Shown here: positions 1 to 57,710 of the stretch, piece by piece
Numbering within the stretch: position 1 is the first letter of the stretch
Layout of the letters: each line of letters starts with the position of its first letter
From: Sphingomicrobium sp.
Lineage (GTDB): Bacteria; Pseudomonadota; Alphaproteobacteria; Sphingomonadales; Sphingomonadaceae
Assembly: GCA_025450755.1 (NCBI GenBank)
Contig: JANWLR010000060.1
Span: forward strand, 1-57,710
Direction: 5' to 3'
Length of the DNA: 57,710 nt
Notes under the pieces: generated by a model
The model's input: only the letters and a program-made list of their open reading frames with translations
Databases searched by the model: none
What the model was told of the DNA's origin: nothing
Position numbers and translations under genes: made by a program

Positions 1-165
1 GGGCGCGGTTGGGTGACCGAGGCTGCGGGCTCGGTGGTCAAAATCCGTTCAAATAGCGACAAGCCGCCGCCCATTCCGCCGCCGCCACCAGTGCAGCCGC
101 AGCCCGCCGCTCCGGCACCCCCGGCGGGTCAGCAGCCGACTCAGCAGCCGAAGGCTCAAGAGTGA
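1..165 (+). CDS. C-terminal end of an unidentified protein (5' end outside window)
   Basis: An open frame runs from the window edge to a TGA at 163-165, giving the last 54 residues of a protein. It starts with a short structured-looking piece (GWVTEAAGSVVKIR) and ends in a proline/glutamine/alanine-rich tail that is probably disordered. The stop overlaps the GTG start of hdaA as GTGA, so the two genes are very likely co-translated. Too little is present to name the family. Confidence 0.6.
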   Translation, partial: GRGWVTEAAGSVVKIRSNSDKPPPIPPPPPVQPQPAAPAPPAGQQPTQQPKAQE

Positions 166-785
166 AGCAGGGGCCCGACCAGATCGCGCTTCCGCTCGAC
201 TGGCCGCAAAGCGACTGGGACTCCCGCTTCATCGTCAGCGATGCGAATCGCGAAGCGTTCGAACATTTCAGGGGTTTCAGCATGTGGCCTGTAAGGGCCA
301 CCGTCCTGACGGGTCCGCGACGTTCGGGCCGGACATTGCTCGCGCGCAGCTTCGTCGAGCGCGTAGGGGGCAGGCTGTTCGATGAGGCCGACCAGCGCGA
401 CGAAGAGGAATTATTCCATGCCTGGAACCAGGCGCAGGACACGGGCCGGCCGCTGGTGATGGTCGCCGACGCTGTGCCACCTTCCTGGGCGCCGCGCCTG
501 CCGGACTTGAAGACGCGGCTTGCGATCACTCCGGTGACTCGCATCTTTCATCCGGACGACAAGCTTTTCGGAGCGCTGATCCAGCTCCATTTCGCCGACC
601 GGGGCCTCCACATTCCGCAGGAAGCGCTTAGGTTCATGAGGGAAAGGCTGCACCGTGATTACTGGACCGCGGAGCGGGCCGTCGAAGCCGTGGACCGGTA
701 CGCAATTGCCGAACGTGCCCGCCTTTCGTTGCCGACCATCCGGCGCGCACTGGTCGATTCGCGGATGATCGGCGAAGCCGCTTAG
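162..785 (+). CDS. hdaA: HdaA-type DnaA regulatory inactivator (AAA+ family)
   Basis: This 207-residue protein resembles HdaA/Hda, the partner of the beta clamp that stimulates ATP hydrolysis by DnaA after replication starts. Residues 8-14 (QIALPLD) fit the clamp-binding motif expected at the N-terminus of Hda. A P-loop follows at about residues 50-57 (GPRRSGRT), with arginine where most P-loops have lysine; this is also known in E. coli Hda. A Walker B-like strand is LVMVADA, and the C-terminal half is the helical lid. The GTG start overlaps the upstream stop. It could be called a short DnaA-like ATPase, but the N-terminal clamp motif favours HdaA. Confidence 0.85.
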   Translation: MKQGPDQIALPLDWPQSDWDSRFIVSDANREAFEHFRGFSMWPVRATVLTGPRRSGRTLLARSFVERVGGRLFDEADQRDEEELFHAWNQAQDTGRPLVMVADAVPPSWAPRLPDLKTRLAITPVTRIFHPDDKLFGALIQLHFADRGLHIPQEALRFMRERLHRDYWTAERAVEAVDRYAIAERARLSLPTIRRALVDSRMIGEAA

Positions 786-788
786 TTT

Positions 789-1085
789 TCACCCGCACCT
801 CATATGAGTGATCCTCTTGGCGGAATCGACCCAGACGGTCACGCGGTCTTCGCGATAATCCATCGTCAGCATCGTATTTGGCGGCGACCAGCGCAGAACC
901 GCTGCATGAGAGGCTCGCTTTATCGCGTTGCCGGTCGAGGCGGTCCCGCTCCTTCCGATGAACTGGGCGGTTCCAGCGGTCGTGCACTTTTGACCAGGAG
1001 TGACTCCATGGATTGGCGGATTTGCGGGCGCGTTACTCGCGCAGGCGGCGAGTAAAGCCGGCACGAGGAAGAGCATCCTACGCAT
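789..1085 (-). CDS. I78-family peptidase inhibitor-like lipoprotein
   Basis: A 98-residue secreted protein starting MRRMLFLV. A signal peptide ends in a lipobox (LLAAC), so it is probably an outer-membrane or periplasmic lipoprotein. The mature part has the pattern of the I78 inhibitor family: two cysteines, an early one in GQKCTTAG and one at the C-terminus (MRCG), plus the stretch LRWSPPNTMLTMDYREDR. Family members are thought to inhibit serine proteases; that activity is inferred here. The chosen ATG overlaps the last 8 bases of rnd (ATGCGTAG), indicating coupling. A start 24 bases upstream is possible but would put charged residues before the signal peptide. Confidence 0.8.
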   Translation of the reverse strand: MRRMLFLVPALLAACASNAPANPPIHGVTPGQKCTTAGTAQFIGRSGTASTGNAIKRASHAAVLRWSPPNTMLTMDYREDRVTVWVDSAKRITHMRCG

Positions 1086-2265
1086 CGACCGTTTGCTCCT
1101 TAGCGACACGACTCATCTTGAGCTTGCCGTTTTCGATCGCAAAGGCCAGGCGCCCCTCGACCAAGTCCAGCGCATCCTTTCCGAACTCTTCGTAGCGCCA
1201 GCCGGAGAGGATATTGAGATTCCTGCGAACCCCGGCGGCGAGGGCTTCGAGGTCGTCAGCTCTCGCGATCAACCGGGCAGCCACTCCCGTCTCCTTGGCC
1301 CGGATCTTGAGGAGTAATTTCAACAAATCGCTCACCAGCGCCGCGTCCTTGGTCAGTCCTGGGTGTCTTGGCTCACGATCCGGCAATTCATCAGGCCCCA
1401 AGGTTTTTGCGTTGTTGAGTGCGGACATGAGCCGGCCTCCGATGTCATTGGCCCTCCAGCCGGCCGAGAGCCCGCGCACGCGTCCGAGATCGTCCTGCGT
1501 CTTTGGGGGGTGGAGGACGATTTCGCTCAAGGTATCGTCCTTGATGATACGCCCCCGCGGCAGATTCTTGCTTCGTGCCTCGACCTCACGCCAGGCAGCG
1601 AGTGCCTTCAGCCGCCCGAGAACCGCCGGGTTGCGGCTTGGCAGCTTGAGCCGCTTCCACGCATCTTCCGGCGGGAATGCAAAGCTTGAAGGATCGGCGA
1701 GCCGCTCCATTTCCTCGTCGAGCCAGGCGCCACGCCCGGTCTTCTTCAACTTGTCGACCATGCGTGGAAAGACCGTGGCGAGATGCGTAACGTCGGCGAT
1801 CGCATAGTCGATCTGGCGCTTGTCGAGAGGGCGGCGGCTCCAGTCGGTGAAGCGCGCACCCTTGTCTAGGCTGTGGCCGAGCAGGCTCTCGATTAGGTTG
1901 GAATAGCCGATCTGCTCACCGTGCCCGAGCGCCATCGCGGCGATTTGCGTGTCGAAGAGCGGATGGGGAACCTTGCCGGTAAGATTATGGATGATCTCCA
2001 GGTCCTGACCGCCGGCGTGGAAGACCTTCAATATATGCTCGTTCCGCACAAACAGGTCGAGCAGCGGCTTGAGCTCTATTCCCTCGGCCTTAGGATCGAT
2101 CCCGGCAGCTTCTTCAGAGCTTGCGACCTGAATCAGGCAAAGATCAGGCCAATAGGTGTTCTCGCGCATGAACTCGGTGTCCACGGCGACGAACGGCTGG
2201 CTTGAGAGGCGGTCGACCAGAGCTTTCAGGTCTTCCGACTTCGTAATCAAAGGATGGATACGCAT
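1078..2265 (-). CDS. rnd: Ribonuclease D
   Basis: 395-residue 3'-to-5' exoribonuclease of the DEDD family that trims tRNA and other stable RNA 3' ends. The first exonuclease motif is VDTEFMRE, with Asp29 and Glu31. The third motif is seen in [11 protein letters not shown] (tyrosine form, DEDDy). The C-terminal half (from about residue 210) carries the helical HRDC region that binds RNA. The length matches the family. The gene is divergent from aspS, sharing a 111-bp intergenic region, and its stop overlaps the start of the I78-type lipoprotein gene. Confidence 0.95.
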
Positions 2266-2376
2266 GAGTCTCGATGGGCTTTAGCTCCGCCCTCGCGGGT
2301 TGACAAAAAGGTTCGCGCCAGTGAAGCGCGGCGCGACTTTTTCCACAAATTTTCCGCCGAACGAGCAGCCTTCATC

Positions 2377-4152
2377 ATGCACGTCTATCGCACCCACACC
2401 TGCGCCGAACTTCGTCTTAGCAATGTCGGCGAAACGGTTCGCCTCTCGGGATGGGTCCATCGCAAGCGCGACCATGGCCATCTACTGTTCGTCGATCTGC
2501 GCGACCATTATGGGCTGACCCAAATTGTCGCCGATGCGGAATCGCCTGCCTTCAAGACGCTCGACCGGCTGAGAGTGGAGTCGGTGGTCACGGTCGAAGG
2601 GGAGGTGGTTGCTCGTTCGCCGGAGACGGTGAATCCGAATCTGGATACCGGAGAAATCGAGGTTCGTGCCGGCAAAGTGACCGTGCAGTCCGAGGCCGCC
2701 GAACTGCCGATGCCCGTTTCGACCGAGGCTGACTATCCCGAGGAAATCCGACTCAAGTACCGCTATCTCGATTTGAGGCGCGAGCAGGTGCACCGTAACA
2801 TCATGCTTCGCGCTTCGGTGATCGCGTCGATCCGCCGTCGGATGATCGAGCAGGGCTTCACCGAGTTCCAGACGCCGATCCTGACGTCGAGCTCGCCAGA
2901 AGGTGCGCGAGACTATCTCGTCCCGAGCCGCGTCCATCCCGGCAAGTTCTACGCGCTCCCCCAGGCGCCGCAGATGTTCAAGCAGCTGATCATGGTCGCT
3001 GGCTTCGATCGCTATTTCCAGATTGCGCCCTGCTTCCGCGACGAGGACGCACGCGCGGACCGCTCGCCCGGGGAGTTCTACCAGCTCGATTTTGAGATGA
3101 GCTTCGTCACCCAGGAAGACGTATTCGCAGCGATTGAGCCCGTGTTGTCGGGCGTCTTCCAGGAGTTCGCCAACGGCCGGACCGTAACGCCCGCCGGTGA
3201 ATTTCCGCGCATCCCTTACAACGAGGCGCTGCTTAAGTATGGGACGGACAAGCCCGACCTTAGAAACCCCCTTCTGATCACGGACGTCACCGGTGAGTTC
3301 AAGGGATCCGGATTCGGCCTGTTCGCCGGACTGGTGGAGAAAGGCTCAGTGGTGCGCGCCGTGCCGGCGCCTCGAACTGCCGAAAAAAGCCGCAAGTTCT
3401 TCGATGACATGAACGAATGGGCGCGCAGTGAAGGCTTTGCTGGTCTTGGCTACGCAACCCGAAAGGGCGGTGAGTGGGGTGGTCCCATCGCCAAGAATCA
3501 TGGCGAAGAGGGCATGCACCGGATCGCCGAGGTGATGGGAGTTGGTCCTGACGACGGCATTTTCTTCGCCGCGGGCACGGCGGACGACGCTGCCAAACTG
3601 GCGGGAGCCGCTCGCACACGGGTGGCCGAACAGCTCGGCCTTATCGAGAAAGACGCTTTCCGATTCTGCTGGATCGTCGATTTTCCGATGTTCGAGTTCA
3701 ATGAGGAGCAGGGCAAGATCGACTTTTCGCACAATCCCTTCTCGATGCCGCAGGGCGGCATGGAAGCGCTCGAGAGCAAGGACCCGCTCGATATCCTCGC
3801 CTGGCAGTATGACATCGTCTGCAATGGAGTGGAGCTGAGCTCGGGCGCCATCCGGAATCACCGTCCCGACATCATGTACAAGGCGTTCGAAATCGCTGGC
3901 TACATGCGCGAGGAGGTCGACTCGAATTTTGCGGGCATGATCAACGCCTTCAAATTCGGGGCTCCGCCGCACGGCGGCTCCGCGCCCGGCATCGATCGCA
4001 TCGTGATGCTGCTCGCCGATGAGCCAAATATCCGCGAAGTGATCGTCTTCCCGATGAACCAGAAGGCGGAGGACCTGATGATGAACGCACCTTCGGCCGT
4101 CATGCCAAAGCAATTGAAGGAGCTTCACATCCGGGTCGTCGACCCGAGCTGA
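2377..4152 (+). CDS. aspS: Aspartyl-tRNA synthetase (probably Asp/Asn type)
   Basis: 591-residue class IIb synthetase that charges tRNA with aspartate. The N-terminal OB-fold anticodon domain begins at [10 protein letters not shown]. Motif 2 is [20 protein letters not shown] and motif 3 contains GIDRIVMLL. The ATG at 2377 is chosen because MHVYRTHTC is the usual start; the in-frame extension to 2254 reads through the rnd promoter region. His33 lies where non-discriminating AspRS carry a histidine (from memory of the Pseudomonas enzyme), so this enzyme may also charge tRNA-Asn for GatCAB. No asparaginyl-tRNA synthetase is visible here, so that remains inference. Confidence 0.96.
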
Positions 4153-4236
4153 CGCGCGATCCATCGCGGGACGAGAAGGCGCAGATGTCGGCCGTTTAGT
4201 CGTTGTGTGCGGCGTCAATCCGTCTAGTTTCCTTCA

Positions 4237-4974
4237 ATGGCGATCGAAACACGAGCTGACCATCGCGGCATGGCACATGACGTGAGTTCGGCACTTGCGG
4301 CGCTACGCGATCACCTTGCGGAGCTTCAACTTCCGCAAATCGCCTATGGGCGGCGTGCAATCATTCTCCTCGAAGGCTTAGAGGGCGCTGGGAAGAAAGC
4401 TGCGCTGAGGCAGGTCGCGGCCGCTTTCGATCCGTGCCACTTTGCTGTGCATTGCACGGAATATGACCGGCGTGAGTCGAGCGAGGGACATTGGCTCGCG
4501 AAATTCTGGCGCCAGCTTCCGAGTGCGGGGAATACCAGCATCTTGCTCCGCAGCTGGTACCGCCGAGTCCTCGACGATCGCCTACTTGGCCGCACATCGC
4601 AAGAATCGATCCCGCGCGTGTTTGACGAGATCAACGAGTTCGAAGCGCAGCAGCGCGATTACGGGACCTTGCTGGTGAAGTTGTATTTCGATGTCAGCGC
4701 CGATGTTCAGGAGCAACGCGTGGCGGAGCGGAGCCTGAGCCCATGGCGTCAGCGCCATGCGCAGGACGAGTTCATCCGTGCCGATAATGCGGCTTACCAG
4801 AATGCGCTGGCGGAGCTTAGGGCGAATACGGACACGCGCTGGTCGCCTTGGCGAACGATTGATGCAGACGATGAACAGCAAGCCGCTCTCACGGCGCTGG
4901 AGGCGATCGCAGAAAGCTGGTCGAAAACGATGCCGGTCGAGCCGCCGAAATTGGTTCCGGGCGAAGCGGCCTAG
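4237..4974 (+). CDS. Divergent PPK2-family polyphosphate kinase-like protein
   Basis: 245 residues with the layout of polyphosphate kinase 2, which moves phosphate between polyphosphate and nucleotides. The P-loop is GLEGAGKK (residues 48-55) where the family usually has GLDAAGKG. The second signature reads LLRSWYRRVL instead of the usual FDRSWY, so the conserved aspartate is missing. The C-terminus keeps the family's TDT..SPW..IDADD pattern. The fold is therefore clear, but catalysis may be altered or lost. An ATG 33 bases in (MAHDV) is an alternative start. The stop codon overlaps the next gene's GTG. Confidence 0.75.
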   Translation: MAIETRADHRGMAHDVSSALAALRDHLAELQLPQIAYGRRAIILLEGLEGAGKKAALRQVAAAFDPCHFAVHCTEYDRRESSEGHWLAKFWRQLPSAGNTSILLRSWYRRVLDDRLLGRTSQESIPRVFDEINEFEAQQRDYGTLLVKLYFDVSADVQEQRVAERSLSPWRQRHAQDEFIRADNAAYQNALAELRANTDTRWSPWRTIDADDEQQAALTALEAIAESWSKTMPVEPPKLVPGEAA

Positions 4975-5591
4975 TGAGTGCAATGTGTGGCCTGAGGCAG
5001 CTTAGCGCGGCGGTTCTGATATTATCGGCTGAATTCATCCCATCGACCGCATTGGCTGGGGGCGGTGAGCCAAAGACGCTGATGGTCGCCGATTTCAACT
5101 CGGGCACCAAGCCGAACAATCTGGGCGGCGATTTCGGATCATGGATCAGGGATCCGACTGATCCGATGCAGGGCTGCATCGAAGCTTTTGACGGCACTGA
5201 CCGATTTGGACCCAGCGGATATGCCCTGCGGCTGATTTACAGCGTCGATTCCGAAAAACCTGCGTTCGGCGGCCTGTGGATGCGCCTGCAGAATCTCAAC
5301 GCGGCGCACTTCGACAATCTAGCGTTCCGCGCGAGGGGTGATGGCAGAATGGGATTCACGAGTATTTTCAAGGTGGAATTGAAGGATGCGATGGATCAAT
5401 CCAGCCATTATTACGTGCGCGGCCTAACCGACCAATGGCAAGACATCTCCATTCCGCTGAAGGACCTTCAGGGAACGGCCAATTTCGGCCGCCTCAAAGA
5501 GTTCGTCGTGGTTTTCGAGGATACAACGGCCACTGCCAAGAAGGGAGTGATCTACCTCGACGACGTCCGCTTCACCAGAAATGCGCCCTAG
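4974..5591 (+). CDS. Secreted CIA30/CBM11-like beta-sandwich protein
   Basis: 205 residues with an N-terminal signal peptide ending near STALAGG, so it is exported. The mature domain has the features of the CIA30/galactose-binding-like fold: an early VADFNSG strand, mid-domain FDNLAFRARGDG, and the closing strand GVIYLDDVRF. In bacteria such domains bind carbohydrates or act as assembly factors; nothing here identifies a ligand. The GTG at 4974 overlaps the PPK2-like stop (TAGTG), so the genes are coupled; an ATG at 4983 is an alternative start. It ends 4 bases into the convergent greB. Confidence 0.65.
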   Translation: MSAMCGLRQLSAAVLILSAEFIPSTALAGGGEPKTLMVADFNSGTKPNNLGGDFGSWIRDPTDPMQGCIEAFDGTDRFGPSGYALRLIYSVDSEKPAFGGLWMRLQNLNAAHFDNLAFRARGDGRMGFTSIFKVELKDAMDQSSHYYVRGLTDQWQDISIPLKDLQGTANFGRLKEFVVVFEDTTATAKKGVIYLDDVRFTRNAP

Positions 5592-6070
5592 CTGGGCGGC
5601 GGATAGCAGATCTCAATTACCTCATAGCTTTTCTCGCCCGCGGGCAGATGCACGATCCGTTCGTCGCCGACCTTCGCTCCGATCAGCGCTCGGGAGAGGG
5701 GTGCGCTCCAGCCGATCCGTCCCGCCGACGCGTCCGTTTCATCATCCCCGACAATCGTCACCTTACGGCGATGATCGTCCTCATCAGCAAGCTCGACGGT
5801 CGCGCCAAAGCGCACCTGGTCGCGGGCCTGCTGCTTGGCGGGATCGACAACCTTCGCATCTTTCATGATCCGCCCGAGATAAGCCAGCCGGCGGTCGATT
5901 TCACGAAGTCGGCGCTTGCCATAAATGTAATCGGCGTTCTCAGACCGGTCGCCGAGGGATGCGGCCCACGAGACCGTCTCAACGATCTTGGGCCGCTCGA
6001 CGGCGAACAGTTCGTCATATTCGGCGCGGATCCGCGCCAAGCCGTTCGGGGTGATGTAACGGTCAACCAC
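5588..6070 (-). CDS. greB: Transcription elongation factor GreB
   Basis: About 160 residues. GreB enters the secondary channel of RNA polymerase and stimulates cleavage of backtracked RNA. The coiled-coil tip signature is clear: WAASLGDRSENADYIYGKRR, with the acidic D/E pair that holds magnesium. ERPKIVETVSW and LREIDRRL are typical of GreB rather than GreA. The C-terminal FKBP-like domain includes PAGEKSYEV. I chose GTG 6070, 14 bases past the slt stop, because the family begins a few residues before YITPNG. A longer frame from ATG 6121 would overlap slt by 38 bases and add 17 atypical residues. Confidence 0.9.
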   Translation of the reverse strand: MVDRYITPNGLARIRAEYDELFAVERPKIVETVSWAASLGDRSENADYIYGKRRLREIDRRLAYLGRIMKDAKVVDPAKQQARDQVRFGATVELADEDDHRRKVTIVGDDETDASAGRIGWSAPLSRALIGAKVGDERIVHLPAGEKSYEVIEICYPPPS

Positions 6071-6083
6071 CTTTCGGGCGTTA

Positions 6084-8054
6084 TCAGCCCGGACGATCCT
6101 TCCCAAGGTAGTGCGACACATGCATCGCCGTTAGTTGCGCACCGGCGCTGCTGCTGCGGATGGAATCATAGACAACGCTGTTTTCAATCACCCGCTGAAC
6201 ATAGGCGCGCGTTTCGACATAGGGGATCGCCTCGATCCACTTCAGCACATCGACGTCACCGCGCGGATCGCCGTAGCGGTCAACCCATTTGCGGACATTG
6301 CCGCTTCCCGCATTGTATGCGGCGACGGCAAGCGGAATGCTGCCGTTCCAATTCTCCAGAAGACGTTTGAAGTAAGCCGAACCGATCATGACGTTATAAT
6401 TGGGGTCGCTGATCAGCCGGTAGCTATCGAAGCCGACTCCGAGCTTGCCCGCCTGCTCGCGGGCGGTCCCTGTCATGAGCTGCATCATCCCCCGGGCACC
6501 GGCGTGGCTGACGGCATAAGGGTCGAATGAGCTTTCCTGCCGGCTGATCCCGTGAGCGAGTGACCACAGCTCGCCGGAGACAGAAGCCGATAAGGTCGGA
6601 TAGGCCTGCCTGACGTAAAAGTCGGACCCTTTCACCCGCGCCATGCGCGCGGTCCATACGGCAAGATCCGGCCTTCCAATCTGCTGGCCGAGTTCCACCG
6701 CCAGGTTGCGGTCGGCGTCATTATCAAGCGATTCTGCTAGCGCCCTGACGAACAGCGCCTGCTCGGCAGACCGGCCCTGTTGGCCGAGAATCTTGACCGC
6801 CTGGACCAGCCGCCGGTTCTCGAAAGCAGTGCGCTGGAATTGCGTGGTCACATATTGTGGAAGCGCTTGCGGCGGTGCGTTCACCGTTCGGCCGAGCCGT
6901 TCGAGAGCCAACTGACCATAGAAGAGGCTGGGATGAGCCGCCGCTCGCTCGAAATAGGAGTCAGCGTCCTTGAAGCGCCCGGCTGCGCGCGCCGCCCGGC
7001 CGGCCCAATAATCGCCCTTGGTGAGCACCTGCAGCGACCGGCCGCCCTGTGCATAGCGATCGAACATGGCGATCGCGTTTTCAGGGCTGTTCATCCGATC
7101 GAGCGCAATGAGCCCGGCCAGCCAGGCAAGGGTCGTATAATTGTCACGAACTCCCAGCGGCTCGTCGGAAACAGCGGCGCCAGCAGGCAGAGCGTCGTCG
7201 ATCTGGCTCGAGATATTGTAGGCAGTGCGCCAATTGCGGTCCTGCGCCGCATTGCCGGCAAGCTCGATGAGCATGTCGTAGAAGCGCTGCGGGTCGGCCG
7301 GCTTGTATCTAAACTGGTGATCGCGCGCCGCGAGGTCCTCGGCGGCCGATTCGTGATTATGGGCGCGAAGATATCGTGCGCGGTCCATCATCAGACCGGC
7401 GTCGCGAGTCGCGGTGCCGATTACCGATTGGTAGCGGCTTTCGGAGTCAGCTGAATCCTGCTGCATGGCAATACGCGCTGCGAACGCCGCTTGCCGCTCC
7501 GGACTCGTCATCGAGAGAAACCGCGACGCATCGTCGGGTCTTTTCGCAAACAGAAGGGAGTCCACCCTCCGGTCAGTGTCGGCGCGGGTGAAACTGGCGC
7601 CGTATCGAGCCCAGATCGACTGCTCGTCGCTTCCGCTGATGTCCGGCGATGCCCAGGCTTCGCGCGCGGCGCCGAGCGCATCGACCGTTCTTCCGGTTGA
7701 TGAATAAGAGTCTGCAAGCCGAGCCCATCCATTTCCGGTCTCGGGCTTATTGTTGGCGAAGAAGGCGATGACCCTGGTGGCATTCTCGCCCGGCTGCATC
7801 GCTTTTTCTGCCCAGCCGCGCATTGCCGCCGAGTCGGGCCAGCCAGGGTTAGCGATCAGAAAGTCGGCATAGTCGGAGAAACGGTAGCCGCTGCTTTGCC
7901 GAAGAGTGCGCCATCGCTCGAGAGCCGAGGTAACCGTCTGGCTCGTATTAGCGGGCGCAGTATAGTTGGTCGGCGCGGCATATTGCGCCGAGCTCGATGG
8001 GGCGATGGCCAGCAACACTGGCACGAAGAGAGCTGCACGCCACATGCTGGACAT
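6084..8054 (-). CDS. slt: Soluble lytic murein transglycosylase
   Basis: 656 residues, periplasmic. A signal peptide (MWRAALFVPVLLAIAPSSSA) precedes a long alpha-helical superhelix (about 30-480) and a C-terminal lysozyme-like SLT domain. The catalytic glutamate is in ISRQESSFDPYAVS, followed by the family motifs GARGMMQLM and AYNAGSGNVRKW. The enzyme cleaves peptidoglycan glycan strands to 1,6-anhydro-muropeptides. It is followed by greB on the same strand and is divergent from dapA. Length and domain order match the Slt70 group. Confidence 0.93.
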   Translation of the reverse strand: MSSMWRAALFVPVLLAIAPSSSAQYAAPTNYTAPANTSQTVTSALERWRTLRQSSGYRFSDYADFLIANPGWPDSAAMRGWAEKAMQPGENATRVIAFFANNKPETGNGWARLADSYSSTGRTVDALGAAREAWASPDISGSDEQSIWARYGASFTRADTDRRVDSLLFAKRPDDASRFLSMTSPERQAAFAARIAMQQDSADSESRYQSVIGTATRDAGLMMDRARYLRAHNHESAAEDLAARDHQFRYKPADPQRFYDMLIELAGNAAQDRNWRTAYNISSQIDDALPAGAAVSDEPLGVRDNYTTLAWLAGLIALDRMNSPENAIAMFDRYAQGGRSLQVLTKGDYWAGRAARAAGRFKDADSYFERAAAHPSLFYGQLALERLGRTVNAPPQALPQYVTTQFQRTAFENRRLVQAVKILGQQGRSAEQALFVRALAESLDNDADRNLAVELGQQIGRPDLAVWTARMARVKGSDFYVRQAYPTLSASVSGELWSLAHGISRQESSFDPYAVSHAGARGMMQLMTGTAREQAGKLGVGFDSYRLISDPNYNVMIGSAYFKRLLENWNGSIPLAVAAYNAGSGNVRKWVDRYGDPRGDVDVLKWIEAIPYVETRAYVQRVIENSVVYDSIRSSSAGAQLTAMHVSHYLGKDRPG

Positions 8055-8132
8055 TTTGCAGTCCGCCTCCTTATCAGCCAGTGAACACGGCCAACTTGTC
8101 CACAGAAAACCCGTCTAGCGGGAGGTAAGCTC

Positions 8133-9008
8133 ATGTTTTTCGGCTCGATTCCGGCGCTGGTGACGCCATTTGCAGGGGGCCGTGTCGCCGAAGACACGTT
8201 CGCCGAGTTCGTCGAATGGCAGATTGCAGAAGGCTCCAACGGGCTCGTTCCATGCGGGACGACGGGCGAAGTCGCCACCCTGAACGCCGACGAGCATCGC
8301 GAGGTGATTGCGCACGCCGTGCGCGCAGCGAACGGCAGGGTTCCCGTCATTGCCGGATGCGGGACCTATGACACGGCAACCTCGATCGAACGGATTCGCG
8401 CGGCTGCGGACGTCGGCGCGGACGCCGCGCTGGTCGTCGTGCCTTACTACAATAAGCCGAGCCAGGCGGGTCTGGTTGCCCATTTCACCGCCATTGCCGA
8501 AGCGTCGCCGCTGCCGATCGTCGTTTACAACGTACCATCACGAACCGTCGCTGACATCTCGGTTGAATCCCTTAACGAGGTTGGGAAACATCCGAGGATT
8601 GTCGCGGTGAAGGATGCGACAGGAAATCTCGCACGTGTATCAGCGCAGCGGATCGCTTGCGGTGAGGATTTCTGTCAGCTCTCGGGCAATGATGACATGG
8701 CGCTCGGTTTCAACGCCATGGGCGGGGTGGGGTGCATTTCGGTCAGCGCCAACGTCGCCCCGCGGCTCTGCTCCGACTTCCAGAAGGCCATGCGCGAGGG
8801 CCGTTGGGACCAAGCGCTGAAGCTCCAGGACCGACTTTATCCCTTGCATGCAGCGCTGTTTACCGACGCCTCGCCGGCGCCGACAAAATATGCACTGTCA
8901 CGCATCAAAGACAATTTCCCGACCGAGCTTCGGTTGCCACTCGTGGAGGCTTCGCAATCCTCCAAGCGCGCAGTGGACGCTGCGCTCGAGCATGCGGGCT
9001 TGATCTGA
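8133..9008 (+). CDS. dapA: 4-hydroxy-tetrahydrodipicolinate synthase
   Basis: 291 residues, a TIM-barrel class I aldolase that condenses pyruvate with aspartate semialdehyde in lysine and diaminopimelate synthesis. The Schiff-base lysine is Lys160 (VAVKDATG) and the general acid/base is Tyr132 (VVYNVPSRT). The substrate loop PCGTTGE is present. A strong Shine-Dalgarno (GGGAGGTAA) lies 5 bases before the ATG. It is followed 7 bases later by smpB. Diaminopimelate made here feeds the peptidoglycan crosslinks used by the L,D-transpeptidases elsewhere in the window. Confidence 0.96.
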
Positions 9009-9015
9009 CTTTCTC

Positions 9016-9498
9016 ATGGCCAAGCCGCTCCCGCAGCCCTTCGACAAGCAAAAAGTCGTAGCCGAAAACCGCCGCGCGCGTTTCGACTATTTCGTCGAGG
9101 AGCGGTTCGAGGCTGGGATCCAGCTCACCGGTACGGAGGTAAAATCGCTTCGTGGCGGCGAAGGCTCGATCGCGGAGAGCTATGCGACTGCCGACGGCGA
9201 CGAAGTTTGGCTGATCAATAGCCACATCCCCGAATATAGCCACGGCAACAGGCTCAACCACGAACCTCGCCGGCCCCGTAAATTGTTGCTCAAGAATCGT
9301 GAGATAGCCAAGCTGCAGGGAGCCGTGACCCGCCAAGGTCTAACGCTCGTGCCGCTGTCGCTTTATTTCAACGCGGCGGGGCGGGCGAAGGTCGAACTGG
9401 CACTGGCGCGCGGGAAGAAAGTGCACGACAAGCGCGAGACGATGAAGGAACGAGACTGGAAGCGGGAGCAGCAGCGGCTGCTCAAAAGCAATGGCTGA
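9016..9498 (+). CDS. smpB: SsrA-binding protein SmpB
   Basis: 160 residues. SmpB carries tmRNA to stalled ribosomes for trans-translation. The OB-fold core is visible in [15 protein letters not shown] and [12 protein letters not shown]. The C-terminal basic tail, which mimics the anticodon stem in the decoding site, is [18 protein letters not shown]. Length is normal. It shares an operon with dapA upstream and overlaps the DUF2062 gene downstream by 8 bases. The tmRNA gene itself is not in this window. Confidence 0.97.
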
Positions 9499-10042
9499 GG
9501 CGACTCCGCCAGCGCGCTTCCATTGGCTTACGCGGCACATTCCGACCCGCGAGACGATCGACGAATATCGCCTACTGCGACCATTTGCGCCGCATCTTCG
9601 CCACCCCTCGTTGTGGCGAATGAGCCGTCGATCAGTACCAAGGGGCGTTGCTGTCGGTCTGTTCGTGGCCGTCATCATCCCGTTCATGCACACGATCATC
9701 GCGGTGCTTCTGGCGATCCCGACGCGCGCCAACGTTGCGGTTGCGGCGGTCACCACTTTGGTCGTCAATCCGCTGACCATCCCACCGATGTACTATGCGG
9801 CATATCGGATCGGGTCATGGGAGCTTCATCACGATGCCCCGCTCTTGAATCCTGCCGCAGCGGAGCGCTTTTCGGGTGAGCTTAGCCGGGCGCTTTTCTG
9901 GGTCCACCATGCTTCCGGGCCGATTGCGCTTGGCATCCTGACCATCGCGGCAATCCTGGCCGCGACCGGCTATTTTGCGGCCGCGCTCGGGTGGCGATTC
10001 TGGTCGCGCAGTCGTTGGAATCGCCGCCGAGCGCGCGACTAG
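9491..10042 (+). CDS. DUF2062 membrane protein
   Basis: 183 residues. The central part has the DUF2062 pattern: a glycine-rich membrane segment ([15 protein letters not shown]), then [20 protein letters not shown] and a third hydrophobic stretch at the C-terminus. The conserved [13 protein letters not shown] is characteristic. Its function is not established; members are inner-membrane proteins. The start overlaps smpB by 8 bases, suggesting co-translation with a ribosome-rescue gene. cckA starts 90 bases downstream on the same strand. Confidence 0.85.
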
Positions 10043-10131
10043 TCCATCCAGGGAAATCCCGGCGGCGGCTCGGCATCCCCCGCATTGCGCTCGTCTCTGG
10101 TGCGATTTCGAACAACTGATAGGATGCAAGC

Positions 10132-12510
10132 GTGCTGTACCAGGAGCTGCCCCGCATCGACGAAACTCGGCTCGACGGCTGGGCTCGGTGGCTAGTCCCG
10201 GTACTGGCCTCGGCCGCTGCGCTTACGGTGGCGCTCGTTTTTCTGCTCATTGGCTATCCGCTTCTTGCTGTTGGCGCCCTGATAGCCGGAGCAATTGGGG
10301 CTTTTATCTTACGGCCCCGGGCAGAAACGTCATCCGTATCCGAGCCACTAGTCAGCGGTCCGGACTATTCGCTCGTCGGCTCGGCGCTTGGACTTAGTCG
10401 TGAGCCAGTCGCGCTGACTGGCGGCGACGGCACGCTTTTGGTCGTCAATACGGAATATCGAGAGCATTTCGGGAGGGCGGCGCCGCTCGGCGTCGCCGCG
10501 AACGATCAAGCGCGTGACGGGCTCAAGCTCGCTCAATCGATGGCTTGGCGCGACGGGGCGGGCTGCGTCGCTGGGATCGAGACAGGCTCCGGTACCATGC
10601 CTGTCGAGGTCGAGCGTGTCGGGTCGCGCAACGATTTGTTGCTCTGGCGTTTCCCGCAACCCCCTCCGCCAGATCCACTGAGCATTGCGGTTCGCCAGAT
10701 CGAAGGCACGATTGGTGAACGATTAGCGGGCGCCGGCGTCCTCGCCGCAGTTGTAGACGCGAAGGGCGCAATTCTTGCCGCAAACAGTCTTTTTGCCGAT
10801 CGCGCCATAGATCCGAACCGTCCACTCGCCAAAAATCGTTTGGGTGAGCTCATGGAGATTGGCGAGGACGAGCAAATGCGTCTCGTCGCCGAAGGGGAAA
10901 GCGGACAACCTGTCCGGGCTGTCCATGTCCCTGCAGATCCGGCAGACGAAAGCGGGGCTGGCACCTTCCTGCTGTTCGACGCCGGCGGCAGTACTTCGCT
11001 GGCCCAATCGTCGAACCTGCAGGCGCTGCTTGATGTCATGCCGGTCGGGCTCGCGCTGGTCGACCGTGACGGTCGCTTCCTGGTGATGAACAGCGCCTTC
11101 CGGCAGGCCGCCGGAGTCAAGGGCTCGGCAATGCCTGTCTATCCCGGCGATATCGTCGTCAAGGAAGACAAGGCCGCAGTGGCGGATGCCGTAAGGCGCA
11201 ACGCACGGGGACCTGCAATGTCGGGAGACCTTGCGGTTCGCCTTGCCCAACAGTCTTCGGAGTTGGTTGCGCTGACCATCGCCGGTCTGCGCGGACTTGG
11301 TGATGCGGCGGTCCTGCTGCTGCTCAAGGACAATAGCGAGGAGGCGAAGCTAAAGCGCCAGGTCGCCCAGGCGACGAAGATGCAGGTCGTTGGCCAGCTG
11401 GCGGGCGGCGTGGCGCACGACTTCAACAATATTCTGACCGCGATCATCGGCCACTGCGATCTGATGCTGATGCGGCACACGCCAGGGGACAGCGACTATG
11501 ACGACATCCAGCAGATCAAGTCGAATTCCAACCGCGCGGCGGGCCTTACCCGACAGCTTCTTGCCTTTTCGCGGCAACAAACCCTTCGCCCGCAAGTGCT
11601 CCAGCTTCCTGACGTTGTGTCGGAAGTGTCCCATCTTTTGAAGCGCTTGCTTGGCGAGACCGTGGAGCTGGTGGTGAAGCATGGGCGAAACCTGGGCGCG
11701 ATCCGCGCTGACCCCGGCCAGCTCGAACAGGTAATCATCAACCTTGCAGTCAACGCCCGCGACGCGATGGCTGCAAAGGGCGGCGGCACGCTGACCATCC
11801 GGACATATTCGATCAGGGCCGATCAGGTGGCGGAACTCGGATCCGATATCCTGCCGGTCGTTGATTACACGGCGCTAAAGGTCACCGACACCGGCACTGG
11901 CATCCCCCGCAATGTAATTGGCAAGATCTGGGAGCCCTTCTTCACGACAAAGGAGGTCGGCAAAGGGACAGGTCTTGGCCTGTCGACGGTGTACGGGATC
12001 GTCAAACAATCCGGGGGTTTCATTTTCGCGGACTCTGTACCGGGCGAGTGGACCAGCTTCGACATCTATCTGCCGGTCCACCGCGAGGAAGCCCGCGCTA
12101 CGAAGACGCGCAAGACTGAGAAGGCCAAGAAGGACGAACTCTGGGGCAGCGGCACGGTGCTGTTGGTCGAGGATGAACCGACGGTCCGGAGTGTCGCGGA
12201 GCGCGCGCTGACCCGCCATGGCTATACAGTGATAACGGCAGACAGTGGCGAAGATGCACTCGAGGTTCTCGCCAAGGGCGAAAAGGTCGACCTTCTGATT
12301 AGCGACGTCGTCATGCCGGGCATGGACGGCCCGACCATGGTCCGGGAGGCGCGCGAGAGCCGACCCGAGCTCAAGATCCTATTCATGTCGGGCTATGCCG
12401 AAGAGCAGCTCAGGAAATCGATCGACATCGAAAACGTCAATTTCCTTCCGAAGCCATTTTCAGTGATCGAGCTTGCCGAAGCGGCCCGACGCGCGGTGGG
12501 GACCAAATAA
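10132..12510 (+). CDS. cckA: CckA-type hybrid sensor histidine kinase
   Basis: 792 residues. CckA controls CtrA, the master cell-cycle regulator of alphaproteobacteria, through ChpT. Two membrane segments (about 20-62) are followed by PAS-like regions (about 95-400), a HisKA domain with phospho-accepting His429 (GGVAHDFNNILTAIIG), an HATPase domain with NLAVNARDAM and GTGLGLSTVYG, and a C-terminal receiver with Asp725 (ISDVVMPGMDG). RQQTLRPQ after the H-box is typical of CckA. The GTG start has AGGATG upstream. An orphan receiver follows 42 bases later. Confidence 0.93.
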   Translation: MLYQELPRIDETRLDGWARWLVPVLASAAALTVALVFLLIGYPLLAVGALIAGAIGAFILRPRAETSSVSEPLVSGPDYSLVGSALGLSREPVALTGGDGTLLVVNTEYREHFGRAAPLGVAANDQARDGLKLAQSMAWRDGAGCVAGIETGSGTMPVEVERVGSRNDLLLWRFPQPPPPDPLSIAVRQIEGTIGERLAGAGVLAAVVDAKGAILAANSLFADRAIDPNRPLAKNRLGELMEIGEDEQMRLVAEGESGQPVRAVHVPADPADESGAGTFLLFDAGGSTSLAQSSNLQALLDVMPVGLALVDRDGRFLVMNSAFRQAAGVKGSAMPVYPGDIVVKEDKAAVADAVRRNARGPAMSGDLAVRLAQQSSELVALTIAGLRGLGDAAVLLLLKDNSEEAKLKRQVAQATKMQVVGQLAGGVAHDFNNILTAIIGHCDLMLMRHTPGDSDYDDIQQIKSNSNRAAGLTRQLLAFSRQQTLRPQVLQLPDVVSEVSHLLKRLLGETVELVVKHGRNLGAIRADPGQLEQVIINLAVNARDAMAAKGGGTLTIRTYSIRADQVAELGSDILPVVDYTALKVTDTGTGIPRNVIGKIWEPFFTTKEVGKGTGLGLSTVYGIVKQSGGFIFADSVPGEWTSFDIYLPVHREEARATKTRKTEKAKKDELWGSGTVLLVEDEPTVRSVAERALTRHGYTVITADSGEDALEVLAKGEKVDLLISDVVMPGMDGPTMVREARESRPELKILFMSGYAEEQLRKSIDIENVNFLPKPFSVIELAEAARRAVGTK

Positions 12511-12552
12511 GGCCTTTGCGCTTTTGCGCCCGCGCGATATTCGAGCGGTCAC

Positions 12553-12909
12553 ATGGCGGGGTCGCGTTCCATTCTGATCGTCGAGGACGAGCCACTCATT
12601 GCGATGATGCTCGAGGATTTTCTCGACTCCCTTGGACACAAGGTGCGGGGAACGTGCGACAGCGTGAAGGGCGCGCTCGAGGAGATCGAGAAGGGCGGGT
12701 TCGACCTCGCGATCCTCGACGTGAACCTCAAAGGAGAGAATGTCTGGCCCGTCGCGACCAAGCTGCGCGAGCGCAACGTTCCTTTCGTGATTGCCACCGG
12801 CGGCCACGTCGATCCGCCGCCGCCGGAGTTCAACGACGCGCCAGTCATCGAAAAGCCCTATACGGTCGACAGAGTCACTCCGGCGATCGAGGCGGCATTC
12901 GCCGGTTGA
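12553..12909 (+). CDS. Single-domain response regulator
   Basis: 118 residues, a receiver domain with no output domain. The acidic pocket is in VEDEP, the phospho-accepting residue is Asp56 (AILDVNL), and the conserved lysine is in IEKPY. The switch region reads PFVIATGG, close to the PFxFATGY signature of the FAT GUY receivers that are common in alphaproteobacteria and linked to general stress signalling; one position differs. It lies directly downstream of cckA on the same strand, so it could be a phosphate sink or partner of that pathway, but this is only inferred from position. Confidence 0.88.
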   Translation: MAGSRSILIVEDEPLIAMMLEDFLDSLGHKVRGTCDSVKGALEEIEKGGFDLAILDVNLKGENVWPVATKLRERNVPFVIATGGHVDPPPPEFNDAPVIEKPYTVDRVTPAIEAAFAG

Positions 12910-12959
12910 CTGCGCCTCGCATCGCCAAAAGGTTGCGACGACCTTCGGCCTAGCTCGCC

Positions 12960-13733
12960 ATGTTTGAATTCCAGACTCGCCTGATCTTTCCGACCCATGC
13001 GGTCGCCCTTGCTGGCCCACTGCCGCCTAACGCTCAGCGACTGTCGGTGACCACGCCGGACGGGAATATGCTTCAGGGGATCTGCATCCCGTCCGAACAG
13101 GCAGACCCGACCCGCACATTGATACTCGGTTTTGGTGGCAATGCCTGGAACGCGCAGGACGTCGCCGAATATCTACATGAGCTCTATTCGGGTCACGACG
13201 TCGTCGCTTTCCATTACCGGGGATACGCGCCGTCGACCGGGACGCCATCGGCAGAAGCGCTGATCACCGACGCCCCGCTGATCTACGACGCGGCCGTTGA
13301 ACACACTAAGGCGGTTCGGGTAATCGCTGTCGGGTTCAGCATCGGCAGCGGTATTGTTGCCCAGCTTTCCGCCGAGCGGAAGCTCGCCGGGCTCATCCTC
13401 GTCACCCCATTCGATTCCTTGAAGGCAGTCGCTCAATCCATCTATCCGTGGTTGCCGATCGGGCCGTTCTTTGAACACGAAATCGAGGCCGCCGGGCCGC
13501 TCAAGACCAGCAACGTTCCAATCGCGATGGTCGCGGCCGGGCGCGACGAGATCATCCCTGCTGCGCGAATGGCAGCACTCAGGACCGTAATTCCAAACCT
13601 CGTCTACGATCGGACGATCGCCGACGCGGGACACAATGACATCTATGCTCGGTCCGAGTTCCAGCTGGACATGCGCAATGCTTTGGAGGAAGTCGGCGGT
13701 AACCAATTCCCGCCCAATCCTGGCACACGTTAA
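12960..13733 (+). CDS. Alpha/beta hydrolase
   Basis: 257 residues with an alpha/beta-hydrolase core. The nucleophile is the serine of GFSIGSG (about residue 124), the acid is likely in AAGRDEIIP, and the base is the histidine of DAGHNDIY near the C-terminus, so the triad is complete. An oxyanion-side motif LGFGGNAWN precedes. It resembles the serine aminopeptidase S33/BEM46-like group. No signal peptide is evident, so it is cytoplasmic or peripherally bound. The substrate cannot be told. A 177-base gap separates it from clpX. Confidence 0.85.
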   Translation: MFEFQTRLIFPTHAVALAGPLPPNAQRLSVTTPDGNMLQGICIPSEQADPTRTLILGFGGNAWNAQDVAEYLHELYSGHDVVAFHYRGYAPSTGTPSAEALITDAPLIYDAAVEHTKAVRVIAVGFSIGSGIVAQLSAERKLAGLILVTPFDSLKAVAQSIYPWLPIGPFFEHEIEAAGPLKTSNVPIAMVAAGRDEIIPAARMAALRTVIPNLVYDRTIADAGHNDIYARSEFQLDMRNALEEVGGNQFPPNPGTR

Positions 13734-13837
13734 GGTTACCACTGCGCCCGAAGACCTTGCTAGGGGCAAAGGCTCCATCCATATTCTTGATTGAAAAGAC
13801 CAATCGGCAAGAGGGATACGTTAACCGGCCTTCAGAG

Positions 13838-13865
13838 TTGATTGTGTCATAAACCGGGCTAGCAT
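13838..13865 (+). promoter_or_regulatory. Possible clpX promoter
   Basis: TTGATT (13838-13843) and TAGCAT (13860-13865) are separated by 16 bases, 45 bases before clpX. It is the best sigma-70-like pair I could find in the 177-base gap, but the -10 matches only four of six positions. The rest of the gap shows no further clear structure. Confidence 0.3.
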
Positions 13866-13910
13866 GCCCATTAGAGGACGGTCGTTCGCGGCCGAGACGC
13901 AAGGACGGGA

Positions 13911-15176
13911 ATGACCAAGCTTTCAGGCGGCGACAGCAAGAGCACTCTCTACTGCTCGTTCTGCGGCAAGTCGCAGCACGAGGTCAGGAAGCTGATCGCC
14001 GGGCCGACGGTGTTCATCTGCGATGAATGCGTCGAGTTGTGCAACGACATCATCCGCGAGGAGTCGAAGTCGGCTCTCGTCAAGACGCGCGACGGAGTTC
14101 CGACGCCGTCCGAGATCTGCAAGGTCCTCGACGATTATGTAATCGGGCAGGATCGCGCCAAGCGCGTCCTCTCCGTTGCCGTCCACAACCATTACAAACG
14201 TCTGTCGCACGGCTCCAAGGCCGGCAATGATGTGGAACTCGCCAAATCAAATATCCTGCTGATTGGTCCCACCGGATGCGGCAAGACGCTCCTCGCCCAG
14301 ACTTTGGCCCGAATCCTTGATGTTCCCTTCACTATGGCCGACGCGACGACGCTCACCGAAGCGGGCTATGTCGGCGAAGATGTCGAGAACATCATCCTCA
14401 AGCTGCTTCAGGCGTCCGACTATAATGTCGAGAAGGCCCAGCGCGGGATCGTCTATATCGACGAAATCGATAAGATCAGCCGCAAGTCGGATAATCCGTC
14501 GATCACCCGCGACGTCTCCGGCGAAGGTGTTCAGCAGGCGCTTCTCAAGCTCATGGAAGGCACCACCGCAAGCGTACCGCCGCAGGGTGGACGCAAGCAC
14601 CCCCAGCAGGAATTCCTGCAGGTCGATACGACCAACATCCTGTTCATCTGCGGCGGCGCTTTTGCCGGCCTCGAAAAAATCATTTCCGACCGGATGCAGG
14701 GCAAGTCGATGGGCTTTGGGGCTCACGTCGCCGCTCCAGACGAACGCAAGACCGGCGAGATCCTCCAGCATTGCGAGCCGGAGGACTTGCTGAAATTCGG
14801 ACTTATCCCCGAGTTTGTCGGCCGCTTGCCGGTCATCGCAACTCTGCTTGACCTCGACGAAACCGCATTGGTGAAGATTCTGATCGAGCCGAAGAACGCT
14901 CTGGTGAAGCAATATGCCAAGCTGTTCGACATGGAGGATGTCCAGCTCGAGTTCACTGATGACGCGCTGCACTCCATCGCGGTCAAGGCCATCGAGCGTA
15001 AGACTGGCGCGCGCGGGCTGCGGTCGATCCTCGAAGGAATCCTGCTCGACACGATGTTCGACCTGCCCTCGATGGATGGCGTCGACGAGGTCCACATCGA
15101 CAGGGATGTTGTCGAGGGCAGGAAGGAGCCCGTCCGCGTCTACTCCGCCAAGGACAAGGCGGGCGACGCGGCCTGA
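13911..15176 (+). CDS. clpX: ATP-dependent Clp protease ATPase subunit ClpX
   Basis: 421 residues. ClpX unfolds tagged substrates, including SsrA-tagged peptides and CtrA, and feeds them to ClpP. The N-terminal zinc-binding domain has CSFCGKS and CDECVELC. The AAA+ module shows Walker [12 protein letters not shown], Walker [10 protein letters not shown], the [16 protein letters not shown] segment, and sensor 2 TGARGLRSI. Length is normal. No clpP lies directly upstream, where many alphaproteobacteria have it; a ClpP paralogue is found 5 kb away behind lon. The stop is 9 bases from the convergent methyltransferase gene. Confidence 0.98.
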
Positions 15177-15185
15177 GCAGAGCGC

Positions 15186-15773
15186 TCAGACGATTTTCGG
15201 GAAAAGCGCTGGAGTTGAGTCGCGATAGCGGATGAACGCATTGCCGAAGCTCTGCTCCAGAAGGCGCTCTTCGGCATCGGTTCGCATTCTGGTCCCGATC
15301 AGAAACACCGGGATTGCGATAATCAGCTGCACCAAATGGCCGAGCGACACGGCAAGTCCCAGCATGAACAGCAACATGGCGAGATAGATCGGGTGGCGCA
15401 CGTGCGCATATACGCCGGAGCAAACAAGCTGGTGGTCATCGAGAGTCCGCGCCTCGATGCTCCAGTTCTTGCCGAGTTCAGTTGAACTCGAACCGAAGAG
15501 GGCGACCGCGCCACCCATCAGCAACAGGACCGCGACGTAACCCGCGATCGCAGGCGCGCCATACCAGCTGAGGGTGGGACGCACCGCGCCGATCCCTGCC
15601 AGTGCGATGCCGAAACTTTGCAAAATGATGCCGAGACGGGATCCTGAATCGGTGCGGCCGCCGCTCTCCTTTGGCCTTCGCATCATTGCGCGAACGATAA
15701 GAACAAAGAAAACGAGCGCCAGCATATCGAAGAGCCACCACTGCGGCATCGCAATCGGAACAGCCCAGGACAT
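15186..15773 (-). CDS. Isoprenylcysteine carboxyl methyltransferase-like membrane protein
   Basis: 195 residues with about five membrane segments. The C-terminal half has the ICMT/PEMT-type signature: GVYAHVRHPIYLAMLL, followed by an RTDAEERLLEQSFGNAF stretch that forms the SAM-binding pocket in the family. Bacterial members are membrane methyltransferases whose substrates are mostly unknown. It is convergent with clpX and upstream of the L,D-transpeptidase gene on the same strand, but the 3' gap of 43 bases gives no sign of a functional link. Confidence 0.8.
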   Translation of the reverse strand: MSWAVPIAMPQWWLFDMLALVFFVLIVRAMMRRPKESGGRTDSGSRLGIILQSFGIALAGIGAVRPTLSWYGAPAIAGYVAVLLLMGGAVALFGSSSTELGKNWSIEARTLDDHQLVCSGVYAHVRHPIYLAMLLFMLGLAVSLGHLVQLIIAIPVFLIGTRMRTDAEERLLEQSFGNAFIRYRDSTPALFPKIV

Positions 15774-15816
15774 CTTTTGTCACAAATAGGACAGGTGTCT
15801 TAGGTGGTCAATACAC

Positions 15817-17310
15817 CTACTTGAGCCCGCGCACCGCCGCCAACAGCTGCGTCCCAAACCGCTCCATCAGGTGCGCATCGCGCCCGTAATGGTCCTCGAG
15901 GAACCTGACGCCATCGGCCGTCGGCTGCACTGTCAGGTAGGTCATGTAGACGGGAATGGGCTTGGGCAGGTCGACCTCTTTTTCGACCTTCGGATCATCG
16001 CCCTTCGGAATCACGCCATCGAACAGGAACTTGGCTACGCGCTTGTAGTCTTCCAGTCGGACGCAACCGTTGCTGATCCACAGCTCGTTCTTCGTGAAAT
16101 GGTCCTTCTCCGGAGAATCGTGCAGGTAGATCCCGAAGTAATTGGGCAGCATGAATTTCATCATGCCCATTGAATTGGCCGGACTCGGCAAGCGCCGCAG
16201 CCTCACGTCCTCTCGACCGTCGACGACCGCCTGCCAGTCGACCGTGCTCGGGTCGATGAGCTTGGCGTCATCGCTATAGTCGGTCATCACCTGATATTCG
16301 CGCACGGTGAGATAGCTGATGCCCTGCTTGACGATGCGTGGCCCGACGAGGTTACGCACCAGCTCCGGCGGCACGTTCCAGTAAGGATTGACGCTCGCAT
16401 ATTTGATGTAGGCCGCCATCATTGGAGTTGCGGTCTCGGCTTTGCCGACGATCACCTTCATTTCGTCGACCTTGCGGCCATTCTGCCACATCGAAAGCCG
16501 GGCATCCCCGGCGTCCACCAGCAGATACTTGGATTGCTCTTCGGGGGCCGGGAGGCGCTTCGCGCGCTCCATGTTGATGATGATCAGCTGCTCGTAATAT
16601 TGCGCTCCGCGGTTCAGAGCGTCGATCGTACCGGACCCGGCGATGCCGTCGGCCTTGAGGCCGTGGACGTCCTGGAACTCCTTCACGTTTGCCGCGAGAA
16701 CTGTGTCATAAGAGTCGCCGCCGGAAAGCCCCAGACGTGTGCGGAGCGCCGCGACGCGATCGCCGCTCATTCCCGGTTTCAGCGTCGGTCCCTCAGGAAC
16801 CGGCAACTGCGGCAGGTCGCCCCAGCGCTGCTGATACTTGATTAACCCCCGTCGCAGGTCGGTGTAGATCGGGTTCACCGATGTAAAGAGGTCGACTGGC
16901 GCGCCGCTCCAGGCCGCATTCGCCATGTCGGCCATCGGCCCATTGTCGTGCACGGCCTTCGGAACAAGGCCCTCGTCGATGTAGATCATGTCGACGCCCT
17001 GCTCGATCGCGGGCGGCAGATCGATCGGCTCGAGAGCGGGAGCCTTGCTTCCCTGGGCCGCCGGCGATTGCCATGGCTGGCCAGCGGGCGCTTGTGGCTG
17101 CGCCATCCAGGGTTCCGCTACTGGACCACTCTGGACGGCGGGTTGAGGCTGCGCCATCCACGGCTCCGCGACGGGCGCGCGCTGTGTGGGCTGAGCAGCT
17201 GGTGGGGGCGGCGGCGGCGCCGATCCGGGCGCCGGCCAGCTGACCTGCGCCAATGCGACTGCAGGAAGCGTCAGTGCGCAAAGCGCGATGATAGAAGGGC
17301 GAATAGTCAC
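15817..17310 (-). CDS. Large L,D-transpeptidase (YcbB/LdtD type)
   Basis: 497 residues, exported. A signal peptide (ending near LAQVSW) is followed by a proline/glutamine-rich linker containing near-repeats of VAEPWMAQPQ. A peptidoglycan-binding domain (GMSGDRVAALRTRLGL) and a YkuD catalytic domain follow; the nucleophile cysteine is in SNGCVRLEDY and the histidine in IYLHDSP. Such enzymes make 3-3 crosslinks in peptidoglycan. The GTG start is used because no better start precedes the signal peptide. It differs in architecture from the second, small L,D-transpeptidase at 34466. Confidence 0.93.
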   Translation of the reverse strand: MTIRPSIIALCALTLPAVALAQVSWPAPGSAPPPPPPAAQPTQRAPVAEPWMAQPQPAVQSGPVAEPWMAQPQAPAGQPWQSPAAQGSKAPALEPIDLPPAIEQGVDMIYIDEGLVPKAVHDNGPMADMANAAWSGAPVDLFTSVNPIYTDLRRGLIKYQQRWGDLPQLPVPEGPTLKPGMSGDRVAALRTRLGLSGGDSYDTVLAANVKEFQDVHGLKADGIAGSGTIDALNRGAQYYEQLIIINMERAKRLPAPEEQSKYLLVDAGDARLSMWQNGRKVDEMKVIVGKAETATPMMAAYIKYASVNPYWNVPPELVRNLVGPRIVKQGISYLTVREYQVMTDYSDDAKLIDPSTVDWQAVVDGREDVRLRRLPSPANSMGMMKFMLPNYFGIYLHDSPEKDHFTKNELWISNGCVRLEDYKRVAKFLFDGVIPKGDDPKVEKEVDLPKPIPVYMTYLTVQPTADGVRFLEDHYGRDAHLMERFGTQLLAAVRGLK

Positions 17311-17373
17311 GCCGCCATTGATACTGAAGGAAACTGAACGATTACAGAATCAGTCGTTTCGGTTCGACTCGAA

Positions 17374-17586
17374 TTACTCACCATCCAGCGGAAGCGTGTT
17401 TCGTTCGGCCGTTGGCGAGCCAAGCTTTTGCGCCATTTTCTCGACTTGCTCGTCGGTAGGAGGCTTGGGAATCTCCTCACCCGGTGCAAGCGCATCATCC
17501 GGAATGCCTGGCCCCGTTCCGGCTATGGTCTCGTTGATGGGCTCCTCGTTGGGCCCTCTGCTGATCTTTTCCCTGTCGTCGGACAT
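17374..17586 (-). CDS. Small hydrophilic protein of unknown function
   Basis: 70 residues, acidic and proline-rich, with no membrane segment or cysteine. The composition (many Glu, Asp, Pro, Gly, Asn) suggests a disordered protein. Codon use fits its neighbours and a plausible ribosome site (GGGAGATGCC) precedes the ATG. The gene is divergent from lon, sharing its upstream region. I do not recognise a family. Confidence 0.55.
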   Translation of the reverse strand: MSDDREKISRGPNEEPINETIAGTGPGIPDDALAPGEEIPKPPTDEQVEKMAQKLGSPTAERNTLPLDGE

Positions 17587-17644
17587 GCTGGCATCTCCCT
17601 GACCTCTAGAGCGAGCGATTCATTCGGATTGTTCCAGTCCGTTT

Positions 17645-17673
17645 GTTGCGCCTTAAGATGCTGCCGCCCATAT
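17645..17673 (+). promoter_or_regulatory. Possible RpoH (heat-shock) promoter of lon
   Basis: CCCATAT at 17667-17673 matches the -10 consensus of sigma-32 promoters. GTTG at 17645-17648 lies 18 bases upstream and is a weak -35 half. Lon is a classical heat-shock gene, which supports the reading. The predicted transcription start (about 17680) falls almost on the lon ATG. Confidence 0.4.
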
Positions 17674-17681
17674 ACCAGCTC

Positions 17682-20081
17682 ATGACTCGCTCTCTTCCCA
17701 TCCTTCCCCTTCGCGACATCGTCGTTTTTCCGCACCGCATTGTTCCGCTGTTTGTCGGCCGCGAGAAGTCGGTAGCGGCGCTCGAAGCGGCAATGGCTGC
17801 CGACAAGGAGCTTTTTCTCGTCGCACAGCTTGATCCGGCCGAGGATGATCCCGACCGGGATGCGCTCTACGATCTCGGCGTCATCGCAACTGCAATGCAG
17901 CTTCTCAAGCTCCCCGACGGGACCGTTCGTGTGCTCGTCGAGGGCGTGAAGAGAGCGCGGCTGCTCGATATCGTCGCTCGCGAGGGTTATGCTGCAGCGG
18001 AGATTGAAGAAGTCGACGAGGAAGACTCGGGCGGCCCCGAAGCCCAGGCGCTAATGCGCTCGGTCATCGATCAGTTCGAAAATTACGCCAAGCTCAACAA
18101 GCGCCTGCCCCCCGAGACGGGCATCCAGCTCGGCGAAATCGAAGAGCCATCCATGCTGGCTGACGCGGTCGCATCGAACCTCTCGATCAAGGTTGCCGAC
18201 AAGCAAGCGCTGCTTGGGGAATTGAATCCTGCCCGACGCCTCGAAATGGTGTTCGCCTTCATGGAAGGCGAGCTCGGCGTTCTCCAGGTCGAAAAGAAGA
18301 TCCGCAGTCGAGTGAAGCGCCAGATGGAGAAAACCCAGCGCGAATATTATTTGAACGAGCAGCTGAAGGCGATCCAGCGCGAGCTTGGGAACGAGAGTGA
18401 AGAAGGCGGCGACGAGCTTCAGGAACTTGCCGAGAAAATTCGCAAGACGCGCCTTTCCAAGGAGGCGCGCAATCGCGCCAATGCCGAGCTCAAGAAGCTT
18501 CGTGCAATGGCACCGATGTCCGCCGAAGCAACCGTTGCCCGGAATTATCTCGACGTGCTGCTGGGATTGCCCTGGGGCAAGAAGTCCAAGCTCAAGAAGA
18601 ATATCGCTGAAGCTCAGCGCGTTCTCGATGAAGACCATTACGGTCTCGTGAAGGTCAAGGACCGCATCGTCGAGTATCTCGCCGTCCAGGCGCGAACGAA
18701 CAAGCTCAAGGGACCGATCCTGTGCCTGGTCGGACCGCCGGGCGTGGGCAAGACATCGCTCGGTCGTTCCATTGCTCGGGCGACGGGTCGCGAGTTCGTA
18801 CGCCAATCGCTGGGCGGCGTGCGCGACGAGGCGGAGATTCGCGGCCACCGTCGCACCTACATCGGCTCGCTCCCCGGCAAGATCATCTCCAACATCAAGA
18901 AGGCGGGGACCTCAAACCCGCTCTTCCTGCTCGATGAGATCGACAAGCTCGGCCAGGATTTCCGCGGCGACCCGTCGTCCGCGTTACTCGAGGTCCTCGA
19001 CCCGGAGCAGAACAACAAGTTTCAGGATCACTACCTGGAGCTCGACTATGACCTTTCGGACGTGATGTTCGTGACCACTGCGAACTCGCTCGACATGCCT
19101 CAGCCGTTGATGGACCGAATGGAGATCATCCGGCTCGAAGGCTACACCGAAGACGAGAAGGTGCAGATTGCCAAGCAACATCTGATCCCCAAGCAGATGG
19201 ATGCGCACGGGCTCAAGCCGGACGAGCTGACCTACAGCGATGAAGCGCTGCGGGCCATGATCCGGCACTACACGCGCGAGGCCGGCGTCCGGACGCTTGA
19301 GCGTGAACTCGCGAAGGTAGCACGCAAGTCGCTGCGTCAGATCCTCGAGAGCAAGACCGAAAAGGTCGAGCTGACACCTGACAACCTCGGCGAATTCCTT
19401 GGGGTTCGGAAATTCCGCTATGGGATCGGCGAAGAGGAAGACCAGATCGGCGCAGTTACCGGTCTCGCCTGGACTGAAGTCGGCGGCGAGTTGCTGACCA
19501 TCGAGGCGGTCACGGTTCCCGGCAAAGGCCAGATCAAGACCACCGGCAAGCTCGGCGAAGTCATGCAGGAATCGATCCAGGCCGCGATGAGCTTTGTGAA
19601 GGCGCGGGCGCCCGCTTATGGCGTCAAGCCGTCGATCTTCGCCCGCAAGGACATACACGTGCACTTGCCTGAAGGTGCTGTTCCAAAGGATGGCCCGTCG
19701 GCGGGCATCGGCATGGTGACGGCAATGATCTCGACGCTGACGGGAACTCCCGTGCGGCGCGACATCGCGATGACCGGCGAAGTGACGCTTCGCGGTCGCG
19801 TGCTCCCGATCGGCGGTCTCAAGGAAAAGCTGTTGGCGGCGCTTCGCGGGGGAATGCGCACCGTGCTCATTCCAGCTGAGAACGAAAAGGATCTCGTCGA
19901 CCTACCGGCGACGGTGCGTGAAGGTCTCGAAATTGTGCCCGTTGATCACGTCGATCAAGTGCTGGCGCGCGCGTTAACAGCGCCGCTGCAGGCGATCGAA
20001 TGGACCGACGACGACGAGCATGCAGCAGAGCCACCGGTCCATTCCCCGGGAGCAACTGTAGAACCCTCGGTCCGTCACTGA
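17682..20081 (+). CDS. lon: ATP-dependent protease Lon
   Basis: 799 residues. Lon degrades misfolded and regulatory proteins (DnaA and CcrM in Caulobacter). Domains: N-terminal substrate-binding domain, a coiled coil (about 190-280), AAA+ with [12 protein letters not shown], and the protease domain with the Ser673/Lys716 dyad ([15 protein letters not shown]). I set the start at ATG 17682 because [18 protein letters not shown] is the family N-terminus; upstream in-frame codons add atypical residues. No Shine-Dalgarno precedes this ATG. It is convergent with the clpP paralogue, 9 bases apart. Confidence 0.97.
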
Positions 20082-20090
20082 TCGCGGATC

Positions 20091-20696
20091 TTAGTCGCGC
20101 GGAATGTCGCGCGGGTCGCGGATGATGGCGGCGACCATGCCGTAGTCGATCGCCTCGTCTGCCGTCAGCCAGTGGTTGCGGTTGATGTCCTTGTTGATGC
20201 GCTCGATCGGCTGGCCGGTTTCCTCGGAAATGATGCGAACGAGGCGCTCGCGCATGCGGAGGATCTCCCTCGCCTCGATTTCGATGTCCGCAGCCATTCC
20301 GCGTGTGCCGCCCGCGGGTTGGTGAAGCAGGAAGCGCGTGTTCGGGAGGCAAAAGCGGCGATCTTTCGCTCCCGCTAGGTAAATATGTGCACCGGCGCTC
20401 GCCACCCAGCCGGTGCCGATCATGTTGATGCGCACATCATTGCGGATGAAGCGAACCATGTCGTGGATCGTGTCGCCTGATTCGACATGGCCGCCCGGCG
20501 AGTTGATGTAGATGTCGATCGAGGAATCGGAATCGCGGTCCGCAAGCAGCAACAGGCGTGAGCAGATGTCGCGGGCAAGCTTGTCATTGATGTCGCCGAA
20601 GATCAGCACCTTGCGCGTGCGAAGAAGCTCCGTCTCAATCCTGCTGACGAAGTCTGGGGATGTCCCTAGCTGCTGTTCGGGCGCATCGTTTTGCAT
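20091..20696 (-). CDS. ClpP-family protease subunit paralogue
   Basis: 201 residues with the ClpP fold. The nucleophile serine is in [14 protein letters not shown], where housekeeping ClpP has GQAASMGAFLLAAG. The catalytic histidine is in LLHQPAGG and the aspartate probably in [10 protein letters not shown]. The oligomer-forming region [16 protein letters not shown] is intact. It is thus probably an active but divergent paralogue, perhaps forming mixed rings or working with another ATPase. It is convergent with lon and not adjacent to clpX. A main clpP is probably elsewhere on the chromosome. Confidence 0.85.
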
Positions 20697-20880
20697 GTTC
20701 CGCTCCTGCCGAGAATGGGTCGAACTTCACCGCCTATAGCGGTCGAAATGGATGTTCCCCAGAGTCCCGCGATGAAATAGAATCGTAATTTGAGCTACTG
20801 GACTCAGGCGCAGAGTCTTGCCTTAAAGGTCGATGCTCCGAGCGTGCGAGTCTTTGCCGCCGGTGAGGGAGAGCTGGGGC

Positions 20881-21153
20881 ATGAACAAGCAAGAACTGAT
20901 TGGTCATGTTGCCGACCGCTCGGGGCTGAGCCGCAACGACGCCATGCGCGCTGTCGAGACGATGCTCGAAGTAATCACATCAACGCTGAAGCGGGGCGAT
21001 GAAGTGCGCCTGGTCGGGTTCGGGAATTTCTCTGTGACTCGCCGGAAAGCTTCGACGGGCCGCAATCCACGTACCGGCGAACCGATGCAAATAAAGGCAA
21101 GTTCGCAGCCCAAGTTCCGGCCGGGCAAGGTGCTCAAGGACGCCGTCCAGTAA
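20881..21153 (+). CDS. HU-family DNA-binding protein
   Basis: 90 residues starting MNKQELIGHVAD. HU dimers bend and compact DNA. The family signature GFGNFSVTRRKASTGRNPRT holds the beta-arm that inserts into the minor groove. A Shine-Dalgarno (GGGAG) lies 8 bases before ATG 20881, so the in-frame extension to 20833 is rejected. A 184-base gap separates it from the divergent clpP paralogue. tRNA-Val follows 55 bases downstream. Confidence 0.96.
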   Translation: MNKQELIGHVADRSGLSRNDAMRAVETMLEVITSTLKRGDEVRLVGFGNFSVTRRKASTGRNPRTGEPMQIKASSQPKFRPGKVLKDAVQ

Positions 21154-21208
21154 CTAGACAGGCGGGTTAGCGTCATTATATCCGCCGCTTTCCCGCAGCG
21201 ACAGGCGC

Positions 21209-21283
21209 GGGCGCGTAGCTCAGTGGTAGAGCACACCCTTCACACGGGTGGGGTCGTAGGTTCAAACCCTACCGCGCCCACCA
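21209..21283 (+). tRNA. tRNA-Val (CAC)
   Basis: 75 bases with a complete cloverleaf. The 7-bp acceptor stem pairs GGGCGCG (21209-21215) with CGCGCCC (21273-21279), followed by A and an encoded CCA. The anticodon stem CACCC/GGGTG encloses TTCACAC with anticodon CAC at 21241-21243, reading GUG codons. The TTCAAA T-loop is normal. Confidence 0.95.
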
Positions 21284-21338
21284 TTTCCACGGGCAGTGAC
21301 TATGGAAATCGCTGGGGCTTATCCCCGAGATCCGTGGA
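21283..21338 (+). repeat. Overlapping inverted repeats in the tRNA-Val trailer
   Basis: ATTTCCA (21283-21289) can pair with TGGAAAT (21303-21309), while TCCACGG (21286-21292) can pair with CCGTGGA (21332-21338). The two 5' arms overlap, so the structures exclude each other. A GGGG/CCCC hairpin lies between. No T-run follows, so this is not an obvious intrinsic terminator. Confidence 0.4.
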
Positions 21339-21371
21339 GACGCTGGTCGCAGAGCTGCCGAACAGCGTCCC

Positions 21372-22082
21372 TCAATTCTGTAGATAGGCTGGCTGAAAGC
21401 TGGCCACTCGACGCATCTCATCCCAGTCGGAAAATTCTATCTCGCGGCCCTTGCGCTTGATCAAGCCCTGCCGTTCCATGTCAGCGAGCACTCGATTGAC
21501 GTTGACCGATGTCTGGCCGGTTATGTCCGCAATCTGCTGCTGCGTGAATGGGTTCACCATGTGGCCGTTGCCAACATGCAGGCGGACGGCGGTTTCACAC
21601 AACAAGTGCGCGACGCGCGCCGTGGAGTCGCGCCGGCCGCAATTGACCAGCCATTCGTACCCGATCGACTCATTTCGCTGGAGCAGGCGCCAGAAAAAGC
21701 GCTGCAGCTCGGGATTTTCCTCAACGATTGGATTGAAGTCCTTGGCCTTGCCGACCAGCACCTCACAGCGAACGATAGCTTGAATGCCATATTGCGCGGG
21801 GCCTTCGACCGGCAAAATCCCCTCACCGGGGAAACGCAGGGCGACAATCTGGCGCCGCCCGGTCGCATCCGACTTATACTTTGAAAGAATTCCGGAGCGT
21901 ACGAACATGACTTCGTCGCGCGGCGCTCCTTGTTCGCGGAAAGGACGCCGCGGCTCCACATAAACGACGCGGTGTTGCATCTGATCTAAAAGGTCAGCAA
22001 GTCGCTGCTCGAGCCCCGCCGAGACGAGAGTCTCCCGCAGAGACACACTTTCGGTTGGCGACCTTGCGCGCCGACTCGCCAT
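21372..22082 (-). CDS. Crp/Fnr-family transcriptional regulator
   Basis: 236 residues. The N-terminal cyclic-nucleotide-binding fold runs to about residue 140 and is followed by a winged helix; the recognition region is TQQQIADITGQTSVNVNRVL. The N-terminal half lacks the four-cysteine cluster of FNR, so it is not an iron-sulfur oxygen sensor of that type. The ATG at 22082 has GGGGAGAG 6 bases upstream; an in-frame extension to 22145 adds an unlikely leader. Its signal is unknown. It lies between tRNA-Val and a HIT protein gene. Confidence 0.92.
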   Translation of the reverse strand: MASRRARSPTESVSLRETLVSAGLEQRLADLLDQMQHRVVYVEPRRPFREQGAPRDEVMFVRSGILSKYKSDATGRRQIVALRFPGEGILPVEGPAQYGIQAIVRCEVLVGKAKDFNPIVEENPELQRFFWRLLQRNESIGYEWLVNCGRRDSTARVAHLLCETAVRLHVGNGHMVNPFTQQQIADITGQTSVNVNRVLADMERQGLIKRKGREIEFSDWDEMRRVASFQPAYLQN

Positions 22083-22166
22083 TGCGGTCTCTCCCCACGA
22101 GGGACATGCCCCCAACAACAGTCGGGCGCAAGACACTTCTACCAAGGGGTTTGTCGAAAAGAATTA

Positions 22167-22592
22167 TCAAAAGTTTAACGCAACATCCAGTGTCAATCGG
22201 TCGATCTGATCCGAGCTTAGGGTTATTGAGCTCTCAAGACTGGGCTGCTTGGGCCAGCACGTGTCGGGAAATTCGATGCCATTCCAGGTGCGCGTCTCGG
22301 AATAACGGGGAATCACGTGGAAATGGACCTGTCGATCGACCATCATGAGCATCAGGTAATTGATGCGCTCGAAGGTCACGAAGCTGGCGAGAGCGTGCTC
22401 GACTGCGGCGATCACGTCGGCCTGTTCCGCAAACGCTGCCGGGAGGAGGTCGGAATAAGCCGCTGCATCGCTCTTTGCAGCGAGCACAAGCGAGCCAAGC
22501 GTGACCTGCGCCGGCCGAAGCAGCACCAGCCAATGCTCAAATTGCTTGATGAGGGTGGCTGGATAGCCGAACTTCTCGATCGTCGGATTCAT
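22167..22592 (-). CDS. HIT-family protein
   Basis: 141 residues with the histidine-triad fold. The active-site pattern is normally HxHxH with hydrophobic spacers; here it reads QVHFHVIPRY, so the first histidine is glutamine while the central (nucleophile) and last are kept. Family members hydrolyse or transfer nucleotides from NMP derivatives. A Shine-Dalgarno (GAGGG) precedes the ATG. It shares its strand with the Crp/Fnr gene 84 bases downstream and is divergent from tRNA-His. Confidence 0.85.
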   Translation of the reverse strand: MNPTIEKFGYPATLIKQFEHWLVLLRPAQVTLGSLVLAAKSDAAAYSDLLPAAFAEQADVIAAVEHALASFVTFERINYLMLMMVDRQVHFHVIPRYSETRTWNGIEFPDTCWPKQPSLESSITLSSDQIDRLTLDVALNF

Positions 22593-22688
22593 GCCCGCAC
22601 CCTCGCTTGCGTTCGTGAGAATCGACCCCTAAGTGGCGCGGGCGCCGAAGGAAACCGCAGGAGAGGGTGGTCTCTGAACGCGTTCTGT

Positions 22689-22766
22689 GGCGATCGTAGC
22701 TCAGCTGGTTAGAGCATCGGTTTGTGGTACCGAGGGTCGGGGGTTCAAGTCCCCTCGATCGCCCCA
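22689..22766 (+). tRNA. tRNA-His (GTG)
   Basis: 77 bases plus an encoded extra 5' guanine (G-1 at 22689) that faces C73, the hallmark of tRNA-His. The acceptor stem pairs GCGATCG with CGATCGC; CCA is encoded. The anticodon loop TTGTGGT holds GTG at 22724-22726, in a TCGGT/ACCGA stem. A 10-base palindrome (GAACGCGTTC) lies just upstream. Confidence 0.95.
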
Positions 22767-22798
22767 TTCCCCTGATTGCAACCGGAAATCCTATACAA

Positions 22799-23848
22799 AT
22801 GACTACGTCCTGGGGCTTGCCCGATTTCGACGCGCACGAAGATGTGCATTTCTTCACCGACGAGAAATGCGGTCTCAAGGCCATCATTGCAGTTCATTCG
22901 ACCCATCTCGGGCCCGCGGCTGGTGGCGCGCGCTTCTGGCATTATGCCAAGGACGAACAGGCGCTGACGGATGCACTGAGGCTATCGCGCGGCATGAGCT
23001 ACAAGAATGCGATGGCGGGCCTCCCGCTGGGTGGCGGCAAAGGCGTGCTCCTTGCGGACGAAAGTCGCACGAAAACTCCGGATATGTTGCACGCATTCGG
23101 CAAGGCAGTGGAGAGCCTCGGCGGCCGCTATGTCACGGCTGAGGACGTCGGGATCAATGTCGCCGACATGATCGAGGTCGCGCGCTCGACCAGCTATGTT
23201 GCGGGCCTGCCAAACAGTGCCGGGGACGTGGGTGGAGATCCGGGACCCCACACGTCGCTTGGCGTGTTTCTTGGCCTCAAGGCGGCGGTGAAGCGCGTAC
23301 TTGGCAAAGACGATGTTGGCGGCCTGCACATCGCGATGCAGGGGGCAGGTAGCGTCGCAACTGGCGTGGCGCTGCACGCTTGCGCAGAAGGCGCCATACT
23401 CAGCATCGCCGACGTGGACGAAGCAAAGGCGCAGAAGCTGGCGAATGCGACGAACGGCAAGGTCGTTTCGCCGGACGAGATCCTGAGCCTCGAGGCCGAT
23501 GTCTTCAGTCCAAACGCGCTGGGCGCGATTTTCACGGAGCAGACGATCGCCGTGCTGAGAACGCCGATAGTTGCCGGAGGCGCGAACAACCAACTGGCAA
23601 CGCCGGAGGACGGTGAGCGCCTTCACGCGCGAGGGATCCTTTATGCACCCGATTATGTGATCAATGCTGGAGGCATCATCAACGTCTGCACGGAATATCT
23701 TGGCGACGGTGACGCCGCGCTCGTCCGCCAACGGATCGAGGGCATCCCCGTTCGCCTCGAGCAAATCTGGTCAGAAAGTGCCAAGAGCGGCCGCGATCCA
23801 GCTGCAGTTGCGGACGCTATGGCGCAAAGGCTGATCGGCAGGGCATAA
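22799..23848 (+). CDS. Glu/Leu/Phe/Val dehydrogenase (leucine dehydrogenase-like)
   Basis: 349 residues. NAD-dependent oxidative deamination of a branched-chain or aromatic amino acid is the likely reaction. The substrate-binding lysine region is MAGLPLGGGKGVLL, with the second lysine in MSYKNAM. The dinucleotide-binding domain begins at IAMQGAGSVATGVA. Length and order fit leucine and phenylalanine dehydrogenases rather than the longer glutamate enzymes. ATG 22799 is chosen over an in-frame ATG inside tRNA-His. It begins 33 bases after the tRNA, and ccmC follows 10 bases after the stop. Confidence 0.9.
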   Translation: MTTSWGLPDFDAHEDVHFFTDEKCGLKAIIAVHSTHLGPAAGGARFWHYAKDEQALTDALRLSRGMSYKNAMAGLPLGGGKGVLLADESRTKTPDMLHAFGKAVESLGGRYVTAEDVGINVADMIEVARSTSYVAGLPNSAGDVGGDPGPHTSLGVFLGLKAAVKRVLGKDDVGGLHIAMQGAGSVATGVALHACAEGAILSIADVDEAKAQKLANATNGKVVSPDEILSLEADVFSPNALGAIFTEQTIAVLRTPIVAGGANNQLATPEDGERLHARGILYAPDYVINAGGIINVCTEYLGDGDAALVRQRIEGIPVRLEQIWSESAKSGRDPAAVADAMAQRLIGRA

Positions 23849-23858
23849 GCGCCGCGAC

Positions 23859-24572
23859 ATGCACGCGCTCGCAAACCCTGCAAGGTTCCTTCGGCTCGCT
23901 CGGCCGGCAACGGCCTGGCTGCTGCTAATCGGGCTGGTGTTTGCCGTCGCGGGAATGGCAGCTGGATTGACGTTGACGCCCCCTGATTACCTTCAGGGCG
24001 AGACGGTGCGGATCATCTATATCCACGTGCCGTCCGCGTGGCTTGGTATGGCCGGATGGCTTGGCATTGCCTCGGCGGCGATCAGTCAACTTGTCTGGCG
24101 CCATCCACTCGCTGCCGTCGCCGGGCGTGCAGTCGCTCCGGCTGGCGCGACATTCGCGGCAATTTGCCTGATCACCGGTTCAATCTGGGGACGGCCGACC
24201 TGGGGCACCTGGTGGGAATGGGATGGACGGCTGACCTCGATGCTCGTCCTGTTCTTCCTGTACCTCGGCTACATTGCGCTGGCCTCGGCCGAGCGCGAGC
24301 GAGGCGGGGAAGGCCGCGTCACCGCGATTTTCGGGCTGGTCGGAGCGTTGAACCTGCCAATCATCCATTATTCCGTGCTGTGGTGGCGAACGCTCCACCA
24401 GGGCGAAAGCATTGGCCTGACCGGCTCGACGATCGATAGTTCGATCCTCTGGCCTTTGCCGCTCACGATGGTGGGATTCACCTGCCTGTTTGCCGCTGCG
24501 GTATTGATGCGCATGCGCGCCGAGCTCGCGGAAGCGAAGGTTGAGGCGCGGATGCGGAGGCTCGGCGCATGA
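23859..24572 (+). CDS. ccmC: Heme exporter protein CcmC
   Basis: 237 residues, six membrane segments. CcmC holds heme through its periplasmic tryptophan-rich WWD motif, here WGRPTWGTWWEWDGR, flanked by conserved histidines (YIHVPSAWLGM and INYS-type HYSVLWWRTLHQG). It passes heme to CcmE. It opens a seven-gene run joined by overlaps. ccmA and ccmB are absent on either side. Confidence 0.97.
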   Translation: MHALANPARFLRLARPATAWLLLIGLVFAVAGMAAGLTLTPPDYLQGETVRIIYIHVPSAWLGMAGWLGIASAAISQLVWRHPLAAVAGRAVAPAGATFAAICLITGSIWGRPTWGTWWEWDGRLTSMLVLFFLYLGYIALASAERERGGEGRVTAIFGLVGALNLPIIHYSVLWWRTLHQGESIGLTGSTIDSSILWPLPLTMVGFTCLFAAAVLMRMRAELAEAKVEARMRRLGA

Positions 24573-24697
24573 ATCCCTGGCCGTTCGTGATTGCCGCTTA
24601 TGCTGCAGGAATAGGGCTTAGTGCAGCGCTCATCGCGTGGGCGTTCGCATCAATGCACCGGGCCGAAGCGGCCGCAGACGCGCTCAAGCGAAAATGA
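24569..24697 (+). CDS. ccmD: Heme exporter protein CcmD
   Basis: 42 residues, one membrane segment (about 6-28) with a basic C-terminal tail ending LKRK. CcmD helps release holo-CcmE from CcmABC. Identification rests on size, topology and position between ccmC and ccmE. The ATG overlaps the ccmC stop (ATGA) and its own stop overlaps the ccmE ATG (ATGA). Confidence 0.9.
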   Translation: MNPWPFVIAAYAAGIGLSAALIAWAFASMHRAEAAADALKRK

Positions 24698-25134
24698 AGC
24701 CCAAGAACCAACGCCTTGTCCTGGTCATCGCCGCGACCGGTGCGCTGATCGTGGCCGTCCTGCTCGCAATGTGGGGCCTCAGAAGCCGGGCATCGTTCTT
24801 CTACACGCCGGCTGACATCGCGGCCGGCAAAGCAGCAGAGGGTCAGTCGGCGCGCCTCGGCGGCATGGTCGAGAAAGGTTCGGTCCAGCACGAAGCAGAT
24901 GGAGTCACCATCCATTTCATCCTGACCGATGGGCGGGCGACAACACCCGTCACCTTTCGCGGGATCGCTCCCGACCTGTTCCGTGAGGGCAGCGGTGCGG
25001 TCGCCGAAGGGCGGATGGAACGCGGCACGTTCGTCGCCGATCAAATCCTCGCCAAACATGATGAACGCTATATGCCGCCCGAGCTCGGCAATCTTGCCGC
25101 CGAGCACAAGGCCGGTAAGACGCTCGAGAAATGA
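24694..25134 (+). CDS. ccmE: Cytochrome c maturation heme chaperone CcmE
   Basis: 146 residues: a short N-terminal membrane anchor and a periplasmic OB-fold. The covalent heme-binding histidine is His122 in AKHDERYMPPE, followed by the axial-ligand tyrosine. GGMVEKGSV and VTFRGIAPDLF are typical. ATG 24694 overlaps the ccmD stop; the longer in-frame extension is rejected. Confidence 0.97.
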   Translation: MKPKNQRLVLVIAATGALIVAVLLAMWGLRSRASFFYTPADIAAGKAAEGQSARLGGMVEKGSVQHEADGVTIHFILTDGRATTPVTFRGIAPDLFREGSGAVAEGRMERGTFVADQILAKHDERYMPPELGNLAAEHKAGKTLEK

Positions 25135-27062
25135 TCGCCGAGACCGGCCTTGCCGCGTTGTGGCTCGCTGCTGGGCTCGCCGCTTATCAATTCCTCCTGA
25201 TGATCTTGGCGCTCCGTAGCAGCGTCGGCGTCGCGCGACCGATGCGCGCTGTCGCGGTGATCCAGGGCGTGCTGACGTTGGCCGCATTCGCGATGCTGCT
25301 GCTGGTTTTTGCTCGCAGCGACATGTCGGTCGCGCTGGTGTTTGAGAATAGCAACAGCGCCAAGCCGTTCATCTACAAGGTCGCCGGCGCGTGGGGGAAC
25401 CACGAAGGCTCCATGCTGATGTGGGTGACGATCCTCGCAATCGCGGGCGCGTTCGTCGCCTTGTTCTCACGACGGACCGGAGAGCGGACATTGGTCGCCG
25501 CGCTTGGCAGCCAGGCGATTTTGGCGCTCGGCTTTTATGCCTTCCTGCTGATCGCCTCGAACCCATTCGCCCGTTTGTTTCCGGCGCCCCCCGACGGGCA
25601 GGGGCTCAATCCCTTGCTCCAGGACCCCGGCTTGGCGTTCCATCCGCCGACCCTTTACCTCGGCTATGTCGGCTTGTCGGTTGCGTTTAGTTTCGCTGTC
25701 GGGGCGTTGCTGACGGGCGAAGTCGATGCGCGCCTCGCGCGAGCGATGCGTCCTTGGGTGCTGGGCGCCTGGATCCTGCTGACGCTCGGCATCACGGCGG
25801 GCAGCTATTGGGCCTATTACGAGCTCGGCTGGGGCGGTTACTGGTTCTGGGACCCGGTCGAGAATGCGTCGCTGATGCCGTGGCTCGCCGCGACGGCGCT
25901 CCTTCACTCGATCAACGTCCTCGCTGCCCGCGGTGCGCTCAAGGCATGGACGATGATGTTGGCGGTCATCGCCTTTTCGATGTCGATGGTCGGGACGTTC
26001 CTCGTCCGGTCTGGAATCCTGACCTCGGTGCACGCATTCGCGATCGATCCCGAGCGAGGCACGTTCCTGCTTGTCCTTCTCGCTATCTATGTCGGCGCTG
26101 CCTTCATCCTGTTCGCCTTTCGCGGTGCGAACTTGAAGGAGGGTGCACCTTTCGAGCTCGTCAGCCGCGAGAGCGGACTCGTCGTCAACAATTTGCTGCT
26201 CAGCGTCATCCTTGGAATCGTTTTCGTCGGCACGCTCTATCCGCTCTTCGTCGAGGCGCTGAGCGGCGAGAAATTGTCGGTGGGCGCGCCTTATTTCAAC
26301 GCTGTCGCTGGGCCGCTGGCGCTCCTGGTCGCACTTCTCGTCGGGATTGGGCCATTGCTGAGCTGGCGGCGCGAGCGGCGACCCGTGCTCGGCCTGCTCA
26401 AGGTCCCTGCGCTGCTCGGGGCAAGCGCCCTCGTGATGAGTATCATCGCGGCGCCTAGCATCGGCATCTTGCCGCGAGCCGGCTTTGCCGTCGCAGCGTT
26501 CCTTCTTGCCGCGAGCATTATGCCACTCATCGCGCGCAATCCGCTTCGCGCACCACTCGCGACATGGGGCATGGTCGTGGCGCATTTCGGGATCGCGATC
26601 GCACTCGCGGGAATGGCCGCGAATGCCGCCTTCAGCAGTGAACGGCTCGCCATTGCCAAACCGGGAGAGATACTGAGCGTCGGCCCCTGGCAGGTGCAGC
26701 TTGGGGGCGTAACGCCGACCGCAGGCAAGAACTGGACAGCGATCGAGGCTGAGCTTCGCGCAAGCCGCGGCGAGGGCATCGTCACGCTCACGCCCGAGAC
26801 GCGCTATTATTCCGATCCGCCGACCCAGACGAACGAGTCGGCAATCCGGACCTTCTGGAACGGACAGCTCTACACGGTCATCGGCAACCAGGATTCGTCC
26901 GGCGCGTGGCAATTGCGGCTGTGGTGGAAGCCGTTTGTCACGCTGATCTGGGCAGGCGGAGCACTGATCGCGATCGGCGGCGCACTTGCGCTAATCGGGC
27001 GGCTGCTGCTCTCCCTTCGAGGGCGGCGTCGTGAGCCTGAATGGCGGAGGCGCTACGCATGA
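25131..27062 (+). CDS. ccmF: Heme lyase subunit CcmF
   Basis: 643 residues with more than a dozen membrane segments. CcmF is the core of the cytochrome c heme lyase and takes heme from CcmE. The WWD-type motif is WGGYWFWDPVENASLMPWL, and conserved NHEGSMLMWV lies upstream. The start ATG overlaps ccmE and the stop overlaps ccmG. Confidence 0.97.
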   Translation: MIAETGLAALWLAAGLAAYQFLLMILALRSSVGVARPMRAVAVIQGVLTLAAFAMLLLVFARSDMSVALVFENSNSAKPFIYKVAGAWGNHEGSMLMWVTILAIAGAFVALFSRRTGERTLVAALGSQAILALGFYAFLLIASNPFARLFPAPPDGQGLNPLLQDPGLAFHPPTLYLGYVGLSVAFSFAVGALLTGEVDARLARAMRPWVLGAWILLTLGITAGSYWAYYELGWGGYWFWDPVENASLMPWLAATALLHSINVLAARGALKAWTMMLAVIAFSMSMVGTFLVRSGILTSVHAFAIDPERGTFLLVLLAIYVGAAFILFAFRGANLKEGAPFELVSRESGLVVNNLLLSVILGIVFVGTLYPLFVEALSGEKLSVGAPYFNAVAGPLALLVALLVGIGPLLSWRRERRPVLGLLKVPALLGASALVMSIIAAPSIGILPRAGFAVAAFLLAASIMPLIARNPLRAPLATWGMVVAHFGIAIALAGMAANAAFSSERLAIAKPGEILSVGPWQVQLGGVTPTAGKNWTAIEAELRASRGEGIVTLTPETRYYSDPPTQTNESAIRTFWNGQLYTVIGNQDSSGAWQLRLWWKPFVTLIWAGGALIAIGGALALIGRLLLSLRGRRREPEWRRRYA

Positions 27063-27586
27063 GCCGCGGCCTTCGCCTGATCCCGATTATCCTTCTCCTG
27101 TTTGTTTTGAGCGGGCTCGCATGGCGGCTCATCAAGCCTGCGGATACGGCCGTCCCCTCGCAAATGGTTGAACGGCCTGTGCCGCAGTTCATGCTAGCCG
27201 CCGCACTTGCGGACAAGCCTGGGCTAGCTGCGGCTGACCTGGCGACAGGTCAGCCGCACTTGCTCAACATCTTCGCAAGCTGGTGCGTGCCATGCGCAAG
27301 CGAGGGCAAGGTGCTGCAGGAACTGCGGCGGCACGGTGTCACCGTCGACGGGATTGCAGTCCGCGATACGCCGGACGCGCTCTCCGCATTCCTGGCGCGT
27401 AACGGGGATCCATATGCGCGCATCGGCGCCGACCGGCAGAGCGACGTTCAAATTGCCTTGGGCTCTTCGGGAGTCCCGGAAACCTTCGTGGTCGACGGTC
27501 GCGGGGTAATCCGGCGCCAATATATCGGTCCGCTGAGCAATTCGAATGTCCCGGGCGTACTTCAGGAGCTGGAGCAGCTGCGGTGA
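27059..27586 (+). CDS. ccmG: Thiol:disulfide interchange protein CcmG/DsbE
   Basis: 175 residues, an N-terminal membrane anchor and a periplasmic thioredoxin fold. The redox pair is Cys76/Cys79 in ASWCVPCASE. It keeps apocytochrome CXXCH thiols reduced for heme attachment. GVPETFVVDG carries the conserved cis-proline region. ATG 27059 overlaps the ccmF stop (ATGA); an ATG 18 bases upstream in ccmF is less likely. Confidence 0.96.
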   Translation: MSRGLRLIPIILLLFVLSGLAWRLIKPADTAVPSQMVERPVPQFMLAAALADKPGLAAADLATGQPHLLNIFASWCVPCASEGKVLQELRRHGVTVDGIAVRDTPDALSAFLARNGDPYARIGADRQSDVQIALGSSGVPETFVVDGRGVIRRQYIGPLSNSNVPGVLQELEQLR

Positions 27587-27996
27587 AGAAGACCGTGCTT
27601 CTGCTCGCGATGCTAATTCTAGCGGTCCCATTGTCTGCCGATAGCAATTTGCCGCCGGCCTATTGGGCCAATCGGGAGCTTCCCGATGCGAGGCAGGAAG
27701 CCGAAGCTCAGGCGCTAATGGAGCAGCTGCGATGCCTCGTCTGCCAGGGACAATCGATTGCCGATTCCGACGCCGAACTTGCAGGCGACATGCGCGATCT
27801 CGTCCGTCGCAGAATCGCGGCGGGTGAGAGCCCGAACGCTGTTCGTGCATGGCTCATTCAGCGGTACGGCACGTGGATCAGCTTCAAGCCCACCGACGAG
27901 CCGGCGGCGTGGCCGTTGTGGCTTGCTCCACTTGCGCTCATCCTGATCGGCGCCTGGCTTATCCGTCGCCGGATCAAGCTCAAGGCGGGCGCCTGA
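27583..27996 (+). CDS. ccmH: Cytochrome c-type biogenesis protein CcmH
   Basis: 137 residues: signal peptide, periplasmic domain with the LRCLVCQ motif (Cys51/Cys54), and one C-terminal membrane segment with a basic end. It handles the apocytochrome thiols together with CcmG and CcmF. The GTG start overlaps the ccmG stop (GTGA), and the stop overlaps the ccmI ATG (TGATG). Confidence 0.96.
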   Translation: MKKTVLLLAMLILAVPLSADSNLPPAYWANRELPDARQEAEAQALMEQLRCLVCQGQSIADSDAELAGDMRDLVRRRIAAGESPNAVRAWLIQRYGTWISFKPTDEPAAWPLWLAPLALILIGAWLIRRRIKLKAGA

Positions 27997-28628
27997 TGGG
28001 TTGGGTCGTCCTGCTTTTGTTGGTGGCGCTCAGCATTGGCCTTCTTTGGCTGCTGCGCGTGCGTGGCGGATTGCTTACGGCGAGTGCCGCTGCGCTTTTG
28101 CTCGGTTCGATCGGCTATGCAGTCCAGGGCAGTCCCGATTTGCCGGGCGCACCAGCACATGGGAATGAGGCGCATGACGTCTTCCCGCTGACGGAGGCGC
28201 GCCACGCCTTCTTCGGCTCTTTTACGCCGGCAGAAAGCTGGCTGCGCATGTCGGAGGCTCTCGCCCGCGACGGTCAAAGCGAAGATGCTGTCGGAATTCT
28301 CGAGAATGCTGTCAAACGCTACCCCGCCGATCCGCAGCTGTGGATCGGATTGGGCAATGCCCTCGTCGATCATGCCCGAGGCGTGACTCCTCCGGCGGAG
28401 CTTGCCTACGAGCGCGCCGAGCAGCTCGCGCCCGGCTATCCAGCGCCACCGTTCTTCAAGGGTTTGGCCCTCGCAAGGTCCGGCGACCGCCAAGGTGCAC
28501 TTCTACTCTGGCGGCAGATTCTCAAGACAGCCCCCGCGAAGGCTGATTGGCGACCGTTAGTGGAGCAGGGAGTCGCAGCGCTCAGCCAGCCAAGCGCCAC
28601 GTCACATCAGGCGCCTACCGGCTCGTAA
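27996..28628 (+). CDS. ccmI: CcmI-like TPR protein
   Basis: 210 residues. Two N-terminal membrane segments are followed by a TPR region (WLRMSEALARDGQSEDAV, LWIGLGNALV, FFKGLALARSGDRQGA). CcmI holds apocytochrome c for the heme lyase; this one corresponds to the TPR part with a short anchor. The last 22 bases overlap the convergent ald gene. The start is fixed by the TGATG overlap with ccmH. Confidence 0.9.
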   Translation: MGWVVLLLLVALSIGLLWLLRVRGGLLTASAAALLLGSIGYAVQGSPDLPGAPAHGNEAHDVFPLTEARHAFFGSFTPAESWLRMSEALARDGQSEDAVGILENAVKRYPADPQLWIGLGNALVDHARGVTPPAELAYERAEQLAPGYPAPPFFKGLALARSGDRQGALLLWRQILKTAPAKADWRPLVEQGVAALSQPSATSHQAPTGS

Positions 28629-29713
28629 CGCAAGTCGAGTGCTTCGGCGACGGCCTCATGGCGGATCTTGCCATCGGATACATTTAAGCCGTTGGCGAGG
28701 TGCGGGTCCTGCCGCATCGATTCCTCTGCCCCGAGATTCGCGATCTTAAGCGCGAAGGGCAGGGTAGCGTTGTTGAGCGCGAATGCGCTGGTTCGAGCGA
28801 CCGCGCCTGGCATGTTCGCCACGCAATAATGGATGATCCCCTCGACCTCATAGACCGGATCGGCGTGGGTCGTCGGGTGTGACGTCTCGAAACAACCGCC
28901 CTGGTCGATTGCAATATCGACGAGCACGCTCCCGCGCTTCATCGTCTTGAGCATTTCGCGTGTGACCAGCTTCGGCGCGGCCGCCCCGGGCACAAGCACC
29001 GCGCCGATAACCAGCTCGGCTTCCTTCACCGCATTGGCTATCGCGGCACGCGAAGCATAAGCGGTCTTGATCTGGCTCGAGAAGAACATGTCGAGCTCGG
29101 CCAGCCGGTCGTTGTTGATGTCGTAGATGGTCACGTCGGCGCGCATGCCGGTCGCCATCTGCGCGGCGTTCACGCCGGAGACGCCACCTCCCAGGATCGC
29201 GACCTTGGCCGGAGCAACACCCGGAACACCGCCGAGCAATACTCCGCGGCCGCCCTGTTCCTTCTCGAGATAATGAGCGCCGACCTGGACCGACATTCGG
29301 CCCGCGACCTCGCTCATCGGTTTTAGGAGCGGCAGTGAGCCATTGTTTGCGGTCACGGTCTCATAAGCGATGCAGACTGCGCCCGACTTCATGAGCCCAA
29401 GGGCTTGTTCCTTGTCGGCTGCGAGATGGAGATAGGTGAACAGGATTTGACCGGGGCGAAGCATCGCGATTTCCGCGGGCTGCGGCTCCTTTACCTTGAC
29501 GATCATATCGGTGGAATCGAACACCGACTTGGCGTCCGGAAGAATTTTCGCTCCCGCCTTCTCGTACGCGTGGTCGGGGCAGTCGATACCCTTGCCGGCG
29601 CTCGTCTCGACGAACAGCTCGTGGCCGTGTGCAATCAGTTCGGCGACCGAAGCCGGAGTCAAGCCGACACGATATTCGTGAATCTTGATCTCTTTTGGTA
29701 CCCCAATGCGCAT
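28607..29713 (-). CDS. ald: Alanine dehydrogenase
   Basis: 368 residues; interconverts alanine and pyruvate with NAD. The N-terminus MRIGVPKEIKIHEYRVG and ETSAGKGIDCPDH are diagnostic. The Rossmann loop is VAILGGGVSGVNAAQMA. Catalytic histidine and lysine regions are TYLHLAADK and VKVKEPQ. A promoter-like TATAGG lies in the shared region with the divergent kup gene. Its 3' end overlaps ccmI by 22 bases. Confidence 0.96.
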   Translation of the reverse strand: MRIGVPKEIKIHEYRVGLTPASVAELIAHGHELFVETSAGKGIDCPDHAYEKAGAKILPDAKSVFDSTDMIVKVKEPQPAEIAMLRPGQILFTYLHLAADKEQALGLMKSGAVCIAYETVTANNGSLPLLKPMSEVAGRMSVQVGAHYLEKEQGGRGVLLGGVPGVAPAKVAILGGGVSGVNAAQMATGMRADVTIYDINNDRLAELDMFFSSQIKTAYASRAAIANAVKEAELVIGAVLVPGAAAPKLVTREMLKTMKRGSVLVDIAIDQGGCFETSHPTTHADPVYEVEGIIHYCVANMPGAVARTSAFALNNATLPFALKIANLGAEESMRQDPHLANGLNVSDGKIRHEAVAEALDLRYEPVGA

Positions 29714-29819
29714 TATTTCGTTTGCTCCGTTCGATGTTTGCGCGGGCCTATAGACGGCCTTTTCGTGTCTGTCCCCTCCGATTGCGGGGCTGGAACGGCG
29801 GTGCTAGGGAGCGCCGTCC

Positions 29820-31829
29820 GTGACCGAGGTACTCGCTCGCGGTTCAGGGGATGCGAGTTCGCGGTCTGTCGGATCTGAACCTCAACACATGAACATCACC
29901 GCGACCGGGGGCGCAGAAGCAGACGCGCCGCACGATACCTCACACGGCCATGCCCATGGACCGCTTCTAAAGCTCGCGCTCGGCGCTGTTGGTGTCGTGT
30001 TCGGCGATATCGGCACCTCGCCGATCTATTCGTTCCGCGAGACCTTTTCCGGGCACCATCCGCTCACACCTGACCAGTTCCACATTCACGCCGTCCTCTC
30101 GATGATTTTCTGGTCAATGATGATCGTGGTGACCCTGAAATATGTCACGATCATCATGCGCGCCGACAACAAGGGTGAGGGCGGAAGCCTGGCTCTCCTC
30201 GCGCTGATCAATCGCACGATCAGCGGCAAGAAGAAGTGGGCCAGCGGAATTGTCATGCTTGGCGTATTTGCGACCGCGCTCTTCTACGGCGACAGCATGA
30301 TCACCCCCGCGGTGACGGTGCTGTCGGCGGTTGAGGGGCTTGAGACCGTCCAACGGGGCTTTGAGCCGTTCGTCATTCCGGCGGCGGTCCTGATCCTCGT
30401 TGGTCTCTTCGCCATCCAGTCCCGGGGCACAGCGCGTGTCGGGTTGATGTTCGGCCCCGTGATGTTCGTATATTTCGGAGCGCTCGGAGTGCTGGGCCTC
30501 ATTCACATCATGGATCAGCCGAGCGTGATTGTGGCGATGATCAATCCGGCAAACGCGGTTGGATTCTTCATCAGCGAACCGGTGCGCGCCTTCCTTGCAA
30601 TGGGCTCGGTTGTCCTTGCTCTTACCGGCGCGGAAGCGCTGTACGCCGACATGGGGCATTTTGGGCGGCGCCCAATCAAGGTTGCATGGCTGTACTTCGT
30701 CCTACCTGCGCTGCTCCTGAATTATATGGGGCAGGGTGCAATGCTCCTGTCTTTGTCGGCGTCCCAGGTCAGCGCGGAGGTCAAGGATCCCTTCTTCTAT
30801 TTAGCGTCGGAGACGTGGAGGCTGCCACTCGTCATTCTGGCGACCCTGGCCTCTGTCATTGCTAGTCAGGCGGTGATCTCCGGCGCATTTTCCGTGACGC
30901 AGCAAGCCATTCAGCTCGGCTTCGTGCCTCGCTTGAGGATCACCCACACCAGCGAAGCCGCTGCCGGCCAGATCTATATTCCGCTCGTCAACTGGGCGCT
31001 GATGATCATGGTCTTGCTGCTCGTCGTGACGTTCCGCAGCTCGTCCAACCTTGCAGCAGCCTACGGCATCGCCGTCACGGGCGCGATGTCGATCGACACC
31101 ATCCTCATCGCTGTTGTGCTCTTTACGATGTGGAAGTGGAACCGGATTCTTGCCGGCGCGCTCCTAATCCTCTTCGCTGCCGTCGACCTTGGTTATTTCA
31201 GCTCGAACCTCACGAAGATCCCTGCCGGAGGCTGGTTCCCGCTGCTCGTCGGCGCCATCGCTTTCACCTTCCTGACGACCTGGGCGAAGGGCCGGCAACT
31301 GATGATCAGCCGGATGAACGAGGCGAGCCTCCCGATGGAGATTTTTATCAAGTCAGCAGCACCCAGCGCAGCGCGCGTGCCGGGGACTGCGGTCTTCATG
31401 ACCAGCTCGGCGAGCGGCGTGCCCCACGCGCTCTTGCACAACCTCAAGCACAACAAGGTGCTTCACGAGCGCGTCATCCTGCTCACCGTCAGGATCGAGG
31501 ATGTGCCCTACGTCTCCGAGGAGAAGAGGCTGGAGACCAAGGACTATGGCTCAGGCTTTTATCGCGTGGTCCTTCGCTATGGCTTCATGGAGGAGATCGA
31601 CGTGCCTGCGGCGCTTGCGCAACTGAAGGATATCGGAACGCAGTGCCGCATGATGGACACGAGTTTCTTCCTTGCTCGCCAGACCCTACTCGCCTCATCG
31701 CGACCGGGCATGGCTATCTGGCGCGAGAAACTGTTCGCCTGGATGTTGCGCAACGCCGAAAGCGCGATGGAATTCTTTAAGCTTCCGACAAACCGGGTGG
31801 TCGAGCTCGGCAGCCAGGTAGAAATCTGA
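29820..31829 (+). CDS. kup: Potassium transporter Kup
   Basis: 669 residues, about 12 membrane segments and a cytoplasmic C-terminal domain; proton-coupled potassium uptake. The first helix has the signature [19 protein letters not shown]. The GTG start at 29820 has AGGGAG 8 bases upstream; an ATG at 29889 is the alternative but lacks a ribosome site. The N-terminal 45 residues are poorly conserved-looking and include a His-rich patch ([10 protein letters not shown]). The next gene starts 31 bases after the stop. Confidence 0.95.
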
Positions 31830-31860
31830 ACCATCCGGCAGCCCTGCGCATTGCCGCGCC

Positions 31861-32424
31861 ATGGCTGAGACAATCTCCTGGATCGCGACGATCGCAACCA
31901 TTGTTGCCGCGTCGATCACCGCTTCCAACCTCGGGTCGCGAATCACCGGCTATGGCTTTGGCATATTCACAATCGGCGCATTGTGCTGGATTGCCGTCGG
32001 CGCGCTTAGTCACCAACCTGCGCTGATGTGGACCAATATCGTCCTGACTGCACTCGATCTCTTCGGCGTATGGCGATGGCTCGGCCGGCAGGCGCAGGTC
32101 GAAGAGGGCGCGCGGTCCGCAGCGGAAGCGAGCGAGCGAGTGCCCGGAGAGACGCTGTTTCCGATTTCGCTCTTGTCTCGCGCAACCGTCTTGAACGGTA
32201 CGACCGAGCTGGGCCGCTGCGTCGACGCGATGGCCGGTTGCTCGAGCGGAAGGCTGGATTATGTCGTCGTCTCGCATGGCGGAGTTGCAGGGGTAGGCGA
32301 GACCCTTCGCCGCCTTCCGTGGAACGATGCGAGGGTCGAAGGAGAAGCGGTTGCCGTGGCGCTGGGCGCCGGCCGGTTCGCTAAACTTCAGGAGCTGCCG
32401 CGCGAGGAATGGCCGGGGCACTGA
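31861..32424 (+). CDS. Membrane protein with PRC-barrel-like domain
   Basis: 187 residues. The N-terminal 65 residues have two or three membrane segments. The C-terminal part (about 97-180) has the PRC-barrel pattern: a start like LLSRATVLN..TELGRCVDAM, the strand DYVVVSHGG, then GVGETLRRLPW. PRC barrels bind RNA, photosynthetic or other partners; the role here is unknown. It lies between kup and a 2H phosphoesterase and overlaps the latter by 16 bases. Confidence 0.65.
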   Translation: MAETISWIATIATIVAASITASNLGSRITGYGFGIFTIGALCWIAVGALSHQPALMWTNIVLTALDLFGVWRWLGRQAQVEEGARSAAEASERVPGETLFPISLLSRATVLNGTTELGRCVDAMAGCSSGRLDYVVVSHGGVAGVGETLRRLPWNDARVEGEAVAVALGAGRFAKLQELPREEWPGH

Positions 32425-32912
32425 TCATCACCGTTGAGATCGCTGCAGTCGATCTTGCCTGGCTCAACCGGCTCCGCCGCGCCCATTATCCTGCCGAGCG
32501 CAACCAGCTGGAAGCCCATTTGACCATGTTTCATGCCTTGCCTCCGTCCGCGCAGGTCGAGGCCCAGCGGTCCCTTGCTCGGGCAGCTGGCGAGGCGCGC
32601 CCACTTGCATCTATCGAAGGGCTCATGGATTTGGGCGGCGGGGCCGCGTTCCGGGTCGTCTCGCCTGATCTGGATCGCATTCGGGCGGAGCTCACCGAAC
32701 AGTTTCATGGCCTCCTCGGCGCACAGGAGGCAGGCGGGTGGCGGCCGCACGTCACGATCCAGAACAAGGTGGCACCAAGACAGGCGCGTGCGCTGATCGC
32801 GAGCCTTGAACGCGATTTCAGGCCGCTGCCACTAGCGCTCGCGGGCCTCGGCCTTCACCGCTATCTCGGCGGTCCGTGGGAAAGGATCGCGGCCTATTCC
32901 TTCCGCGGCTAA
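32409..32912 (+). CDS. 2'-5' RNA ligase/2H phosphoesterase family protein
   Basis: 167 residues with the two catalytic HxT motifs of the 2H superfamily: HLTMF (about residue 37) and HVTIQN (about residue 113). Members cleave cyclic phosphates or 2'-5' bonds in RNA or small molecules. No signal peptide, so cytoplasmic. The stop overlaps the convergent DUF3775 stop by 4 bases. Confidence 0.88.
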   Translation: MAGALIITVEIAAVDLAWLNRLRRAHYPAERNQLEAHLTMFHALPPSAQVEAQRSLARAAGEARPLASIEGLMDLGGGAAFRVVSPDLDRIRAELTEQFHGLLGAQEAGGWRPHVTIQNKVAPRQARALIASLERDFRPLPLALAGLGLHRYLGGPWERIAAYSFRG

Positions 32913-33334
32913 CTGATCTCGCCGATCCCTTCGCAGCTCAGGTCAAATGCGGCGAGGCCGGAGTCGAGGACCGAGGCCAGCATCGGTTGCTCCATCAACT
33001 CGTCGATGGCGCCGTCGGTGCCGCTGTTGACCAGGTCCTGTGCCTCCGCCATCGCCTCGTCCCAGTCCGCCGCCTCGTAGGTGCCCTGGCCGACCCAGCA
33101 GAATGCGATCACTTCGGCGAGCTGGTCTTCCCCGAGATCTTCGAACACCGACCGAAGCTCTTCCTCGACGCTGGTGTTTAGGTCGTCCTCGAGAACGCTG
33201 AGCGTCCCCTCCTGCTCGTCATCGACATTGTCCGGATCCTCGTCGCGGTCGTAATCGCTCGCCGTCTGAGCTTCATATTCCCGCGCTCTTAGGATGATCC
33301 GGCACAAGGTTTCGAGGGGGGTTAAGGGGTCCAT
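32909..33334 (-). CDS. DUF3775 family protein
   Basis: 141 residues, acidic. The start of the fold, LETLCRIILRAREYEAQ, and the later DLGEDQLAEVIAFCWVGQG and ADWDEAMAEAQ match the DUF3775 pattern. An internal acidic stretch of Asp/Glu/Asn separates them. ATG 33334 has GAAGAGG about 7 bases upstream; a longer frame to 33442 would run into the promoter of the divergent tRNA-Met. Function is unknown. Confidence 0.8.
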   Translation of the reverse strand: MDPLTPLETLCRIILRAREYEAQTASDYDRDEDPDNVDDEQEGTLSVLEDDLNTSVEEELRSVFEDLGEDQLAEVIAFCWVGQGTYEAADWDEAMAEAQDLVNSGTDGAIDELMEQPMLASVLDSGLAAFDLSCEGIGEIS

Positions 33335-33401
33335 CAGCGCCTCTTCATCTTGAAGCGTCAACGACAGCAGCAGTAAGCGGTTCCTAGTGAATGGTGGTTC
33401 G

Positions 33402-33430
33402 TTGACCGCCTCGACGCGCGCACCTATATG
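33402..33430 (+). promoter_or_regulatory. Strong sigma-70-type promoter before tRNA-Met
   Basis: TTGACC (33402-33407) and TATATG (33425-33430) are 17 bases apart, a near-ideal housekeeping promoter. Transcription would start near 33437, about 40 bases before tRNA-Met. Confidence 0.65.
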
Positions 33431-33440
33431 CCGCGCCTCC

Positions 33441-33465
33441 AATGCCCTTTGCGAGGGCGTTTTTT
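33441..33465 (+). terminator. Intrinsic terminator-like hairpin between promoter and tRNA-Met
   Basis: GCCCT (33444-33448) pairs with AGGGC (33454-33458) around TTGCG; A-T and G-T pairs can extend it to 8 bp. A run of six T (33460-33465) follows. On this strand it lies directly downstream of the promoter at 33402-33430 and upstream of the tRNA. Confidence 0.6.
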
Positions 33466-33475
33466 CATGCCTTGG

Positions 33476-33552
33476 GGCGGAGTAGCTCAGCTGGTTAGAG
33501 CAGCGGAATCATAATCCGCGTGTCGGGGGTTCAAGTCCCTCCTCCGCTACCA
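33476..33552 (+). tRNA. tRNA-Met (CAT), elongator type
   Basis: 77 bases, full cloverleaf with encoded CCA. The acceptor stem GGCGGAG/CTCCGCT includes a G1-U72 wobble. The anticodon stem GCGGA/TCCGC encloses ATCATAA, anticodon CAT at 33510-33512. It lacks the three G-C pairs in the anticodon stem that mark initiator tRNA. tRNA-Ile2 (lysidine-modified CAT) cannot be excluded by eye. Confidence 0.9.
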
Positions 33553-33583
33553 TCCTGTGCAGCATTGAGATTTCAAGCGCCGG

Positions 33584-33611
33584 CTTCGCAGCTGTCCCAG
33601 ATTCTGCGAAG
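33584..33611 (+). repeat. Perfect 8-bp inverted repeat downstream of tRNA-Met
   Basis: CTTCGCAG (33584-33591) and CTGCGAAG (33604-33611) with a 12-base loop, 32 bases after the tRNA. There is no T-run, so it is not a standard terminator; it may mark the processed 3' end or a protein site. The rest of the 241-base gap (33553-33793) shows an A/T-rich patch (33646-33657) and no gene. Confidence 0.45.
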
Positions 33612-33793
33612 AGTCGGGCTGCCCCTTGATAGAAACTAATTTACGTTTAAAAGGTTAACGCCCCGATAATGCTTATCTTGAAGGGGTCTTTCAGTTTGCT
33701 TGGCGTCATTCCCGTGCGGCTTGTTCTCGATGTACCGGTGGTGCCTACAAAGACACCGCTCCGGGAGATTAGCTGGGTTGGCGGCGGGCAGGC

Positions 33794-34462
33794 ATGGCGG
33801 TCCGGGCCGATGACGGCGGTCAAGCAATGCCGATGATCAGGAGACGGCGACGCGCCCGCTCGGCGTTCAAGCGCCGCACCGGCGTGATCGCGACTCTCGC
33901 CAGCGTCGGCGCCGCGATCTCCATTGCCAGCTTTTCCAGTCCCGAAGTTGCCCAAGCCATCAGTCAGGGCGTCCACCGGATCAAGACAGTCGCGGAAATG
34001 CTCGCCGGGCGCTCGCCGGGGCACCGGCCGAAAGGCGCGCTCGCAAGCCTCAAACACAAGCGAGTCCTCCACGCCCGAGTGCTTCCGAAGGTTCGACATA
34101 AGCTTCTTGTGGAAATGCCGCCCGCGCCGCCGATGACGCCTCCGGATTTTGGTCCGCCGCTGTATGAGGCTGCCGCGGGCTTCCCGTCTGACTTGTTGCC
34201 GCCAATTGTGGTCACGGCGCCCTTTGGACCTCCAAACTTCCCTGAAATCCCACCTCCGGGCGGCGGTCCGGTCATTATTCCGCCGATCATTCCCGAGGTG
34301 GTTCCGCCGCCTCCTCCGCCTCCGCCGCCTCCACCTCCGCCGCCTCCACCGCCCGCAGTGCCGGAACCGGCGAGCTGGGCAATGATGCTAACCGGATTCA
34401 TACTAATGGGCAGCGTCCTTAGGCGTAGGAAGCGGGGCGATGCCCCCTTGGATCTCGCCTGA
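33794..34462 (+). CDS. PEP-CTERM surface protein with a polyproline stalk
   Basis: 222 residues. After an arginine-rich N-terminus and a signal-like hydrophobic segment (VIATLASVGAAISIASF), the body is basic, then proline-rich, then has 17 prolines in a row before the C-terminus. The tail reads VPEPASWAMMLTGF, a hydrophobic helix and RRRKR: the PEP-CTERM sorting signal recognised by exosortase. The protein is therefore probably exported and trimmed at the membrane. In-frame starts at 33827 and 33833 are also possible; neither has a clear ribosome site. Confidence 0.85.
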   Translation: MAVRADDGGQAMPMIRRRRRARSAFKRRTGVIATLASVGAAISIASFSSPEVAQAISQGVHRIKTVAEMLAGRSPGHRPKGALASLKHKRVLHARVLPKVRHKLLVEMPPAPPMTPPDFGPPLYEAAAGFPSDLLPPIVVTAPFGPPNFPEIPPPGGGPVIIPPIIPEVVPPPPPPPPPPPPPPPPPAVPEPASWAMMLTGFILMGSVLRRRKRGDAPLDLA

Positions 34463-34465
34463 ATC

Positions 34466-35113
34466 ATGAAGGCTCGCGCCGGCGCGGTGATTGCCGTCTT
34501 TCTCCTTTTGCTTCTGGCAGCGTGCAATCAAGAACGTGCGGTGAAACGCCCGGTCGCCCCGAAGGCGGCGAAGGTCACCGAGCAATTGCCTGCGGCGGCC
34601 GCCGAAGGGCGGATCTTTCTAACGTCGGATCAGGTGAATCAGGCGCTTGCATCGGGCACGATCGATCACCCCATCAAGTCGCTCCTGGCAGTGCCGAGAC
34701 CGCTCTCCTTTGGCGCTTACGACTGGAACGACAAAGCGATCCCCGCGGGTCAGACATGGGTGCGGATCGATCTCGGCTCGCAGCTCATGTCCGTGTTTCG
34801 CGATGGTCATGAGATCGGCACGGCAGTCATTGTCTACGGCGGAGACAATAAGGAGACTCCGACCGGCGAGCTCCACATTCTTGCCAAGGCGCAAAGGCAT
34901 CGCTCTTCGATTTACGATGCTGAAATGCCCTACACGCTTCGTCTTACGAACGATGGCGTGTCGATTCACGGAAGCAATGTTCGCTGGCGCGCTGCGACCC
35001 ACGGCTGTATCGGCGTGCCGGTCGCCTTCGCCCGCCACCTGTTCGACGTCACCAAGATCGGCGACGAAGTCGTCATTGTTCCGGCTGCAGATCGGACGAG
35101 CGGGCACATTTAG
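34466..35113 (+). CDS. Small L,D-transpeptidase lipoprotein (YkuD domain)
   Basis: 215 residues. The signal peptide ends in LLLLLAACN, a lipobox, so the protein is probably lipid-anchored. The YkuD domain (about 90-205) has the catalytic stretch IHGSNVRWRAATHGCIGVP with the histidine and nucleophile cysteine. It may crosslink peptidoglycan or attach lipoproteins. It starts 4 bases after the PEP-CTERM gene stop, so both are likely one transcript. Confidence 0.92.
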   Translation: MKARAGAVIAVFLLLLLAACNQERAVKRPVAPKAAKVTEQLPAAAAEGRIFLTSDQVNQALASGTIDHPIKSLLAVPRPLSFGAYDWNDKAIPAGQTWVRIDLGSQLMSVFRDGHEIGTAVIVYGGDNKETPTGELHILAKAQRHRSSIYDAEMPYTLRLTNDGVSIHGSNVRWRAATHGCIGVPVAFARHLFDVTKIGDEVVIVPAADRTSGHI

Positions 35114-35171
35114 TAACCCGTCCGTTTACCATGTGCCGTAACGAGCCTCAAAGCACACATCACGTAGTGAT

Positions 35172-35189
35172 GGGCCTCGAAAGAGGCTT
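35172..35189 (+). promoter_or_regulatory. Hairpin covering the CAP gene Shine-Dalgarno
   Basis: GCCTC (35174-35178), a GAAA tetraloop, and GAGGC (35183-35187), extendable by two G-T pairs. The 3' arm is the GAGG ribosome site of the CAP gene, 6 bases before its GTG. A second GCCTC lies upstream (35149-35153) and could compete. A CATCAC/GTGATG hairpin (35157-35171) is adjacent. Confidence 0.45.
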
Positions 35190-35192
35190 TCC

Positions 35193-35714
35193 GTGCTCAA
35201 ACGCTGCCGTCAACTCGTTGCCATTGGCATACTTGCTAGCAGTCCACTGCTGATGGGCGGCACCGTTGCAAGCGTGAACTTCAACGCGCGCCTGCTTGCT
35301 GCTCAAAATGCCGAGCGAGCGGCAATCGGCGTGCCGCCGCTGGTCTGGAACCAGCAGCTCGCGCAAGACGCTCGAACCTGGGCCAACGAGCTCGCTGCGT
35401 CCGGTCGATTCGAACATTCTCCTGACGAGCCAGGAAAGCCGATCGAGGGCGAGAATCTGTGGGCGGGCACGCCTCGCGCTTTCGCTCCTGAGGCCATGGT
35501 CGCGCTTTGGGCCGCCGAGAAGAGGGACTATCGCCCTGGCGTCTTCCCCAACAACAGTCGTTCGGGTGACGTCGAGAAGGTCGGTCATTACACCCAAATG
35601 ATCTGGCGCGACACGCACGAAGTCGGCTGCGCGACCGCTGTTGGAAACCACGAGCAGTTCCTGGTTTGCCGCTACAGCGAGGCCGGGAATGTTTATGGTG
35701 AGCGGCCCGCCTGA
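35193..35714 (+). CDS. CAP (SCP/PR-1) domain protein
   Basis: 173 residues, exported: signal peptide to about residue 26. The CAP domain has HN-type start ARLLAAQNAERAAIG, then GENLWAG, HYTQMIWRDTHEVGCA and VCRYSEAGNVYG, covering the four family signatures. Members often bind lipids or metals; the role in bacteria is mostly unknown. GTG start, fixed by the GAGG site at 35183-35186. The last 22 bases overlap convergent metC. Confidence 0.92.
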   Translation: MLKRCRQLVAIGILASSPLLMGGTVASVNFNARLLAAQNAERAAIGVPPLVWNQQLAQDARTWANELAASGRFEHSPDEPGKPIEGENLWAGTPRAFAPEAMVALWAAEKRDYRPGVFPNNSRSGDVEKVGHYTQMIWRDTHEVGCATAVGNHEQFLVCRYSEAGNVYGERPA

Positions 35715-36853
35715 TCCAATGCGACCGCAAGGTCGGCGATCAAATCTTCCACATCTTCAAGCCCGATGTGCAGCCGAACGAGATTAGGTGCCGGCGCATT
35801 TGTCACGGTCCGATGAGGATCGACCGGCAAGACGAGGCTTTCGTAGCCGCCCCAGCTGTAGCCGATCCCGAACAATTCAAGTGCGTTCACAAAGGTCTCC
35901 CGGTCGACCTTCAGCTCGAACGAGAACAGCCCCGAAGAGCCCTTGAAATCCCGCGCCCATGTTTCATGGCCGGGGCAGTCGGGAAGGGCAGGGTGCAAAA
36001 CCAGTCCGACCTCGGGACGTTCTTTCAGCCAGTGCGCAATCTTCAAAGCACTATCCCCGTGCTGGCGCAAACGAACCCCCATTGTTCTTAGCCCGCGAGA
36101 GCCGAGCCACGCGTCGTCGGCCGAGACTGCGTGACCAAGGTGCCAGCTCGCGGTCTGGATGAGTTGGTAATATTGCGCCGTCGCCGTCGCCGCGCCGAGC
36201 ATCAGGTCGGCATGCCCGCCGACATATTTCGTTGCCGCGAGGATCGCGACGTCGACACCCCCGGCGATTGCGGGAAAGAGCAATGGCGTCGCCCAGGTGT
36301 TGTCGAGCAACGTCACGATCCCGCGCTCGCGGGCGATTGCGCAAATTCCCGGGACATCCTGGACTTCCATCGTCTGCGAACCGGGGCTTTCAAGCAGGAT
36401 TGCGCGCGTCTTTTCGCCGATCAACTTGGAGATTTGGCCACCGATGAGCGGGTCGTAATAAAGTGTCGCGATTCCGAGGCGCTTCAGGATCGTGTCACAG
36501 AATCGACGTGTCGGGCCGTAAACATTGTCCGGCGCCAACAGCTCGTCAGCCGGCGATAGAAGCGCCAAGAGCGGTGTCGTGATCGCCGCGAGGCCCGACG
36601 AATAGAGCGCTGTGCCCGCAGCGCCAGGCTCAAGTCCGGTCAGCGCTTCGGCCAGCGCCCAATGGGTGGCGGTGCCCTGCAGGCCGTAGCGATACCCGCC
36701 GAGACCTGGCTCGCTTTCCTCGAGTTCGGCGACATTATCGAAGATGATGGTCGATGCGCGTTCAACCGGAACGTTGACGAGCTTGCGACGCCATTCCTTG
36801 CGGCGGCCACCCTCGATGAGCTTGGTGGACTGGCTTTGCTTGCGTTTACTCAT
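35693..36853 (-). CDS. metC: Cystathionine beta-lyase
   Basis: 386 residues, PLP enzyme of the Cys/Met metabolism family that splits cystathionine to homocysteine. The Schiff-base lysine is in AATKYVGGHADLMLG. PLP phosphate contacts YGPTRRF and the substrate region LFSFEL are present. The start is ATG 36853, with GGAG 8 bases upstream inside a leader hairpin. The gene could be a related gamma-synthase, but the ELEESEPGLGGYRYGLQGTA-like N-terminus favours MetC. Confidence 0.92.
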   Translation of the reverse strand: MSKRKQSQSTKLIEGGRRKEWRRKLVNVPVERASTIIFDNVAELEESEPGLGGYRYGLQGTATHWALAEALTGLEPGAAGTALYSSGLAAITTPLLALLSPADELLAPDNVYGPTRRFCDTILKRLGIATLYYDPLIGGQISKLIGEKTRAILLESPGSQTMEVQDVPGICAIARERGIVTLLDNTWATPLLFPAIAGGVDVAILAATKYVGGHADLMLGAATATAQYYQLIQTASWHLGHAVSADDAWLGSRGLRTMGVRLRQHGDSALKIAHWLKERPEVGLVLHPALPDCPGHETWARDFKGSSGLFSFELKVDRETFVNALELFGIGYSWGGYESLVLPVDPHRTVTNAPAPNLVRLHIGLEDVEDLIADLAVALDQAGRSP

Positions 36854-36911
36854 CCGTCTACTCCGGAGAAGCGGCTGCTTAGGCCAGTATCTTCTCCGAA
36901 GACAAACGGAT
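36852..36911 (-). promoter_or_regulatory. Structured metC leader hiding ribosome site and start codon
   Basis: On the metC strand, AUCCGU (36911-36906) pairs with ACGGAU (36857-36852), which includes the first two bases of the ATG. Inside it, CUUCGGAGAAG (36901-36891) pairs with CUUCUCCGGAG (36871-36861); this 11-bp stem has one G-U pair and contains the GGAG ribosome site. The terminal loop is 19 bases. The G-U would be an A-C mismatch in the other strand, so the metC-strand RNA folds better. Confidence 0.55.
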
Positions 36912-36922
36912 CATTGGGCTTA

Positions 36923-37237
36923 TTAGCTGCGCCGCCGCGGGATCAGACCGATGAGGCCGAGCAAACCAATCACGCCCCAGGGAAAGCTCTTCTTTTCCAC
37001 CGGAGCAGCAGTCGGGACAACGCCGTTGTTCGGCATATCGTTGACAGCCGCAAGGTCATTGGCAGCGGTCGGTGCCGGAGCGGCGGCGTTCGCCGTTTCA
37101 TTTGTTGTCGTTGTTGTCGTTGCCGCAGCCGCCGTATTTGCTGGGGCAGTCGCATTGTCCGCTGCATTCTGTGCGGCGGCGGGCGCTGCGGCGAGCAATG
37201 CGGCCGCGGCGAAGATGAGCGAAGTCGTTGCACGCAT
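36923..37237 (-). CDS. WGxxGxxG-CTERM small secreted protein
   Basis: 104 residues. A signal peptide (ending near AAAQNAADN) is followed by a very Ala/Thr/Asn-rich linker and a C-terminal FPWGVIGLLGLIGLIPRRRS. This matches the WGxxGxxG C-terminal sorting-type signal: a short hydrophobic helix and a basic end. GGAGGAATTTCGAC precedes ATG 37237; a longer in-frame extension is rejected. Function unknown. It lies 69 bases before metC and after a second protein of similar design. Confidence 0.8.
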   Translation of the reverse strand: MRATTSLIFAAAALLAAAPAAAQNAADNATAPANTAAAATTTTTTNETANAAAPAPTAANDLAAVNDMPNNGVVPTAAPVEKKSFPWGVIGLLGLIGLIPRRRS

Positions 37238-37262
37238 GTCGAAATTCCTCCGTCTCGTCCGA

Positions 37263-37466
37263 TTAAATCGGATCGCTTGTATAGCTGTCATTATCACTCG
37301 GCCGGCGAAGACCCAGGAGTCCAAGCAAGCCGAGGCAGCCGACCAGGTTCCAGATCAGGTCAGAACCCAAGTCCGTCTGCATTTGTGTCGTCGGAGTTTG
37401 TGTTGATGCCGATGTGCTCGCGAGCGCAGCTGCAACCACAAAAGTCGCTATCCATCGAGTGCGCAT
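37263..37466 (-). CDS. Second small secreted protein with GLLGLLGL-type tail
   Basis: 67 residues: signal peptide, a short Thr/Gln-rich mature part, then DLIWNLVGCLGLLGLLGLRR and a hydrophilic end (PSDNDSYTSDPI). The glycine-leucine helix and arginines resemble the WGxxGxxG tail of the next gene, but the motif starts WN rather than WG and has 12 extra residues after the arginines. A near-perfect Shine-Dalgarno (AGGGAGGA) precedes ATG 37466. Not a shadow: no real gene overlaps it. Confidence 0.75.
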   Translation of the reverse strand: MRTRWIATFVVAAALASTSASTQTPTTQMQTDLGSDLIWNLVGCLGLLGLLGLRRPSDNDSYTSDPI

Positions 37467-37593
37467 GCTTCCTCCCTCTGTCGAAGCAGTTGCGGGGCGC
37501 GCGATACGCGCGGAACGGCTGATCCCATCAAGCATGGGGTCACGTCAACAAGGTTCATCAATAGGGAATGCGATTGGACCGCGCAAACGCAAA

Positions 37594-37620
37594 CGCCCGG
37601 ATCGGCTAGCGATCCGGGCG
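37594..37620 (-). terminator. Strong hairpin, terminator-like on the minus strand
   Basis: CGCCCGGATCG (37594-37604) pairs perfectly over 11 bp with CGATCCGGGCG (37610-37620) around a 5-base loop. On the minus strand TTTGCGTTTGCG follows, a broken T-run. On the plus strand there is none. The only minus-strand frame it could end is the doubtful one at 37634-37849. Confidence 0.5.
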
Positions 37621-37633
37621 CCCTGCGTGACGA

Positions 37634-37849
37634 TTACTCGCCAGCCCCCTTGGATGTGTCGCGTTGGGCGTCCCCAGTCGCCCTCGCGGCCCCGAACCCG
37701 ACCCAAGAGCCAGTTACGTTCGGACCGTTATTGACTAGGCCCGACACAGGCTCATTGTCACCGCTGTAAATTGATGGACGTTGCGTTTGTGTACTTGCTG
37801 TGTCGGCGCGGCCACAGGGTACATCCGGTTGCCAGCGCGGAATCGTCAC
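37634..37849 (-). CDS. Doubtful small gene ahead of a minus-strand hairpin
   Basis: 71 residues from a GTG, hydrophilic, no signal or membrane segment and no family I recognise. Third codon positions are less GC-rich than in neighbouring genes and no spaced ribosome site precedes the GTG. In favour: a strong minus-strand hairpin begins 14 bases after the stop. It may instead be a non-coding transcript from the proS upstream region. Confidence 0.2.
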
Positions 37850-37864
37850 CCTAGAGCGCCCATC

Positions 37865-39187
37865 ATGCGCTTGTCCCGTGCGTTCCTTCCCGTCCTAAAG
37901 GAGAGTCCCGCGGACGCCCAGATCGTCAGTCACAAGCTGATGCTCCGGGCCGGGCTGGTCCGCCAGACCGCCGCCGGCATCTACGCCTGGCTCCCCCTCG
38001 GCTTCCGTGTGCTCAAGAAGATCGAGAAGATCGTGAGGGAAGAGCAGGACCGCGCCGGTGCGCAGGAAATGCTGATGCCGACGCTTCAGTCGGCCGAGCT
38101 GTGGCGCGAAAGCGGTCGCTACGACGCCTACGGGCCCGAGATGCTGCGGATCCGCGACCGCCATGATCGCGAGATGCTCTATGGACCGACCAACGAAGAG
38201 ATGATCACCATGCTCTTTCGCGATGAGGTGAAGAGCTACAGGGACCTTCCGCGCACACTCTACCACATCCAGTGGAAGTTCAGGGATGAAGTGCGGCCGC
38301 GCTTCGGCGTCATGCGCGGGCGCGAATTCCTGATGAAGGACGCCTATAGCTTCGATCTCGACGAAGCCGGGGCTCGGCAGAGCTACTACACGCAAATGCT
38401 CGCCTATCTTAGGACCTTTCAGCGGATGGGCATTCAGGCCGTCCCGATGAAGGCTTCGTCCGGACCGATTGGCGGAGATCTCAGCCACGAGTTCATCGTT
38501 CTTGCTCCGACCGGCGAGAGCGAGGTCTTCTACGATTCCGCTTATGAGGAATTCGACTGGCACCAGGCGGAGCTGAGATATGGCGACGAAGCCGGGCTGA
38601 AAGGCCTTTTCGATCGCGTCAATTCGACCTACGCCGCAACTGACGAGACGCACGATGTCGCGAAGTGGGAAGCGCTCGCCGAGCATAGGCGCCGCACCGG
38701 CCGCGGCATCGAAGTGGGTCACATCTTCTACTTCGGCGACAAATATTCGAAGGCGATGGGTCTCAAGGTCTCGGCACCGGACGGAACCCCAGTGACCCCG
38801 ATGATGGGCAGCTACGGCGTTGGGGTTTCACGTCTTGTCGGCGCGATCATAGAGGCGAGCCATGATGATTCGGGCATCATCTGGCCCGAAGCGGTCGCGC
38901 CATGGCAGGTGGGAATAGTGACGATGCGGCAGGATGACGAGGCAAGCTCCTTGGCTGCCGAGAAGATCTACGCACAGCTCACTGCGGCAGGGATCGAGAC
39001 GCTCTACGACGACCGCGACGAGCGCGGAGGAGTGAAGCTCGGTTCGATGGACCTGATTGGACTACCCTGGCAGGTCATCGCCGGCCCGCGCGGAATCGCA
39101 AACGGCACGGTCGAATTAAAGCGCCGTTCAACCGGCGAGCGCGAGGAACTGAGCATCGAAAGCGCTCTTGCGAGATTGACCGAATGA
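37865..39187 (+). CDS. proS: Prolyl-tRNA synthetase
   Basis: 440 residues, the short form without the editing insertion domain, as usual in alphaproteobacteria and mitochondria. Class II motifs are visible: [14 protein letters not shown] and the [17 protein letters not shown] region. The catalytic core runs to about residue 320, followed by the anticodon-binding domain. Lacking the insertion domain, it may depend on separate trans-editing factors such as YbaK/ProXp. ATG 37865 matches the family N-terminus [15 protein letters not shown]. It overlaps lolC (ATGA). Confidence 0.96.
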
Positions 39188-40434
39188 TCTTGAACCGCGC
39201 CGAGCGCATGCTCGCCCGCCGTTACCTTCTGCCCGGCAAGGGCGAGGGCTTCATCTTCCTTGTCGCTACGATCAGCCTCATCGCGGTCGCGCTCGGCGTC
39301 GCCGCACTGATCATCGTGATGAGCGTGATGAACGGCTTCCGCGCGGAACTATTCGACAAGATCGTTGGCCTGAACGGACATGCCGTGGTCCAGGGCTATG
39401 ACGGACGGTTATCTGATTGGCAGCAGATTGCGGACTCGGCCAAGAAGACTCCCGGGGTGACCTCGGCCGTCCCACTCATTGAAACGCCACTGATGGCGAC
39501 CACGAACGGGCGCTTTGCCGGTGTGCTGGTGCGCGGCATGCGCATGGAAGACATTCACTCCAACCGCACGATCATGTCGGGCGTAGTCGCCGGCGACATC
39601 AAGTCTGTTACCCCAGGCAGCGGCAAGGTGGCGATCGGCTCACGGCTCGCAGAGACGCTTGGCGCCTATCCGGGCAGTCAGATCACGCTGTGGAATCCTG
39701 AGGGCCGTTCCACGGTCGTTGGCACGGTCCCGCGAGAGGAGACCTACACCGTGGGCGCGATCTTCGAGATCGGCGTCTATGACTATGACAAAGCCTTCGT
39801 CCTCATGCCCATGCAGGACGCTCAGGAGCTTTTGCTCATGGGCGACCAGGTGGGGATGGTCGAAATCCAGACAAAAGATCCGGACCGCGTGCAGCAGATC
39901 GTCGCGCCCCTCCAGAAGCTGATCCAAGGCAAAGGCGTTATCGTCGACTGGCGGCAGATGAACTCGGCCCTGTTCCAGGCGTTGGAGGTCGAGCGCGTGG
40001 CGATGTTCGTCGTCCTTTCGCTGATCGTGCTCGTCGCGGTGTTCAACATCCTCTCGTCGCTGATTATGCTCGTGCGCGCGAAAACCCGGGACATCGCAAT
40101 CCTCAGGACCATGGGCGCGAGCCGGCGCGGGATGATGAAGGTATTCGTGACCGTTGGCGTGACAATCGGCACGCTCGGCATTGTCCTTGGGATTATTTTA
40201 GGCGCGATTTTTCTTTATTTTCGGCAAGATGTAGTGAATTTCATCCAGGACGTGACAGGTCAGAACCTGTGGGACCCGTCGGTACGATTCCTGACGGACC
40301 TTCCGGCCAAGCCGAACCCGGTAGAAGTCGTTGCGATCATCCTCATCGCATTGATCCTTTCGTTCCTCGCGACGCTCTATCCCGCCTACAAGGCGGCGAG
40401 CACCGATCCGGTCCAGGTCCTGCGCTATGAGTGA
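39184..40434 (+). CDS. lolC: Lipoprotein-releasing ABC transporter permease LolC/E
   Basis: 416 residues. The N-terminal membrane helix ([19 protein letters not shown]) is followed by a periplasmic MacB-type domain and three C-terminal helices. [16 protein letters not shown] is typical. With LolD it moves outer-membrane lipoproteins from the inner membrane to LolA. Only one permease gene is present, so this may be the single LolF-type permease found in many alphaproteobacteria. The start overlaps proS; the end overlaps lolD by 8 bases. Confidence 0.92.
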
Positions 40435-41101
40435 GCCGGTCCTTGTAACGAAGAACCTGAAGCGCAGCTTCACCCAGGCAGAAGTGACGATCGACGTCCT
40501 GCAGGGCGTCGATCTCGCCGTTCAGCCGGGCGAAATTGTTGCGCTCTTGGGCCCATCAGGCTCGGGCAAATCGACATTGCTCCAGGCCGTGGGGCTTCTC
40601 GAAGGTGGTTTCGAAGGGTCGATCCGGCTCGCAGGCGAGGAGGCGGCCGAGCTCGACGACGATGGTCGGACGCGTCTGAGGCGCGATCTCTTGGGCTTCG
40701 TCTACCAATTTCACCACCTGCTGCCCGAGTTCAACGCCGTCGAAAATGTGGTCTTGCCGCAGCTGGTTCGCGGTGCCGAACCGAGTGATGCCAGAAACCG
40801 CGCGCAGCAACTGCTTGGCGCTCTCGGTCTCGCCGAGCGTTTTGACCATCGGCCATCGAAGCTCTCGGGCGGCGAGCAGCAGCGCGTCGCGGTAGCGCGC
40901 GCGCTCGCCAACAAGCCGCCGCTGGTGCTTGCGGATGAACCGACCGGCAATCTCGATGAGAAGACTGCGGACGCCGTGCTCTCGGAGTTTCTGACATTGG
41001 TTCGCGGAGAAGGTAGCGCCGCACTCGTGGCGACGCACAACGAGCGGCTAGCGGCAAAGATGGACCGCGTCGTCCGTCTGCACGAGGGGCGACTTCAATA
41101 G
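40427..41101 (+). CDS. lolD: Lipoprotein-releasing ABC transporter ATPase LolD
   Basis: 224 residues. Walker [12 protein letters not shown], signature [15 protein letters not shown], Walker [13 protein letters not shown] and switch histidine ATHNERL are all present. It energises the lolC-encoded permease. The stop overlaps the GTG of the LprI-like gene (TAGTG). Confidence 0.97.
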
Positions 41102-42027
41102 TGGCGCCGGAGCGTCAACCAGAGCCATCTGACCCCAAGCGCGGACTCAACTTGACCGCGATCCTCCTCATCGGCGGGCTCATTCTCGCCGTGCTCATCG
41201 TCGCCTATTTTGCGACGAGGGGCAGTTCGGACCAGGACAAGCTCACCAATACAGCAGTGGCGAGCTCGACCCCCGCCAATCATGAAAAGATCTGCGCGAG
41301 CAGCGCGACTTACGGTCTCATCAAGCGCGAGCTGTTCCGCCGCGCTGCTCAGCTTCGCGGGAATAACCAGGCGGCCTATGACCAGCTCTCCACCGTGGCC
41401 GTCCTACGGATGGAAAACCCGGTTATGGAAAGTGAAGATACGCTGACCGGTGCCGTCAATTGCTCGGGATCGCTTTCGCTCGACCTCCCGCCCGGAGTTG
41501 CAGCGGTCGGAGGCCGCACGACATTGATGTCCGATGTCGATTACACGGTCCAGCCGGCCGCCGACGGAAGCGGGAACGTGGTCCTGCTGAAGAACGCCGA
41601 CGCGATCATTGCACCGCTCGCGACGCTCGCCCGGACCAGCCAACCGCTGCAGGTCACACAAAATGACGCCGCACCCGAGTCCTCGGAAGAAAATCAGGTG
41701 GCGCCCGAAGTCGAACACTCCGCGTCGCAAGCGCCATCCACTCCGACACAGCCGAGCTTTTCCTGTCAGGCTGCGCATACGAGCGGAGAGGCCGCCGTAT
41801 GTCGTGACCCCGGCCTTGCTGCGCTCGACCGGAACATGGCCTCTGAATACGGCCACGCATTCGCGGTCGCTAACCCCGACCAGCGCGACCTGCTCAAGCA
41901 GACAGCCCGGCGTTTCTATGCCTATCGCGATCGCTGCCCTGACTTGCAATGTATTGCCGCTGCTTATTCCGGGCGAATCCGGGAGATACGCGACATCATC
42001 GAGGGGCGCTGGCAGCCGCCGCAATAA
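41101..42027 (+). CDS. Membrane-anchored protein with LprI-like C-terminal domain
   Basis: 308 residues. One membrane segment (about 17-40) anchors a periplasmic part. The central region (60-180) is unassigned, with a few cysteines. A Ser/Thr/Pro/Glu-rich linker (about 190-220) leads to the C-terminal domain with the LprI-like pattern FSCQAAHTSGEAAVCRDPGLAALDRNMA and RFYAYRDRCPDLQCIAAAY. LprI-like proteins include lysozyme inhibitors; that role is only inferred. The GTG start overlaps lolD, so it belongs to the Lol operon. Confidence 0.75.
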   Translation: MAPERQPEPSDPKRGLNLTAILLIGGLILAVLIVAYFATRGSSDQDKLTNTAVASSTPANHEKICASSATYGLIKRELFRRAAQLRGNNQAAYDQLSTVAVLRMENPVMESEDTLTGAVNCSGSLSLDLPPGVAAVGGRTTLMSDVDYTVQPAADGSGNVVLLKNADAIIAPLATLARTSQPLQVTQNDAAPESSEENQVAPEVEHSASQAPSTPTQPSFSCQAAHTSGEAAVCRDPGLAALDRNMASEYGHAFAVANPDQRDLLKQTARRFYAYRDRCPDLQCIAAAYSGRIREIRDIIEGRWQPPQ

Positions 42028-42092
42028 GGATCATGGGGATAAGTTCCCGGTGGCCGCTTTGCACGCCTTAGCCAAGATCCCATAATCTGCGT

Positions 42093-45000
42093 GTGACTCA
42101 GCCGTTCGTCCCGCTACGCGTCTTCTCCTCCTTCACGATGCTCGAAGGAGCGATGGAGCCCAAGACCATCGCCGAACGCGCGGCTAAGCTCGGGTTTCCG
42201 GCGGTCGCGCTCACCGACCGGAATGGTCTCTACGGCGCGATGCAATTCAGTGAAGCCTGCTTCGGCAAGGGCGTGCAGCCGATTATTGGCGCCATGTTGG
42301 GCGTTGCGCGCCCGTCGGAGATCGGTGGGGAACGCGGCATCGACTGGCTGGCGCTGTTGGCGCAGGATGAGCAAGGCTATGCGAATTTGTGCAAGCTGGT
42401 CTCTTCGGCGCACCTGCACCGTCCGCTCGAGCAGGAACCGCATGTCGAATTCGGCCGGTTGGATGGTCTTAACGAGGGTCTGATCGCGTTGACGGCAGGC
42501 GCCGAGGGCGCGCTCGTCCGGTTGATTGCCGACGGGCAGCAGCCGAAGGCTGAGGCCTACCTCGATCAACTCCAGGCACTCTTTCCCAAGCGCCTGTATA
42601 TCGAACTATCCCGCCGCAACGATTCAACCGAGGAAGCCGCCGAAGCGCAGTTGATCGAGTTCGCTTACGCCCGGAACCTTCCGCTGGTCGCCACGAACCC
42701 GGCGGCTTACGTGGATCCGGCATTCCACGCCGCTCATGACGCAATGTTGTGCATTGCCAATTCGGCTTATGTCGAAAGCGCCGATCGTCCCAGCTCTTCC
42801 CGCGACGCCTGGCTCAAGGACAGCGCCACAATGGCCGAGCTGTTCGCGGACCTTCCGGAAGCGCTTGCCAACACGCTTGTGGTCGCGCAGCGCTGTGCCG
42901 TCGCCGCGCCCAAGCGAAAACCGATTCTTCCGCGCCTCGGCGATGACGAGGATGAGCAGCTTCGCAACGACGCGCGCGACGGCCTAGCCGAACGCCTGAA
43001 AGGCCGGCCCGACGAACAGCAGCAGGAGTATGCGGAGCGCCTCGACTATGAGCTCGACATCATCACCGGCATGGGATTCGCTGGCTACTTCCTGATCGTC
43101 GCCGATTTCATCAAATGGGCGAAGGCAAACGATATTCCGGTCGGTCCAGGCCGCGGCTCGGGCGCCGGTTCGGTAGTCGCCTGGGCGCTTACGATCACCG
43201 ATCTGGACCCGATCTCGCTTGGCCTGCTGTTCGAGCGATTCCTCAACCCAGAACGCGTTTCGATGCCGGACTTCGATATCGATTTCTGCGAAACGCACCG
43301 AGACAAGGTGATTGCGTACGTCCAGCAGAAATATGGCCGCGACAAGGTGGCCCAGATCATTACGTTCGGACGCCTCAAGGCGCGCGCAGTGCTCAAGGAC
43401 ACCGGTCGCGTCCTGCAAATGAGCTATGGCCACGTTGACCGTCTCGCGAAGCTGATCCCGAACCATCCGACGGATCCTTGGACCCTCCAGCGCTCATTGA
43501 ACGGCGTCTCCGAAGTTGCGGCCGAGTACAAGAATCCGGACGTCAAGCGGCTGTTCGACCTCGCCATGAAGCTGGAAGGATTGCCGCGCCATGCCTCGAC
43601 GCACGCCGCCGGCGTTGTGATCGGCGATCGTCCTCTCGATGAGCTCGTGCCGCTTTACCGAGATCCGCGATCGGACATGCCCGTTACGCAGTTCGACATG
43701 AAACATGTCGAGGCGGCGGGCCTGGTGAAATTCGACTTCCTGGGCCTGAAGACCTTGTCGGTGCTGAAGGAGTGCCAGCGGCTACTCGCCGAACAGGGCA
43801 TCGATGTCGATCTCGGCGCCCTGCCATGGGACGACCCAGCGGTATTCGATCTCCTCCAACGCGGTGACACGGTCGGCGTGTTTCAGGTCGAATCCGAAGG
43901 CATGCGGCGCACGCTCTCCGCGGTGAAGCCGACGTGCTTTGAGGACATCATCGCCCTCAACGCGCTCTATCGGCCAGGGCCAATGGACAACATCCCGATG
44001 TTCGGCCGGCGCAAGAACGTCGAAGAACTGATCGAATATCCGCACCCGCTGCTCGAAGACATCCTGAAGGAAACCTATGGCATCTTCGTCTACCAAGAGC
44101 AGGTGATGCAGGCCGCTCAGATCCTGGCCGGCTATTCGCTTGGGGGCGCCGACCTGCTCCGGCGGGCAATGGGCAAAAAGATCAAGAGCGAAATGGACGC
44201 CCAGCGGGCGACATTTGTGAAAGGCTGTGCGGAGCACAACAATATCCCCGAAGCCAAGGCGAACGAGCTGTTCGACTTGATCGACAAATTCGCGGGCTAT
44301 GGCTTCAACAAGAGCCATTCGGCGGGCTACGCTTTGCTGACCTATCAGACTGCGTGGCTGAAAGCGCATCACCGTGCAGAATTCTATGCAGCGTCCATGA
44401 GCTTCGACGTCGCGCTCACCGACAAGCTCGCAATGTTCATCGATGACATGCGCCGCGCCGAACTCGAGTGCCTGCCCCCCGACGTGAATGCCAGCGTCGC
44501 ACATTTCGCGGTCGAAAATGGCAGCGTTCGATATGCCCTCGGCGCACTCAAGGGTGTTGGAGAGAAGGCAATGGAGGAGCTGGTCGCGGAACGCGAACGG
44601 GCCGGCCCATTCAAGAGCCTCGAGGATTTCGCCGCCCGAATTGATCCGCGCCTGCTGAATCGCCGGCAATTGGAGAGCCTCGCCGGCGCAGGCGCGTTCG
44701 ATGGCCTAAGGCTCGAACGGGCTGCGGTTTTTGGCGCTGCGGAGACTATTCTGGCGCATGCCGCGAGCGCCCACGAACAGCGCGAAACGGGGCAGGCGGG
44801 GCTCTTCGGGGCGAATTCGACCGAATCCTCGCCGATCCGCCTTCCACGCGATGCCTCGTGGACGCTTGCCCGAAGAATGGCCGCCGAGCGCGACGCGTTC
44901 GGATTCTACTTCTCTGCCCACCCGGTCGATGCGTCGCGCCACCTGCTCGCGGCGCACAAGGTGAAGAGCTTCGCTGAAGTGGCCGAGATGCACGTTGGAG

Positions 45001-45536
45001 AAGGCGAGCGAATCGGCGCGAGCATGGCCGCGCTCGTCGAGGACACCCGCTGGCGCACGTCGGCGAAAGGTCGCCGTTACATGATGGCGACGCTCAGCGA
45101 CGGCACGGGACAGTTCATTGCGACGGCATTTGATGACGAAGCCACTGCCGCGCTCGAGGCCGCAGCAAAAGCCGGTAAATGTGGCTTGCTCGCAGTTGAG
45201 CTCGACCGCCGGGCTGGCGACGATGTGCCACGAGTGACGGTCAAACGATTCCAACCCCTGAACGATCTTGCCAAGCGGACGCGTTTGCAAATGACCGTCC
45301 GGGTCAGCGATCGAGCCGCTGGTGAACGGCTAATCCGCGAATTGGCAGATGCACGCGGCGGCAACGGTCTGCTGCGCCTCGTGCTGCCGCTCGCGTCTGG
45401 CGGAGAGGCGATGGTCGTCGCAGGCCGTGACTTTGCGCTCGATGGCGAGCTCGTAGCCCGCCTTGAGCGTATAACGGGCGAGGGCAGCGTCGACCTTTCC
45501 GTTCAGGAACCGCCGAAGCTCGCCCTCGTCGGCTGA
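42093..45536 (+). CDS. dnaE: DNA polymerase III alpha subunit
   Basis: 1147 residues, the replicative polymerase. The active-site aspartates are in MPDFDIDFC and in QFDMKHVEAAG. A clamp-binding/tail OB-fold is in GASMAALVEDTRWR. The N-terminal PHP domain begins FVPLRVFSSFTMLEGA, where active PHP domains and E. coli DnaE have HxxxH-type histidines (FVHLRVHS), so the metal site looks lost and proofreading must come from DnaQ. GTG start, 66 bases after the LprI-like gene. It is convergent with the hemerythrin gene, 2 bases apart. Confidence 0.96.
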   Translation: MTQPFVPLRVFSSFTMLEGAMEPKTIAERAAKLGFPAVALTDRNGLYGAMQFSEACFGKGVQPIIGAMLGVARPSEIGGERGIDWLALLAQDEQGYANLCKLVSSAHLHRPLEQEPHVEFGRLDGLNEGLIALTAGAEGALVRLIADGQQPKAEAYLDQLQALFPKRLYIELSRRNDSTEEAAEAQLIEFAYARNLPLVATNPAAYVDPAFHAAHDAMLCIANSAYVESADRPSSSRDAWLKDSATMAELFADLPEALANTLVVAQRCAVAAPKRKPILPRLGDDEDEQLRNDARDGLAERLKGRPDEQQQEYAERLDYELDIITGMGFAGYFLIVADFIKWAKANDIPVGPGRGSGAGSVVAWALTITDLDPISLGLLFERFLNPERVSMPDFDIDFCETHRDKVIAYVQQKYGRDKVAQIITFGRLKARAVLKDTGRVLQMSYGHVDRLAKLIPNHPTDPWTLQRSLNGVSEVAAEYKNPDVKRLFDLAMKLEGLPRHASTHAAGVVIGDRPLDELVPLYRDPRSDMPVTQFDMKHVEAAGLVKFDFLGLKTLSVLKECQRLLAEQGIDVDLGALPWDDPAVFDLLQRGDTVGVFQVESEGMRRTLSAVKPTCFEDIIALNALYRPGPMDNIPMFGRRKNVEELIEYPHPLLEDILKETYGIFVYQEQVMQAAQILAGYSLGGADLLRRAMGKKIKSEMDAQRATFVKGCAEHNNIPEAKANELFDLIDKFAGYGFNKSHSAGYALLTYQTAWLKAHHRAEFYAASMSFDVALTDKLAMFIDDMRRAELECLPPDVNASVAHFAVENGSVRYALGALKGVGEKAMEELVAERERAGPFKSLEDFAARIDPRLLNRRQLESLAGAGAFDGLRLERAAVFGAAETILAHAASAHEQRETGQAGLFGANSTESSPIRLPRDASWTLARRMAAERDAFGFYFSAHPVDASRHLLAAHKVKSFAEVAEMHVGEGERIGASMAALVEDTRWRTSAKGRRYMMATLSDGTGQFIATAFDDEATAALEAAAKAGKCGLLAVELDRRAGDDVPRVTVKRFQPLNDLAKRTRLQMTVRVSDRAAGERLIRELADARGGNGLLRLVLPLASGGEAMVVAGRDFALDGELVARLERITGEGSVDLSVQEPPKLALVG

Positions 45537-45538
45537 GT

Positions 45539-46171
45539 TCAGGCCATCCAGAAGCCGTCGCGGTTGACGAGGGCGGTGAGGTGGGCGTTTTCCTCCACGG
45601 TCATGTCCTTCTTGAAGTTCGGAAAGACCTGCTCCTCCTCCATGTGCGCATGCTCGGCGACGAGCTTGCGGAACTCGCGCACCTTCTCGAGCCAGTTCGG
45701 CGCGTCAGTGCCCATTTCGTTCAACTCATAGATGAACGTCTTGATGTAGCCGTGCTCGCCTTCGAGGTGGTCGGCATCGGCTGCATCATCGTCTTCACGG
45801 AGCGCCGGGTAGATTACCATCTCCTCGGCATGGGCATGCTTGTCGAGTGCGTGGCAAAGCTTCATGAAGAGCATCTTGCGCTTGAAGCTCTGCGTTTGAT
45901 CGGTCGCGAGCATCTTGTCGAAAATCGCCAGCGCCTCATCATGCTCGGCGGTCAGGATTTCGTCCCAGTCGCCGATCGTTGCTTCCATGCCCTGCATGAG
46001 CGCTTTTCGGCCGTAATTGGCGGCAAAACCGATCGCTGCTCCGCCGAGGGCAGCGGCAATGATCGGGCCAGCGCCCTCGCCCCACGAAAATGCACTGCGA
46101 TTGCTGCTCGAGCCGCGGCTGCTGCCCGAGGTCGATCGGTTGGATGTGCGGCTTCCGGTGCGCGTTGCCAT
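45539..46171 (-). CDS. Hemerythrin-domain protein
   Basis: 210 residues. A Ser/Thr/Arg-rich N-terminus and a glycine/alanine hydrophobic segment (about 33-52) precede a four-helix hemerythrin domain. Iron ligands are in TAEHDEALAIF, KHAHAEEMVIYPAL, LEGEHGYIKTF and EHAHMEEEQVFPNF. It probably binds O2, NO or senses iron/oxidative stress; the N-terminal segment may associate with the membrane. The 110-base gap to mtgA holds no other gene. Confidence 0.9.
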   Translation of the reverse strand: MATRTGSRTSNRSTSGSSRGSSSNRSAFSWGEGAGPIIAAALGGAAIGFAANYGRKALMQGMEATIGDWDEILTAEHDEALAIFDKMLATDQTQSFKRKMLFMKLCHALDKHAHAEEMVIYPALREDDDAADADHLEGEHGYIKTFIYELNEMGTDAPNWLEKVREFRKLVAEHAHMEEEQVFPNFKKDMTVEENAHLTALVNRDGFWMA

Positions 46172-46281
46172 AAACTCCTCCTTGTCGAGATTTGCGGGTC
46201 AAAATCTGAAGTATTCAACGGACAGGGAAGAGGCGCCGTTCCATTCGTGAACCGTGCTTCACGAACCGTTCGGCGCATTGG

Positions 46282-47238
46282 CTAGACGCCGTTGCCGGGT
46301 TCCTTTGACTGTTCAGGCGGGACGGTGTTTGCAGAGTTCTGCTGCGCTGGCGCGGCAGTTGGCTCGGTCGTTGTCAGGGGCGGCTCCGGAACCCTATTCT
46401 CAATCGGTGGCAAGGCCTTTGGGCTTTCGTATTCCGCTCCCGGGATTGGCCGCGGCTTTTTGGCAACCCTTGGGGGCGCCGTCTTCGCAGGCGGAGTAAT
46501 ACCCTTGTAGACACAGGCATCGAGGCCATCGCGCGCAATGATTGGAATGCGCGCGGCGATCGTGTTTCCATAGCGGCGCGTGAAGCCTTTCGGAGCGATC
46601 GCGCCCCGCTCCTTGGGAAGAGGCAGTACCGCGGCGATGCGAGCGGCTTCGATTGCGGTCATCGCAGTCGCATCGTGGCCGAAGTACCGCTCGGACCCGG
46701 CGTTCACGCCGTAGGTGCCAATGCCAGTTTCCGCGAGGTTCAAATAGACCTCCATGATCCGCTGCTTGCCCCAGAGGTGCTCGATCAGGAACGTAAACCA
46801 GGCTTCCATTCCTTTACGGAAATAGCCGCCGTTCTGCCACAAGAATGCATTCTTCGCGGTCTGCTGGCTGATGGTCGAGCCGCCTCGAATACGGCCTCCT
46901 GAGGCATTCCTTTTCATTGCATCTTCAATGGCTTCGAAGTCGAAACCGTGATGCAAGCAGAACTTGCTGTCTTCGGCCGCGATTGAAGCTTGGACCATGT
47001 CGCGGTCGATGCGCTCGATGGGCATCCATTCCTTGTGCGCGCCGCGACCGCTGAGGATGTCCTCGACCATGGTGACCGTAATCGGCGGATTGACGAAGCG
47101 ATAGGTGAGGACCCACAGCACCGAGAGGATGATGAAGGCGAGGATCAGCTTGACGATCCAACCAACGATGCGTCGCGGCCAACCGACCGAGCGTTTGCGT
47201 TTATAGCGCGGAATGGTGGACTTCGTTCTCCTCGACAT
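46282..47238 (-). CDS. mtgA: Monofunctional peptidoglycan glycosyltransferase
   Basis: 318 residues. One N-terminal membrane segment (about 25-50) precedes the GT51 domain. The catalytic glutamate is in AAEDSKFCLHHGFD; other family motifs are GGSTISQQTAKN, RKGMEAW and KQRIMEVYLN. It polymerises lipid II into glycan strands. About 85 residues beyond the domain are proline/lysine-rich and probably disordered, making it longer than the usual 230-240. The gene ends 111 bases before the hemerythrin gene. Confidence 0.93.
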   Translation of the reverse strand: MSRRTKSTIPRYKRKRSVGWPRRIVGWIVKLILAFIILSVLWVLTYRFVNPPITVTMVEDILSGRGAHKEWMPIERIDRDMVQASIAAEDSKFCLHHGFDFEAIEDAMKRNASGGRIRGGSTISQQTAKNAFLWQNGGYFRKGMEAWFTFLIEHLWGKQRIMEVYLNLAETGIGTYGVNAGSERYFGHDATAMTAIEAARIAAVLPLPKERGAIAPKGFTRRYGNTIAARIPIIARDGLDACVYKGITPPAKTAPPRVAKKPRPIPGAEYESPKALPPIENRVPEPPLTTTEPTAAPAQQNSANTVPPEQSKEPGNGV

Positions 47239-47274
47239 GTCCGTCTGCTAGCCGCAGGCGATCACGATTGCCAA

Positions 47275-47938
47275 TCAGTCTGCCAGCCGCCGGCAAAACC
47301 AACAGTTCAGAGCAAAGCGGAAGTCTGAAAATGCGCCGCTTGCGCAACTTACGCGCTCGACGGCGTGCGGAGCCCAGGAGGGGAAGATCACCAGCCTGTT
47401 TGGACCGGTTCGAAGACCGTGCTGTCCGTCTCGCCGCAGTCTGCCGGATCGGCTCCGAAGCGATAAAGCCGCAGTGCTCCGCCCGAAAAGCCCTTGGGTT
47501 CGCCGAAGAAGTATTAAACCGCGCTGATGAACCTGTCCTCGCCCTCGTCCTCGCCTGTCTCTCGGCGGTTCGGTCCGACGGGGATATCAATGTGAGAAGC
47601 AAAAATGTGCTCCCTCACCATAAGCATTGAGTTCGAACTCGATTGAGTGCGGCTCCCGGTCCCTTGTAGCCCGCTAGCGCCGTGATCCGGCTGAAATTGG
47701 CGAAGAGCCGCTCGCGCATAAGAGGTTCGAATTGACCCACTCCGCGATGCCTGAGTGCCGTCCGTGATTTTGGATTGACTCGATTTCTGCGGTCGCCCTC
47801 GCCGTAGAACACCTTGGTCGGCCGGAATTTCGCGTGCTGCTCAATGGCCCAGGCCAACAGCGCCTTTCTGTCCTGATCTTCCAAGAATTCGTCGATGGTC
47901 CCGCTCGGCGGCATTGGGCCTGTCGGTTTCACCGTCAT
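47275..47938 (-). pseudogene. Broken 2OG-Fe(II) oxygenase gene
   Basis: On the minus strand the protein can be followed through three frames. It starts at ATG 47938 and runs to LAGYKGP, where a base seems inserted in a G run (about 47656); then EPHSIEFELNAYGEGAHF, where one T is extra in a T5 run (about 47600) before the iron motif HIDIPVGP; then SAV, a TAA where tyrosine is expected, YFFGEPKGFSGGALRLY; then a one-base loss near 47410 and NRLVIFPSWAPHAVERVSC to a TGA at 47275. The HxD, the distal histidine and the RLY motif identify the family. Confidence 0.75.
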
Positions 47939-48017
47939 TCCTTCACCTTAGCAGCGGCCGAATCACTCGCGAAGCACCCTCCTTGCCGCAGTGCAGCAGC
48001 GCATTTACATCGCCCAT

Positions 48018-50675
48018 ATGACCTCGACGAACGACATCCGCCGCGGCTTCCTCGAATTTTTCGAGAAGAATGGACATGCGCGGGTGTCCTCGGCGCCGCT
48101 CGTTCCGCAGAACGATCCAACGCTGATGTTCGTCAACGCTGGGATGGTCCCGTTCAAGAACGTGTTCACCGGACTCGAGACGCGTCCTTACCGGACTGCG
48201 ACCAGTTCCCAGAAATGCGTACGCGCCGGTGGCAAGCACAACGACCTGGACAATGTCGGCTATACCTCGCGACACCACACCTTCTTCGAAATGCTCGGCA
48301 ATTTCTCGTTCGGAGACTATTTTAAGGATCGCGCGATCGAATTTGCCTGGACCCTCATCACGAAGGAGTGGGGGATCAGTCCCGACCGGCTAACCGCGAC
48401 CGTCTATCACACCGACGATGAAGCCTTCGCGCTGTGGAAGAAGATATCTGGCCTTTCCGAGAGTCGGATCATCCGCATTCCGACCAAGGACAATTTCTGG
48501 GCGATGGGCGACGACGGACCATGCGGTCCTTGCTCGGAGATCTTCTACGATCATGGCGAGCACATTCCCGGCGGGCCTCCTGGCAGCCCCGGCGAGGACG
48601 GTGACCGCTTCGTCGAGATCTGGAATCTCGTCTTCATGCAGTACGAGCAGGCAGCGGGCGAGATCGTCTCCGAGCTCCCGAACAAGAGCATCGACACGGG
48701 CATGGGCCTCGAGCGCATCGCCGCCGTGCTCCAGGGCGTCCATGACAATTACGACATCGACACCTTTCGCGCGCTGATCGAGGCAAGTGAAGAGCTGACG
48801 CACACGCGGGCTAAGGGCGAGAACCAGGCGAGCCATCGAGTGATCGCTGATCACCTGCGCGCTTCTGGCTTCCTGGTTGCCGACGGTGTGCTGCCGGCGA
48901 ACGAGGGCAGGGGCTATGTTCTCCGTCGGATCATGCGCCGAGCTATGCGTCACGCACATTTGATCGGCGCCAAGGAGCCGCTGATGTGGCGCCTTGTCCC
49001 GGCGCTGGTCGCCGAGATGGGGGCCGCTTATCCCGAGCTCGTGCGCGCCCAGCCGTTGATCGAGGCTACGCTTTTGCAGGAGGAAACCAGATTTCGGCAG
49101 ACGCTCGCGACCGGCCTCAAGCTGCTCGATGAAGCGACTGCGGAGTTGTCGGAGAACAGCACGCTGTCCGGCGCGACCGCGTTCAAGCTCTACGACACGT
49201 TCGGCTTTCCTTATGACCTGACCGAGGATGCCTTGAGGGCACGCGGCCTGCGGGTGGACCGCTCCGGCTTCGATGCGGCGATGGCTGAACAGAAGGCCAA
49301 GGCCCGCGCCGCCTGGAAGGGGTCGGGCGCGAAGGCAAACGATGAAGTCTGGTTCGACCTTGCGGAGGAATATGGGACGACCGAGTTCACCGGCTATTCT
49401 GGCGACGAGGGGGAGGGGGTGGTTCTCGCGATCGTTAGGGACGGTGTGCGCGTCGAGAATGCCGAGGTCGGCGAGACCGTCGAAGTGCTGCTCAACCAGA
49501 CGCCGTTCTATGGTGAAAGTGGTGGTCAGATTGGCGATACCGGAAAACTAACTACGCTCAAAGGCTTCGAGGGCGACGTTGAGGATACATCGAAACCACT
49601 CGGCAAGCTCCACGTACTTCGGACCAAGGTCGTGGCGGGCGAGCTAACAGTCGGCGACACAGTCCATCAGGCGGTACAAGCGGAACGCCGCAACCGAGTG
49701 CGCGCAAACCACAGCGCGACCCACCTCTTGCATGCTGCTCTTCGTCGCCACCTCGGCACGCATGTGACGCAGAAGGGTAGCCTGGTCGCGCCTGACTATT
49801 TCCGCTTCGATTTCTCACATCCCAAAGCTTTGACCCGTGCGGAGATCGACGCCGTCGAAGCCGAGGTGAACGCCCAAATCCGCGGCAATGAGGCGGTGAC
49901 TACGCGCCTGATGACTCCGGACGAGGCCATCTCGGTCGGCGCCATGGCATTGTTCGGCGAGAAATATGGCGACGAAGTGCGCGTGCTTTCGATGGGACGA
50001 ATGACCGATGGAGATTATTCGGTTGAATTGTGCGGTGGAACACACGTTCGCGCTCTCGGCGACATCCAGCTTCTCAAGATCATCTCGGAGAGTGCTGTAT
50101 CGTCAGGCGTGCGACGCATCGAGGCGCTGACCGGAGAGGCTGCACGCCAGTGGCTCAGCGAGCGCGATTCGAAGCTGCGCGACGCGGCAGCGACGCTCAA
50201 GTCAGCTCCGGACGAGGTCCCCGCGCGCGTCGCTGCGCTGGTCGAAGACCGTAAGCGGCTCGAGCGCGAGCTCGCGGATGCGAAGAGGCAGCTCGCGAGG
50301 AGCGGCGGTTCGGCCAAATCCGACGGTCTCGCGCCCGAGAATGTCAACGGGCACAAGTTTCTCGGCCAGGTCGTGCAAGGCTTCGATCCCAAGGAGTTAC
50401 GCGCTGCAGTTGACGACATGAAGAAGCGCCTTGGCTCCGGCATCGCTGTACTCGTCGCCGTGAACGAAGGCCGCGCGAGCATCGCGATCGGAGTTACCGA
50501 CGATCTTGCCGGGCTAGTGAGCGCGGTCGATTTGGTGAAAGCGGCCGTCGCGACCCTTGGTGGGCAGGGCGGCGGCGGGCGCCCCGACATGGCCCAAGGC
50601 GGCGGCCCGGACGGGTCGAAGGCGAAGGAAGCGCTTGAGGCGGTGAAGGACGCGCTGGAGAAGGTCGCGGCGTGA
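48018..50675 (+). CDS. alaS: Alanyl-tRNA synthetase
   Basis: 885 residues. The class II catalytic core begins [15 protein letters not shown] and includes [15 protein letters not shown]. The editing domain has [12 protein letters not shown] and [12 protein letters not shown], whose His/Cys residues bind zinc and clear mischarged Ser/Gly. The glycine-rich C-terminal domain ([16 protein letters not shown]) is present. ATG 48018 matches the family start; an upstream in-frame ATG at 47991 is unlikely. The GTG of the next gene overlaps its stop (GTGA). Confidence 0.97.
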
Positions 50676-51145
50676 ATCCGTTATCGAGCGAACCCGTGAC
50701 TCTCAATGGCTCCTGCCATTGCGGCGCCGTGCAGTTCACTGTGACGTTGACCCAGGGATTCGCCTCTGCGCGACGATGCACCTGCTCGATCTGCCGGATG
50801 CGCGGAGCCGTGGCTTTGACGTCAACTCCTGAAGCGTTTCGCATCACGCAGGGCGAAGAGATGCTCGCGACCTATCGCTTCAATACGAAGACTGCAGAAC
50901 ACCATTTCTGCCCGGTTTGCGGAATTTACACCCACCACAAGCGGCGCTCGAACCCCAATCAGCTCGGCGTCAATGCCGCCTGCCTGGACGGCGTTTCACC
51001 CTTCGATTTCCAAGAGGTGATTGTCTACGACGGACAACGTCATCCTGCCGACAATGCCGAGCACAAGACCTTCACCGCTGGCGTTTTGAAGTTCGAATCG
51101 CTGAAGGCTGAACGGACTGGAATTGATTCGCCCAAAGAGCGATAA
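50672..51145 (+). CDS. GFA-family protein (glutathione-dependent formaldehyde-activating enzyme-like)
   Basis: 157 residues with the zinc cysteines of the family: [19 protein letters not shown] and HFCPVCGIY. The fold is that of Gfa, but most family members have no known formaldehyde function. The GTG start overlaps the alaS stop, so it is translated with alaS. The next gene starts 24 bases later. Confidence 0.88.
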
Positions 51146-51169
51146 TCGGCCAGCCGAAAGGGGGCCGAT

Positions 51170-51622
51170 ATGCGCAAGTTGCTAGTCTTTTCCGCGGTTT
51201 TGATCAGCTTTTCGTCCGCGCCCTTATTTGCCCAAGCCACCAGCCCGAGGGACGGGACCGCAAATGTCACGTCGGACAGGATCGGAATGCCGGGCACCGT
51301 CAGCGATCCCGTGGCCCAGTATCAAACGCAAAGGGCTATGAACAACCTCCCTGGCCAGGATGCCAAAGCGGCCGCCAGTTTGGGCCCGGCTCGTCCGGCC
51401 AAGGCAAACGAGCTCGCCGCCGGAGCGATCGTCAACGACAAAGCCGGGATGCTGATCGCCAAAATCGAACAGATTGATTCTGACGGAGTCGTTCTCTCGA
51501 GCGGTTCTGCCAAGGTGAAGATCCCGGCCGCCGCGTTCGGTCACAACAAGGATGGGCTGTTGCTCGACATGACCAAGGCGCAGTTCGACCAGATAGTCGC
51601 AAAGGCGAACGCTGCCTCCTAG
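51170..51622 (+). CDS. Secreted protein of unknown function
   Basis: 150 residues with a signal peptide cleaved near LFAQATS. The C-terminal half (about 80-150) has a small beta-barrel pattern: AAGAIVNDKAGMLIAKI, VVLSSGSAKVKIPAAAFG, GLLLDMTKAQFD, somewhat PRC-barrel-like. I do not assign a function. Shine-Dalgarno GGGGG lies before ATG 51170. It overlaps the convergent antiporter gene by 4 bases. Confidence 0.75.
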   Translation: MRKLLVFSAVLISFSSAPLFAQATSPRDGTANVTSDRIGMPGTVSDPVAQYQTQRAMNNLPGQDAKAAASLGPARPAKANELAAGAIVNDKAGMLIAKIEQIDSDGVVLSSGSAKVKIPAAAFGHNKDGLLLDMTKAQFDQIVAKANAAS

Positions 51623-53379
51623 GGGACGTTCGGCCGCCAATCGCGCAGGCGCCGCCGCCCAAGCCGGGGTTCGGACTCGAGCTCGGCTTGGGACATGATC
51701 TCGCTCCTTAGCTCCGCGCGCTTCTCATGGATTGAGGCGATGACCGGCCCCATCGCTGCTCCGACGTCGACGAGGACCGCTTCTGCAAGCTGGAGCGAGG
51801 CCTCAAGGGTCTCTGGAACGGCGTCCGTCACCCCGGCCTTGTAAAGTTGGGCCGCATGATCGGTATCGCGAGCCCGGGCAATGATCGGGAGGGCAGGGAC
51901 CAAGCCACGCACCCGCCTTGCGAGCTGCGCAACAAGTACGGGGTCGTCCATAGTTAGGACAAGCGCCGCGGCATGACCAAGTTGCAGCTTGTCAGCGAGC
52001 TCGGAACGCCGAACGTCGCCGAACAGCACATTGTATCCGGCGCTGAGTGCCTGCCGCACGCCGTCGACATCGCTCTCCACCGCCAGATAAGGCCGCTCGT
52101 GGGCGATCAGCATGTCGGCGACCATGCGTCCGACGCGTCCGAAACCAAAGATTACGATCCGACCTTTGGCATCGCTTGCCTCGGGTTCGTCATTCGCTCG
52201 CTGATCCACGCGACGGCCGGCGGAGCGACCAACAAGTGCAAGCAATGGAGTGACCGTCAGTCCGATGGCCGTGACCGCCTGCCAGAAACTTGCTGTGGAC
52301 GGCGCCAAAGCGCCAGTCGCCGCCGCCGCCCCAATCAAAATCAGGGTCGTTTCGGATGGAGAAGCCATCAGAAGGCCGGTCTCCGCTGCGATTGCAGATC
52401 GTGAGCCGCTAATGCGCAGCAGACCTCCGGTAACCAGCGCCTTCGTAACAAGCACAGCAGCAAGCCCTCCAGCAAGCTGCAGCCACATTCCGGCGAGAAG
52501 CTGAAAATCGATTCGCATGCCAACGGTAATCAGGAAAACGCCGAGCCCCAGGCCACGGAACGGCGCACTGACGACTTCGACTTCGCTGCGATAGTCCGTC
52601 TCCGCAATGACCAGGCCGGCGACGAGCGCGCCCAGGATCGGCGACAGGCCCGTTGCAGATGTCGCAAGACTGGCAAGGATTACGACGAGCAAGGTGACCG
52701 CGAGGAACAGCTCGGGACTCTTCGTGCGCGCCGCCTGCGCAAACAGAGGCGGTAGGAGATAGCGCCCAACGACCAGCATTGCGGCGATCACCGCAATGCC
52801 CATCAAGAAGACGAGCGGGAGTGCTGCGACCGGGCCGGCATTAGCGAGCACGAATAGAAGCGGTACCAACGCCAAATCCTCGAACAGCAGCATCGCGAAA
52901 GCGCTGCGACCGACGGGTGAGTGCATTCCTGCGATCGGAAGGACCAGCGCGGTTGACGACATAGCGAGCGCGAAGCCGAGCATTGCCGCGGAGCGTGGCG
53001 CTTCGCCCTCGATCCACAAGCCCGTTGCAATGAACAGCGCACAGAGCAACATCTCAGCGGCGCCAATTCCGAAGATCGCGCCGCGCATTGCGTTCAACCG
53101 GCGAAAACTCAGCTCGAGGCCGATCGCGAACAGCAGCAGGATGATTCCGAATTCGGCGAATGGCTCGATCCCGGAGGGATCAGTAATCGTGATCGAATTC
53201 AGCCATTGGTGCTGGCTTGCCAGCCCGCCGAGACCGAACGGCCCGACGATCATCCCGACGATGATGAAACCGATCACCGGCGAGATCCTGAGCCGCGCAA
53301 AGGCCGGGATGACGATCCCGGCGGCGCCGAGGATCACCAGCGCATCCTTGAGACCCTGGCCACCAAGCTCGCCCGCCAT
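51619..53379 (-). CDS. Monovalent cation:proton antiporter, CPA2/KefB-KefC type
   Basis: 586 residues. About 12 membrane segments (1-380) form the Na+/H+ exchanger-like domain. A cytoplasmic RCK/TrkA-N domain follows (RIVIFGFGRVGRMVADML), which binds NAD(H) or glutathione adducts in Kef systems. KefF/KefG-type partners are not visible. Likely potassium efflux under electrophile stress, but the ion is not provable from sequence. It is divergent from the FAD oxidoreductase gene. Confidence 0.88.
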   Translation of the reverse strand: MAGELGGQGLKDALVILGAAGIVIPAFARLRISPVIGFIIVGMIVGPFGLGGLASQHQWLNSITITDPSGIEPFAEFGIILLLFAIGLELSFRRLNAMRGAIFGIGAAEMLLCALFIATGLWIEGEAPRSAAMLGFALAMSSTALVLPIAGMHSPVGRSAFAMLLFEDLALVPLLFVLANAGPVAALPLVFLMGIAVIAAMLVVGRYLLPPLFAQAARTKSPELFLAVTLLVVILASLATSATGLSPILGALVAGLVIAETDYRSEVEVVSAPFRGLGLGVFLITVGMRIDFQLLAGMWLQLAGGLAAVLVTKALVTGGLLRISGSRSAIAAETGLLMASPSETTLILIGAAAATGALAPSTASFWQAVTAIGLTVTPLLALVGRSAGRRVDQRANDEPEASDAKGRIVIFGFGRVGRMVADMLIAHERPYLAVESDVDGVRQALSAGYNVLFGDVRRSELADKLQLGHAAALVLTMDDPVLVAQLARRVRGLVPALPIIARARDTDHAAQLYKAGVTDAVPETLEASLQLAEAVLVDVGAAMGPVIASIHEKRAELRSEIMSQAELESEPRLGRRRLRDWRPNVP

Positions 53380-53426
53380 GGAATTCTTCTGCCTTTTTCA
53401 CCGTTGCGGCGATAGAGGCTGCCGCC

Positions 53427-54662
53427 ATGACGTCAGATTTGGACCTGATTGTCGTTGGCGGTGGGCCTGCCGGGATGATGGCGGGGCTGCTGTTTGCTCG
53501 CGCTGGGTGCCGTGTTCTGGTGCTCGAGAAGCACGCCGACTTCTTCCGCGATTTTCGCGGCGACACAGTTCATCCCTCGACTCTTGAGCTCCTTCGCGAG
53601 CTCGGGCTGCTTGAGGAGTTCCTTAAACGGCCGCACGATGAGGTACGGAAGCTGACGGGACGTGTCGCCAACGAGCAGATTGTCATCGCCGATATGGGCC
53701 ACTTGCCAGTACAGAGCCGCTTCGTCGTGCTAATGCCGCAATGGGACTTCCTCGATTTCCTGGCGCAAGAGGCAAGGCACTATCCCACCTTCACGCTCAA
53801 GATGGAGGCCGAAGCGGCTGACCTTCTTTGGGACGGCGACCGAGTGGCGGGCAGTCGCCTCAAATCGGGCGAAGAAGTGCGAGCACCGCTGACGATTGCC
53901 GCCGATGGGCGTACCTCCATCCTAAGGGACAAAGCGCGACTGCCGTGGAAGGACCTCAGCGCTCCAATTGATGTGCTTTGGTTCAGGCTTCCAAAGGAGA
54001 AGACGGCCGGCAACGAAACAGGTGGCACCTTTGGCGCTGGAGCGATGATCGTCGAGATTGACCGAGGCGACTATTGGCAATGCGCCTACGTCGTCCCGAA
54101 GGGCGCGGCTGGCGAAATTGAGGCCAAGGGTATCGAGGCATTCCGCGAAAATATTGCCCATGCAGCACCCGAGCTGAGATCCACGGTCGATGCGCTGGAG
54201 GAGTGGGACCAAGTGAAGCTGCTCTCCGTCTCGCTCGACCGACTGACGTGTTGGAGCCGTCCCGGCTTGCTCGCAATTGGCGATGCGGCGCACGCAATGT
54301 CCCCCGTCGGCGGGGTCGGGATCAATCTTGCGATCCAGGACGCTGTCGCGGCCGCCAACATCCTCGCTGGACCACTTGCTGCCGGCCAGAACGTCGATGG
54401 GCTGCTCGGAAAAGTCCAAGAGCGGCGGTTATTTCCGACTCGCGTTATTCAGGGTGTCCAGAGAATGATCCACAACCGCGTCCTTACACCTCTCGTCGTG
54501 CGCAAGATCGTCCTCGACAAGGTTCCTTGGCCGCTGCGCATATTCCAGCGTCTACCGTTCCTCAGTCGGATACCGGCGCGGCTTGTCGGTTTGGGCGTAA
54601 GGCGCGAGCACATCCGCTCGCCCGATGCTGGCCTCAGGCGGGCTGAGCTTCCTCCACCATAG
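53427..54662 (+). CDS. FAD-dependent monooxygenase-like oxidoreductase
   Basis: 411 residues with three FAD signatures: [19 protein letters not shown] near the start, DG-type TIAADGRTS at about 160, and [18 protein letters not shown] at about 290. This is the layout of PHBH-type aromatic or ubiquinone hydroxylases. No substrate-specific neighbours are present. The last 29 bases overlap convergent icd. Confidence 0.88.
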
Positions 54663-55863
54663 CCGCCTCGAGATTCCGAACGATTGCCTCGAAAAACTGC
54701 TCGGTAGTCATCCACGGCTGCTCGGGCCCAACGAGGATCGCGAGATCCTTGGTCATCTCGCCGGCTTCAACCGTCTCGACGCAGACTCGTTCGAGCGTCT
54801 CGGCGAAACGGACCACCTCGGGCGTGCCATCGAATTTCCCACGATACTTCAGCCCGCCGGTCCAGGCGAAGATCGACGCGATCGGATTGGTCGAGGTCGC
54901 CTTGCCCTGCTGGTGCATTCGGTAATGGCGGGTGACAGTGCCATGCGCGGCCTCGGCTTCGATCGTCTTGCCGTCGGGAGTCATCAACACCGAGGTCATG
55001 AGACCCAGTGAGCCGAAGCCCTGCGCAACCTGGTCCGACTGCACGTCGCCGTCGTAATTTTTGCAGGCCCAGACGAACTTGCCACTCCACTTGAGAGCCG
55101 AAGCAACCATGTCGTCGATCAGGCGATGCTGATATTCGATTCCGGCAGCTTCGAACTTCGCTTTGTATTCGCGGTCGTAAATCTCCTGGAAGATGTCCTT
55201 GAAGCGCCCGTCGTACGCTTTGAGAATCGTATTCTTCGTCGAGAGATAGAGCGGCCAGCCGCGGCCAAGGCTGTAGTTGAAGCAGGCATGGGCAAAGTCG
55301 CGGATCGACGAATCCAAATTGTACATGCCCATCGCGACCCCCGAACCGGGGAAATCGAACACGTCGAAATCCAGCTCTTGCCCGTCAGCGCCGACCCATT
55401 TCATCGACAGCTTGCCAGGCCCGGGCACCAGAAAGTCGGTCGCGCGATACTGGTCACCGAACGCGTGGCGGCCGACCACGATCGGGTCGGTCCAGCCGGG
55501 GATCAGGCGCGGAACGTTCGAGATAACGATTGGCTCGCGGAAGATGCAGCCGCCGAGGATGTTGCGGATCGTCCCGTTGGGCGACTTCCACATCTTCTTG
55601 AGGTTAAATTCTTGAACGCGCGCCTCATCGGGCGTGATGGTTGCGCACTTTACGCCGACGCCATGCTCCTTGATCGCGTTGGCGGCATCGACTGTGACCT
55701 GGTCCTCGGTGGCATCGCGGTTCTGGATGGAGAGGTCGTAATAGAGCAGATCGACGTCGAGATAGGGCTGGATCAGCCGCTCGCGGATCCACTGCCAGAT
55801 GATGCGAGTCATCTCGTCGCCGTCGAGCTCGACGACAGGGTTCTTCACCTTGATCTTGGCCAT
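54634..55863 (-). CDS. icd: NADP-dependent isocitrate dehydrogenase
   Basis: 409 residues of the eukaryote-like homodimeric type: [21 protein letters not shown] opens the chain. NADP and metal residues lie in [20 protein letters not shown] and [10 protein letters not shown]. It forms 2-oxoglutarate in the TCA cycle. ATG 55863 has AGGAATGG upstream; an extension to 55923 adds an atypical leader. It overlaps the FAD gene by 29 bases at its 3' end. Confidence 0.97.
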
Positions 55864-55968
55864 TTCCATTCCTGCGATTTGGAGATTTGGCGGCGCCTTA
55901 GGATGCGTGCCCATCGCGCGCAACCGCGCCGTTGTGCGTAAGGCCGGTGCCGATTAAGGCATCCCCCC

Positions 55969-56709
55969 ATGCCAGCGCTCGACAAGCATGACAGCCCATT
56001 GCCGACAACCACGGTCAAATGGCGTTTCCCGTCGGTCCATCCGGATGGGCGCAAATATGCAGTGGGAGTGGGCGGCGCGGCGCTCCTCGCTTTCATCATG
56101 CACCTGCAGATTCTCGCCTGGATTCTGATCGGAATTACCATCTGGGTCGCGGCTTTCTTTCGCGATCCGGTGCGCACGACCCCGCGCGGCGATAAGTTGA
56201 TCATTGCGCCTGCCGATGGCTTGGTCACGATGATCGCGAGAGTCGGCCCGCCTCCTGAATTGCGCGGCTCAGACGCTCTCGCCGATGGTGATTACACGCG
56301 CGTCTCAATTTTCATGAGCGTGTTCGATGTGCACATCAACCGTGCCCCGATCACCGGCCGGGTGAAGCGCATCGCTTACGTGCCGGGCAAGTTCGTCAAT
56401 GCCGACCTCGACAAGGCGAGCGAAGACAATGAGCGGCAACACATGTTGGTCGAAAGCAGCGACGGCCTCAGGATTGGCTTCACCCAAATCGCGGGCCTGG
56501 TCGCCCGGCGAATTATATCCTTCGTCAGGGAAGGTGACGTGGTCGATGCGGGGCAGCGCGTGGGATTGATCCGTTTTGGCAGCCGCGTCGACGTCTTTCT
56601 TCCGGCGGGAACGGCACCCAAGGTCCTCCTCGGGCAGCGTACGATCGCTGGGGAAACGATACTCGCTGAGATGGGCGTGGACGCGCCACTCGTCGGAATT
56701 AGTCAGTGA
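55969..56709 (+). CDS. psd: Phosphatidylserine decarboxylase proenzyme
   Basis: 246 residues, the short archaeal-type form common in alphaproteobacteria. One membrane segment (about 29-55) is followed by the domain. The self-cleavage site is Gly204-Ser205 in RFGSRVDVF; the new N-terminal serine becomes the pyruvoyl cofactor. FDVHINRAP carries the conserved histidine. It makes phosphatidylethanolamine from the product of pssA, whose GTG overlaps its stop (GTGA). Confidence 0.95.
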
Positions 56710-57473
56710 CCGACGACAGGGATCCGCGCCGGATCCCGTTTCGCGCGATGATCCCTAACGCGGTCACTGCGCTAGCGCTTTGCTTCGGATTGACTGGTGT
56801 CAGTCTCGCCATCGGCGGCCAATGGGAAAAGGCGCTTGGCGCGATCATCCTTGCCGGCGTTCTGGATGGTCTCGACGGCCGCATCGCGCGACTGTTGCGC
56901 GCCCAGAGCAAGTTCGGTGCGGAGTTGGATTCGCTTAGCGATAATATTGCGTTCGGCACCGCGCCGGCACTGATCCTTTTCCTATGGTCATTGAAGGCAG
57001 AGCCAAGGTTTGGATGGCTCGCGTCGCTAGCGCTGGCAGTTTGCTGCGCGCTTCGCCTTGCGCGTTTCAATGCCCGTCTCGACGCAGCCGAGCAACCGCA
57101 TAAGTCGGCGGGTTTCAACACCGGCGTTCCCGCTCCGGCCGGAGCCGGCCTTGCTTTCGTTCCGATCTACTTGTGGCTGATTACAGGGAACGACCGCTTC
57201 CGCGCCTGGCCCGGCGTAATGGCTTGGACGCTGTTCATCGCGATGCTGATGATCTCGAGCCTTCCGACCTATAGCTGGGCAAGCATCCGGATTCGGCCCG
57301 CGTGGCGGCTTTTCGCGCTCGCCGGAGTTGCAATTTTCGGTGCGGCGCTGATCCGGGCGCCGTGGCCGACTTTGCTCGTTCTTGCAGCCTTCTACCTGCT
57401 GATGATTCCGGTAGCATTCGCCAGCTACCAACGGGTCAGGCAGCGGCGCGCCATTGCGAGGGGCCACGGCTAG
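56706..57473 (+). CDS. pssA: CDP-diacylglycerol-serine O-phosphatidyltransferase
   Basis: 255 residues with about seven membrane segments. The CDP-alcohol signature [20 protein letters not shown], then LDSLSD, has all the aspartates. It makes phosphatidylserine for Psd. The gene's last 38 bases overlap a small convergent gene. Confidence 0.95.
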
Positions 57474-57651
57474 GCTTCGAACGCCAGCGAACCCGAACCC
57501 TCAACGTTGAGTGACCGCAGGGCCGACGCATTGGCTTGCCCTTGAGGGCAGCGGCGATCTTGGCGCCGCTTTCCTCAAGAACCGATGCACCCAGGACCAA
57601 AAGAAGCCACAATGTCGCGAGAAAGGGCAGGGTACCAAGAGCTACGGTCAT
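57436..57651 (-). CDS. Small single-pass membrane protein behind an SOS box
   Basis: 71 residues from ATG 57651 (a GTG one codon earlier is possible). One membrane helix spans about residues 3-24 (TLPFLATLWLLLVLGASVL), then a basic, arginine-rich tail. GGAGG lies 9 bases before the ATG. The upstream region carries TTGACA and a GTTC-N7-GTTC box. No family is recognised; size and topology recall SOS-induced division inhibitors such as Caulobacter SidA, but no sequence match is claimed. The tail overlaps pssA by 38 bases. Confidence 0.65.
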   Translation of the reverse strand: MTVALGTLPFLATLWLLLVLGASVLEESGAKIAAALKGKPMRRPCGHSTLRVRVRWRSKPSRGPSQWRAAA

Positions 57652-57680
57652 CACGTTCAGCCTCCATTGAGGTGAACAAT

Positions 57681-57695
57681 GTTCTCTGTTTGTTC
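57681..57695 (-). promoter_or_regulatory. LexA (SOS) box, GTTC-N7-GTTC
   Basis: GTTC at 57681-57684 and 57692-57695 are separated by exactly seven bases, the alphaproteobacterial LexA operator. On the minus strand it lies between a perfect TTGACA -35 (57706-57701) and a weak -10 (AACATT, 57683-57678), so LexA would block RNA polymerase. It could also serve a gene to the right, outside the window. Confidence 0.7.
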
Positions 57696-57710
57696 TTATC
57701 TGTCAAGTCA

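What the first reader, a model, noticed from the sequence alone, without database searches (positions are those of the whole stretch)
57436..57706. Candidate SOS-induced small membrane protein
A 71-residue single-pass membrane protein with a basic tail is preceded by a good Shine-Dalgarno, a perfect TTGACA and a GTTC-N7-GTTC box placed over the promoter. Small membrane proteins under LexA control are known to stop division (SidA in Caulobacter, SulA-like roles elsewhere). The sequence is not one I recognise. It could be an undescribed sphingomonad checkpoint protein. The box may instead control a gene beyond the window edge.
Basis: partly seen in the sequence, partly recalled or inferred. Interest (0 to 1): 0.7.

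Follow-up and report, generated by a model that had tools for sequence, protein, structure and literature searches.

The report
SOS-controlled small membrane protein, sphingomonad-wide
A small unnamed membrane protein gene that appears to be switched on by DNA damage sits beside the same lipid gene in most sphingomonad bacteria examined, and it is probably a brake on cell division that the cell can quickly destroy.

Summary
In detail: a 71-codon frame (57436-57651, minus) with GGAGG, TTGACA and a GAAC-N7-GAAC (LexA-type) box. Alone, the box is no rarer than chance; conservation decides. Beyond the edge lies rpsB, divergent. In 84 loci, nearly one per genus, pssA adjoins rpsB in 66; 64 have an exact box between, two a one-mismatch box. 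In a held-out 40, pssA adjoins in 36; 33 have the box near rpsB, one farther off. Where pssA is not adjoining, the box stays by pssA in 13 of 16; 0 of 30 other families have it there. So the box serves the small gene, not rpsB. The frame is coding (pooled dN/dS 0.44). Its shape is fixed: N-terminal helix, Arg-rich tail, C-terminal Ala-Ala in 101 of 115, kept by synonymous codon choice in antisense pssA. Best reading: a LexA-repressed membrane inhibitor, probably of septation, cleared through an ssrA-like Ala-Ala degron. SOS control is well supported; division target and degron are inferred.

The parts
57701..57706 (-). TTGACA, -35 element
   Evidence: Sequence; TTGAC-N6-GAAC-N7-GAAC is exact at one locus in the own genome and recurs in relatives
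57681..57695 (-). LexA-type box GAACAAACAGAGAAC, between -35 and -10
   Evidence: exact box in 64 of 66 rpsB-pssA loci; same kind of box beside lexA in 29 of 30 genomes incl. the own one
57678..57683 (-). Candidate -10 (AACATT), weak
   Evidence: Read from sequence, 17 nt after TTGACA; not found by the stringent consensus scan
57661..57665 (-). Shine-Dalgarno GGAGG
   Evidence: Read from sequence
57436..57651 (-). Small membrane protein gene, 71 aa from ATG (72 from GTG 57654)
   Evidence: sequence homologues L003, L004; 115 frames called by position and shape in the family; dN/dS 0.44 in within-genus pairs
57577..57645 (-). Transmembrane helix, about residues 3-25; N outside, C inside by charge
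   Evidence: Hydropathy; N-tail never net positive and C-tail net +3 or more in 111 of 115; AlphaFold2 helix 8-38 of the 72-aa form, low overall confidence
57439..57444 (-). C-terminal Ala-Ala codons (candidate degron)
   Evidence: AA end in 101 of 115; codon test on antisense pssA
56706..57473 (+). pssA-like gene (phosphatidylserine synthase), convergent, 3' end overlaps the small gene by 38 bp
   Evidence: TIGR00473 match at 56766-57167, E 4e-26 but 92 bits, under the curated cut-off of 107; overlap

Best explanation
A LexA-repressed gene for a single-pass inner-membrane protein, present in nearly all sphingomonad genera sampled. LexA sits between -35 and -10 and blocks transcription; DNA damage removes LexA and the protein is made (motif, position and conservation shown; induction inferred). 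The protein inserts N-out/C-in by a short N-terminal helix and presents a basic, proline-rich tail to the cytoplasm (inferred from sequence). It most likely halts septation through its membrane helix, as SidA, DidA and YneA do (inferred by analogy). The conserved C-terminal Ala-Ala, like the end of the genome's own tmRNA tag (ANDNEALALAA), likely makes it a ClpXP-type protease substrate, so the brake is released when LexA repression returns (inferred).
For: Exact box between rpsB and pssA in 64 of 66 loci, two more with one mismatch; held-out set 33 of 36 near rpsB plus one farther off; opposite orientation in 2 of 84. Box follows pssA and the small gene, not rpsB. Negative control 0 of 30 other families. 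A box lies beside lexA in 29 of 30 genomes. Membrane frame ending near the pssA stop in 77 of 82 and 34 of 36, ending AA in 69 and 29; other families 8 of 30 and 0 of 30. Pooled dN/dS 0.44 over the 19 of 35 pairs with pS below 0.6. Codon test: AGG in 56 of 56 Arg (54 of 1480 elsewhere), CGG 84 and CGC 0 of 90 (464 and 667 of 1480 elsewhere). AA ends in 8 of 163 long ORFs as background. tmRNA tag. SulA 0 of 25.
Against: No expression or phenotype data. Single LexA-type boxes occur by chance and the -10 is weak. Sequence is poorly conserved (mean column identity 17%), so distant members are tied together by position, promoter and shape rather than by sequence; two within-genus pairs have dN/dS of 0.80 and 0.92. 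14 of 115 do not end in AA. G095 and G144 lack an exact box, as does G050. G040, G087 and G068 show no clear copy at pssA and G030 only a 35-codon frame; G140, G106 and G155 show none beside rpsB, and their pssA was not searched. Nothing ties the protein to FtsW, FtsN or FtsZ.
Confidence: 0.55

Rival explanations
1. The protein is SOS-induced but is a membrane-active toxin or membrane-potential modulator like TisB or DinQ, slowing energy metabolism rather than division.
For: LexA control and small single-helix form are shared with DinQ (start of abstract seen).
Against: Fixed locus in nearly all genera sampled, unlike patchy type I toxins (recalled, inference); no second copy seen in the own genome by protein search; long basic tail; no consensus RNA structure in the 40 leaders aligned. 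Antisense RNA was not searched for.
Confidence: 0.15
2. The SOS transcript matters as antisense RNA: it runs convergently into pssA and lowers phosphatidylserine synthesis after damage; the frame is secondary.
For: Convergent 3' overlap in a fixed phase in 106 of 113 loci; the box goes with pssA.
Against: The frame is under purifying selection outside the overlap; G006 and G100 keep box and frame beside rpsB without pssA there; pssA codons are tuned to keep the small protein's end.
Confidence: 0.1
3. The box regulates rpsB, making ribosome synthesis SOS-responsive.
For: The box lies about 160 bp upstream of rpsB here.
Against: The -35 and box face away from rpsB; rpsB mostly lacks the box when pssA does not adjoin (3 of 18 have it) while pssA keeps it (13 of 16).
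Confidence: 0.03
4. The protein acts on PssA or phospholipid synthesis at the membrane rather than on the divisome.
For: Lasting linkage and overlap with pssA.
Against: Linkage may only reflect overlap; G006 and G100 lack it. No direct evidence either way.
Confidence: 0.12

Closest known systems
SidA of Caulobacter crescentus
   Same: LexA-controlled (GTTC-N7-GTTC), tiny inner-membrane protein; inhibits division via FtsW (passages of PMC4211646, PMC12700426)
   Different: 29 aa, against 52-117 here with a long basic tail and, mostly, an Ala-Ala end; SidA sequence not at hand, so homology untested; 0 of 30 pssA loci of other alphaproteobacterial families carry the box
DidA of Caulobacter crescentus
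   Same: 71 aa, one membrane helix, overlaps a neighbouring annotated frame; division inhibitor that binds FtsN (passages of PMC4211646)
   Different: SOS-independent, driven by DriD; here a LexA-type box
YneA (Bacillus), SosA (Staphylococcus), ChiZ (Mycobacterium)
   Same: Small membrane division inhibitors induced by DNA damage; YneA is rapidly degraded by CtpA and DdcP (passages of PMC13396833)
   Different: YneA and ChiZ have extracellular LysM domains; here the tail is predicted cytoplasmic and no Pfam family matches
SulA of E. coli
   Same: SOS-induced brake cleared by proteolysis (Lon; passage)
   Different: Blocks FtsZ polymerisation; not found in 25 of 25 sphingomonad genomes searched

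Membership tests
LexA regulon (alphaproteobacterial type) | GTTC-N7-GTTC box in the promoter, conserved among relatives | tested here: met
   same kind of box beside lexA in 29 of 30
LexA regulon (alphaproteobacterial type) | LexA binding and damage induction | not testable with these tools
   No ChIP or expression data
SOS-induced membrane division inhibitor (functional class) | Small single-pass membrane protein | tested here: met
   Hydropathy and charge; AlphaFold2 helix, mean pLDDT 63
SOS-induced membrane division inhibitor (functional class) | Blocks septation when produced | not testable with these tools
   Needs an experiment
SidA family | Sequence homology to SidA | not tested
   SidA sequence not available here; no Pfam model matched
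SulA family (PF03846) | Match to the SulA model | tested here: not met
   Pfam scan of 79 members gave no family; 0 of 25 genomes
ssrA-like (ClpXP) C-terminal degron substrates | C-terminal Ala-Ala, kept by selection | tested here: met
   101 of 115; codon test; 8 of 163 background; 14 of 115 lack it
ssrA-like (ClpXP) C-terminal degron substrates | Short half-life dependent on ClpXP | not testable with these tools
   Needs an experiment

The most novel reading that the evidence does not exclude
An undescribed, family-wide SOS division brake with a built-in proteolytic timer, whose Ala-Ala end is maintained by codon choice in the antisense lipid gene pssA, and which in one large clade is also wired to the initiator DnaA through TTATCCACA-like sites in its leader, so that damage and replication state converge on one septation switch.
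Probability: 0.2. Interest if true: 0.85.

Novelty: new variant of a known kind. Interest (0 to 1): 0.68.

Why it matters
Damage checkpoints that stop division are known in a few models; SulA was not found in the 25 sphingomonad genomes tested. This gives an unnamed, fast-evolving gene family at a predictable address in most genera sampled of a large environmental family, with directly testable predictions: LexA control, filamentation and Ala-Ala-dependent turnover. It is also a clear case in which an antisense overlap is shaped by the small gene: synonymous codons of pssA are set by the partner's C-terminus. Sequence search alone misses it (2 of 199 genomes, one of them the own); position and promoter find it.

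Tried and rejected
Sequence search for the protein found few relatives (2 loci; 2 of 199 genomes incl. the own), so a positional survey was used instead. Pfam: none in 79 members; NCBIfam: two one-member matches (holin_phiLC3 E 0.00085, FecD E 0.0054), judged membrane-helix chance matches; PHROGs: none for the 5 proteins tried. The idea that Ala-Ala is merely forced by antisense pssA was tested: the last Ala is partly forced by the pssA Lys/Arg codon, but the penultimate one is not, since the common CGC would give Gly and occurs in 0 of 90. The idea that the leader motif is an RNA structure: no consensus pair in the 40 leaders aligned, of 46 listed and 110 in all. rpsB leader region against Rfam: no match. 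AlphaFold2 on 3 sequences gave mean pLDDT 63 and pTM 0.30; only the helix is usable, so no fold search was made. Literature: the listings (two returned nothing) showed no title or abstract start describing this gene; the library holds CC-licensed papers only. Passages were read of PMC4211646, PMC12700426 and PMC13396833; all other papers were seen as listings. RegPrecise regulon tables (recalled) could list it as a hypothetical LexA target; not checked.

Biases and dropped rows: 4 of the 84 first-set loci (G000, G077, S. segetis, S. hankyongi) were in hand because they match the protein; without them the figures are 62 of 80 with pssA adjoining and 60 of 62 with an exact box (recount). The ORF caller used a box-anchored start range and a hydropathy cut (over 1.6), so having a helix is not independent evidence; one search is the control. 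G068, G040, G087 and G030 were left out of the counts; G025 (fragmented) was left out of the frame calls. In one search, 7 of 113 loci were out of phase and left out of the codon counts. G122's box lay beyond the 700-base limit and was seen only later. Six of the 46 listed leaders were left out of the alignment by hand. The bootstrap of the PssA tree had not settled.

Full report
What is there. On the minus strand the window ends with TTGACA (57701-57706), GAACAAACAGAGAAC (57681-57695), GGAGG (57661-57665) and a 71-codon frame from ATG 57651 to the stop at 57436. The frame overlaps the 3' end of a convergent pssA-like gene (56706-57473) by 38 bp; that gene matches TIGR00473 at E 4e-26 but under the curated cut-off. 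The last 127 bases of the window also end contig C38 of the same genome, an assembly overlap; reading on, the next gene is rpsB, transcribed away, followed by frames that I read as tsf, pyrH and frr.

Is it more than chance? Not by the box alone: two matches in the window, 1.90 expected. The composite TTGAC-N6-GAAC-N7-GAAC is exact at one locus only in the genome. One search finds no stringent sigma-70 pair, so the -10 (AACATT) is weak.

Conservation of the box. rpsB was located in 149 of 149 family genomes. Upstream regions were fetched for 80, nearly all one per genus, and joined by G077, G000, S. segetis and S. hankyongi, which were in hand because they match the protein: 84 loci. An exact box reading away from rpsB lies within 1 kb in 67 of 84; the opposite orientation in 2 of 84. 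pssA adjoins rpsB in 66 of 84; 64 of these have the exact box, and the other two (G001, G023) have a box with one mismatch. Of the 18 without adjoining pssA only 3 have a box by rpsB. In 16 of those 18 a strong pssA match was found elsewhere or farther off (within about 3 kb of rpsB in G024, G078 and G089), and 13 of 16 pssA loci have the box on the small-gene side (G068's box has no clear frame, and G024's frame ends about 0.9 kb short of pssA). The box therefore goes with the small gene and pssA, not with rpsB. In 30 pssA loci from 30 other alphaproteobacterial families (the best-scoring 30 of 74 genomes with a match) the box is absent, 0 of 30. lexA was found in 30 of 30 genomes tried, over the cut-off in 29, and a GTTC/GAAC-N7 box lies beside lexA in 29 of 30, so the motif is the LexA box here.

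Held-out set. Forty further genomes, second members of genera, were fetched after the pattern was formed. pssA adjoins in 36 of 40; the exact box lies within 700 bp in 33 of 36, and G122 has one just beyond; G095 and G144 have no exact box but do have the frame. A small membrane frame was called in 35 of 36, and in G122 seen by eye. Of the four without adjoining pssA, G100 has box and frame, and G140, G106 and G155 have neither.

The protein. 79 first-set and 36 held-out frames give 115. Length 52-117 aa, median 79; the helix starts near residue 3; the N-tail is never net positive; the C-tail is +3 or more in 111 of 115, which by the positive-inside rule gives N-out/C-in. Sequence drifts fast: mean column identity 17% in 79 aligned, so distant members are joined by position, promoter and shape. 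Yet the frame is coding: pooled dN/dS is 0.44 over the 19 of 35 pairs with pS under 0.6, last 30 codons left out; single pairs range from 0.10 to 0.92. The window's relatives S. segetis, S. hankyongi and G077 share a GAKI(A/R)AA segment after the helix. G030 has only a 35-codon frame after its box. AlphaFold2 gives one main helix, residues 8-38 of the 72-aa form, on low overall confidence.

The Ala-Ala end. 101 of 115 end in Ala-Ala (71 of 79; 30 of 36), against 5 of 50 and 3 of 113 long ORFs elsewhere. As the end lies antisense to basic codons of pssA, I asked whether pssA forces it. In the 106 of 113 loci with the common phase, the pssA Arg codon opposite the small gene's stop and last codon is AGG in 56 of 56 (AGG is 54 of 1480 Arg codons elsewhere in pssA); any CGN codon there would destroy the stop. 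The Arg codon opposite the penultimate residue is CGG in 84 of 90 and CGC in 0 of 90 (464 and 667 of 1480 elsewhere); CGC would give Gly. Species are not independent, so I give no P value. The plain reading is selection on the small protein's terminal Ala-Ala. A caller anchored on the pssA stop instead of the box finds a membrane frame in 77 of 82 first-set and 34 of 36 held-out loci and, in other families, 8 of 30, ending AA in 69, 29 and 0. Ala-Ala also ends the genome's own tmRNA tag, ANDNEALALAA; that a C-terminal Ala-Ala is read by ClpXP is recalled knowledge, and the two paper searches aimed at it returned nothing.

What it probably does. Small membrane proteins that stop a late step of division after DNA damage are known: SidA (29 aa, FtsW) and the SOS-independent DidA (71 aa, FtsN) in Caulobacter (passages of PMC4211646), and YneA, SosA and ChiZ, with YneA degraded fast by CtpA and DdcP (passages of PMC13396833). 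A Caulobacter cell lacking LexA filaments because sidA is on (passage of PMC12700426). SulA was not found in 25 of 25 sphingomonad genomes, with E. coli ringing in the control. The role is therefore open, and this gene has the right control, size and wide presence. My estimates: LexA control 0.93; membrane protein 0.95; division inhibitor 0.6; Ala-Ala degron 0.6.

A further layer in relatives. Between box and start codon, 51 of 110 leaders hold a site within one mismatch of TTATCCACA (DnaA box, recalled consensus), against a shuffled mean of 1.43 sites; 21 of the 23 exact copies in 182 kb of loci lie in 9.7 kb of leaders. In the aligned leaders they appear by eye as direct repeats about 11 bp apart, with no consensus RNA pairs. 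On a PssA tree 39 of 52 members of one supported clade have them; the label is more clustered than in all of 500 shuffles, though it needs 15 changes on the tree. The window's own 29-nt leader and its nearest relatives have none. DnaA control is an inference.

Verdict. The gene is a new, family-wide candidate SOS membrane protein; the division role is the likeliest of several and is untested.

Noticed in passing
Leaders of relatives, e.g. L016 (G008), L017 (G009), L026 (G021), L176 (G104); alignment A3: TTATCCACA-like (DnaA-box-like) sites, often as direct repeats about 11 bp apart, between the LexA box and the small gene, mostly in one large clade; absent from the window's own leader.
   Followed up: partly
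Alignment A3, columns about 28-32: A GGAAC half-site roughly 15-25 nt downstream of the LexA box recurs in the 40 long leaders aligned (several of its columns at 90% or more); possibly a second LexA contact.
   Followed up: no
L007:1430-1480 (G077), also G002, G014, G041, G085, G020, G121: Two or three LexA-type boxes in tandem upstream of the small gene in several genomes.
   Followed up: no
window 57436-57473: Across relatives, synonymous codon choice in pssA (rare AGG, CGG rather than CGC) fits the antisense small gene's stop and penultimate Ala.
   Followed up: yes
window 57584-57710 and G000:C38:21503-21629: Contig ends share exactly 127 bases, probably an assembly k-mer overlap; the two contigs adjoin and rpsB follows the window.
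   Followed up: yes
L095 (G030), after the box at about 986 on the pssA-antisense strand: A shortened 35-codon version: helix plus Arg run without the long tail, close in size to SidA.
   Followed up: no
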